Of a DNA stretch of 41,523 nucleotides, positions 1 to 41,523 are shown piece by piece. The notes under the pieces are model-generated. The model was given only the letters and a program-made list of their open reading frames with translations, made no database searches and was not told the DNA's origin. The translations under genes and the position numbers were made by a program. Source of the stretch: Planctomycetaceae bacterium (lineage in GTDB: Bacteria; Planctomycetota; Planctomycetia; Pirellulales; Thermoguttaceae); NCBI GenBank assembly GCA_031269105.1, contig JAISZO010000384.1, forward strand, positions 1-41,523, written 5' to 3'. Within the stretch, counting starts at the first letter, position 1, and each line of letters begins with the position of its first letter.

Positions 1-1221
1 ATGTTCCGGGTCGCGCCGCCAAATCGCCCAAAATGCGCTGTATCGCAACGACGGATCGTCTTCCGCCAGTAACGGCGCTAGATTTTCCATCGCTTCCTGA
101 TTGCTTCCCATCGCCGACAACGCAAGAATCGCCGACGCGCGTTTTTCCAAATTCTGACGCGCAATGTTCGCCAAAATTTCTCCGGCGCCCGGTTTATTCA
201 TATATGCTAACGCTTCCGCAGAATAAAATCGGACGTTTTCATTGGAACTTTTCAACCCTTCATTAAGAGCTTCCGTTCCCGCCTTGCCCGAAAGAGCTTC
301 CAATTGCAACGCCGCCAGCAACGACGTTGACGGATCAAGCAATTCATTTTTCAATTCTTCAAGACGTTTCGCTTGTTCCGTTTCATTTTCAAAACAACGG
401 ATCGAAAGTAATACCGCAAGATACCGGTTTGGCGCAACCCGATAATCCGGGTGCATTTTCACGTCCACAGAAACGGACGGCTGCGATTTCGCTTTCGCAA
501 CGCCGGTCGGTTCGCCGGGAATCTTAAATCTCCGATTGATTCGCTGCTCAATCTCCGAAGCAATTTGCGCCATCTGTCCTTCATTTCGTCCCTCGTGATC
601 CAGCGTGAGCGTAAAATTGCGATCATGCAGACAAACGGCTTTGCCCAATACCGTCGCCCGCTTTTCATGATTTTCTCTCGATTTGCTCTCGTCGGAAGGA
701 TCAAGCAAGAGAGGTCCTTCCACAGAAGCCCACATGTGTCCCGAATGAAAATCCTGCATTTCCGAAAGCGACGTTTTATAAAGCCAACCGCCGCGAAGAC
801 TTGTCGTTTCGCTTCTTGGTGGAAGAGTAATTTCTACGTCAAACGTTTCTCCTTTGAGAATGCCCGGCGGAATTTTTCCTTGAACATGAACAATCGACGT
901 TGACGGCGAGTCAATCCATTGATCAATATTTTTTATTTCGTTCCGTTGAAGCGAGCTTCGCACAACTTGCCGATAACGCGAATCCGATTCAACGCCTCCG
1001 GTTCCGTTCAAGCCCGAAACAATACTAATATTGTCCACGATAAAATAGTTCCAACTACTGCCGCCCGGCGTTGCGTAATCGGCAAGCAAACGGTTTCGCG
1101 GAATCGGTTTTACCTGAAGTCTTTTGTTGTCGCGGCGAGGCGAAAAATGGTTTTTACATCCTATCAGCGGCAATAAAAACGGCGTACAAAATAAAAGGGA
1201 TAAAAACGTTCTTCTTTTCAT
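1..1221 (-). CDS. FlgI-like (flagellar P-ring family) lipoprotein with HEAT-like C-terminus, partial
   Basis: The minus frame is open from an ATG at 1221 to the left edge (407 codons, no stop), so the C-terminus is missing. The N-terminus is a lipoprotein signal: MKRR, a hydrophobic run, then the lipobox LIGC with Cys22. Next come segments resembling the flagellar P-ring protein FlgI: VSGLNGTGG near residue 68, and PPGILKGETFDVEI followed by SLRGGWLYKT near residues 113-143. From about residue 270 on, short Ala/Leu/Glu-rich helical repeats (LSGKAGTEALNEGL, AEALAYMNKPGAGEIL) look like HEAT or Armadillo repeats. FlgI forms the periplasmic ring around the flagellar rod. Here the lipobox and helical repeats suggest a membrane-anchored derivative whose role is unknown, and no other flagellar gene is in view. 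An AGGTG Shine-Dalgarno site precedes the ATG. The coding call is firm; the FlgI relationship is by motif. Confidence 0.8.
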   Translation of the reverse strand, partial: MKRRTFLSLLFCTPFLLPLIGCKNHFSPRRDNKRLQVKPIPRNRLLADYATPGGSSWNYFIVDNISIVSGLNGTGGVESDSRYRQVVRSSLQRNEIKNIDQWIDSPSTSIVHVQGKIPPGILKGETFDVEITLPPRSETTSLRGGWLYKTSLSEMQDFHSGHMWASVEGPLLLDPSDESKSRENHEKRATVLGKAVCLHDRNFTLTLDHEGRNEGQMAQIASEIEQRINRRFKIPGEPTGVAKAKSQPSVSVDVKMHPDYRVAPNRYLAVLLSIRCFENETEQAKRLEELKNELLDPSTSLLAALQLEALSGKAGTEALNEGLKSSNENVRFYSAEALAYMNKPGAGEILANIARQNLEKRASAILALSAMGSNQEAMENLAPLLAEDDPSLRYSAFWAIWRRDPEH

Positions 1222-1262
1222 TCTTGCACCTGAATCATTCAAAAATGGAATTATTTTTACGA

Positions 1263-1291
1263 ATCGTAAAAAAAAAACGCCGAAGATTCAA
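1263..1291 (-). promoter_or_regulatory. Possible sigma70-type promoter for the FlgI-like gene
   Basis: On the minus strand TTGAAT and TACGAT are separated by 17 bases, about 45 bases upstream of the ATG at 1221. The spacer contains a long T tract. The match is moderate and was found by eye. Confidence 0.35.
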
Positions 1292-1385
1292 GAGGAGTTT
1301 TTCTCTTTTGTAAAAACGGTTCGCCGCCGCTTCAGTCGGCGCGGTTTCATACGCTCGGCGCTATTTTCCATTCGCGGCGGGTTCT

Positions 1386-1427
1386 GGAAGCACTCCGTCG
1401 GTCGGCTGCGCCGACGGGCGCCCCTCC
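1386..1427 (-). repeat. REP-like palindromic repeat, related to the one at 22257-22308
   Basis: The core is a perfect hairpin, GTCGGC-TGC-GCCGAC at 1401-1415. Read on the minus strand it begins GGAGGGG, continues through the hairpin and ends CCGACGGAGTG. This matches the order of elements at 22257-22308 (GGAGGGG, GTCGGC/GCCGAC hairpin, GACGGGGTGG). It lies in the divergent spacer 1222-1586, and this GC-rich patch contrasts with the AT-rich surroundings. Confidence 0.6.
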
Positions 1428-1511
1428 ACCGGAAGGGAATTTTACGTCGGTCGCGCGCCTTAATAAGACGAGCGCCTCGCGCCTTCTCTTGTGCGCGTCT
1501 GTTTTTGGGAC

Positions 1512-1539
1512 TTGTATTGCCGAACAGATACGTTACAAT
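1512..1539 (+). promoter_or_regulatory. Probable promoter for the radical SAM-coaD pair
   Basis: TTGTAT and TACAAT are separated by 16 bases, about 48 bases upstream of the ATG at 1587. An AAGAGAG-type ribosome site lies just before the start. Confidence 0.45.
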
Positions 1540-1586
1540 AATTGAGGTAAATTGAAGAAATGAAAACAAATTAAGAAGAGAGCGAT

Positions 1587-3740
1587 ATGGTAACGACGGC
1601 AAAAATTATGACAAAAGACGCAATTAAGCGTCTCGAAATTATTTATATTGTTCCATCGCGTTATGACGACGAGGGGTACGTTTATCAATGGCGCTGGGGA
1701 GTCGTACCGTCGAACTCGCTGGCGGTTCTCAAAGGATTGACCCGCGAAATGATTGCTAAAAATCCGTTTCTCGACGTTGCGGTCAATGTTACCGCTTACG
1801 ACGAATGCGTCGAAAAAATTCCGATTGCAAAGATCGCAAAATTGAATCGACGGCGTAATACGCGGGTTGTTGTCGGAATGGTTGGAGTTCAAACCGGACA
1901 ATTTGCGCGAGCTGGAGACCTTGCGTTGGAGTTTCGGAGACGCGGTATTGACGTTGTGATTGGCGGTTTTCATGTGAGCGGCGTTTTGTCGTTGTTTGAA
2001 GAACCAACGCCGGAACTTCTTCATCTGATTGAACGCGGGGTAACTCTTGTGCAGGGAGAAGCGGAAACGCCCGGCGTTCTCGAACGGCTTTTTCAAGATT
2101 GCATCGACGGAACGTTGAAGCCGATTTACACGTTTCCCAAAACTCCTGATCTGACAAACGCGGCAATTCCTGCGATTGACCCGGAATATCTGCGGCATTT
2201 TGCCGCTCCTTGGGGAACAATCGACACGAGTCGCGGTTGCCCTTACGGTTGCAACTTTTGCACGGTGATTAATATTCAGGGCAGAAAGATGCGATGCCGC
2301 GCGGCGGAATCGGTTTTGAAAATGATTCGTGAAAATTACGACAAAAATATCCGTTCTTTCTTCTTTACCGACGACAATTTTGCCCGAAGTAAAATTTGGT
2401 CGGACGTTTTTGACGGTTTGATTGAAATGCGGTCGCAAGGAAAAAACATTGAGTTTATGATGCAGGTGGATACGCAATCGTACAAGATTTCCGGTTTTGT
2501 CGAAAAAGCGTCCGCCGCCGGTTGCCGCATGGCGTTTATCGGCATGGAAAGCGTCAATCCGGAAAGTCTTGCGGCGGCGGGAAAATCTCAAAACAGCGTC
2601 GAAGAATATCGCGCAATGGTACAACGTTGGGAAGACGCGAATGTTTTGGTACACGTCGGTTACATTATCGGCTTTCCTACCGATTCTTTTGATTCCGTGC
2701 AGCGCGACGTCGCGTTTTTACGGGATCATGTCGCGGTGCATGAAGCGTCGTTTTTTATGCTGACGCCGTTGCCCGGTTCGGTGGATCATAAAAACATGGT
2801 GCTTCGCGGCGAGAAAATCGACCCGGACTTGAATAAATACGACAGTTTTCACGAAACCTTTGCGCATCCGAAAATGCCTGAAGGAGAATGGAAACGGGCA
2901 ACGCTGCAAGCGTATGCGAATTTCTACAGCGTTGAAGGTTCTGTTGAAATTCTTCGCCGCACGCCGCCGCAATATTATTGGTACATGTTTTGGAATTGTA
3001 TTTGGTATCGTTATTCCGGCGTTTTTTCTCTGACGCATCCGATGATGACCGGCTTTTTCCGCGTCAAATACCGCGACCGTCGCCGCGCCAGTTTGCCGAA
3101 AGAAAGCGTATTGGCGTTTGCGTGGCGAAGATTCAAAGAAGGTCTTTGCGAAGCCAAAACGTACATTCGGCTCTTTTTTGAATTTCGCGAAATTTGGCTG
3201 CAAACCCGACCGAAAAAAGCCAAACAAAAATCGCGCGAACAACAAATATGGCAGCCGCTTGCCGATTTGAAAAAAAATTGGACAACGTTTCAACGTCAAC
3301 TTGCCGCGTCGAGTTGGTCGGGACGTTGCGAGGAAACGTTACGCGATCTTCGCACGCTTCTTGCGTCAACAGCCGAAACGCTTCGGCGCATGGGCGAAAC
3401 GGCATTTGTTACGAGTAAAAGCCGCGCGAGAAATTTTTTTGCAGTCGCCGATGAAATTGAACGTCATCTTTCGGAAATAGACCACTCGCCGGTCACGCCG
3501 ACATTATTACAACGGTCGCAAGCGTTTGTCCGCGAGCGTTTGATTGCACGATACGACGCGGTGACGTCGCATTATTTCCGATTGTACGTCAAAGCCGCGC
3601 AATGCCGCGCAAACGCTTTCCGCAAAATTAAACGCGGACGAATTTTCAGCCGCGACGTGTTGCTGATTCCGTATATGGCTGTTGTCGACGCGTTTTTGGC
3701 GTTACGTTTTGGTCTTGCCGCGATACGACAGGAAAAGTGA
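1587..3740 (+). CDS. B12-binding-domain radical SAM protein
   Basis: This 717-residue protein has a B12-binding-like N-terminus (about residues 15-190), with hydrophobic strands such as VVVGMVGVQTG and DVVIGGFHVSG. A radical SAM core follows. The iron-sulfur motif is CPYGCNFC with Cys218, Cys222 and Cys225, preceded by DTSRG, as is usual in this superfamily. IGMES and the PLPGS segment fit the rest of the barrel. The family uses S-adenosylmethionine to generate a radical, often for methylation or ring chemistry on lipids or cofactors; the substrate cannot be told from sequence. Roughly the last 190 residues form a long, basic, helical extension not needed for the core, ending in a hydrophobic stretch (IPYMAVVDAFLALRFGLAA) that may touch the membrane. 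The stop codon overlaps the coaD start by one base, so the two are probably co-translated. Confidence 0.85.
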   Translation: MVTTAKIMTKDAIKRLEIIYIVPSRYDDEGYVYQWRWGVVPSNSLAVLKGLTREMIAKNPFLDVAVNVTAYDECVEKIPIAKIAKLNRRRNTRVVVGMVGVQTGQFARAGDLALEFRRRGIDVVIGGFHVSGVLSLFEEPTPELLHLIERGVTLVQGEAETPGVLERLFQDCIDGTLKPIYTFPKTPDLTNAAIPAIDPEYLRHFAAPWGTIDTSRGCPYGCNFCTVINIQGRKMRCRAAESVLKMIRENYDKNIRSFFFTDDNFARSKIWSDVFDGLIEMRSQGKNIEFMMQVDTQSYKISGFVEKASAAGCRMAFIGMESVNPESLAAAGKSQNSVEEYRAMVQRWEDANVLVHVGYIIGFPTDSFDSVQRDVAFLRDHVAVHEASFFMLTPLPGSVDHKNMVLRGEKIDPDLNKYDSFHETFAHPKMPEGEWKRATLQAYANFYSVEGSVEILRRTPPQYYWYMFWNCIWYRYSGVFSLTHPMMTGFFRVKYRDRRRASLPKESVLAFAWRRFKEGLCEAKTYIRLFFEFREIWLQTRPKKAKQKSREQQIWQPLADLKKNWTTFQRQLAASSWSGRCEETLRDLRTLLASTAETLRRMGETAFVTSKSRARNFFAVADEIERHLSEIDHSPVTPTLLQRSQAFVRERLIARYDAVTSHYFRLYVKAAQCRANAFRKIKRGRIFSRDVLLIPYMAVVDAFLALRFGLAAIRQEK

Positions 3741-4321
3741 TGAAGATGAATACGAAATTTCACGCAACAAATTATCATAGAACGGTCGTTTATCCGGGAT
3801 CGTTTGACCCGATCACGCTGGGACATTTGAACGTTGTCGAGCGAATCAGCAAGATTTTCGAGCGGGTGATTATCGGAATTGGTATCAATCATGAAAAACG
3901 CGCTTGGTTCACGCCGGAAGAACGTACTGTGATGACGGAACGTTCCACCGCGCATCTACCGAATATTGAAGTCCGTTTATACGAAGGTTTGACGGTGCGG
4001 TTCGCGCAGCAGTGCGGCGCAAAAATTATGATTCGCGGCGTGCGTCCGATTACCGACATTCCGGCGGAAATCACAATGATGATGGCGAATCGTCAACTTG
4101 CTCCCGACGTGGAAACGCTGTTTCTTGTGGCGGACGGCGAATTAGCGCACGTTTCGAGTTCGCTTATCAAGGAAATCGCCACTGTCGCCGACGATCTTGT
4201 TTTACGGCGTTTTCTTCCTGAACCGATTGTTCCCGCCGTGAGAGAACATATTCTGAAATATCAAAGTCGCTTTTCCGCCGATGATGACAAGATTCATAAT
4301 AAAAAGACTTCGGATTTTTAA
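3740..4321 (+). CDS. coaD: Phosphopantetheine adenylyltransferase
   Basis: CoaD transfers AMP from ATP to 4'-phosphopantetheine, giving dephospho-CoA, the penultimate step of coenzyme A synthesis. The nucleotidyltransferase signature YPGSFDPITLGH lies near the N-terminus (residues 18-29), with TLGH as the (T/H)xGH motif. IRGVRPITD and the late HVSSSLIKEIA (the family's ISSTxIKE motif) are present. At 193 residues it is longer than the usual 160, with about 14 extra residues before the first strand and a charged C-terminal tail. ATG 3740 is preferred: AGGA lies six bases upstream, and the ATG shares a base with the preceding stop. A GTG at 3737 would add one residue. Confidence 0.93.
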   Translation: MKMNTKFHATNYHRTVVYPGSFDPITLGHLNVVERISKIFERVIIGIGINHEKRAWFTPEERTVMTERSTAHLPNIEVRLYEGLTVRFAQQCGAKIMIRGVRPITDIPAEITMMMANRQLAPDVETLFLVADGELAHVSSSLIKEIATVADDLVLRRFLPEPIVPAVREHILKYQSRFSADDDKIHNKKTSDF

Positions 4322-4433
4322 GAAAAAACGTTTCGGCGGGAATCCAGCTCTCTTTAATTCTATACTTTTCTTACTTTAAAATTTGGTTGCTGAATAATGA
4401 CTTTTTCAGGGACGATTATTTATTCGATTTGTT

Positions 4434-4462
4434 TTGACAACTTTTTCAAAATCTGATATATT
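4434..4462 (+). promoter_or_regulatory. Strong sigma70-type promoter upstream of the DUF58 gene
   Basis: A consensus TTGACA box and TATATT are separated by exactly 17 bases in the 289-bp spacer after coaD. The leader to the ATG at 4611 would be about 140 bases. The leader ends in an AT-rich word with TTTTTAACTTTTAA at 4587-4600, and no clear Shine-Dalgarno site is seen. Confidence 0.6.
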
Positions 4463-4610
4463 ATTTGGTTCATCTTGCAATTTCGTATTTTGCGTTATGT
4501 ATCGTCAGGTTTTTGAGTTTGAAAAATCCGAGATCGCGGAAAGACGTATGTTTGACGTTTCATGGTTTTGATTTTAACACGATAAATTTTTAACTTTTAA
4601 TTTTCTCCTC

Positions 4611-5474
4611 ATGATTTTTGATTCAGATTTTTTGAAGAAGTTGGAATATTTGTCGCTGGCGTCGCGGCGAATTTTTCGCGGACAATTGCTTGCGCAACGG
4701 CGCACGCGGCAAATGGGCGGCGGAATTGAATTTGCCGATCACCGCGATTATGCATCCGGCGACGATCTTCGTTATTTAGATTGGAATATTTTCGCGCGGC
4801 TCGGTAATCGGCTGATTAAACGTTTCGAGGAAGAAGAAGACCTGCACGTTTATATTTTTCTCGATTGTTCCCGAAGTATGTCGGCGGGAACGCCGAATAA
4901 ATTTGATTACGCGAAACAAATTGCCGCCGCGCTCGCTTATATCGCGTTGGCTGATCTTGACCGCGTTTCGGTGATCGCTTACGCGGAAAAAATTTACGAA
5001 ATTTTTCCGCTCACGCGCGGCAAACGGCATATATTGTCGTTGCTGCGTTTTCTCGAACAATGCAAACTTTCCGGCGAAGAAACGAATCTGGCGACTGTCG
5101 CCGGCGATTTTATTCATCGCAAACAACGCACCGGACTTGTCGTTGTCATTAGCGATTTGTTTGATCCGCACGGTTTTCAGAACGGAATCGATTCGTTTCG
5201 TTACCGCAATTACGAACCGAATGTTGTGCAAGTGCATGACCGGTCGGAAGCCAATCCGAAACTTCTCGGCGATTTGCAATTAGTGGACGTCGAATCCGGC
5301 AAGCCGCGCGATGTGACGATCAGCGAAAGCGTTTTACGACAGTATAAAAAGAAATTCGCCGAATTTCTCGATTCGGTCAGAAAATATTGCGTCGGTAACG
5401 GTTTGCGATGCACGATTTCACAAACCTCCGAACCGTTTGACGAATTGATTCTTCGTATGATGCGCGAAGCGTGA
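4611..5474 (+). CDS. DUF58 family protein (von Willebrand A-like)
   Basis: The 287 residues contain the DUF58 hallmark YASGDDLRYLDWNIFARLG (about residues 45-63), followed by KRFEEEEDLHVYIFLD. FLDCSRSMSAG is a vWA metal-site-like DxSxS motif. DUF58 proteins usually sit beside a MoxR AAA ATPase and vWA membrane proteins (Bat-type cluster) and are thought to work in envelope stress or chaperone-like assembly. No MoxR gene adjoins it here. The gene at 15616-17136 resembles the coiled-coil membrane partner often found in such clusters, so the cluster may be split in this genome. The start is the first ATG and matches the family N-terminus (FLKKLEYLSLASRRIFRG). Confidence 0.9.
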   Translation: MIFDSDFLKKLEYLSLASRRIFRGQLLAQRRTRQMGGGIEFADHRDYASGDDLRYLDWNIFARLGNRLIKRFEEEEDLHVYIFLDCSRSMSAGTPNKFDYAKQIAAALAYIALADLDRVSVIAYAEKIYEIFPLTRGKRHILSLLRFLEQCKLSGEETNLATVAGDFIHRKQRTGLVVVISDLFDPHGFQNGIDSFRYRNYEPNVVQVHDRSEANPKLLGDLQLVDVESGKPRDVTISESVLRQYKKKFAEFLDSVRKYCVGNGLRCTISQTSEPFDELILRMMREA

Positions 5475-5565
5475 AATTCCGGCTTTTATCTTCAGATTTT
5501 ACATAGAAACTTGATTCAAAATATTTTATTTATTTTTCTTTTGAGGCGGAATCAGAAAACGAAAC

Positions 5566-6009
5566 ATGACAAAATCCGCGACAAACCATGAACCAACAAA
5601 GTCATCGCCTCTTCCGCGCCGCGGCGCGATTGGTATTGTTGCGAGGAAAAGCCGATTGCTTGTGATTCGTCGTTCTCAATACGTACTGGCTCCGCATACG
5701 CTTTGTTTTCCCGGCGGCGGAATCGAGCCGAATGAAACGCCGGAAGAAGCGTTGGTTCGCGAGTTTCAGGAAGAACTCGGCGCGGCAATTGTTCTGTCGC
5801 GGCAAATTTGGGAAAGCGTTACCGCGTGGAACGTGCATCTTCAGTGGTGGACGGCGCAACTTATCGAACCGTTTCAACTCATTCCAAACGCACGGGAAGT
5901 CGAAGAAATCTTGTGGCTTTCGTATGACGAATTGAGAACGCATCCCGATTTGCTTTCGAGCAACGCAACGTTTCTCGACCGGTTGGAGCAAACGTTGCGC
6001 GCCTTATAG
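5566..6009 (+). CDS. Nudix hydrolase
   Basis: The 147-residue protein has a complete Nudix box: Gly51, five residues, Glu57, seven residues, then R65-E66-F-Q-E69-E70-L-G72-A. These residues bind the divalent metal and the diphosphate linkage. The family hydrolyses nucleoside diphosphates linked to another moiety; the substrate (8-oxo-dGTP, ADP-ribose, sugar nucleotide or other) cannot be assigned. The first 18 residues are polar and may be a spacer. It follows the DUF58 gene by 91 bases in the same direction and is convergent with the prohibitin-like gene. Confidence 0.9.
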   Translation: MTKSATNHEPTKSSPLPRRGAIGIVARKSRLLVIRRSQYVLAPHTLCFPGGGIEPNETPEEALVREFQEELGAAIVLSRQIWESVTAWNVHLQWWTAQLIEPFQLIPNAREVEEILWLSYDELRTHPDLLSSNATFLDRLEQTLRAL

Positions 6010-6059
6010 AAGCATTTAGTCGCGTTCAAGTTCATTGAATGAGTTGAGTGGAACGGTCT

Positions 6060-6869
6060 TTATTTTATCGGGAAAATCACCGGAACGTTAGATGCGTCGG
6101 AACCTTGTAAAACAACAGTTTGCGGAGATTTGCCGTCCCACTTTTTAATCGCCTCCAGTTGCGCAACGCCGGGATTTTGTTGCATCGCTTCTCCGCGAAC
6201 CTTAATTGCTTCCGCTTCGCCTCTCGCGGTTTCAATCGCTTGTTCCGCTTCGATTTTCGCTTTTTTCAATTCGTTTTCAGCGCGCAAACTGTCCTGCAAC
6301 GCCACTTGTTTCCGCTCAATCGCCTGTTCGTATTCTTCGCTAAAATCAAAATTTGAAATAACAACGTCTTGCACATCGACCATTTCTACTAGCCGTTTAC
6401 GACACGCTTCGAGAACTTCATCGCGAATTTTTTGACGATTTTCGATAATCTTTTCCGCTTCGTATTTTGCGACGCATTGTTTTAAAATTTCAAAAACACG
6501 CGGCTTAATTTGTTCTAAATATTGCAATCCGACCGTCGAATAAATCGACACGGCGCGTTCTTTAGTCAAAACGGTAAGAATCGTGACGTCCGATGTAACC
6601 TGTTGCAAATCCTGACTGTAACACGGCGTTCTTTCTTCCGTCCGCTGAACGCGACAATCCAAAGGCACAACTTTTCGCCACGGCGCTACAATATGCAGTC
6701 CCGGCTCAAGCGTTTCGCCGACAATTTTGCCAAACGACGTAACAATTCCAATATGTCCGACGTCCACCGTGCGAATGCTCATAAAGAAAACGATGACAAC
6801 AAACATCGCCAGAACCACGCCGACAAACGCTTTCGGCGAAACGTTGTTTGAATTGATTGTTTTAGCCAT
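6060..6869 (-). CDS. SPFH/prohibitin-family membrane protein (HflC-like)
   Basis: A single N-terminal membrane segment (about residues 13-31) is followed by an SPFH domain: VDVGHIGIVTSFGKIVGETL, then PGLHIVAPWRKVVPLD. A charged coiled-coil follows (QALQ-type repeats, ELKKAKIEAEQAIETARGEA). Prohibitin-like proteins form large ring assemblies on the membrane and often modulate FtsH-type proteases. No HflK-like partner is adjacent. A good ribosome site (AAGGAGCAATAATG) fixes the start. It is transcribed alone. Confidence 0.87.
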   Translation of the reverse strand: MAKTINSNNVSPKAFVGVVLAMFVVIVFFMSIRTVDVGHIGIVTSFGKIVGETLEPGLHIVAPWRKVVPLDCRVQRTEERTPCYSQDLQQVTSDVTILTVLTKERAVSIYSTVGLQYLEQIKPRVFEILKQCVAKYEAEKIIENRQKIRDEVLEACRKRLVEMVDVQDVVISNFDFSEEYEQAIERKQVALQDSLRAENELKKAKIEAEQAIETARGEAEAIKVRGEAMQQNPGVAQLEAIKKWDGKSPQTVVLQGSDASNVPVIFPIK

Positions 6870-6918
6870 TATTGCTCCTTAATCCAAAAGTCATAAATTT
6901 TGTAAAGATCGTCAAAGG

Positions 6919-6946
6919 ATTATAGCATTTTATAACAATATTGCAA
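6919..6946 (-). promoter_or_regulatory. Promoter of the SPFH gene
   Basis: On the minus strand TTGCAA and a perfect TATAAT are 16 bases apart, with TGC directly before TATAAT giving an extended -10. It lies about 50 bases upstream of the start at 6869. Confidence 0.6.
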
Positions 6947-7052
6947 ATTCCGATTGAAAGCAATCTCTAAAAACATTTTTTCTCGCGAAGAATCCGCTGT
7001 TTTATACCGAATCTCTTTTATCGGCGTAGAGTCCTTCGCAAAAGGCGTTTTA

Positions 7053-9845
7053 TTATCTTATCGAAGAACCCGTTCCTCCTCTGCTGACCGACTTTGAACG
7101 AATGTAGTAATTTTCCGCTTCTTCTTTACGTCCGATTTTTTCGTACATCGCCGATAAATTTTCATAAGGAACCGCCAAGATTTTTTCCGGTATCAGTTTT
7201 TGTTCCACCGCTCGTTCCAATTTATCAATTCCATATTCTGAAATTTTCAAAGCGTATTCTTTTTCGTCAACATTCCAGTACGAAACGCCGATACTCGCGT
7301 AAATTTCTCCCAGCCGCGGTTGTTCATAATCGTCAAGACGCGACTCAACTTGCTGAAATAACGGAATTGCTTTCGTAAACCATCTGATTGCTCCGCTGTC
7401 GTTTGACAAGCCCGTCGCCTGAATTCTGCCCATTTGATAATAAATATTCGCGAGACGGTAAAGTTCGATAACGTCGTTACGATTGCGTATTCCGCGTTCC
7501 AAATACTCAATCGCTTTTTGTCCGTATTTCATCGCTTGTTTATAATTCTTGCGCGCTTCGTAAATCTGCTCGACATTACTATAACTTAAACCAAGTTCTT
7601 TTTCAATTTTTTGCGTCAATCCTTTATCATCCGCGTTTTGACCGATGATTTCCTCCGCGACAGATTCCGCCTCGCTAATGTACGGAAGAAAATCATCCGA
7701 TTCTGGACGTCCCATGTATGCGGAAATTGCCGTCGTCGCAACGTTTAGCAAACATTCTCTCGACATTTTTTCTTTAATGACGAGATCCATCGCAATTTCT
7801 TTGGCTCCGTCTAACCAATCTTTTAACACTTTTTCTTTACCGTCCCAGTTTCCCCACGAAATATCCATCACGGAAGAAAGATAAGCTCGCAATACAATCA
7901 TCTTCGCTTGCTGACGTAATGTTAAATTTTGCGAAGTCACAAGAGGTTCGAGCGTTTTAATCGCCTTTGTGTGATATTTACTTCCTGTGCCGCAATCTTG
8001 TAATTCGACGTCGTCGCGATAAAAATCTCCCATGAGACATTCCGCCAATCCTTTCACTTGCGGCGCATTATCGCAATAAGGAAGAATTTCATCAAGATAT
8101 TGCCTCGCCTCTTTCGTATGACCGGATTTTCCGATAATTTCCGCAAGAGTTACGTGATATTGCAAATCCTGATCGTTCAGTTTGACGGCAAAGATTGCTT
8201 CCCGTTGCGCTTCCGCCAATTGACCGTCCGCTAAAAACGCTTTGGCAAGAAGCCATCTGGCTCTGTGATTATTGCGGTCAAGCTGCACGGCAATTGTTAA
8301 ATCCCATTTTGCTTTGGAGTTGGAAATTGTCAAATAACGTTCGCCGCGAATAACAAACGGAATTGCGGTAATCGGTTCAATCGCAACGTTTGTTACCATC
8401 AAAGACGGTTCTCCCGGTTTTTCCGACGGCGTAAATTCAAACACAACCCCTTTTTCCGGGAATAATTGACCAAGAATGTTATTATTGTCGTCAGGAATCA
8501 AAATAGAACGAATCCCGCGCAATTCTTCTTTAAGTTGATCGCGAATCTGTTCCGCCGGGTACGGTTCGGAAAAACCAAGCATGAGAGAAAAAACTTTTTC
8601 CTGTTTCAACGTAACGTCAATCGCGGCAAGACCTTCGATGGCATATTGCCAAACTTCATACTCGCCGTTCGGCGTGATTTTAACCGGTTCTCCCATCGCT
8701 TCAAATAATTCCGATTTGGCGGAAGTACCGGGAATGATTCCGTTAAACGCTGCGCTTTGCATTGACGTCGCGTTAATTTCGTGCAGCAATTCTTCTTCCG
8801 ACAAATTGTCGGGACGCGGCTTCGGCGCGTGAGAATGTTGTTCGTGGTCATGGTCGTTCTGACGCGACACGGAACGCGCCGTAGTTATAGCGCGATGTTC
8901 TTTTTCATCTTGAGTTGCGCTTGCCAATGAAAATTCGTTTGAATTAACAATGCCGGGCGAAATTACCTCGCGATTCTCCTTCGTTTCCAACGCCAACGCT
9001 TCATTATTCGCAAGTTCGTTTTCTTTCTCGCCGCTTTCCGATTCCGCGTTCTCCGGCGTGTTTTGTTTTGGGGTTTCTATGGATTTCTCATTTGATTTCT
9101 CATTGAATTTTCGCAAAGGAATGGGTTTGTATTCCGGTAAAGACGCCTCGTCGTCCGGCGTTTTCTCCAATTTTGGAATCAATCCGCCTACGCCAACGAC
9201 TTCATTGGTTTCATGATTTGCTCCGGCAATGATTGGAGGAGCGACGTCCCGAAACGCATATTGCGTAACAAGAGCGTTGCGATTCGGTAAACGTCCCGCC
9301 GCGTTTTGAATCTTTGATTCCAAATTTTGATTTGTTTGCGTTTGAGTATTGGATAATAACGACGGCGAACTGTTGAGGCGTCGCGGCGAATTGACGCCGA
9401 GAGTACGTAAACGTTCATTCGGCGTCATTCCCGACGAGACATAAGACGGTTTTAACGGAACGGCGTCGGGAATAGGACGAGGAAAATATTTTGCAGAAGG
9501 ATTCGCTTGAGGAATATTGGAGCGTGAATTTTGTTCCGCAATATTTTTTTGCGTTGAACTCTGAAGAAGCGCCGGCGACTGCTGTTTAAAAAACGGGAAT
9601 GAAAACAACGATTTCGGTAGAAAAGCGTTGCGTGATTCCGTTTGTTTTGACGTTTCCGCTTCGATATTCGGTTGTTGAATAATGGATTGTTGAGCGGAAG
9701 AGAGCGGCGTAGATAATCGCGGCGCCGACAATTGCTGTTGCGGAAGTTCTTGAGCAACAAGCTCTTGTGCATATAACAGGACAAAAGTCAGTAAAAGCGG
9801 CGACGTCAAAATATTCGACCGCTTTGATATTGCGACTATCATCAT
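7053..9845 (-). CDS. Large exported protein with disordered N-terminus, BamE-like segment and TPR repeats
   Basis: The start is set at ATG 9845 because GGAG lies five bases upstream; a TTG at 9860 would add five residues. A signal peptide (SNILTSPLLLTFVLLYAQ) is followed by about 300 residues rich in Gln, Pro, Ser and Glu with a His-rich patch (DHDHEQHSH), probably disordered. Around residues 360-500 there is a folded region (IIPGTSAKSELFEAMGEP, then GEYEVWQYAIEG) that recalls the SmpA/BamE fold. The remainder is TPR-like: repeated Ala-Leu helical pairs such as ARWLLAKAFLADGQLAEAQR and NYKQAMKYGQKAIEYLERG. Such proteins usually act as periplasmic scaffolds; the partner is unknown. It is transcribed away from pheT. 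Confidence 0.8.
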   Translation of the reverse strand: MMIVAISKRSNILTSPLLLTFVLLYAQELVAQELPQQQLSAPRLSTPLSSAQQSIIQQPNIEAETSKQTESRNAFLPKSLFSFPFFKQQSPALLQSSTQKNIAEQNSRSNIPQANPSAKYFPRPIPDAVPLKPSYVSSGMTPNERLRTLGVNSPRRLNSSPSLLSNTQTQTNQNLESKIQNAAGRLPNRNALVTQYAFRDVAPPIIAGANHETNEVVGVGGLIPKLEKTPDDEASLPEYKPIPLRKFNEKSNEKSIETPKQNTPENAESESGEKENELANNEALALETKENREVISPGIVNSNEFSLASATQDEKEHRAITTARSVSRQNDHDHEQHSHAPKPRPDNLSEEELLHEINATSMQSAAFNGIIPGTSAKSELFEAMGEPVKITPNGEYEVWQYAIEGLAAIDVTLKQEKVFSLMLGFSEPYPAEQIRDQLKEELRGIRSILIPDDNNNILGQLFPEKGVVFEFTPSEKPGEPSLMVTNVAIEPITAIPFVIRGERYLTISNSKAKWDLTIAVQLDRNNHRARWLLAKAFLADGQLAEAQREAIFAVKLNDQDLQYHVTLAEIIGKSGHTKEARQYLDEILPYCDNAPQVKGLAECLMGDFYRDDVELQDCGTGSKYHTKAIKTLEPLVTSQNLTLRQQAKMIVLRAYLSSVMDISWGNWDGKEKVLKDWLDGAKEIAMDLVIKEKMSRECLLNVATTAISAYMGRPESDDFLPYISEAESVAEEIIGQNADDKGLTQKIEKELGLSYSNVEQIYEARKNYKQAMKYGQKAIEYLERGIRNRNDVIELYRLANIYYQMGRIQATGLSNDSGAIRWFTKAIPLFQQVESRLDDYEQPRLGEIYASIGVSYWNVDEKEYALKISEYGIDKLERAVEQKLIPEKILAVPYENLSAMYEKIGRKEEAENYYIRSKSVSRGGTGSSIR

Positions 9846-9926
9846 TTTTTCTCCAAGCAAGTATTTGAGTTACGGAAAGTAATCCGATTGACGTTTTGAT
9901 TTGGACTCGTGATAATAAAACGTCGA

Positions 9927-9956
9927 ATTTTAACGAAAAAATCTTTCGTTTGTCCA
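9927..9956 (-). promoter_or_regulatory. Possible promoter of the TPR gene with a palindrome in the spacer
   Basis: On the minus strand TGGACA and TAAAAT are 18 bases apart. The spacer is almost entirely a 7-bp inverted repeat, AACGAAA at 9932-9938 and TTTCGTT at 9944-9950, placed as a repressor site would be. Confidence 0.4.
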
Positions 9957-10072
9957 GAGCAATTTTTGCATTTTCGGAAATAATTTAGAGTATTTTTTTT
10001 CTGCGAAACAGAATTTAAAAAATAATCCCTCACGCCAACGTCGGCATCGCCTCTATCGCAAATTCTTCCGAT

Positions 10073-10081
10073 TGGTATAAT
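10073..10081 (+). promoter_or_regulatory. Extended -10 promoter element before pheT
   Basis: TGGTATAAT is a perfect extended -10 element, about 47 bases upstream of the pheT ATG. No good -35 box is seen, which is usual for extended -10 promoters. Confidence 0.45.
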
Positions 10082-10127
10082 AAATAGGCGTGTAATTTCT
10101 TACAAAAGCTTTGAAACAAGAATCATT

Positions 10128-12536
10128 ATGAATATTTCGCTTGATTGGATTTCGGATTTCGTGGACGTTTATGGGTTGGAACCCAAAGAAATCGCCAACC
10201 GCCTAACTCTTTCCACCGCCGAAGTGGAAGGCGTGGAAGTATTGCGGCGGTTTGTCGAAGGCGTTGTGGTCGGCGAAGTGACGGCGGCGGAAAAAATCAC
10301 GGACGCACGCGGCAAAACGCTGACCTTTTGCACGGTCGATTGCGGTAAAAAAAAATATACGACCGTTTGCGGCGCTCCGAATGCGCGGGTCGGACTGAAA
10401 GCCCCGTTCGCTCCGGCGGGAACAAATCTGGCGCATCACGTTGTCATTCAGGAATCGGAAATGGCGGGAAAGCCGTCGCAGGGGATTCTTTGCAGCGCAA
10501 GCGAACTCGGCATGAGTCAATGGCATGACGTCGTTTTTGAATGCCCTTTCTCGACCGAAAACGGGATTCCGTTTTCCGAACTCGTTCCGCCGACCGACGT
10601 TTTAATTGAAATCGACAACAAAAGTCTGACGCACCGTCCCGATCTTTGGGGGCATTACGGTTTTGCGCGGGAATTTTCCGCCGTGTTCAAACGTCCGCTC
10701 CGACCGTATCCGCAGCATGATCTGTCGCAGTACGATCAACTTCCCGCGTTTCCGATTACGCTGGAAGATCAGGAAAATTGCCCGTGTTATACCGCGATTT
10801 TATTCAAAATTTCGCAGGGAATCGTACCGTCGCCGATTATCATGCAACGCCGGTTACACGCGCTTGGTCAGCGGACATATAATCTGCTGGTGGATGCGAC
10901 GAATTACGTTAATCACGAACTCGGACAGCCGACTCACGCGTTTGACGGCGATCTTATTCAAGAAATCCGCGTCGCGCAAATGGAAAAGAACGCCCAATTT
11001 GAAACGCTCGACGGTCAGACTCGCGATTTGCTTGCGGAAGATTTGCTGATTTGGGACAGGGAAAAACCGGTCGCGTTGGCGGGAATTATGGGCGGATTGG
11101 CAACCGAAGTCACCGCGAAAACGAAAACCGTTTTATTGGAAAGCGCGAATTTCAAGTCGGGACGAATCCGCCGCACGGCGTCGCGTTTGGATTTGCGGAC
11201 AGACGCCTCGCAGCGATATGAAAAAAGTCAGCCGCCTTCCAATGTAAAAGTCGGAACGTCGCGGATTCTCGACTTGATTGAACTGTCGGGAGTCGCGTTT
11301 GAAGTCGCAAGCCGGTTCACGGTTGCCGGAAATCCGCACGACAATTGGCGAACCGTAACGCTCGCGCCGGAACGGCTCGAACAGCTTGCCGGAATTCGTC
11401 TGTCGCGGGAGACGATTCTCGAAATTCTCGCATCGCTTGGATTTCGCCCGACCTTTGAAAAGGACGGAACGCTCAAAGTCGAAACGCCGCCGTACCGAAG
11501 CGCGAAAGATATTTCCATTGCTCCCGATATTATTGAGGAGATTTTGCGGATTTACGGTTACGATAACATTCCGCCGATTATGCCGGAATCGCCGCTGCGT
11601 CCGCTGTATCGCGAGGAATATCTTGAATTGGAAATGCGGGCAAAGAAACTTCTTGCCGGAGCGCATCGGTTTTACGAAGTGCATAATTACGCTTGGTTGA
11701 ACGATCTATGGATTGAAAAAATCGGATTTGATCCGGGCGAAACGTTAACGTTGCGGAATCCCGCCGATCAATCGTGCAGCCGCTTGCGGACGACGCTGAT
11801 TCCGAATCTGCTGGCGTTGACGCCGCGCAACCGCACGCATCGGGACGCTTTTCGTCTGTTCGAGTTAGGCGTCGTTTATTTCCCAGACGGTAAGAATAAA
11901 ATTGAGCGGAAGGCGCTTTCCGGCGTCAGTTATCAACAGTCCGACGCTCCGACGCTTGAGGATCATTACCGCGAAATCAAAGGGGCGATTGAAGACCTCG
12001 GTGCGATTTTCGCCGACGCTCCGCTTCGTTTTGACGTCAAAGAAAACGCGAGCGCCGCAAAACTTCCGCCTTGGCAATTGCCGAAGCATTGGGCGGAAAT
12101 TTTGCAGGGAAACAATGTTGTCGGCGCGATGGGAGTGATTCCGAAACCGCTTCGTGAAATCATAACGCCGGAAGGCGGACAGATTGTCTGGTTTGAAATA
12201 GATTTCGGAAAGTTTCAAGGAAATTTGTATCCCGCGCCGAAATATACGGAACTCCCGCGTTTTCCCGGCTCATGGCAGGATTTTTCGATGGTTTGGAGCG
12301 TTGACTCCGGTTTCGCGGAACTCGAAAAGCGGCTTGACCGATTCGTGCATCCGCTTTTGCAAAAACGCGAATTTCTTGTTTCCTACAAAGGAAAGGGATT
12401 AGAAAAAGGGATGGCGAGTTATTCGTTTCGCTTTTTGATTGGCGCGGACGACCGCACGCTTTCCGGCGAAGAAATCGAGGCGTTTCACTCGGCGATGCTT
12501 GATCATTTAAAGCGGAACGAAATTGCGTTAAGATGA
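10128..12536 (+). CDS. pheT: Phenylalanyl-tRNA synthetase beta subunit
   Basis: The 802-residue length and layout fit PheT, which with PheS charges tRNA-Phe. The N-terminal MNISLDWISDFVD opening and an EMAP-like tRNA-binding OB domain (about residues 39-150, with TVCGAPNARVG) are present. The B3/B4 editing domain (NKSLTHRPDLWGHYG, then DATNYVNHELGQPTHAFD), B5, and catalytic-like region follow. The C-terminal FDX-ACB anticodon-binding domain begins near YTELPRFPGSWQDFSMV. No pheS gene lies next to it; the upstream neighbour is divergent and unrelated. The ribosome site is weak. Confidence 0.96.
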   Translation: MNISLDWISDFVDVYGLEPKEIANRLTLSTAEVEGVEVLRRFVEGVVVGEVTAAEKITDARGKTLTFCTVDCGKKKYTTVCGAPNARVGLKAPFAPAGTNLAHHVVIQESEMAGKPSQGILCSASELGMSQWHDVVFECPFSTENGIPFSELVPPTDVLIEIDNKSLTHRPDLWGHYGFAREFSAVFKRPLRPYPQHDLSQYDQLPAFPITLEDQENCPCYTAILFKISQGIVPSPIIMQRRLHALGQRTYNLLVDATNYVNHELGQPTHAFDGDLIQEIRVAQMEKNAQFETLDGQTRDLLAEDLLIWDREKPVALAGIMGGLATEVTAKTKTVLLESANFKSGRIRRTASRLDLRTDASQRYEKSQPPSNVKVGTSRILDLIELSGVAFEVASRFTVAGNPHDNWRTVTLAPERLEQLAGIRLSRETILEILASLGFRPTFEKDGTLKVETPPYRSAKDISIAPDIIEEILRIYGYDNIPPIMPESPLRPLYREEYLELEMRAKKLLAGAHRFYEVHNYAWLNDLWIEKIGFDPGETLTLRNPADQSCSRLRTTLIPNLLALTPRNRTHRDAFRLFELGVVYFPDGKNKIERKALSGVSYQQSDAPTLEDHYREIKGAIEDLGAIFADAPLRFDVKENASAAKLPPWQLPKHWAEILQGNNVVGAMGVIPKPLREIITPEGGQIVWFEIDFGKFQGNLYPAPKYTELPRFPGSWQDFSMVWSVDSGFAELEKRLDRFVHPLLQKREFLVSYKGKGLEKGMASYSFRFLIGADDRTLSGEEIEAFHSAMLDHLKRNEIALR

Positions 12537-12592
12537 AGAGGGTTAAAAGTGAAAAATCGGGCAAGCGGAATATATCGAAGGTTCCAGACGCC

Positions 12593-12676
12593 AGGTTTCA
12601 GTAGCCAGTATTTGTTTTCAACACGCGAAAGTATGGCAAACCAACGCTGGCGCCTGTTTCCTGGACACTGAAACCT
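12593..12676. repeat. Inverted repeat downstream of pheT
   Basis: AGGTTTCAGT at 12593-12602 is repeated as its exact complement ACTGAAACCT at 12667-12676. The similarity continues inward (CCAG on both arms), with related GCCAG/CTGGC words between them. There is no U tract, so it is not a clear terminator. It opens a 713-bp stretch (12537-13249) between convergent pheT and the dehydrogenase gene that has no convincing gene. Confidence 0.5.
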
Positions 12677-12893
12677 TCCTAAACAAATTCTCCTCCGTGT
12701 GGGCAAAAGTATCTACACATTTTTTTTTCCAATTGCGGGAATCCCCCCAAACCGCTCTTTTCTGGCGGGGGAAAATTTGTTGAAATTCGCTGTAGGGCGT
12801 TTCGAACAACCGCATTTTTTCTTGCAATCCTCATTTTCTCCGATGGATTCGGGGGGAATATTTCCTTTGCGTCATGCACAAATCTTTTGAGTC

Positions 12894-13058
12894 ATGAAAA
12901 AATCATTGACGCCCGTTTGTTTTTTCTTAATTTTCGGTCTTTATGCTTCCGTCTTCCTCTTATCCCCTAACTTTCCCAGATTCAATAAATTTACAGTTAT
13001 CCGGTACGCCGGGAGAGTTATCCGGGAGACCGGAAAAGTTGCCCGGCGAATCGTATAA
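12894..13058 (+). CDS. Possible small membrane peptide (54 codons), doubtful
   Basis: An ATG at 12894 opens a short frame with a lysine-led hydrophobic N-terminus (MKKSLTPVCFFLIFGLYASV) like a signal or membrane segment. It stops at 13056-13058, inside the 21-bp tandem repeat. There is no clear ribosome site. An overlapping frame (12943-13119) reads the same repeat as Leu-Ser-Gly-x-Pro heptapeptides. Either may be chance or a decayed gene. Confidence 0.15.
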   Translation: MKKSLTPVCFFLIFGLYASVFLLSPNFPRFNKFTVIRYAGRVIRETGKVARRIV

Positions 13059-13120
13059 GTTCGACGGAGGTAAGCGGAAGTTTCGCGAGAAACGCCGAAA
13101 ATTCCGACGAATTTGCTGAA
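12995..13120. repeat. Degenerate 21-bp tandem repeat, six units
   Basis: Units start at 12995, 13016, 13037, 13058, 13079 and 13100, each opening with AGTT or a close variant. The first two are nearly identical (AGTTATCCGG...), and similarity fades to the right. A 21-base period equals seven codons. Confidence 0.55.
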
Positions 13121-13249
13121 CATTGCGGCGGACAGATTATAAAGCGCCTTGAGAAGGAGAATTTTGAACAGGAACACGGCGTCGCACGGACGGCGCCCGC
13201 CCTTCGGACTCGGCTGGGGAGCGCCGTTTCGAATGCGAGAGGTTGCCAA

Positions 13250-14443
13250 TTAAATTTCGTCCGCGTCGGGAAAGATTTCAACAAATGGAAGTCCCCATTG
13301 AGCAACGAGTTCCAAAAACGGATCGGGATCGAATTGTTCCATATTGAACACGCCCGCGCCGCGCCAGATTCCTTTGAGAATCATCGCCGCGCCGACCGCC
13401 GCCGGAACGCCGGTCGTGTAACTGACCGCCTGAGCGCCCGTTTCTTTGTAGCATTTTTGATGGTCGCAGATATTGTAAATGTAATACGTCCGTTTTTTGC
13501 CGCTTTTTTCGCCGCGTATCCAACAGCCGATACACGTTTTGCCAATAGTCCGCGCGCCAAGCGACGCCGGATCGGGAAGCAATGATTTGAGAAATTGCAG
13601 CGGAATAATTTCTTTTCCTTCATAAACCACCGGATCAATCCGCGTCATGCCGACGTTTTCCAGCGCTTTCAAATGCGTGAGATACGATTGCCCAAACGTC
13701 ATCCAAAAACGCATTCGCCACACTTCAGGGAAATGTTTCGTCAGCGATTCCATTTCCTCATGATAAAGAAGGTAAATATCTTTTTCACCAATGCTGTCGG
13801 GAAAATCAAACTGTTTTTTGACTGAAAGCGGTTCCGTTTCGCGCCAGTTTCCCTCCTCAAAAAAACGTCCTTTCGCAGAAACTTCGCGGATATTAATTTC
13901 CGGGTTGAAATTCGTCGCAAACGGATAACCGTGATCTCCCGCGTTACAATCGATAATATCAACCGTTTCCATCCGATCAAAATGATGTTTTTTCGCCCGC
14001 GCGACATAAACATTCGTCACGCCCGGATCAAAACCGGAACCGAGCAACGCCGTCAATCCCGCTTTTTTAAAACGGTCATGATAAGCCCATTGCGGAGCGT
14101 AACAAAATTTCGCTTCGTCGGGATGTTCATAATTTGCAGTGTCGAGATAATGAACGCCCGTTTCGAGACACGCATCCATAATTGTCAAATCCTGATACGG
14201 CAGCGCAAGATTCAATACCAGATTCGGGCGAACGTCTTGAATGAGCGCAACAAGTTCCGGCGTTTTGTCGGCGTCTACGACTTCCGTGCGAATTTCGCGC
14301 GGCAACCTCCGCGCAATTGCGTCGCACTTTGATTTGGTGCGGCTAGCTAAAGTGATTTCGCCAAAAACGTCGGAATTTTGAACGCATTTAAATGTCGCAA
14401 CTCTGCCGACGCCGCCAGCTCCGATAATCAGAACACGATTCAT
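13250..14443 (-). CDS. Saccharopine dehydrogenase family enzyme, probably carboxynorspermidine dehydrogenase
   Basis: The 397 residues start with a Rossmann nucleotide-binding motif (MNRVLIIGAGGVGRVA). They continue with family features: DACLETGVHYLDTANYE, LLGSGFDPGVTNVYVARA, and a C-terminal SYTTGVPAAVGAAMIL segment. The length and pattern fit the short bacterial Lys1-like group, which includes carboxynorspermidine dehydrogenase. That enzyme reductively condenses aspartate semialdehyde with a diamine in the alternative spermidine pathway. Saccharopine reductase activity cannot be excluded. No NspC-like decarboxylase is nearby. ATG 14443 is chosen over the long upstream extension because GGAGAG lies just before it and the Rossmann motif begins there. 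Confidence 0.87.
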   Translation of the reverse strand: MNRVLIIGAGGVGRVATFKCVQNSDVFGEITLASRTKSKCDAIARRLPREIRTEVVDADKTPELVALIQDVRPNLVLNLALPYQDLTIMDACLETGVHYLDTANYEHPDEAKFCYAPQWAYHDRFKKAGLTALLGSGFDPGVTNVYVARAKKHHFDRMETVDIIDCNAGDHGYPFATNFNPEINIREVSAKGRFFEEGNWRETEPLSVKKQFDFPDSIGEKDIYLLYHEEMESLTKHFPEVWRMRFWMTFGQSYLTHLKALENVGMTRIDPVVYEGKEIIPLQFLKSLLPDPASLGARTIGKTCIGCWIRGEKSGKKRTYYIYNICDHQKCYKETGAQAVSYTTGVPAAVGAAMILKGIWRGAGVFNMEQFDPDPFLELVAQWGLPFVEIFPDADEI

Positions 14444-14668
14444 TGTCTCTCCTTCGACCACTTCAAAAGGACAGATACCGAACAACCCCGGAAATTGCCG
14501 GGTCAAAAAACCACACTCTTTTCCCCGAACAAAAATCGGGAAGCAGAAAAAAGAAGCATTTTTTGCGCCGTCCGATCGCGAGAACCTTTCATTTTCTCCG
14601 TCGGGCGACAATCGTTTGCGTATTTGCTGTGACCGAAAAAGTCAGTGAACGCAGTAAAATTGATTGAC

Positions 14669-14742
14669 AATTCTACAACAGAACATTCTTTCGCTGTTGG
14701 TAGAATCGCCGTTTCAAAAATGTTGAAAACCTATTCTACCAC
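14669..14742. promoter_or_regulatory. Three copies of an ATTCTAC motif, possible operator
   Basis: ATTCTACAAC (from 14670), its inverted form GTTGGTAGAAT (14696-14706) and ATTCTACCAC (14733-14742) lie within 75 bases. The last two form a 9-bp inverted repeat (TGGTAGAAT/ATTCTACCA). The cluster is about 230-300 bases upstream of the dehydrogenase start, and no matching promoter is clear. Confidence 0.3.
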
Positions 14743-14977
14743 AAATTTTTTACAGAAAAAGTCCCCGTAGAAAAATTTTAATCGCTATGCGCAGTAAATA
14801 GATTCGGCGGAAATGTTGCAAAATAGAAATAGATAAAAATCCGCAAAACAAAAAAACCGTGACATTCAATCATTTATGATAATAGCGTAAAAAAGAGAGA
14901 ATTTCCGTCGCTTTATAAACTTTTTTGAAAAAACGAGAAAATTCATCTTGACGAAAATGGGATTTTTTCATATCCTT

Positions 14978-14983
14978 TATAAT
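14978..14983 (+). promoter_or_regulatory. Perfect -10 box before a possible small gene
   Basis: TATAAT is followed 11 bases later by AAGGA and then the ATG at 15005. A TTGACG lies upstream but 24 bases away, too far for a normal promoter. Confidence 0.3.
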
Positions 14984-15004
14984 ATCTGGCACGCAAGGAT
15001 GATA

Positions 15005-15310
15005 ATGTGTCGCTTTTCGGACCCTGCATTTGGATATGCAAAACGGCGTTGGCGTTTTTATTTTCCTGATGAAGATTCTTGTCGTTGTTATGTATTGTCT
15101 GCGGTCCGCGGAGTGTTTTCCGATGACAGGATGTTCATTGGGACGCTTCGTCAATTTTTGTTTTTCTTGATAAGTCGTCAAGTAATGTTGCGTTCAGCGA
15201 CGCGAGAAAAATTTGTCGACTTTTCGTGCGGTAACGGCTTACAATTCATGATTTTGACGTTTCTGAATCGTAACGTGGTTGTTTGGTATTTTGGAAACAT
15301 AAGTTATTGA
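15005..15310 (+). CDS. Possible small hypothetical protein (101 aa)
   Basis: No family is recognised. The frame is rich in Phe, Arg and Cys (MCRFSDPAFGYAKRRWRFYF). What supports it is context: a TATAAT box, AAGGA five bases before the ATG at 15005, and a terminator-like hairpin 27 bases after the stop. It could be a standalone small gene, or the segment could be a noncoding transcript. The frame extends upstream to a TTG at 14948. Apart from this, 14444-15615 holds only the ATTCTAC motif cluster, AT-rich sequence and the terminator. Confidence 0.3.
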   Translation: MCRFSDPAFGYAKRRWRFYFPDEDSCRCYVLSAVRGVFSDDRMFIGTLRQFLFFLISRQVMLRSATREKFVDFSCGNGLQFMILTFLNRNVVVWYFGNISY

Positions 15311-15336
15311 ATAGGTCAATCGCAACCTTTTTTCCG

Positions 15337-15397
15337 CTCCCGGATTTTATTACGATTCCTAGCCCACCCCCTTGGGAGAATCTACCGGGAGTTTTTT
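15337..15397 (+). terminator. Terminator-like hairpin with T6 tail
   Basis: CTCCCGG at 15337-15343 pairs with CCGGGAG at 15385-15391, directly followed by six T residues. A CCCA/TGGG sub-stem fits in the loop. It would end a plus-strand transcript. Confidence 0.5.
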
Positions 15398-15615
15398 ATT
15401 TCTTGAGAAAAATATATTTCTGACGATTTTTAATATGTTGTAGATATTTTGAATTTCGGTTTTTATGCAAGACAGAATTCGTTCCTTTCGGGATTGTTGA
15501 GAATATTCCATCAAAATTAAAAACCAAAATTCAAAAGGTCTTCGGTCTATTTATAAAAACTGATCCCGACAATAAAATCATGCGCATGAATCAATAAAAT
15601 TTCGCTTCTATATTT

Positions 15616-17136
15616 TTATTTTTCTTCATCGCCTTGTGGTCGAATCGATTCAAAATACTGCCGAATCATGCGGCGTTGTCCGAGCGGAATCGGTTCGTTT
15701 TCCAACACGGATTCGGACGCTTTTTGATATTCTTTGTACGCTTCTTTATAAGGAATCCGCGACGTTTCCTCGTTTCCTTCTTTCGAGGTCATTTTTTCAA
15801 ACTCGGACGGTCCGGCGCCTTGTATTCCGGTAATTTGTTTCATTTCTCGATTGCCGTCGAGATTGGTTTCTTGACCCGCGTCGGGACGTCCCGCCGTACC
15901 GTGTCCCCAATTTTTACCTGGACTGTTCGATTTGCTCGTATTGTTGCCGCCGTTTTTATCGCTGGGATTGTTGCCCGGATTATTGCACGAACCGGCGCAA
16001 TCTGATTTGCAAAGTCCCAACAACGCGAGCTTACTTCCCAATGATTGACAAATTCCTTTGCGAAGTCCTTGCGACTTGCAGATTCCGGCAATTTCGCACG
16101 CCGATTCTTTCGCTCCGTCGCAATTTCCTTCTTGTAATTCATCGGCGAGTTTGTCGATCAGTTTAAGCAGTTTATCCTGACCGCGTTTTTGTATTCCGGC
16201 GGTTGCTTTTTTCAGTTGCGCGGAAACCGCGTTCCGTTCTTGTTTCGACGTCTGCGAAATATCCATTTTTTCGAGATCATTGGCGGCTTTCGCGTAATTC
16301 TCTTCTTTTAAATGCTGACTTGCCGACCGCGACGCTTCCGCAGCGCCGAGCGCGTCGGCAATTTCCTGCATTGAGGCGTCCATTTGTTCAAGATTGTAAT
16401 CGCTCATCAATTGATTCATCGCCGCTTCCATTTCAGACATAACCGCCATCGCCTCGCGCGGATTCGCCGCCGCGTCTTCGAGTTTCGTTTGCGCTTGCTC
16501 CAATTTTTCAGCAAGTTCTTTCAATTCTTTTTCGTCTTTGTGTTCTTCGGCTTTTTCTTCAATCCACTCGATCAGTTCTTTTTTCAGAATTTCAGCGCTC
16601 TCGACAACCGTTTGAACCGGCGACGGGGCGGCTTCGGCAACTTGACGCGGATTGATTATCGGCGATACCGCGCAAAAAACCGCCGTTGTAAGTAACAGAA
16701 AAAGCGTTCGTCCGAAGTATTTCGGCAGACGGTACGGCGCTACAGATTTTGCGTCAACTTTTACCGCATACGCCGCCGCGTCGGAAATTTGCAAACGTTC
16801 TATCGGCGTTTGCGACGGTTTAGCGATTAGCCGTAACGCCGTCAAAACGCGGTCTTTCAACCGATAATACGAGTCGATTTTCTCCGCAGAATTTTTTACG
16901 TCCGACGGAAGAATCCAACCGACAATTCCGCCGAGAAGTAATCCAAAAATCAGACAAACGCCCAAAACTCCCCAACCATTCCATTGCGGCGCCCATCCGG
17001 GAAACTGCGCGGCGATAATGATCAACGCAACAATCGCCGCGTAAAAAACTCCGTAACACAACGACTCAAACAAACGCTGCATTCGATTCCGACGGCTCAC
17101 TGCTCCAAGCGATTCTGTAATGATTTTTTTGGTCAT
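15616..17136 (-). CDS. Membrane-anchored coiled-coil protein of the planctomycete Bat-cluster type
   Basis: The 506 residues show three hydrophobic segments (about 27-43, 55-76 and 142-160), then a long acidic coiled coil (KELKELAEKLEQAQTKLEDA and similar). A Cys-rich patch (CKSDCAGSC) and an Asn/Gly/Ser-rich linker (about 385-430) follow, and the C-terminus ends RRMIRQYFESIRP. This layout recalls the large membrane proteins that accompany MoxR, DUF58 and vWA genes in planctomycetes. If so, it would partner the DUF58 protein encoded 10 kb away; this is inference. It has GAGG eight bases before the ATG and is transcribed alone. Confidence 0.7.
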   Translation of the reverse strand: MTKKIITESLGAVSRRNRMQRLFESLCYGVFYAAIVALIIIAAQFPGWAPQWNGWGVLGVCLIFGLLLGGIVGWILPSDVKNSAEKIDSYYRLKDRVLTALRLIAKPSQTPIERLQISDAAAYAVKVDAKSVAPYRLPKYFGRTLFLLLTTAVFCAVSPIINPRQVAEAAPSPVQTVVESAEILKKELIEWIEEKAEEHKDEKELKELAEKLEQAQTKLEDAAANPREAMAVMSEMEAAMNQLMSDYNLEQMDASMQEIADALGAAEASRSASQHLKEENYAKAANDLEKMDISQTSKQERNAVSAQLKKATAGIQKRGQDKLLKLIDKLADELQEGNCDGAKESACEIAGICKSQGLRKGICQSLGSKLALLGLCKSDCAGSCNNPGNNPSDKNGGNNTSKSNSPGKNWGHGTAGRPDAGQETNLDGNREMKQITGIQGAGPSEFEKMTSKEGNEETSRIPYKEAYKEYQKASESVLENEPIPLGQRRMIRQYFESIRPQGDEEK

Positions 17137-17170
17137 AAGATTTTCCTCTATTTTATGAACAACGATTTTT

Positions 17171-17201
17171 CGGCAATTGCAATAACGCGATAAAATTGCC
17201 G
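17171..17201 (-). promoter_or_regulatory. Hairpin at the very 5' end of the 15616-17136 transcript
   Basis: CGGCAATT at 17194-17201 (minus reading) is followed by a 15-base loop and AATTGCCG, a perfect 8-bp stem. It would start at or within a base or two of the predicted transcription start, so it may be a 5' stabilising hairpin or an operator. Confidence 0.4.
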
Positions 17202-17207
17202 TTCCTT

Positions 17208-17236
17208 ATTGTAATGATATTGTCGTTACATCGCAA
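17208..17236 (-). promoter_or_regulatory. Promoter of the coiled-coil membrane protein gene
   Basis: On the minus strand TTGCGA and TACAAT are separated by exactly 17 bases, giving a leader of about 65 bases. Confidence 0.55.
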
Positions 17237-17321
17237 GCTGTAAAAGATAAAAAAAGGAAAAAATTTTTACGATTTGCAAGATTGTCTATAAAACCAGAAT
17301 TTTAAGCGCTACGAGTATATC

Positions 17322-17369
17322 TTGATAATCCTGTTAATCTTGTCAAAAAATAAGTTTTCAGAAGTTCCC
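17322..17369. repeat. Single arm of a dispersed repeat also found at 30006-30136
   Basis: The word runs from TTGATAATCCTGTTAATC through TTGTCAAAAAATAAG and ends TTTTCAGAAGTTCCC. Both arms of 30006-30136 carry the same order of words. It sits in the spacer between two minus-strand genes. Confidence 0.55.
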
Positions 17370-17421
17370 AAAAGAACTTTAAAGACAACAAGAAAATTTA
17401 TTTTGATGCTGTTTTCCGCAT

Positions 17422-18690
17422 TTATCGTCCCGGCGCTTGAGGCCAATAAATCGTCGGGACAGCGTTGGGATTGGTGCCAAATGAAAAATTGACGCCGAAA
17501 TTTAACGCCCAATGAGAATGCGTTGTCGTTATTTCACGCCCTAAAATGACGTTGTCCGCGACTTCCGCATAAACGTTCACGCGGTCGCTCCACCAATATT
17601 TTAATCCGAAACCGAAAGGTATTTCCCATGTATTGATTTTTTGGCTGTTCCCAAAATTGTCTTGAAAACGTTCATGGACATAACCCAAACCAATTCTCAT
17701 ATACGGTCGCCATTTCGCTTCGCCGTAAGGATAATAATGAATTGCCGCGTCCAATGTTGTAATTTTGTTACTTCTGTCCCGAACCGGCGTCACAGAATTG
17801 GAGACGTCGCGAATAGAAACCGACGAACAAAACAATCGGCTTTCTATGCCCCAATAATGATCGATATTCCAACCAAGAACGACTCCGCCGTCTTGCCCCG
17901 ATTTCTGATCGATTTGCCCTTTGATTAATTTTGTTCCGTATGTTTTGCCGCAAAATACGCCAAAATAATAAGGACGGTCAAGCCAACTTTCGTCTTCGAG
18001 CGGACTTCCCACGCCGCGATGCGGTCCATCCGGCGCGTTGAACGGACTCAAAAGTTTAAGATTTCGCCAGCCGGTTTCCAATAACGGCGACCGAAGCGGC
18101 ATATATTGACTATATTCGCTATTTCCTACGGAGTAATTTGACAGATTCGCGTTTTCTTCATTCGGCGATAAAGAATTTTGCATGTGATAAGGATTATTAT
18201 AGGGATTATATTGCCCCCAATTATTGTCGTTTGCGTAACCGTTAGGATAATTGCCGTAAGGATTCTGCGAGATGAAGTAAGGAGAATTTGCCCCATAATA
18301 CGGAGAATACATCGCTTGTGGGGATTGCGCAACATAAGAAGGCGGAATTGAAGAGCCGCTTCCGGCAACGTAAGGCGTGTCGCTCGGCGTTGAATAATTG
18401 CCATAAACTGCATTTCCATAAGGATTTGTCGCTGTTGCGTAAAAATTTGCGTTGTTTTGCGGCGTGAAATTTGCCTGATTCGTTGAAGTCGCGGCGGTAT
18501 ATTGTTGGAAATTTAATTGAGGCGGAGCCGGCGCAGAAGGTAGAAAATGATTACTTGGCGCGGCGGAAATATATTGAGCAAATAAAATTTGATTTTTGAT
18601 TTGCAAAACTCCAAGTAAAAACACAATCACGATTCCTCGAAAAAGGTGATTTGCTATCAAAAAATTGTTGTTTACTTGAATAAAAGCCAT
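17422..18690 (-). CDS. Outer-membrane beta-barrel-like protein with Tyr/Asn/Pro-rich N-terminal half
   Basis: A hydrophobic N-terminal segment (IVIVFLLGVLQI) is probably a signal peptide. About 170 low-complexity residues follow, rich in Tyr, Asn, Pro and Ser (NPYGNAVYGNYS, YNPYNNPYHMQNS). From about residue 225 alternating strands appear (YYFGVFCGKTYG, GVVLGWNIDHYWGIESRLF, YMRIGLGYVHERF, IPFGFGLKYWWSDRVNVYAE), ending in HWALNFGVNFSFG. This pattern fits a small eight-stranded OmpA/OmpW-type barrel. Its role is unknown; the Tyr/Asn region may extend outward or bind the wall. No clear ribosome site is seen before the ATG. The divergent spacer to gspE (18691-19121) has no convincing gene. Confidence 0.7.
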   Translation of the reverse strand: MAFIQVNNNFLIANHLFRGIVIVFLLGVLQIKNQILFAQYISAAPSNHFLPSAPAPPQLNFQQYTAATSTNQANFTPQNNANFYATATNPYGNAVYGNYSTPSDTPYVAGSGSSIPPSYVAQSPQAMYSPYYGANSPYFISQNPYGNYPNGYANDNNWGQYNPYNNPYHMQNSLSPNEENANLSNYSVGNSEYSQYMPLRSPLLETGWRNLKLLSPFNAPDGPHRGVGSPLEDESWLDRPYYFGVFCGKTYGTKLIKGQIDQKSGQDGGVVLGWNIDHYWGIESRLFCSSVSIRDVSNSVTPVRDRSNKITTLDAAIHYYPYGEAKWRPYMRIGLGYVHERFQDNFGNSQKINTWEIPFGFGLKYWWSDRVNVYAEVADNVILGREITTTHSHWALNFGVNFSFGTNPNAVPTIYWPQAPGR

Positions 18691-19121
18691 ATAATAATAT
18701 TGTGAAACCTTGAGAGAATTTGTTTTTTACCGGATTAAGCTGGTTTTTCTCATAAAAAGCGACGAATTATGCGGTATTTTTCTCTGAGCGTCAACAGATA
18801 TTTTTTCATTTTCCCGAAGTTTTGAATTTTATTTTCGTATTCAATTTTTCAAAAGAGCGATTTGTTGCGAAAACGCAAAAAAAATTACAGAAATGACGAT
18901 ATAGCGGAAAGTTTGGAAAAAGCATATTGACTTTTTGGGAAGTATCATTAGTTTGGTAAGTAGAGAAATCGTTGGAATTTTACAGATCAAGAAAAAATTA
19001 CCGTTAATCTCTTGAGTTTTGACTTTTTTAATTTCTCGCATTCGCTTTTTGCATAGCGAAATGAAGCGCCGACGTGTCGGCAATATTTGAACAATTTTCA
19101 ATTACTCGTCAGGACAAATCT

Positions 19122-20834
19122 ATGGTTGCCAAAAGACCGAATTATCTGGGCATTTTAGTGAAAAATGGCGTTGCAAGTCGCGATCAAATCAAAGAAGCGG
19201 TGGAGATGGCGAATCAGACCGACGTCAAAATTCCCGACGCTTTGATTCGCATGGGATATGCCACAAGCGAAGATATCGCCAAAGCTTTAGCGGAAGAACA
19301 CGGCAAAGAATACGTCAATTTGACGGACGTGATGATTCGTCCGTCAGTAGTGGAATTGATCGCGGAATCTATGGCTCGCGAAAATTCGATCATGCCTTAT
19401 GAAGAGGACGGCGATATTCTCCGCATCGTCATCAGCGATCCGAATGACTTTGCAACGATACAAAAAATTCAATTTTATGTTAATCGCCCGATTGAAATTG
19501 TTTTAGCGGCAAAAGAAGCAATCAACGAGGCGATTAATCGCCATTACAGTCAAATCATTGGGCAAAGTACCGACTCCATGATGCAGGAGATGACCGATAC
19601 GGCGATTGATTTTACGTCGATTGAAACAGACGTCGCTGGCGGCGCTTCAACAGCTAACGACGAAAGCGAAGGTCCAATCGTCCGTTTGGTCAGTCAGATT
19701 ATTAACGAGGCGGTCAATCTTCGCGCGTCCGATATTCATGTCGAACCGTTTGAAGATCGCGTAAGAATACGTTACAGAATTGACGGAATGTTAGTGGAAC
19801 GCGACGCAATTCCGAAACGTATGCAAAGTCCTTTGATTTCGCGTATCAAGATTCTTTCGCGGCTAGACATTGCAGAACGCCGCCGAACGCAAGACGGACG
19901 AATCAAATTGTCGCTCGGCGATAAAGAACTCGACCTTCGCGTGAGCGTTGTACCAACAAGTCACGGTCAATCAATTGTTATGCGAATTTTGGACAAAGAT
20001 AACATTCGCGTCAATTTGACGCATTTGGGATTTTCGGAACGTGATTATCAGCGTTTTCATCAACTTATTCGCCGCCCGAATGGAATTATTCTCGTGACAG
20101 GTCCCACAGGATCAGGAAAAACAACTTCTTTGTATGCTGCATTAAATGAGTTAAATACGCCGACGAGGAAAATTATTACGGCAGAAGATCCTGTCGAATA
20201 CTATCTTCCGGGTATCAATCAATGTGAAATACGTCACTCAATTGGTTTAGATTTTGCCCGCGTTATCCGCGCAATGTTGCGTCAGGCGCCGAATATTATT
20301 CTTGTCGGCGAAATGCGGGATTTAGAAACCGCACAAATGGGAATTCAGGCGTCTTTAACTGGACACTTGGTTTTTAGTACGCTACATACGAACGATGCGC
20401 CCGGGGCTATTACACGTTTAGTCGATATGGGAGTACCACCTTATTTGGTTTCCAGCTCGGTCATTGGAATCATGGGACAGCGTCTTGTCCGCGTGAATTG
20501 TCCAAAATGCAAGAAACCTTATACGCCGTCGGACTCCGAACTTGCTGAAGCGCATATTTCTTCCGAACAGGCGACAAAAGCTAATTTTATGAAAGGAAAA
20601 GGATGCGGTTCTTGTAACAATAAAGGTTATCGCGGACGAATGGCAATTTTCGAGCTTATGATGATGACTTCTAAAATAAGAGAAATGACATTTCAACAGG
20701 CAAGCACGGTAGAAATCCGCCGCGCTGCCTGTAAAGAAGGCATGACAACGCTTTATGAAGACGGAATCAAAAAAGTTTTGAAAGGAATTACTACGGTAGA
20801 GGAAGTTATGCGAGTCGCGCGGCTTGAAGAATAA
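19122..20834 (+). CDS. GspE/PilB-type assembly ATPase (first copy)
   Basis: This 570-residue hexameric ATPase would power pseudopilus or pilus extension at the inner membrane. It has an MshEN-like N-terminal domain (about 1-150), then SDIHVEPFEDRVRIRYRIDG. Walker A is GPTGSGKTT with Lys333, and the Asp box and Walker B region read ILVGEMRD. The His box is STLHTND. A tetracysteine zinc site (CPKC and CGSC) is typical of GspE. ATG 19122 has AGGA eight bases upstream, so the GTG at 19074 is not needed. It is the first gene of the secretion/pilus locus. Confidence 0.93.
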   Translation: MVAKRPNYLGILVKNGVASRDQIKEAVEMANQTDVKIPDALIRMGYATSEDIAKALAEEHGKEYVNLTDVMIRPSVVELIAESMARENSIMPYEEDGDILRIVISDPNDFATIQKIQFYVNRPIEIVLAAKEAINEAINRHYSQIIGQSTDSMMQEMTDTAIDFTSIETDVAGGASTANDESEGPIVRLVSQIINEAVNLRASDIHVEPFEDRVRIRYRIDGMLVERDAIPKRMQSPLISRIKILSRLDIAERRRTQDGRIKLSLGDKELDLRVSVVPTSHGQSIVMRILDKDNIRVNLTHLGFSERDYQRFHQLIRRPNGIILVTGPTGSGKTTSLYAALNELNTPTRKIITAEDPVEYYLPGINQCEIRHSIGLDFARVIRAMLRQAPNIILVGEMRDLETAQMGIQASLTGHLVFSTLHTNDAPGAITRLVDMGVPPYLVSSSVIGIMGQRLVRVNCPKCKKPYTPSDSELAEAHISSEQATKANFMKGKGCGSCNNKGYRGRMAIFELMMMTSKIREMTFQQASTVEIRRAACKEGMTTLYEDGIKKVLKGITTVEEVMRVARLEE

Positions 20835-20926
20835 TGTTGCAATAAAACAAGTTTCGCAAAATTTATTGAATGATTTTATGTTTGGTATAAATTCTGCTCG
20901 ATGAACTCTCTTTGATAGGGGTTCAC

Positions 20927-20948
20927 AATCAAATACCATAATTTGATT
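20927..20948. repeat. Perfect 8-bp hairpin between gspE and pilT
   Basis: AATCAAAT, a six-base loop ACCATA, then ATTTGATT, in the 231-bp spacer. It could slow or end transcription, but no T tract follows directly. Confidence 0.4.
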
Positions 20949-21065
20949 TGTTAAACAGTTTTTCATGCCAAATCTGAAAAATGTAAAAAATATTTTTAAA
21001 AGTTGGGTTGTTTACAAATAATTACGTTGTCGGAGAAAATCCGGCGTAAGAAATAATGATTGATT

Positions 21066-22166
21066 ATGGGAACAGTTTTAATTGACAGATTGTTGGAAAC
21101 CGTTGTGGTTCGCGGAGCAAGCGACTTGCATATCGCTGTCGGACAACCGCCGGTGATCCGTCTGCATGGGCGACTTGTCAAACTCGAAACCAAAATTCTT
21201 GAAGCGGAAGATACAACGGCTTTGATGAAAAGTATCACGCCGGAACGTTGTCAACAGGAATTGCAGGAAGTCGGCGGTTCCGACTTTGGTTTTGCTTTTG
21301 GCGATAAAGCCCGTTTCCGTGTTTCGATTTTCAAACAAAAAGGAAATACGGGCATGGTTTTGCGGCAAATTCCAAACTCCTTGTTATCGATGGAACAGTT
21401 AAATACTCCGCCGATTATGAAAGACCTGTTAATGCGTCCGAGAGGTTTGATTCTCGTAACAGGTCCGACGGGTTCGGGAAAATCAACAACTTTAGCGGCA
21501 TGTATTGATTATTTGAACCAAAACGTTGACCATCACATTATAACAATTGAAGACCCGATTGAGTTTTATCATAACCATAAAAAATCGACCGTAAATCAGC
21601 GCGAAGTCGGATTGGACGTGCCGTCGTTTGCCGAAGCTATCCGCCGCGCGTTGCGCCAAGACCCGGACGTGATTCTCGTCGGTGAAATGCGGGATTTAGA
21701 GACGATTGAAGCGGCGATTACGGCGGCGGAAACTGGTCACGTTGTATTTGGAACGTTGCACACCACCGGCGCGCAAGGAACGGTCAACCGTATTATTGAC
21801 GTGTTCCCGACAACGCAGCAAGACCAAATTCGGACGCAGCTTTCCACGTCCATTATTGGAATTTTGTCGCAGCAACTTTTGCCGAGAATACAAGGCGGAC
21901 GTGTTGCGGCGTATGAAATGCTCGTCGTAAATCCGGCTATTGCCAACTTGATCCGTGAAAATAAAACGTTTCGTATTACGTCGTCCATTCAAACCGGACA
22001 CAAACAAGGAATGCAGTTATTGGACGATCATTTGTTCCGATTGTGGAAAGATAGAATCGTAACCAAAGAAGACGTAATTATCAAATCCAATCTTCCCGAA
22101 ATGCTTGAAAAAAAAATACAGCGGTGGGAAGCGGGCGAAATGCTCGCCGAAGACGACGAATCGTGA
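21066..22166 (+). CDS. pilT: Twitching/retraction ATPase PilT
   Basis: The 366-residue protein has the PilT size and lacks the long N-terminal domain of GspE. ASDLHIAVGQPPVIRLHGRL opens the PAS-like domain. Walker A is GPTGSGKST with Lys139, with ILVGEMRDLETIEAA as Walker B and GTLHTTGA as the His box. The diagnostic PilT motif AIANLIRE (residues 291-298; AIRNLIRE in the family) is present. PilT depolymerises type IV pili. Its place in a GspE-F-G-K locus suggests a pseudopilus that can retract, or shared use by a separate pilus. ATG 21066 is chosen over the upstream TTG. Confidence 0.92.
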   Translation: MGTVLIDRLLETVVVRGASDLHIAVGQPPVIRLHGRLVKLETKILEAEDTTALMKSITPERCQQELQEVGGSDFGFAFGDKARFRVSIFKQKGNTGMVLRQIPNSLLSMEQLNTPPIMKDLLMRPRGLILVTGPTGSGKSTTLAACIDYLNQNVDHHIITIEDPIEFYHNHKKSTVNQREVGLDVPSFAEAIRRALRQDPDVILVGEMRDLETIEAAITAAETGHVVFGTLHTTGAQGTVNRIIDVFPTTQQDQIRTQLSTSIIGILSQQLLPRIQGGRVAAYEMLVVNPAIANLIRENKTFRITSSIQTGHKQGMQLLDDHLFRLWKDRIVTKEDVIIKSNLPEMLEKKIQRWEAGEMLAEDDES

Positions 22167-22256
22167 AAAAGTATAAAAAGAAAAATTAAGAAAGTTGTTC
22201 TAAATATTTTCATTCAAATTATGAACACATTCGCAAAATTTGCTCCGTTTGAAATT

Positions 22257-22308
22257 CTCCTCCTTTGGAGGGGTGACAGTCGGCGTCAGCCGACTGACGG
22301 GGTGGTTA
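22257..22308 (+). repeat. REP-like double hairpin
   Basis: CCTCC-TTT-GGAGG at 22259-22271 is followed by a perfect CAGTCGGC-GTCA-GCCGACTG hairpin at 22277-22296 and then ACGGGGTGG. The same order occurs on the minus strand at 1386-1427. Confidence 0.65.
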
Positions 22309-22367
22309 AGAATTTAGTGTTGTGTTGTATATGTGCGAATGAATTGCATAAAACATAAAATTCCATT

Positions 22368-22494
22368 ATGAGAGAATCCGTCAAATATAATCGACTTCTT
22401 TACAATCCTGTTCTACGGTTAAAGGCAAGAGAGTTAAGGAAAGCCGGGAATCTTTCAGAAGTTTTGTTATGAAATCAACTTAAACAAAAACGTT
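22368..22494 (+). pseudogene. DUF559-type endonuclease-like remnant
   Basis: From ATG 22368 the frame reads MRESVKYNRLLYNPVLRLKA then RELRK. A one-base shift in an AAAA run (22140-22143 of the 22-kb line, that is about 22440-22443) restores AGNLSEVLL, then TGA where the family has Trp, then NQLKQKR. The DUF559 family (Vsr-like, PD-(D/E)XK fold) begins in this way (ARELRK, LSEVLLW, LK). The catalytic part is missing. Two separate lesions plus truncation show it is dead. It is bracketed by CCTCC-TTT-GGAGG palindromes on both sides. Confidence 0.65.
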
Positions 22495-22502
22495 CGCAAA
22501 AT

Positions 22503-22527
22503 AATTCCCCTCCTTTGGAGGGGAATT
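22503..22527 (+). terminator. Perfect 11-bp hairpin, terminator-like
   Basis: AATTCCCCTCC, loop TTT, GGAGGGGAATT, then TTA. It shares the CCTCC-TTT-GGAGG core with 22259-22271, so it may be a REP copy serving as a terminator between pilT and the second gspE. The T tract is short. Confidence 0.45.
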
Positions 22528-22648
22528 TTAAACAACACCGTTTAAAGACACATCGTTTTTTCAAACGCCTTCATTTTACAAATGTTTTGGCAAATACGAC
22601 TTCATCCAAAAATACTAAGACAACGCAGAAAAATAAGAGACAACAATA

Positions 22649-24367
22649 ATGGCGACACGCAGACTTGAACAGGTTTTGGTCGATTTGGGTTACATCGACG
22701 ACGAACAGATGGAACTTCTGGTCGAGGAACATCAGGAGCGAAACGGCGAAAAAATGGGGCAAGTTGCCCTCAGCATGGGATTGATTAACGAGGATAAACT
22801 CTCTCACGCGCTTGCCGAACAATTTGGTTATCAAGAAGTGAATTTGATTGACTTAACGATTCCGCCGGAAGTTTTGGCGCACATGTCGGAGCCGATGGCG
22901 GTGTTGTATAAGGCGGTACCGGTGAGTTTTCGGAACGACGTCTTAACGATTGCCACATGCGAACCGGATAACTTGCTTGCCATTGACGAATTACGGAACT
23001 CGCTTGGTTATCAAATTCGCATTGTGGTGACAACGCCGAAAGATATTGAACAAGCGTTAGGACGTTATTACGCCGCCGACATGGAAACTGTCGAGTCGAT
23101 TTTGAAAGAAATTCAGGAAGACAAAGAACTGCAAAAAATGGCGTCTACGTTGGAATCAAGCGATACAATTGATTTAGCGAGCGTCGAGGCGTTGATCGAC
23201 AGCGCGCCGGTCAAAAAATTGCTCAATATGGTTTTTTTGATGGGAATCAAAGATCATGCCAGCGACTTGCATTTTGAGCCGTTTGAAGACGAATTTAAAA
23301 TACGGATTAAAGCGGACGGAACGTTGTATGAAATGGTTCCGCCGCCGCGTCATTTGGCTTCGGCGATCACGACGCGTATTAAAGTGATGTCGAATCTTGA
23401 TATTGCGGAACGCCGTTTGCCGCAGGACGGACGAATCCAAATGCGAGTCGCGGGACACCCGATTGATTTCCGCGTCAGCGTGTTGCCAACGATGTTCGGA
23501 GAAAGCGTTGTTTGCCGAATACTTGATAAGTCGGTTGTGATGCTGAATCTGGACAATGTCGGAATGGATCCGCAATTATTGAAACAGTTCCGCAAAACGA
23601 TTGAAGTACCGAATGGAATTGTGTTAGTAACGGGACCAACCGGATCGGGAAAAACGACGACGCTTTACGCGGCGTTGAGCGAATTGAATATCATCACCGA
23701 TAAACTGATGACAACGGAAGACCCGGTGGAATACGACATTGACGGAATCGTGCAGATTCCGATTGATTCCGATATCGGCAACACGTTTGCGCAATGTTTG
23801 CGGTCGATTTTGCGGCAGGACCCGGACAAAATCCTTGTTGGAGAAATCCGCGACAAAGAAACGGCGGATATTGCGGTGCAAGCGTCGCTGACAGGTCACT
23901 TGGTATTCAGCACGTTACACACCAACGACGCGCCGAGTACAATAACGCGGCTACGCGATATGGGCGTTCCGGCGTTTTTGATTACCGCGACGGTTCAGGC
24001 GATTTTGGCGCAGCGGCTTGTGCGGAAAATCTGCACCGGATGCCGTGAAAAATTTGTGCCGACGCCGGAGCAATTATTAGAATTAGACATGTCGCCGCGC
24101 GACGCGGAAGGTAAACCGTTTTATCGCGGACGCGGCTGTCCCGCGTGCAACAACACCGGATACAAAGGACGGACGGCGATTCACGAGTTTATGTTGATTA
24201 ACGACGAAATCCGCGAACTGATTAATCGCAACGCCTCCAGCGGAGAAATGCGAGCCGCCAGTCAACGTTACGGAATGCACACGCTTCGCGACGCCGGAAT
24301 GCAAAAGATTTATCAGGGAATTTCCACGATTGAGGAAGTCGCCAGAGAAACGGCGCTGGAAATGTAG
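22649..24367 (+). CDS. GspE/PilB-type assembly ATPase (second copy)
   Basis: The 572-residue protein has the same plan as the copy at 19122: an MshEN-like N-terminus (RLEQVLVDLGYIDDEQMELL), then SDLHFEPFEDEFKIRIKADG. Walker A is GPTGSGKTTT with Lys335; ILVGEIRD and STLHTND follow. A tetracysteine site (CTGC and CPAC) lies in the C-terminal part. The two copies differ throughout, so this is an old paralogue and not a recent duplication. It precedes gspF and is probably the extension ATPase dedicated to this pseudopilus. Confidence 0.93.
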   Translation: MATRRLEQVLVDLGYIDDEQMELLVEEHQERNGEKMGQVALSMGLINEDKLSHALAEQFGYQEVNLIDLTIPPEVLAHMSEPMAVLYKAVPVSFRNDVLTIATCEPDNLLAIDELRNSLGYQIRIVVTTPKDIEQALGRYYAADMETVESILKEIQEDKELQKMASTLESSDTIDLASVEALIDSAPVKKLLNMVFLMGIKDHASDLHFEPFEDEFKIRIKADGTLYEMVPPPRHLASAITTRIKVMSNLDIAERRLPQDGRIQMRVAGHPIDFRVSVLPTMFGESVVCRILDKSVVMLNLDNVGMDPQLLKQFRKTIEVPNGIVLVTGPTGSGKTTTLYAALSELNIITDKLMTTEDPVEYDIDGIVQIPIDSDIGNTFAQCLRSILRQDPDKILVGEIRDKETADIAVQASLTGHLVFSTLHTNDAPSTITRLRDMGVPAFLITATVQAILAQRLVRKICTGCREKFVPTPEQLLELDMSPRDAEGKPFYRGRGCPACNNTGYKGRTAIHEFMLINDEIRELINRNASSGEMRAASQRYGMHTLRDAGMQKIYQGISTIEEVARETALEM

Positions 24368-24427
24368 AAAGTTAAAAGTTAAGAACTAAAAATTAAAAGC
24401 GTCTTGAACTATGATTTATTTGATATA

Positions 24428-24568
24428 ACGCCGTAGGCGTTCCCTATAAAATAACTTCCAGTGAAACTGATAGTAAAAAGGCACAACAAAAACAATTAAC
24501 ATCAATGAGTATGAAAAGGTTTAACGCCGTAGGCGTTCCCTATGAATACCCCCCAGTGAAACTGGGGG
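24428..24568 (+). repeat. Two tandem outer hairpin units of the IS200-like element
   Basis: Each unit is ACGCC-GTA-GGCGT, then TTCCCTAT, then a second stem. The left unit (24428-24473) has a decayed second stem. The right one (24524-24568) has an intact CCCCCAGT-GAA-ACTGGGGG stem. The units repeat at a 96-base period, including the following word with ACAACAAAAACAAT. Confidence 0.75.
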
Positions 24569-24617
24569 TAAAAAGTACAACAAAAACAATCAACTCCGTA
24601 GGAGTTACCCAAGAACA

Positions 24618-24746
24618 ATGAACAGTTACCGCCAAATCGTGTATCACCTTGTTTTTTGTACTTACAGCAGAAAAAATACGATTCCTGAAACGCATCATAA
24701 ATCCTTGTATCAATTTATTTGGGGCGTCATTAAAAACCGAAAATGA
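24618..24746 (+). pseudogene. IS200-like / REP-associated tyrosine transposase, N-terminal fragment
   Basis: The 42-residue frame MNSYRQIVYHLVFC... ending IKNRK is the true N-terminus of the transposase whose later part survives at 31401 and 32621. Here CGA-AAA-GGA has become CGA-AAA-TGA, a stop, and homology ends a few bases on. The catalytic HUH and Tyr regions are absent. A small hairpin ACTCC-GTA-GGAGT at 24593-24605 sits between the outer hairpins and the ATG. The rest of the gap to 24936 shows nothing recognisable. Confidence 0.75.
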
Positions 24747-24936
24747 AAATTGCAATACTAATAAAAAATTATAATGTTAAGAAAACTGTAAAATTACAAC
24801 TTGAAAATAGCGTAATTTACAGTTTACAGAAAATACAAATGACAACGTTAAGAGAACGCGTAACAAGCGTTTATAAAAACGCAAAATTATTGTCGAACCA
24901 TTTTTCACTGTTTTTCATATATTAAGGAAGCAAAAA

Positions 24937-26274
24937 ATGCCACGATTTAAGTTTGAAGCCATTGATCAGACCGGGAAGGTGATTAAGGATGTGACGGACA
25001 ACGTTGCGTCGGAGGAAGAAGCGCAGGCGACGATACGTCAGATGGGATACGTCATCACGAAAATCGTCCTTTACAAAGAGCGGAAAGCTAAAGCCGCAGC
25101 CAAAAAATCAAACGGCAAGACGTTTTCGTTGGGACGAGTCCGCTCGAAACACCTGACCACGTTCACGCGGCAGCTTTCAATTTTACAAGACGCCGGTTTG
25201 CCGATTCTCCGCAGCTTGAATATTTTAATGGAGCAATCCAAGCCGGGCGCGTTGCGGAACAGTTTAATCGACGTGTGCGCCGAAATTGAAAGCGGGTCAA
25301 GTTTGTCCGAAGCGATGGCAAAATGTCCTAAAGCGTTCAATCGGCTTTTTGTCAACATGATTAAAGCAGGCGAGGCGGGCGGCGCGCTCGAAACGATTTT
25401 ACAGCGTCTTGCCGAGTTCCTTGAAAGTTCGGAACGGCTCAAGAAAAAAATTATTTCCGCGTTGACTTATCCGGTCGCGGTCGTGTTTTTTGCGACGATC
25501 ATCGTGATTTTCATTATGTTATGGATCGTGCCGCAATTCCAAAAGATTTTTGACGATTTCGGCGTTCCCCTTCCTTGGTTGACTAAAGCGTTAATTGCCG
25601 CCACAGATTTTATCCGGGACTTTTGGTTTTTGCTGCCGGGTATTCCGTTGGGAATTTTTTTGTTTGTCAAGCTGACCACAAGTTTTTCTTACGGACGGCA
25701 TGGGTTTAACCTGTTTTGTCTCCGTATTCCGATTTTCGGAATGTTGATTGAAAAAACCATTGTCGCCCGAACCATGCGAACGCTCGGAACGCTTGTCACA
25801 AGCGGCGTGCCGATTTTGGAAGCGATTCACATTACGAAAGAAACAAGCAACAACGCGGTCTTTGAAATTATGTTCCAGAAAGTGCTGGAAGGAATCCGCG
25901 ACGGCGATACGATTGCGAATCCCATGAAAATGAATCGTATTCCGATGTTCCATCCCGGCGCGTTATTCTTTTTCTTTTGTTTTATGGCGGGACCGATCGG
26001 CATGTTGTGGTATATGATGCGGTTGCGCGCGAAAATCCTTGACGACATGGTAATTAACATGGTGGACGTCGGCGAGCAAACCGGCGAGCTTGATACGATG
26101 TTGTATAAGGTTGCCGACGTTTACGAAGAAGAAGTGGAAGCGATGACGGAAGGTTTGATGAGTTTGTTGGAGCCGTTGCTGGTGATTTTTCTCGGCGGGA
26201 TTGTCGGGACTATCGTAATCGCGATGTTCATGCCGCTTATTTCATTGATTACAGACTTGTCGAGTAGTAAATAA
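24937..26274 (+). CDS. Type II secretion / type IV pilus inner-membrane platform protein GspF
   Basis: The 445 residues contain two GspF domains, each opening with the family pattern (FTRQLSILQDAGLPILRSL, then RTMRTLGTLVTSGVPILEAI), and MIKAGEAGGALE and DVGEQTGELDTML. Three or more membrane helices are present. GspF couples the ATPase to the pseudopilus in the inner membrane. An extra hydrophobic stretch (residues about 338-368, FHPGALFFFFCFMAGPIGML and following) interrupts the second domain just before DDMVINMVDVGE, which makes it longer than the usual 400. AAGGAAG precedes the ATG. Confidence 0.93.
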   Translation: MPRFKFEAIDQTGKVIKDVTDNVASEEEAQATIRQMGYVITKIVLYKERKAKAAAKKSNGKTFSLGRVRSKHLTTFTRQLSILQDAGLPILRSLNILMEQSKPGALRNSLIDVCAEIESGSSLSEAMAKCPKAFNRLFVNMIKAGEAGGALETILQRLAEFLESSERLKKKIISALTYPVAVVFFATIIVIFIMLWIVPQFQKIFDDFGVPLPWLTKALIAATDFIRDFWFLLPGIPLGIFLFVKLTTSFSYGRHGFNLFCLRIPIFGMLIEKTIVARTMRTLGTLVTSGVPILEAIHITKETSNNAVFEIMFQKVLEGIRDGDTIANPMKMNRIPMFHPGALFFFFCFMAGPIGMLWYMMRLRAKILDDMVINMVDVGEQTGELDTMLYKVADVYEEEVEAMTEGLMSLLEPLLVIFLGGIVGTIVIAMFMPLISLITDLSSSK

Positions 26275-26344
26275 GATAAGAGAAAATAAGAGAGACCGAA
26301 AGGTTTTTTAAGTCGGATGATTGAGTAATAAAAACTGTCGTCCT

Positions 26345-26422
26345 TCTCTGTCAATCTCTCTCAGTGAAAAATGAGGATTGACAAAGAGAGACTGGTAAAA
26401 GTCAATCCTGTTAAAAAACAGG
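26345..26422 (+). other. Hairpins in the leader of the first pseudopilin gene
   Basis: CTCTGTCAATC near 26346 can pair with GATTGACAAAGAG near 26375 (one bulge), and CCTGTT-AAAA-AACAGG forms a perfect hairpin at 26407-26422. An AGGAG ribosome site lies shortly downstream, before the ATG at 26462. Confidence 0.35.
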
Positions 26423-26461
26423 AACAAAAATCACGAACATTTATAAACAGGAGCAATAATC

Positions 26462-27451
26462 ATGTCGTTCTATTTCAACAGACAACATAAAATCCGTCGC
26501 GGTTTCACGCTGATTGAACTTTTGGTGGTGATCGTCATCATTGGCATCCTTGCGTCAATGGCGTTTGTCGGCGGACGCGCGGCAATCAATTCCACGCGGC
26601 GGGGAATGATTCAGGTGCAAATCAAGCAGGTGGACATGGCGTTGGAAGCGTATCACCAAAAATACGGCGAATACCCGCCGGATTTTTCAGACAAAGATGT
26701 TGTAATGCGTCATGTTCGTAAACGTTGGAAAGCGTATAAAGGATCAGAAGCGGATTTTTTTAACGCAGTCGTTGAAAACGGATGGGAAATAGCAACCGTT
26801 ACGGGAAGTGGTACATCAGCAACAATCACATTGAATCCCGATGGAATTGGACATCTTGGAGCGGCGGCATTTTGGCTGGGCGGACTTTTTGATCCTTCTA
26901 CAGGAATGTTAGGCGGTTTTTCCGCTGATCCGTCCGATCCATTCAATACAGCTTCCAATCAGAGAGAAGAGCCTTTTTTAGAACTCACATTAGGAGATCA
27001 AGTAGGAGAATACACTGTTAATGGCAAACATGTTTATACGATCATTGCAAATAAATTACCAATCGTCTATTTTACTCCGACAAATACTGCCGGATATTTG
27101 AATAGAACAGGAAATTCTAATGATGATGATTATGTACTAAAAAGGTTTGTTGATGATACTAATAATCCAAATGGAATGGGACTTGTTGTTCCATACGCGA
27201 AAAATTTGTTAAATAATTTTCCTCCTCCAAGTAGTACAGTTGCCAAAGATAATATTCAAAAGATTGTTTGGCACAATCCGAAACGCTTTCAGTTGATTCA
27301 TCCCGGGTTGGATGGAAAATTTGGATCGGTAAGCGGCGCACCATTTCGTGTTATTGATCCGTCAAATGATGTGAAAACTGCGATCACATTAGAAGATGAA
27401 GACAACGAAGCGAACTTCGGCGGCGTAACGATTGACGCGGCGGGAAACTAA
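26462..27451 (+). CDS. Type II secretion pseudopilin, GspG-like
   Basis: The N-terminus is a textbook prepilin: a short basic leader ending RRG14, then FTLIELLVVIVIIGILASM with Glu19 at mature position 5. MIQVQIKQVDMALEAYHQKYGEYPP follows, as in GspG. The usual GspG is about 140 residues; this one is 329, with a long soluble extension containing Gly/Asp/Asn-rich loops. It should be cleaved by a prepilin peptidase (none in the window) and built into the pseudopilus. An AGGAG site precedes the ATG. Confidence 0.9.
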   Translation: MSFYFNRQHKIRRGFTLIELLVVIVIIGILASMAFVGGRAAINSTRRGMIQVQIKQVDMALEAYHQKYGEYPPDFSDKDVVMRHVRKRWKAYKGSEADFFNAVVENGWEIATVTGSGTSATITLNPDGIGHLGAAAFWLGGLFDPSTGMLGGFSADPSDPFNTASNQREEPFLELTLGDQVGEYTVNGKHVYTIIANKLPIVYFTPTNTAGYLNRTGNSNDDDYVLKRFVDDTNNPNGMGLVVPYAKNLLNNFPPPSSTVAKDNIQKIVWHNPKRFQLIHPGLDGKFGSVSGAPFRVIDPSNDVKTAITLEDEDNEANFGGVTIDAAGN

Positions 27452-27463
27452 TAAAGCGAAAAA

Positions 27464-27556
27464 TTAAAAGTTAAAAACGAAAAGTTTCCTGTTTTGTAGC
27501 ATTGTGATTAAAATCGTCATTGGCTCAACTTTTAATTTTTTGTTTTTAACTTTTAA
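27464..27556. repeat. AT-rich inverted repeat between pseudopilin genes
   Basis: TTAAAAGTTAAAAAC at 27464-27478 is matched by its exact complement GTTTTTAACTTTTAA at 27542-27556. Variants of TTTTTAACTTTTAA also precede other genes in the window (4587-4600, about 31913-31921 and 33194-33204), so it may be a recurring intergenic word rather than a dedicated structure. Confidence 0.45.
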
Positions 27557-27572
27557 CTTAAAGGAGATAACC

Positions 27573-28772
27573 ATGCCCCGAAAATTCATCATAACATTCA
27601 GAACGTCCGGTTTTACGCTGATCGAATTACTTTTGGTGATCATGATTCTCGGAATCATGTCCACGTTGTCGATTAGCGTGGTGCGTCAGGTTTATCATAC
27701 GTCGCGGGTTGAAAAAACGCGAATGACTATCCGCAAAATCGACCGCGTGATTATGGAAATGTACGCCAATTATGATAATCGGCGGGTAGAAACGAATGCC
27801 GGAATTTCAACAGCGTCAACGATGACTCAAGAGATGAGAGCACAGGTAACGCAAGCGGCAATTCTTTGGTGCAAACGCGATTTAATCCGTATGGAAATGC
27901 CAAGCAATTGGGATGAAGTGCGGCAATCCGACTTGAAAACCGGTTACTACGACGCTAACGACAACCATGGCTATACGCAACTTCGATTTAGAATCGGCGG
28001 CGTTAATGCGGCGTCGGCAAATACTGAAACGTCTCCTCTCAAAAAAATGTATTTAGCGACGTTCAAGGACGCGGTGGAACGAGTCAAACGGGAAAAAAAT
28101 CTATCGCAAGACGACGCGGTTAAAAAAGTTTATCATTTTGGTTCCGCGAAATGTTTGTATTTGATTGTCATGTACGGCAATCCCGAAGCGCGGGAATTGT
28201 TTTTCGATCATGAAATTCGGACGGACGAAGACGGTTTAAGCTATTTTGTCGATGGTTGGGGAAATCCGATTTATTTTCTTCGCTGGGCGCCGGGATTAAC
28301 GTTAAGCGACCGTCAACCGAATATATTAGAACCAAATCAAATGGAAATTCATTGGGATTCAGCGACAACTAAAAAATCTCAAGCGGCTGAAGAAACGCCC
28401 GATCCGCTTGATCCAACGGAAGTCGGTGGAACTTTAATGCAGAATCCCTCGTCGAATAAGAATCAAACTTGGATAAAATTAGAAACGTCGGGAACGTCAT
28501 TTAAAGGTTGGACTTTGTTACCGGTCATTATGTCTTCAGGAGGCGTTACAGATGGAAATGATAAAAGCGATAATGCCGCCGATTTTGATGATGGTTTTTG
28601 GTACAACTTCGGTATTCAAATGTACCCGACAAACGACATGTCAAATAGCTATACAATTAACGGACCTAAAGTTCATGATTCGGTTGTTGATCCGTTTTAC
28701 TTTCCGTTAGGAGCGCCATTGTCAAGCGGCGCAAATCATAATATCATTCACAATCATACGGTATTGAGGTGA
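27573..28772 (+). CDS. Pseudopilin-like protein with prepilin N-terminus
   Basis: The 399 residues start MPRKFIITFRTSG13, cleavage, then FTLIELLLVIMILGIMST with Glu18 at position 5. The rest is soluble and has no recognised motif beyond a Ser/Thr/Asn/Gly-rich tail. AAAGGAG six bases before ATG 27573 sets the start; the frame runs on upstream to 27504 without support. It is a minor or accessory pseudopilin of the same fibre. Confidence 0.85.
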   Translation: MPRKFIITFRTSGFTLIELLLVIMILGIMSTLSISVVRQVYHTSRVEKTRMTIRKIDRVIMEMYANYDNRRVETNAGISTASTMTQEMRAQVTQAAILWCKRDLIRMEMPSNWDEVRQSDLKTGYYDANDNHGYTQLRFRIGGVNAASANTETSPLKKMYLATFKDAVERVKREKNLSQDDAVKKVYHFGSAKCLYLIVMYGNPEARELFFDHEIRTDEDGLSYFVDGWGNPIYFLRWAPGLTLSDRQPNILEPNQMEIHWDSATTKKSQAAEETPDPLDPTEVGGTLMQNPSSNKNQTWIKLETSGTSFKGWTLLPVIMSSGGVTDGNDKSDNAADFDDGFWYNFGIQMYPTNDMSNSYTINGPKVHDSVVDPFYFPLGAPLSSGANHNIIHNHTVLR

Positions 28773-28777
28773 TCATC

Positions 28778-29974
28778 ATGCGAAAAACGCGAATGACGAA
28801 TCGCGCGGCTTTAACGCTTGTGGAACTTCTCGTGACCATCACGATCATGGCGATTGTTGTTGCGGTAAGCATTCCGGCGGTTAAACCGATGTTGGCGTCG
28901 AACAAAGTCAAAAACGGTGCGGAAACCGTTTCCACTTACCTCACCCAAGCCCGCGCCCGTGCGATGGAAGAAGGACGCGCCGTCGGCGTGCGTTTCGAGC
29001 GTTATACCGGAATTGAGGAAAGCGGTAATTATCCCTACAACGGCGCGGCGCTTGTTATGCGTCAAGTTGCTGAGCCAAAACCGTATTCGGGATCGGTGAA
29101 AGATGTTTATGCGATTATTGATTCATCTGGGGGAAGAATCAATTTTTGTACTTGGAACAGCGAAACTTCAACTTGGGTTAATAATTCGACAGAATCAACT
29201 TATTGGAGTAAACTTGTTTCAGACGGCGACTTAATTCAATGCGCCTTCAAAGGTCCGAAATATACAATTACTAAAGATAAAGATGGTAGTACATTTTCTA
29301 TCGACATGGGAAGAAATTCCAATGATGGTCTGCCGGAACCCAATTTTTCCGATCCTTTAACTCCTAATGATAAGCCGGTTCGTTTTCGCGTTTATCGTCA
29401 GCCGCAGCCGGATAAAATCGCGCCGACTATGGCTCCGCCGGTCGCACTTCCGCAGGGCGTTGTTGTTGACCTTGATTGTTCGGGAATGGAAAAGTGTTTT
29501 TATAATGAAACAACAATTCCTATTCGTAGAAATGAATACCCGACAATAATACGGGATGATTTTGCCGCGTTAGATTCGAGAGATAAAACTACCGTAACAA
29601 TTATGTTTTCACCAACAGGAGAAGTGGATAGAGTTTATGCCAATAAAAAAGATGGACTTACAGATGATGAAACGACTATTGTTTCAGGCAAGATTGATAG
29701 AACAGGCGGAATTATTCCTTCCGGCTTGATTTTTCTTAATATTGGTACTTGGGAACGCGCCGGTTCTTGGATTAATAACAAAATGGAAAATACTTATTTA
29801 CCAGACGATGGTTTGCGTAATTATATGGATATGAATAATTATTGGGTAACAATCTTTCCCCGAAACGGTTTAGTGCGTATTAATCGCGTAGCAAAATCCG
29901 TTGGTAACAGAGGAAGTAAAATTTCATCATCCCGCGAATTTGCCCAAAGTCTTCTTGACGGAGAAGTAAAATAA
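28778..29974 (+). CDS. GspH-like pseudopilin
   Basis: The 398 residues start MRKTRMTNRAA then LTLVELLVTITIMAIVV, with Glu16 at position 5 and Ala11 in place of the usual Gly at -1. AETVSTYLTQARARAMEEGR after the helix matches the GspH/FimT pattern (a helix, then strands with GVRFE). GAGGTGA six bases upstream sets ATG 28778. The ribosome site overlaps the previous gene's stop, so the two are translationally linked. Confidence 0.87.
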   Translation: MRKTRMTNRAALTLVELLVTITIMAIVVAVSIPAVKPMLASNKVKNGAETVSTYLTQARARAMEEGRAVGVRFERYTGIEESGNYPYNGAALVMRQVAEPKPYSGSVKDVYAIIDSSGGRINFCTWNSETSTWVNNSTESTYWSKLVSDGDLIQCAFKGPKYTITKDKDGSTFSIDMGRNSNDGLPEPNFSDPLTPNDKPVRFRVYRQPQPDKIAPTMAPPVALPQGVVVDLDCSGMEKCFYNETTIPIRRNEYPTIIRDDFAALDSRDKTTVTIMFSPTGEVDRVYANKKDGLTDDETTIVSGKIDRTGGIIPSGLIFLNIGTWERAGSWINNKMENTYLPDDGLRNYMDMNNYWVTIFPRNGLVRINRVAKSVGNRGSKISSSREFAQSLLDGEVK

Positions 29975-30005
29975 CCAACTTGACGAAGCGAAATAATTAA
30001 CAATA

Positions 30006-30136
30006 GGGTATTTCTAAAAACTTATTTTTTAGACAGGATTGACAAGATTTTTTATTCCTATCTATCCTGTAAATCATGTTAATCCTGTCGAAAAAAATAT
30101 TTTAAATTTGTTTATTGAAGGTTTTTAGAAGTTCCC
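30006..30136. repeat. Dispersed repeat in two inverted arms
   Basis: The left arm (30006-30046) reads on the minus strand CTTGTCAATCCTGTC, then AAAAAATAAG, then TTTTTAGAAATACCC. The right arm (about 30077-30136) has AATCCTGTCGAAAAAAATA and, after a 20-base insert, GTTTTTAGAAGTTCCC on the plus strand. A third, single arm lies at 17322-17369. Between the arms is a further TATCCTGTAAATCATG word. Confidence 0.55.
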
Positions 30137-30182
30137 AATAAAATAAAATGTCTATCATAAAATAAATTCGGAGAGAAAAATC

Positions 30183-31262
30183 ATGACCTGTTTGAATATC
30201 GCATTCCATGAGAATCATAACATAGCGCAGCCGCGTCGTGGTTTAACGCTGATGGAGATATTGGCGACGGTCTTTGTGTTGGCGTTTGGACTGATGGCGG
30301 TTCTCTCGGCTCTTCCGTTTGGCGCGTATCAGCTCAACCGAATGAACATACTCGACTCCAGCGGCGCGTGCGGACGCGGCGCGTTAGCGCAAATTCGACT
30401 CGCCGATTGGCAAAAACCGGAAACGCTGAACGACATAACTGCAATTAATGAATTGGTCAATTCGTCTACTACAGATGCTATTCCTAATGGTGATATTATT
30501 GCCGATCCGTTTATCATTGATCCGTTAGGATTATTGGAACGTTCAGGTTCGCCTCGCTTTGAAAAATTTGCACTTTATCCAGCGACTGTAATCTATGATA
30601 ATTTATTCGCATTTAATCCTTTTGGAACGAATCGAACTGATTTAGATAAAAAATTCGTTTGGGGCGACGATACGATTTTTGCACAAGACAATGCGTCAGC
30701 ATCATTACGTCCAACAAAAGTACCAAGCGGAGCGGCTGCCGGTGACTTTAGTTGGCTTTATATGGTAACGCCAGTTGTATCACAAGATACAGTAACCCGT
30801 ACAGACGTAGAAAAAGCAGGTTATACATCGCCGGAAAATATAAAAGAATACAGTGTTGCAGCAGTCATTTTCAATCGACGTGATATATTTCAACAAATAC
30901 GAAGATTGAAAACAAATTATGATAATCCAACAAATACTGATATAATCAACGCCGCCGGAGGACGAATTACGCTTAATTCAAGTAATCCCGACGATTTAGA
31001 TTTATCGTCGATTAAATGGATTTTGCTGACAGGTCGAAGCACAAGATTGAACCAAACTTATACGACTACAAAAAACGGCGCTCTTGTCGCTCAGTGGTAT
31101 CGCATTGTCGGAAGCGACGAGATAACGACGCAAAACGAAACAAATTTTCAACGCCGCGTTTTTCTCATTGGACCGCAATGGGAAGGGGCGAACGCCTCGC
31201 CGGTTTACGCCGTGTTATGCGACGGCGTGGTGAACGTTTATCAAACAACAATGCCGAAGTAA
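30183..31262 (+). CDS. GspI/PilV-like minor pseudopilin
   Basis: The 359 residues have a leader ending RRG20, then LTLMEILATVFVLAFGLMAV with Glu25 at position 5, and LSALPFGAYQLNRM. This hydrophobic pattern fits the GspI/PilV group of minor pseudopilins (LxxMExL), here extended by a large soluble domain. It is the last pseudopilin before the mobile insertion; GspK follows after about 2 kb. Confidence 0.8.
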   Translation: MTCLNIAFHENHNIAQPRRGLTLMEILATVFVLAFGLMAVLSALPFGAYQLNRMNILDSSGACGRGALAQIRLADWQKPETLNDITAINELVNSSTTDAIPNGDIIADPFIIDPLGLLERSGSPRFEKFALYPATVIYDNLFAFNPFGTNRTDLDKKFVWGDDTIFAQDNASASLRPTKVPSGAAAGDFSWLYMVTPVVSQDTVTRTDVEKAGYTSPENIKEYSVAAVIFNRRDIFQQIRRLKTNYDNPTNTDIINAAGGRITLNSSNPDDLDLSSIKWILLTGRSTRLNQTYTTTKNGALVAQWYRIVGSDEITTQNETNFQRRVFLIGPQWEGANASPVYAVLCDGVVNVYQTTMPK

Positions 31263-31348
31263 GTGCAAAGCGCAAAGTGTAGAGCTAAACAATATGATGT
31301 GAGACGAGATAATAAAAAACAAAAAAATCAACGAGTACGAAAGAGTCA

Positions 31349-31856
31349 AACGCCGTAGGCGTTCCCTGTGAATAACCCCCAGTGAAACTGGGGGCAAAAG
31401 TTGGGGTGTAATACAAAACCGAAAAGGAAAATTGTATTGAATGAACGGTACGGAAAATCATATACACATCCTTTCCGATTTACACCCGACAATAGCATTG
31501 TCCGATTATATCAAAGAAATAAACGTGGCGTCCAGCAAATGGATAAAAAAAAGTGGAAATTATCCGTTTTTTACGGGGTGGGCAGAAGGTTCGTGTGCAT
31601 TAACATATTCCTATCGTGATATCGATATGATTATTGAATACATTAAGAATCAAAAAGAACACCATAGAAAAGTAACATTTGAAGATGAATATCGACATTT
31701 GTTACATGAAGCAGGAATTAAGCCGGATGAAAATTTTATTTTTTGAATTTGACATTTCCGTAATACAGGAGGCAACTCCTTCGGAGTTAGATAATTAGGG
31801 GGGATTCGAAGCCCCCAGTTTCACTGGGGGTTATTCATAGGGAACGCCTACGGCGT
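31349..31856 (+). mobile_element. Decayed IS200-like element, second copy, with inverted hairpin ends
   Basis: The left end (31349-31393) is ACGCC-GTA-GGCGT plus the CCCCCAGT-GAA-ACTGGGGG stem. The right end (31811-31856) is its mirror image. An inner hairpin ACTCC-TTC-GGAGT lies at 31775-31787. IS200/IS605 elements use such subterminal hairpins as binding sites for a single-strand transposase. Confidence 0.75.
31401..31746 (+). pseudogene. IS200-like transposase, 5'-deleted with internal stop
   Basis: It starts abruptly at Trp35 (full-length numbering) right after the left hairpin. A TGA replaces CGA at position 47, followed by ATG 31441 and a 101-residue open stretch. HIHIL (the HUH metal motif) and the catalytic-type Tyr in MIIEYIKNQ are still present. 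The stop and missing N-terminus make a working enzyme unlikely. Confidence 0.75.
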
Positions 31857-31937
31857 AAAAGCCAGTGATTTTTAACATTATACTGTATATCAACACGAAA
31901 CGGATAATGAGTTTTAACTTTTAAAGGAGATTATAAA

Positions 31938-32513
31938 ATGTCACAAGTTCCCGAATTACCGCGAGGTGCAACATTTGAAAGCGTTTGGGCGATTATGCAG
32001 GAAAATGCTTTGCTGTTAAAAGAACTCGAACAACAGGCACAGAAAACTGATAAACAAATCACCGAACTTAGCAAACAGATGGGCGGTTTGCATAATAGTT
32101 TCGGCAAAATGGCGGAACATTTAGTGTTACCGGGTATTGTCGATCGTTTTAATGAACTCGGTTATCATTTTGAGAGAGCGAGTGCGGATGCAATCGTTTT
32201 TGACAAACAAACGAGAAATAAATTAGCGGAAATAGACATTCTTTTGGAAAATGAAACGTCAATTGTTGCAGTAGAAGTTAAAACTAAACCCAAAGAAGAA
32301 GATATTTCACGCCATACGAAACGTTTGGAGATATTACGAAAACACCCAATTAAGGGAAGCGAGAATAAGAAAATCATCGGCGCAGTTGCGGGCGTCGTTT
32401 TTTCGAGTAGTGTAAAACAAGCGGTGATCAATGCCGGAATGTATGTCATCACGCAATCCGGCGATACTATGAAAATAGAAGTTCCTGAAAATTTCAAACC
32501 GAAAGAATGGTGA
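31938..32513 (+). CDS. PD-(D/E)XK nuclease-like protein (DUF3782-like)
   Basis: The 191 residues open with a helical coiled-coil part (ALLLKELEQQAQKTDKQITE), then GKMAEHLVLPGIVDRFNELG. A nuclease-type core follows: EIDILLENETSIVAVEVKTK. Asp100, Glu113 and Lys115 fit the D-E-x-K catalytic set. Families of this type (DUF3782 and relatives) are common and multicopy in planctomycetes, cyanobacteria and spirochaetes; no function is firmly known. The gene is intact, with a good AAAGGAG site, and lies exactly between two direct repeats that carry IS200-like remnants. Confidence 0.8.
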   Translation: MSQVPELPRGATFESVWAIMQENALLLKELEQQAQKTDKQITELSKQMGGLHNSFGKMAEHLVLPGIVDRFNELGYHFERASADAIVFDKQTRNKLAEIDILLENETSIVAVEVKTKPKEEDISRHTKRLEILRKHPIKGSENKKIIGAVAGVVFSSSVKQAVINAGMYVITQSGDTMKIEVPENFKPKEW

Positions 32514-32568
32514 AGTAAGTGCAGAGTGTAGAGCTAAACAACAAAATCAACGAGTACGAAAAAGTCAA

Positions 32569-33136
32569 ACGCCGTAGGCGTTCCCTATGAATAACCCCCA
32601 GTGAAACTGGGGGCAAAAGTTGTGCTTACAATAGAAAAAATACAATTCCTGAAACATATCACAAACCTTTGTATCAATTTATTTGGGGCGTAATACAAAA
32701 CCGAAAAGGAAAATTGTATCGAATGAACGGTACGGAAAATCATATACACATCCTTTCCGATTTACACCCGACAATAGCATTGTCCGATTATATCAAAGAA
32801 ATAAACGTGGCGTCCAGTAAATGGATGAAAAAAAGTGGAAATTTTCCGTTTTTTACGGGGTGGGCAGAAGGTTCGTGTGCATTGACATATTCCTATCGTG
32901 ATAGAGATATGATTATTGAATATATTAAGAATCAAAAAGAACATCATAGAAAAGTAACATTTGAAGATGAATATCGACATTTGTTACATGAAGCAGGAAT
33001 TAAGCCGGATGAACATTTTATTTTTTGAATCTGACATTTCCGTAATACAGGGGGTAACTCCTACGGAGTTAGATAATTAGGGGGATTCGAAGCCCCCAGT
33101 TTCACTGGGGGTTATTCATAGGGAACGCCTACAGCG
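32569..33136 (+). mobile_element. Decayed IS200-like element, third and longest copy
   Basis: The left end (32569-32613) carries both hairpins. The right end (33092-33136) is inverted, with one stem base changed (ACGCC-TAC-AGCGT). The inner hairpin ACTCC-TAC-GGAGT lies at 33057-33069. Confidence 0.75.
32621..33028 (+). pseudogene. IS200-like transposase lacking its first 13 residues
   Basis: The frame is open from Cys14 (full-length numbering, from comparison with 24618-24746) to the natural end at residue 148, a normal length for this family. The HUH motif HIHIL and the Tyr in MIIEYIKNQ remain. The start codon and first strand are gone, joined directly to the left hairpin. A TTG at 32669 could start a shorter product, but a functional enzyme is unlikely. 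Confidence 0.75.
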
Positions 33137-33223
33137 TAAAAGCTGGCGATTTTTAACATTTTGCGATATATCAACACGAAACGGATGATGAGTTTAATTT
33201 TTAACTCCCAAAGGAGAATAATC

Positions 33224-36200
33224 ATGACAACGACACATAAAATTCAAATACAAACAATAACGCAAACGATAATAAAAAATGCGGCGCGGCGCGACGGGGT
33301 GATTTTGCTGCTTGTACTGGCGATGATGACGATGTTTGCGATGCTCATTGCGACGTTTTTAATCGTAACGAGCCAGCAATACCGCGAGGCGGAAAGCGCG
33401 TCGAAAATAGGACGCTACGCCGATTCTTCGCCTAGCGACGATCTTCAGCAGGCGTTAGACGCGATTCTTGTCGGCAGTAATTCCAAATCGTCCGTCATCC
33501 GCGCGTTCAGCATTGCGGAAAATATGTACGGCGAACCGCATGGGATTCACGGCTTGACTGGTTATGCGCAATATGCGGGTAACAACGTGATTGGAAAAAC
33601 AGGCGTTCTTAATTCTGATGGAGAATTGCAGCGTTATCTCCTTAATTATGCTCCCGGCGACGAACCGGCAAGTTATGTGAATTGGTTATCCACAATTGGC
33701 AATGTGTTTACCGTCCGCGATCCGTCCGATCCGCAAAAATGGTTGAGTACGAGAATTGTTTATGCGGATTATGATAGTAATTTGGAGAAGTATTATGTCG
33801 ATGTTTGGCCCATTGCAAATCTCCAAGACCCAACAACAATTCTAGGAAGTGTCACAGACTACAACTTTTACATCAATCCGCCGGCGTACAGCGGAACCGG
33901 CGCGGGATATGTGCGACCGCAATTACCTCTTGATGTAAGCAGTAATCCGATTGTGGATTTTTGCGTCAATTACATTCGACCAAGATTGACGGCTGAAGAC
34001 GGCGATAATTATGTTACTAATAATGGCGTTCAAAATGTTTCTATTCCTTACGCTTTGCAATTGAATCCGAATGCGCCGACAACAAGTAGCGGGCTTCCTG
34101 AATTTGGAAATCGGCTTGACGCTTTTGCATGGTCTCTCAATCCTGATTACACTGCGCCGGACATGCGCAATCCGTTCCTTGCGTGGATTGATCCGAAGTT
34201 TACGGCTGACGGAAATGATTTGGCAATTGATCCCGTAAATTCCATTGTGATTCCGTCGTATCATCGACCGTCGCTTATTGAAGGTTATCGTGCTAAAATT
34301 GGTTCTTTGTATAACCCAAATGCTCGCCCAGCGGATCCGCATCCCGCTCATGATTTATTGAGAAAATTTGTCATGCGTCCTTTGCCGTTTGATCATCAGA
34401 ATTTTGACGGTTCCAATCCGACATTAGCAAACGATACGCCCATTATTTTGGCGGAACGACTTGCCGATACCACCGGAAAACATCTTGATCTCGACAACGA
34501 CAGCGACGGAGTGCTCGATAGCGTTTGGATTGACGTGGGACTTCCTGTTCGCTTTAATGCGCAAGGACAACCGTACAAACCGCTGGTCGGAATTCTTATT
34601 GAAGACCTCGATAGCAAATTAAATGTGAACGCTCACGGAAATCTGGCGGAACAATTAACAACGACGCCTTATGGCGTTGGTCATGGTCCGGCGGGAGTCA
34701 ATCTGACAATGGGAGTGAACTCATTGTTTCAATCAAATCCATCGGCAGCAGGAAGCATTATTCCTGAAGATATTGTAGAACAGTTGCTCAATGGACGTTA
34801 TGCGGATTCGCAAAAAACGGAATTTATTCCGCGAGATTCTTCCGCATTGACGCAAACACTTTTAACGCAATTTGGCGGTTTGCCGCTCGCGAATCCATTA
34901 ATCAATACTTATGGAAAATTACCTGATTTTTGGGATCAAGGAAATTTGGCATTTGATCCATTAGGAAATTTATACAATACTTATACAACTAATCCCTATG
35001 CAGTAGAATTTCCGGCTACAAATATTGTATGGAATTTTCCAGTATCTTACGAAACATTTCCCTATTTATTTGATCCGAATCGAAAAACACCGTATGACCA
35101 ACCCTTCACATTGGCGGAATTGGAAGCGGTTTTGCGGAACAAAGACGGCGACAAAGATTCATTGCCGGATCGTTTGCGGTCAATATTCCGCGATGAAAAA
35201 GACTCGGCAGAAAACGTAATTGCTCAACTTCCCGGCGTCTTGAAACTTGCCCGATATAACACAACCGCAATATCGAACGACGTGCCGGTTCCCGGTCCGG
35301 CGCTTGCCGATCAGGAATTTTCGAGCATTTTTGCGTTGATTCGTGAATGTGTGCGAAAAGAAGAAAAACGAGCGAGAACAACTTTAAACGTTGACGGCAT
35401 TACGAATCAGTTGATTTTAATGTTGCCGGAAGAAATACGTCAGGGCGGCAAAATCAATTTGAACAAATTGGTCGAAGACCCGATGATGAACTTAATCGCA
35501 TTGTCTGGGGAAGATTATGAAAAAGCCCTTTATGAACGGATGAAATTCGCTCGCGGGATTTACATTATTTTGATGGCGTTGTCGTATGATAAATTGTACG
35601 GCGTTAAAGAAAGCGGAATGGCTGTAGAACAATATGTTGTCTATCCTTATGTTGAACCGTCGTTTTTAGAAGCGGAAGCGATCAATGACTTGTATCAAAA
35701 ATTTCATACGGCAGAAGTTAACGGGACGACTTTAACGGATGATCAAATTCAGGCAAAAATTGACTTTTATCAAGTTTGCCGCGAATTGGCAGTAACACGT
35801 TTGGCGCAATGGTCAATTAACCTTGTTGAGTTTACCGACATTGACGCAATTATGACGCCGTTTATTTTCGACGTCAACCCGTTTGACGGCGACGGTTGGG
35901 GAACGGACGCCATCGGCGCATCGCTTTTCACTGATGAATTTTCGCGTATAAGCGCGGCGCATAATGATTACCGCCTCATTTGGGGAATGGAACGCCCCGA
36001 CTTGCTTTTGACGGAAACATTGGCGTTTCATAAGAGAAATGTGGCGGATACGGAATGCGGTGGGAAAGTATTAACTAAAGATTATTACGAAATTAATTCA
36101 ACTAATTTAAAATACTTTCAAGTCAATATTGATTCGGATGGGACATGGAGTTATAGTTTTAATACTTCTGATCCAACTATCCTCGCAGATATAAATAACA

Positions 36201-39145
36201 ATCTGGATTCAATGTACGATCAAATTCGGATGCCGGAAGGTCCTGCTTTTTTGGAATTGTACTGTGCCGCCGATTCGAATCGTCCGAATTTCCCGCAAGA
36301 ACTTTATATAAATAAACAATTGGATTTAGGACGTTTGGTTGCTAATGGTTACCCTGTTTGGCGAGTGGTTGTTGGAAACAGTAATTATAAAAGAACCGCA
36401 GGAAACAGTACTGGTCAGTATGTTGCGGAAGCTCATATGGATTACAGTATTTTGCATAATCTGAAAAAATTTGGCGAGATATTTTCATTTCAATTGAGTA
36501 ATCCTTCTCTTTTAAAAGGAAGCTGGGTTCCTGCGGAACTTAAACCAAAATCAATAGACTTGGATCGTATTGTATGGTTTACTTCCATGAAACCTACTGG
36601 TACTGATGCAGAACAGACTTATTACAACCATTCCCAAAATACAACAACTACGCCTTTAACGCTTGCGCCTAACCAATACCTTGTTGTTGGTCCGCGAGTG
36701 GAAACTTTTTTGACTTCACAAAGTTATACAAGCGCGGGAACTTATGGCAACACGTTAGGGTGTCCCAAAATTGATTTGAACGCTCTCATTGATACCTCGT
36801 CGTCGATAGGTACATATAAAGCGATGATTGCGGCGGCGGAAGTTCCTGATCCTACATTAGCAGAAACAATACCGGGTTGGGGAACAACTTGGACGGATTA
36901 TCAACAAAATCTTACGCTTGGAACAGAACTATTGAACGAATCGGTTGGATTAGGATTCAGCATCTCCGAGCCGTACCGTTCCGCCTATTATACTAAACCG
37001 TCAAACCCTAACCACGCGTATTTTCCTTTAGGGACAAAAGATCCGGACACGGCAACGTATGAAGCAACCGTTGCAAATCCGCAGGAAAAATTAACTGGTA
37101 CAATGCCAATTTCTGAAGCTGGTCTTGTTGGAAACGGCGTTGCACCATTCTATAAATCTGCGTTTTTACAACGGCTTGCCGATCCGTTACGGGAATACGA
37201 TTCTGAAACGAATCCTTATATTACGGTGGATTGGAATATGTTTGATCTGAAAGTTTATTCGGGTGAAAGAAGTAATATGAATGATGAAAGCGAAAATTAT
37301 TTTGAACCGTCGTTAAAGGAAGGAACGGCAACAAAATATTTTTCATCGCGTCAATGGGGAATTGAAAACACATTAACCGGATTTTCTCGTCCGTTACCGA
37401 ATCTTTGGGACAGATATTTGGATTTGAGCGATGATATTTTTGACGATCCGAAAACAATGGTGGACAGTTCAACAGGTGTGGCAGAAGCGGAAAAAAGCGG
37501 TGTTTTTCAGGCGATTGATTTTTCATCAATTGATTTTTCATTATTCGCAGACAGAAATATTCCCCTTCCTTATCAACCGGAATACTCCGTTCCTGTTACT
37601 GCTGATGCTTTGGCTTTTCCGCAATTTCCGGTTCATTCGCTTGGACGATTGGCGACAACACCTGATTTTATGCACCCGAATCTGCCAGCGCTAACAGGAG
37701 AAATTATTGTACCGATGAGTCAAACACAGGCGCAAACATTATCTATGCAATATAGCTATGTTAATAACATCCAGTATTATGGTTCTCCTATTCGAGTCAA
37801 TATGCAAATGCCGCCATTTTTACCTGAAAATTTACCGATTGTTCTTCCGTCCGTTAAACCGCTTATTACATTCCAAAATCTTGCATGGAATAACGCTCCG
37901 TTTGCCAATTCGTATGAAGCGATGCAGGTTCCGGCAAGTTCGCCTGGTCGTTTCGGCGTAGAATTTGTGGATAAAGTGAAGGATACGAAAGCAAGTAAGA
38001 CGAATTATTTATTGGTTGATCAGTTATGGACAACGTTGCCCGATTTAACAACGGGAAATTCAGGAATGCCACTTGATTCTGATGGTGCTAAAAATATCAC
38101 AAAACGTTCCGGTTCGCTTGGTTCCAATGTGCGGTTTGGACATTTGCTTAATTTCCAACACGCGCATTATAGTTTGTTGACTGATACAAATAAGCCAGTC
38201 ATTGATACAACATTGTCAGTAAAACCAACCGTTGCCGATAATGATGATATTAACACTCCCTTGATTCCTCGACAACTTCAGTTTGGTTATCCGCATCTGA
38301 ATTTTAACATTCCGACAAATCCTAATGATCCTTACGAAGTGACCCGTGCGGAATTTGTGTCGCTGGATTTGGGAAACGCGCTCAATTTCCTCAACGTCCC
38401 GTCGCGGTTCGCCGGAACGCGGGATTGGTATCCTGACGCAAACGGAAACGCTTGTTATTATTCCCGATTCCGCGAACCGGGCAAAATCAACATCAATACG
38501 GCGTCGCGAGCGTCCATTGCCGCCGCGTTAGAAAACAGACCGCTCAATGAAAGCGGTATCGGTGCGGATTGGTTTGAGAATTTTGACCGTCATCGCGACG
38601 AAGCGCCTTATCGTAGTTCCGCGTCTTCATGGTTGATGACGCAAAATGGCGCGTATGCTTCGCAAACTGATTCCACGTTATTACGTAGCGATGCGTCTGT
38701 ACTTCGCGATCCAGCAGCGTCGCAAAACCCAAATATGCCTGTTTTTGCTCAAAATATATCCGATTCAACCGCCGCTCCTAACTCCTATATGGCATTAGAA
38801 GGAATCCAACGGCTCAGCGATATGACGACGACACGTTCCAACGTTTTCGCTGTTTGGATTACACTCGGATATTTTGAAGTAGAAAAGTTGCCAAATTCTG
38901 GTACTGTAACGATTCCCGGTAATAATGGAATTTCCTATAATTTGAATGACTCGATAGATAGCGCTCGTTTTAACGCGATTTACCCCGACGGTTACATGCT
39001 CGGTAAAGAAGTCGGTATCGATACCGGCGAAGTGCGGCGTCATCGGGCGTTTTACATCATTGACCGCACGATTCCGTTTGGTTATCGACGCGGAAAAAAA
39101 TTGAATTCCGATAACGCGGTACTTCTCAAACGAATGATTGAATAG
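33224..39145 (+). CDS. Giant GspK-like minor pseudopilin
   Basis: ATG 33224 follows AAAGGAG and gives 1973 residues, about six times the usual GspK (roughly 320). The N-terminus has the GspK form: RRDG25, then VILLLVLAMMTMFAMLIATF, with no Glu at mature position 5. EPGKININTASRASIA (from residue 1751) matches the GspK helix-hairpin-helix-like segment. DLDNDSDGVLD (422-432) looks like a calcium-binding loop, and GspK proteins do bind calcium. The region between is unrecognised, with many Pro, Asn and Tyr residues. In type II secretion GspK caps the GspI-GspJ-GspK tip. It is the last gene of the locus. Confidence 0.82.
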   Translation: MTTTHKIQIQTITQTIIKNAARRDGVILLLVLAMMTMFAMLIATFLIVTSQQYREAESASKIGRYADSSPSDDLQQALDAILVGSNSKSSVIRAFSIAENMYGEPHGIHGLTGYAQYAGNNVIGKTGVLNSDGELQRYLLNYAPGDEPASYVNWLSTIGNVFTVRDPSDPQKWLSTRIVYADYDSNLEKYYVDVWPIANLQDPTTILGSVTDYNFYINPPAYSGTGAGYVRPQLPLDVSSNPIVDFCVNYIRPRLTAEDGDNYVTNNGVQNVSIPYALQLNPNAPTTSSGLPEFGNRLDAFAWSLNPDYTAPDMRNPFLAWIDPKFTADGNDLAIDPVNSIVIPSYHRPSLIEGYRAKIGSLYNPNARPADPHPAHDLLRKFVMRPLPFDHQNFDGSNPTLANDTPIILAERLADTTGKHLDLDNDSDGVLDSVWIDVGLPVRFNAQGQPYKPLVGILIEDLDSKLNVNAHGNLAEQLTTTPYGVGHGPAGVNLTMGVNSLFQSNPSAAGSIIPEDIVEQLLNGRYADSQKTEFIPRDSSALTQTLLTQFGGLPLANPLINTYGKLPDFWDQGNLAFDPLGNLYNTYTTNPYAVEFPATNIVWNFPVSYETFPYLFDPNRKTPYDQPFTLAELEAVLRNKDGDKDSLPDRLRSIFRDEKDSAENVIAQLPGVLKLARYNTTAISNDVPVPGPALADQEFSSIFALIRECVRKEEKRARTTLNVDGITNQLILMLPEEIRQGGKINLNKLVEDPMMNLIALSGEDYEKALYERMKFARGIYIILMALSYDKLYGVKESGMAVEQYVVYPYVEPSFLEAEAINDLYQKFHTAEVNGTTLTDDQIQAKIDFYQVCRELAVTRLAQWSINLVEFTDIDAIMTPFIFDVNPFDGDGWGTDAIGASLFTDEFSRISAAHNDYRLIWGMERPDLLLTETLAFHKRNVADTECGGKVLTKDYYEINSTNLKYFQVNIDSDGTWSYSFNTSDPTILADINNNLDSMYDQIRMPEGPAFLELYCAADSNRPNFPQELYINKQLDLGRLVANGYPVWRVVVGNSNYKRTAGNSTGQYVAEAHMDYSILHNLKKFGEIFSFQLSNPSLLKGSWVPAELKPKSIDLDRIVWFTSMKPTGTDAEQTYYNHSQNTTTTPLTLAPNQYLVVGPRVETFLTSQSYTSAGTYGNTLGCPKIDLNALIDTSSSIGTYKAMIAAAEVPDPTLAETIPGWGTTWTDYQQNLTLGTELLNESVGLGFSISEPYRSAYYTKPSNPNHAYFPLGTKDPDTATYEATVANPQEKLTGTMPISEAGLVGNGVAPFYKSAFLQRLADPLREYDSETNPYITVDWNMFDLKVYSGERSNMNDESENYFEPSLKEGTATKYFSSRQWGIENTLTGFSRPLPNLWDRYLDLSDDIFDDPKTMVDSSTGVAEAEKSGVFQAIDFSSIDFSLFADRNIPLPYQPEYSVPVTADALAFPQFPVHSLGRLATTPDFMHPNLPALTGEIIVPMSQTQAQTLSMQYSYVNNIQYYGSPIRVNMQMPPFLPENLPIVLPSVKPLITFQNLAWNNAPFANSYEAMQVPASSPGRFGVEFVDKVKDTKASKTNYLLVDQLWTTLPDLTTGNSGMPLDSDGAKNITKRSGSLGSNVRFGHLLNFQHAHYSLLTDTNKPVIDTTLSVKPTVADNDDINTPLIPRQLQFGYPHLNFNIPTNPNDPYEVTRAEFVSLDLGNALNFLNVPSRFAGTRDWYPDANGNACYYSRFREPGKININTASRASIAAALENRPLNESGIGADWFENFDRHRDEAPYRSSASSWLMTQNGAYASQTDSTLLRSDASVLRDPAASQNPNMPVFAQNISDSTAAPNSYMALEGIQRLSDMTTTRSNVFAVWITLGYFEVEKLPNSGTVTIPGNNGISYNLNDSIDSARFNAIYPDGYMLGKEVGIDTGEVRRHRAFYIIDRTIPFGYRRGKKLNSDNAVLLKRMIE

Positions 39146-39201
39146 GTCAATTAAAAGAGAACAGTTTACGCAAGAATAAATAGCCCGAAGGACAGCCGTT
39201 T

Positions 39202-39221
39202 CAAGTGAAGAGTTTCACTTG
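39202..39221. terminator. Hairpin after the GspK-like gene
   Basis: CAAGTGAA-GAGT-TTCACTTG is a perfect 8-bp stem 57 bases after the stop. No T tract follows, so termination would be weak. Confidence 0.3.
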
Positions 39222-39396
39222 TTAAGAAATTGAAAACAATTGTTTCGACAAACGATATATCAGAGGGCTAAACAAGACGTTTTATCATGTTGAGACGTTC
39301 TTCTTGCGGAGAATTTATCAATTTTGAATCGGGCGCGTATTATGACGAAACGTCATAAACTTGTTGAAATTTTTACGCGGAAAAAAGCGGGTGAAA

Positions 39397-40482
39397 ATGC
39401 TATATGCGGTTATCATGGCGGGCGGACAAGGAACGCGGTTGTGGCCCGAAAGTCGAAAAGAGCGTCCGAAACAATTTCTGGCGCTTCACAAAGAACGCCC
39501 GTTATTGCAAAACGCCGCAGAATCGTTAGACGCCCTGATTCCGCGCGAGCGCGTGGTTGTTGTCACGGGAAAAACTATGGCGCCGCTTGTAACGGAAACG
39601 TTGACATGGCTGCGTCATGAAAATATTCTGACGGAACCCGTCGCGCGTAATACCGCTCCCTGTTTGGGACTTGCGGCGCTTCATCTTTTGAAAAACGATC
39701 CCGATGCGACAATGGCGGTTCTTTCTTCCGACCATATCATCGAGCCGTACGATCTCTTTTGCAACACGATTCGTTTTGCGGCGGAAATCGTCGATGAATC
39801 GCCGGAACGTCTTGTAACAATTGTCGTGAAACCAACGTTTCCTTCCGCATCTTACGGATACGTCGAACGCAAAACGAAATTGAACAGTCCGGTTTGCCAA
39901 AAATGGTCGAAGTTCGCCGATGCGTTTTATGTGACCCGTTTTTTGGAAAAACCCAATCGTGAAACCGCAGAAAAATTTTTGCAAACCGGCGATTTTGGTT
40001 GGAATGCCGGAATTTTCGTATGGAAAGCGAGGCAGATATTTGATTCCATTGATAAATATCAACCTGATTTGGGACGTCGATTAAAAAAAATTGCGGATGC
40101 TTGGAACACGAATCATTACAATGAAATTCTGCAATCGGAATTTCGTCAAATGGAATCGATTTCCATTGATTATGCGGTTTTGGAAAAAGCCGATTCAATT
40201 GTCGCTATCGAGGCGCAATTTTTCTGGGATGACGTTGGAGCGTGGTCGGCTTTGGATCGCCTGAATCGCGAAAAGCATGATTCGATGGGAAATTTGGCGA
40301 TGAATTGTCAAATGACGGCGGTAGGTTCTCGCAACAATATTGTGCGCGGCGGCGCCTCTCAATATCCGGTCGTGCTGGTTGACGTCGAAAATTTAATTGT
40401 CGTACAATCCGAACAGGGATTACTGGTCGCCAATAAAAACAGCGAAGAAAAAATTCGTAACGCGATTTCAGAAAATTTTTAG
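39397..40482 (+). CDS. manC: Mannose-1-phosphate guanylyltransferase
   Basis: The enzyme makes GDP-mannose from GTP and mannose-1-phosphate for surface polysaccharides. The pyrophosphorylase signature AGGQGTRLWPESRKERPKQF (residues 8-27), LSSDHIIEP, ASYGYVE, FLEKP and WNAGIFVWKA are all family motifs. At 361 residues it is the single-domain form without the phosphomannose isomerase part. ATG 39397 puts the signature at its usual place; the frame extends upstream to a TTG at 39361. Confidence 0.92.
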   Translation: MLYAVIMAGGQGTRLWPESRKERPKQFLALHKERPLLQNAAESLDALIPRERVVVVTGKTMAPLVTETLTWLRHENILTEPVARNTAPCLGLAALHLLKNDPDATMAVLSSDHIIEPYDLFCNTIRFAAEIVDESPERLVTIVVKPTFPSASYGYVERKTKLNSPVCQKWSKFADAFYVTRFLEKPNRETAEKFLQTGDFGWNAGIFVWKARQIFDSIDKYQPDLGRRLKKIADAWNTNHYNEILQSEFRQMESISIDYAVLEKADSIVAIEAQFFWDDVGAWSALDRLNREKHDSMGNLAMNCQMTAVGSRNNIVRGGASQYPVVLVDVENLIVVQSEQGLLVANKNSEEKIRNAISENF

Positions 40483-40601
40483 ACGGCGTTCCCGCAACAA
40501 CCGGCAGCGCAAAACATTCGCAGATACTCGCCAAAGACGACGCCCGCATAAAGTTGCGTCAGGCGATTCTCCCGTAAATTTTGGGAACAATTGGGACTGA
40601 A

Positions 40602-40683
40602 GGGACTCTATAGGACGGCGTCGGACGCTTCGTCCAAAAAGTTTTAAGGAGTCCCCGTCGTTCTAATGAGTCCTTAGAGTCCC
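40602..40683. repeat. Long imperfect inverted repeat between manC and thrS
   Basis: GGGACTCTATAGGAC (40602-40616) pairs with GTCCTTAGAGTCCC (40670-40683) with one bulge. The loop holds a second hairpin, GGACG-CTT-CGTCC. It lies in the 480-bp gap 40483-40962, which otherwise has only the thrS promoter and AT-rich sequence. Confidence 0.5.
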
Positions 40684-40844
40684 AAGTAAGCGGGCGTTTG
40701 ATGAAAATGAGGATGGGAACCCTCAATAAAAACGGAACTTATTAGAACTGCCCTTGAGTATTTTTTGACTTTCCGAGTCATAAAACCAATCGAATAGAAA
40801 CGCAAAATTTCTTCCGCAATGCCTTAAAAATTTCCAAACGACGC

Positions 40845-40873
40845 TTGTCATAAAGCCGTTTTCCGCGTAAACT
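40845..40873 (+). promoter_or_regulatory. Probable thrS promoter
   Basis: TTGTCA and TAAACT are separated by 17 bases, giving a leader of about 85 bases that contains a short ACAAAT/ATTTGT hairpin. Confidence 0.45.
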
Positions 40874-40962
40874 TTGGATTATCGAAGTTTACAAAATTCT
40901 CAATCAAGCAATTTTATAAACAAATCTATAAATTTGTGAAAAATTATTCAAGGAATTGAAAT

Positions 40963-41523
40963 ATGTTAAAAATATCGCTGCCCGACGGTTCTGTTCGGGA
41001 ATATTCTCATTCTGTCCGTCCGATTGACGTTGCCGCCGAAATCGGTTCCGGTTTAGCAAAAGCAACAATTGGAGCGGTTGTCAACGGCGAAATCAAGGGA
41101 GCGAATACGCAATTGCCGGATAATGGAGAAGTTACGCTCCGTTTGTTGACGAAAAAAGACGCGGAATCGCTCAGTATTTTGCGTCATTCCACTGCACACC
41201 TGATGGCTCGTGCAGTGATGAGGCTTTACGGCAATACAGAAAAAAATGTACAACTCGCGTTCGGTCCCACTGTTGAAAACGGTTTCTATTACGATTTTTG
41301 GATGGATCACCATTTGACTGAAGAAGATTTTTCAAAAATCGAAACAGAAATGCAGAAACTCATCAAACTCGACGAAGCCTTTGAACGAATCGAATTTCCG
41401 CACGACGAAGCAATCAATATTCTTAACGGAATCGGTCAAACGCTTAAAGTAGAACATCTCAACGATACTTTGGCAAATGAACAAATTGTTTCATTTTATC
41501 GTCAAGGTGAATTTCTTGATCTT
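40963..41523 (+). CDS. thrS: Threonyl-tRNA synthetase, N-terminal part
   Basis: 187 codons are open to the right edge, so the catalytic and anticodon domains are missing. MLKISLPDGSVREY starts the TGS domain, with GAVVNGEIKGANTQLP inside it. The editing domain follows, with LRHSTAHLMARAVMRLYG holding the HxxxH metal motif (HSTAH). FGPTVENGFYYDF is also typical. ThrS charges tRNA-Thr and clears mischarged Ser. AAGGAA lies eight bases before the ATG. Confidence 0.95.
   Translation, partial: MLKISLPDGSVREYSHSVRPIDVAAEIGSGLAKATIGAVVNGEIKGANTQLPDNGEVTLRLLTKKDAESLSILRHSTAHLMARAVMRLYGNTEKNVQLAFGPTVENGFYYDFWMDHHLTEEDFSKIETEMQKLIKLDEAFERIEFPHDEAINILNGIGQTLKVEHLNDTLANEQIVSFYRQGEFLDL

Follow-up and report, generated by a model that had tools for sequence, protein, structure and literature searches.

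Y1 transposase genes of the HUH class are known that lie between inverted palindromic motifs also dispersed elsewhere in the genome, as in REPtrons (PMC6006769), and TIR-flanked Y1 transposases (TIRYTs) have already been reported (PMC3733652). In Table 1 of the 2018 survey (PMC6006769), the TnpA-Y1 subclass 1.2 is listed without REP. Unequal crossing-over and gene conversion between direct repeats that flank a gene are likewise established processes. The window analysed here, a stretch of 41,523 nucleotides from a Planctomycetaceae bacterium, is one contig (C197) of a draft genome in many contigs (G000), and it contains a small nuclease-like gene placed exactly between two 0.7-kb direct repeats. 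The original prediction was that this gene had arrived on a circle carrying one repeat unit. Our preferred reading, to which we give a probability of about two in three from the sequence comparisons, is that the gene came first, and that a REP-tnpA-REP remnant later appeared in one of the adjoining spacers and was copied by recombination to the other, probably from the downstream unit (U2) to the upstream unit (U1).

Results

The setting is a type II secretion-type cluster in which a profile search identified T2SSE (22649-24367), T2SSF (24937-26274), and pseudopilins with an N_methyl domain (26462-29974). The open reading frame that follows these neighbours, the last pseudopilin-like gene (30183-31262, forward strand), is without a Pfam match of its own in the profile search and has a 73% identical ortholog in the sister species (G001). 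It is followed by U1, the nuclease-like gene (31938-32513, forward strand), U2, and a large open reading frame (33224-39145, forward strand) with a 74% ortholog in the sister species. This last gene had been called GspK; neither Pfam nor NCBIfam gives it any family match.

Alignment of U1 (31260-31937) with U2 (32514-33223) over their full length gave 625 identical columns out of 658 ungapped ones, with direct repeats of 300 nt at 97%, 87 nt at 97%, and 123 nt at 90%. The repeats begin at the stop codons of the preceding genes (31260-31262 and 32511-32513), and they lose their similarity at the Shine-Dalgarno sequences, each of which is specific to the gene that follows. The match through the element and its boundaries at the upstream stop codon and downstream ribosome site are thus as originally described. 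By eye, the right-end ribosome sites in the window match those of the orthologs in the sister species, which argues that exchange stopped there.

Both units have the same order from left to right: spacer flank, 46-bp double hairpin, start-less tnpA, inverted double hairpin, and spacer flank. In U1, alignment to U2 places a left flank of low-complexity filler at 31263-31316 (forward), which is followed by a REP-like block at 31317-31403 (forward; double hairpin 31350-31395) recognized from the repeat alignment and its dispersed copies. The first tnpA remnant (31404-31746, forward) matches Y1_Tnp profile positions 46-121, lacks the N-terminus, and carries the motif YIKNQKEHH; to its right are the second REP-like double hairpin (31811-31856, reverse strand, inverted relative to the left one and supported by repeat alignment and folding) and the right flank (31857-31921, forward). 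The corresponding parts of U2, placed by alignment, are the left flank (32514-32535, forward), the left REP-like block (32536-32622, forward; double hairpin 32569-32614, also supported by folding), the second tnpA remnant (32623-33028, forward, also a profile match), the right double hairpin (33092-33137, reverse), and the right flank (33138-33204, forward). Within each unit the 46-bp hairpin arms are 98% complementary, and the U2 copy folds far better than shuffled sequences (z -4.6).

The two remnants match the Y1 transposase domain PF01797 at 44.3 and 50.4 bits (cut-off 23; E 2e-11 and 3e-13), which bears out their description as IS200-like. Neither retains an intact reading frame with a start, and the N-terminus is gone from both. 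The second is longer on its 5' side by 61 bp of tnpA, kept in U2 and absent from U1, that lies between two TTG triplets, so that the U2 truncation is nested within the larger U1 deletion. These unequal deletions agree with the earlier view that the units are not fresh copies of each other. Between gspE and gspF there is a third, older remnant, absent from the original prediction, that consists of two REP-like blocks and the 5' end of tnpA (24427-24752, forward; 80-87% identity to U2). Remnants are present upstream of gspF in both species, with the 5' half of tnpA in the window and the 3' end in the sister species (L077 4700-4790), in which gspF is preceded by a radical SAM gene in place of gspE.

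The flanks outside the hairpins bear on how the pair arose. The right flank of U2 has just one other copy in the window genome, that of U1, which is 14% divergent, and the two align with a score of 93, where shuffled sequences reached at most 37.5, far above what chance would give. The left flank is short, with 21 of 23 columns matching beside a 34-column gap in low-complexity filler. Because the right flank is limited to these two sites, the pair was, in agreement with the original prediction, most likely copied as host DNA and not by two transpositions. Two remnants mobilised in trans could instead have inserted independently; near matches to the double hairpin are scattered over both genomes (12 in that of the window and 5 in the sister species, copy numbers that derive from searches), indicating that the family was mobile, and the third remnant between gspE and gspF is in keeping with this. 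Against such insertions stand the 65-nt match beyond the hairpins on the right, which has no further copy in the genome, and the tnpA truncation, common to both units and nested. Given the matching flanks we disfavour independent insertion and consider it quite improbable.

Divergence between the units is uneven, at 19 of 539 positions (3.5%) in the core of hairpins and tnpA and 11 of 87 (12.6%) in the flanks (p=0.0012). The core thus has a more recent common ancestry than the flanks, and a single duplication event alone fits poorly. Conversion of the core after a single duplication could also produce this heterogeneity. The pattern fits copying of the unit between older spacers that already resembled each other.

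We compared the same junction in related bacteria using draft genomes that are split over many contigs. On contig C121 of the sister species the order is pilin, spacer S1, gene A, spacer S2, gene B, spacer S3, and the downstream gene, and there is no REP and no tnpA in any of these three spacers. The two gene copies share 95.8% DNA identity with each other and 75% protein identity with that of the window. In a second species of the genus (G002), the pilin and the downstream gene are separated by a spacer of about 285 bp without the nuclease-like gene, and the gene was in none of the loci from other genera examined around this junction.

The presence of the gene without units in the sister species implies that the gene predates the units, unless this species lost both without trace; such exact loss of both is less likely. 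This arrangement is the reason that we reject the original proposal, in which a circle made of the gene and one unit recombined with a homologous unit already present at the pilin/downstream-gene junction. The exact position of the gene between two direct repeats and the junction empty of the gene in G002 speak for the circle. Besides the unit-free gene of the sister species, the uneven divergence along the repeat opposes it, and no donor locus was found in the genome; a search for other DUF3782-like genes with the same units had been suggested, and the only other homologue found in the window genome, on contig C16, is 35% identical and has no units. We regard integration of a circle as very improbable, the least credible of the alternatives.

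The spacers of the sister species record an exchange. S1 and S3 match at 84 of 105 positions (score 103.5 versus a shuffle maximum of 39.5). The left half of S2 is 98% like S3 and 79% like S1, while its right half is 98% like S1 and 78% like S3. By this pattern S2 is a clean hybrid, as unequal crossing-over between gene-flanking spacers would yield, and it indicates that spacer recombination acts at the present locus. An insert of roughly 110 bp in S2 (L077 about 11740-11953) ends in the inverted repeats TAGACCTTTTCTCTAAC/GTTAGAGAAAAGGTCTA and lies at the crossover region.

The likeness of these spacers comes from their membership in a family of intergenic repeats about 80 bp long, roughly AAAGTTAAAAACTAAAAGTTGGCAAATGATTRTTTCAATCACAGAGYGAAAAATTCCGCTTGCGAAACTTTTCACTTTTAAC, that is dispersed over a dozen or more sites of the window genome. 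Copies include C248:2623, C307:11103, C194:4904, and others (L241-L253) in that genome and S1/S3 in the sister species (L077 11045-12640). A common spacer, which had been named as an observation that would count against the original prediction, therefore accounts for S1 and S3; it does not serve as the whole explanation, nor does chance, as the right flank in the window has no such further copies. Between the spacers of the window and those of the sister species no alignment is left (scores 37-39.5 versus shuffle maxima of 36-40), so the ancestral spacer is untraceable into the units.

The tandem gene pair at this position in the sister species, together with two copies on one contig in G012, also lend themselves to another history, in which unit and gene were duplicated once in tandem, one gene copy was later lost, and the core was then converted, with no separate spread of the unit. 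This would need an extra, precise gene loss, and the flank divergence demands the additional conversion step. We consider it unlikely, and retain the reading in which the gene preceded the units.

The 191-residue product of the nuclease-like gene and its homologues have a coiled-coil-like N-terminus and a C-terminal domain common to all. Across 11 homologues E98, D100, and E113-x-K115 are invariant, which is the PD-(D/E)XK catalytic pattern. A fold search with the AlphaFold model, which is of moderate confidence (pLDDT 67), gave EndoMS/NucS, N.BspD6I, and NucC as top PDB matches (best E 2.6e-3, TM about 0.3). The predicted assignment as a PD-(D/E)XK nuclease-like protein is supported by the invariant residues, in line with the original prediction, and the fold matches may point the same way. 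Its DUF3782 (PF12644) label is less firm, with 12.6 bits for the window protein and 23.0 for the best homologue, both below the cut-off of 24.4. By title and abstract, the DUF3782 literature returned by our search has nothing about the present gene. PADLOC matches to PD-(D/E)XK domains and coiled coils were weak and partial, and we make no defence-system assignment; nor do we propose a phage origin, as a PHROGs search gave nothing firm.

MAGs with the labels Treponema, Spirochaetes, and Synergistaceae often contain homologues, at up to 54% identity, which suggests interphylum transfer of the gene. Direct repeats flank 7 of 74 homologues compared with 8 of 315 other genes (p=0.011), a weak enrichment that takes in the window case and several matches that are short or distant from the gene, and for these reasons we do not claim that the family is generally repeat-flanked. 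Direct repeats stand on both sides of the homologue in G012 (L093 1069-2140) and of one in a Treponema MAG (L139 3550-4650); they measure 117 bp at 99% and 48 plus 31 bp at 87%, and are by eye unrelated to those of the window.

For the tnpA family, the NCBIfam model transpos_IS200 (NF033573) gave 30 and 34.4 bits for the remnants, below the cut-off of 55 as expected of truncated copies, and 60.1 bits for an intact relative on contig C10 (L127). The RAYT model NF047646 did not match the remnants and gave 20.9 bits for the C10 relative (cut-off 80). The Y motif corresponds to the subclass 1.2 pattern Y---Q--HH, an assignment made by motif only. The C10 relative and one in G012 (L104) have inverted double hairpins of their own, with cores TTATTCATA and TTATCCAGA. 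Among Planctomycetota, inverted flanks (E<1e-4) accompany 28 of 44 tnpA relatives, a set that includes the two remnants of the window and in which not all members have the subclass-1.2 Y motif, and 0 of 115 other control genes. The double hairpins that flank tnpA often have a [GA]TAG-like foot, and YIxxQxxHH is seen in many of the proteins (L104 1000-2150, L127 1374-2040, L256-L284). On contig C178 of G012, from another genus of the family, an intact REP-flanked tnpA lies inside a pseudopilin cluster (L082 5990-8558), where a HEPN/nucleotidyltransferase pair is also found between pilin genes.

Discussion

The order of events that we favour would begin with the PD-(D/E)XK-like gene, which became established after the last pseudopilin and ahead of the large downstream gene before the window species and its sister split. 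In the window lineage, an already truncated and immobile IS200-like REP-tnpA-REP remnant would later have entered one of the two spacers that flank the gene. Homologous recombination between the two similar spacers may then have copied it into the other, either by gene conversion or by one expansion and one contraction through unequal crossing-over. Non-homologous coding sequence on either side would bound the exchange and so explain why the limits of the repeats coincide with stop codons and ribosome sites. Around its stop codon, the pilin gene of the window has the same GAAGTAAGTGC that trails the nuclease-like gene, while the sister species has GAAATAGAAAACG and G002 has AAGTAGG. With the nested tnpA deletion, these few bases suggest U2 as the source and U1 as the recipient.

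On the best account, then, the units are a dead transposase remnant and not the vehicle of the nuclease-like gene. Exact bracketing by direct repeats may give a gene the look of a mobile cassette even when the repeats are the later arrivals. Spacers that resemble each other recombine, and an exchange of this kind is recorded in the hybrid spacer of the sister species.

A more tentative proposal, which we hold to be doubtful, is that the units descend from a REPtron class not yet described, made up of Planctomycetota Y1 transposases with the subclass-1.2 signature, inverted double hairpins, and a [GA]TA[GA] foot. Its hairpins, dispersed through genomes, would serve as substrates of recombination, and exchange between spacers that hold them would shuffle cargo genes of small size, for instance the PD-(D/E)XK-like family, into and out of operons; the cargo half of this proposal is weak. 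If a wider survey agrees, inverted REP-like flanks would be added to a Y1 subclass listed as REP-less, and a source would be available for the hairpin repeats scattered through Planctomycetota genomes.

Collectively, the recombination in both species resembles established unequal crossing-over and gene conversion between gene-flanking direct repeats, seen as a hybrid spacer with tandem copies in the sister species and as a homogenised spacer in the window. The mechanism is the same, and the difference is that the repeats here are intergenic spacers and remnant units. Like members of the IS200/IS605 family, to which the intact C10 relative belongs by the NCBIfam cut-off, the units carry a Y1 transposase gene, here truncated; they differ in having inverted double-hairpin flanks, where IS200 has subterminal hairpins. 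They resemble REPtrons and TIRYTs in that tnpA lies between inverted palindromic motifs with further copies scattered through the genome (PMC6006769, PMC3733652). In contrast to REPtrons, both copies are truncated, each flank is a double hairpin (core TTATTCATA) and not a plain GTAG REP, and the Y motif YIKNQKEHH belongs to a subclass listed as REP-less. Since TIRYTs are already known, the hairpin-flanked tnpA of Planctomycetota is a variant of a known arrangement and not a new kind.
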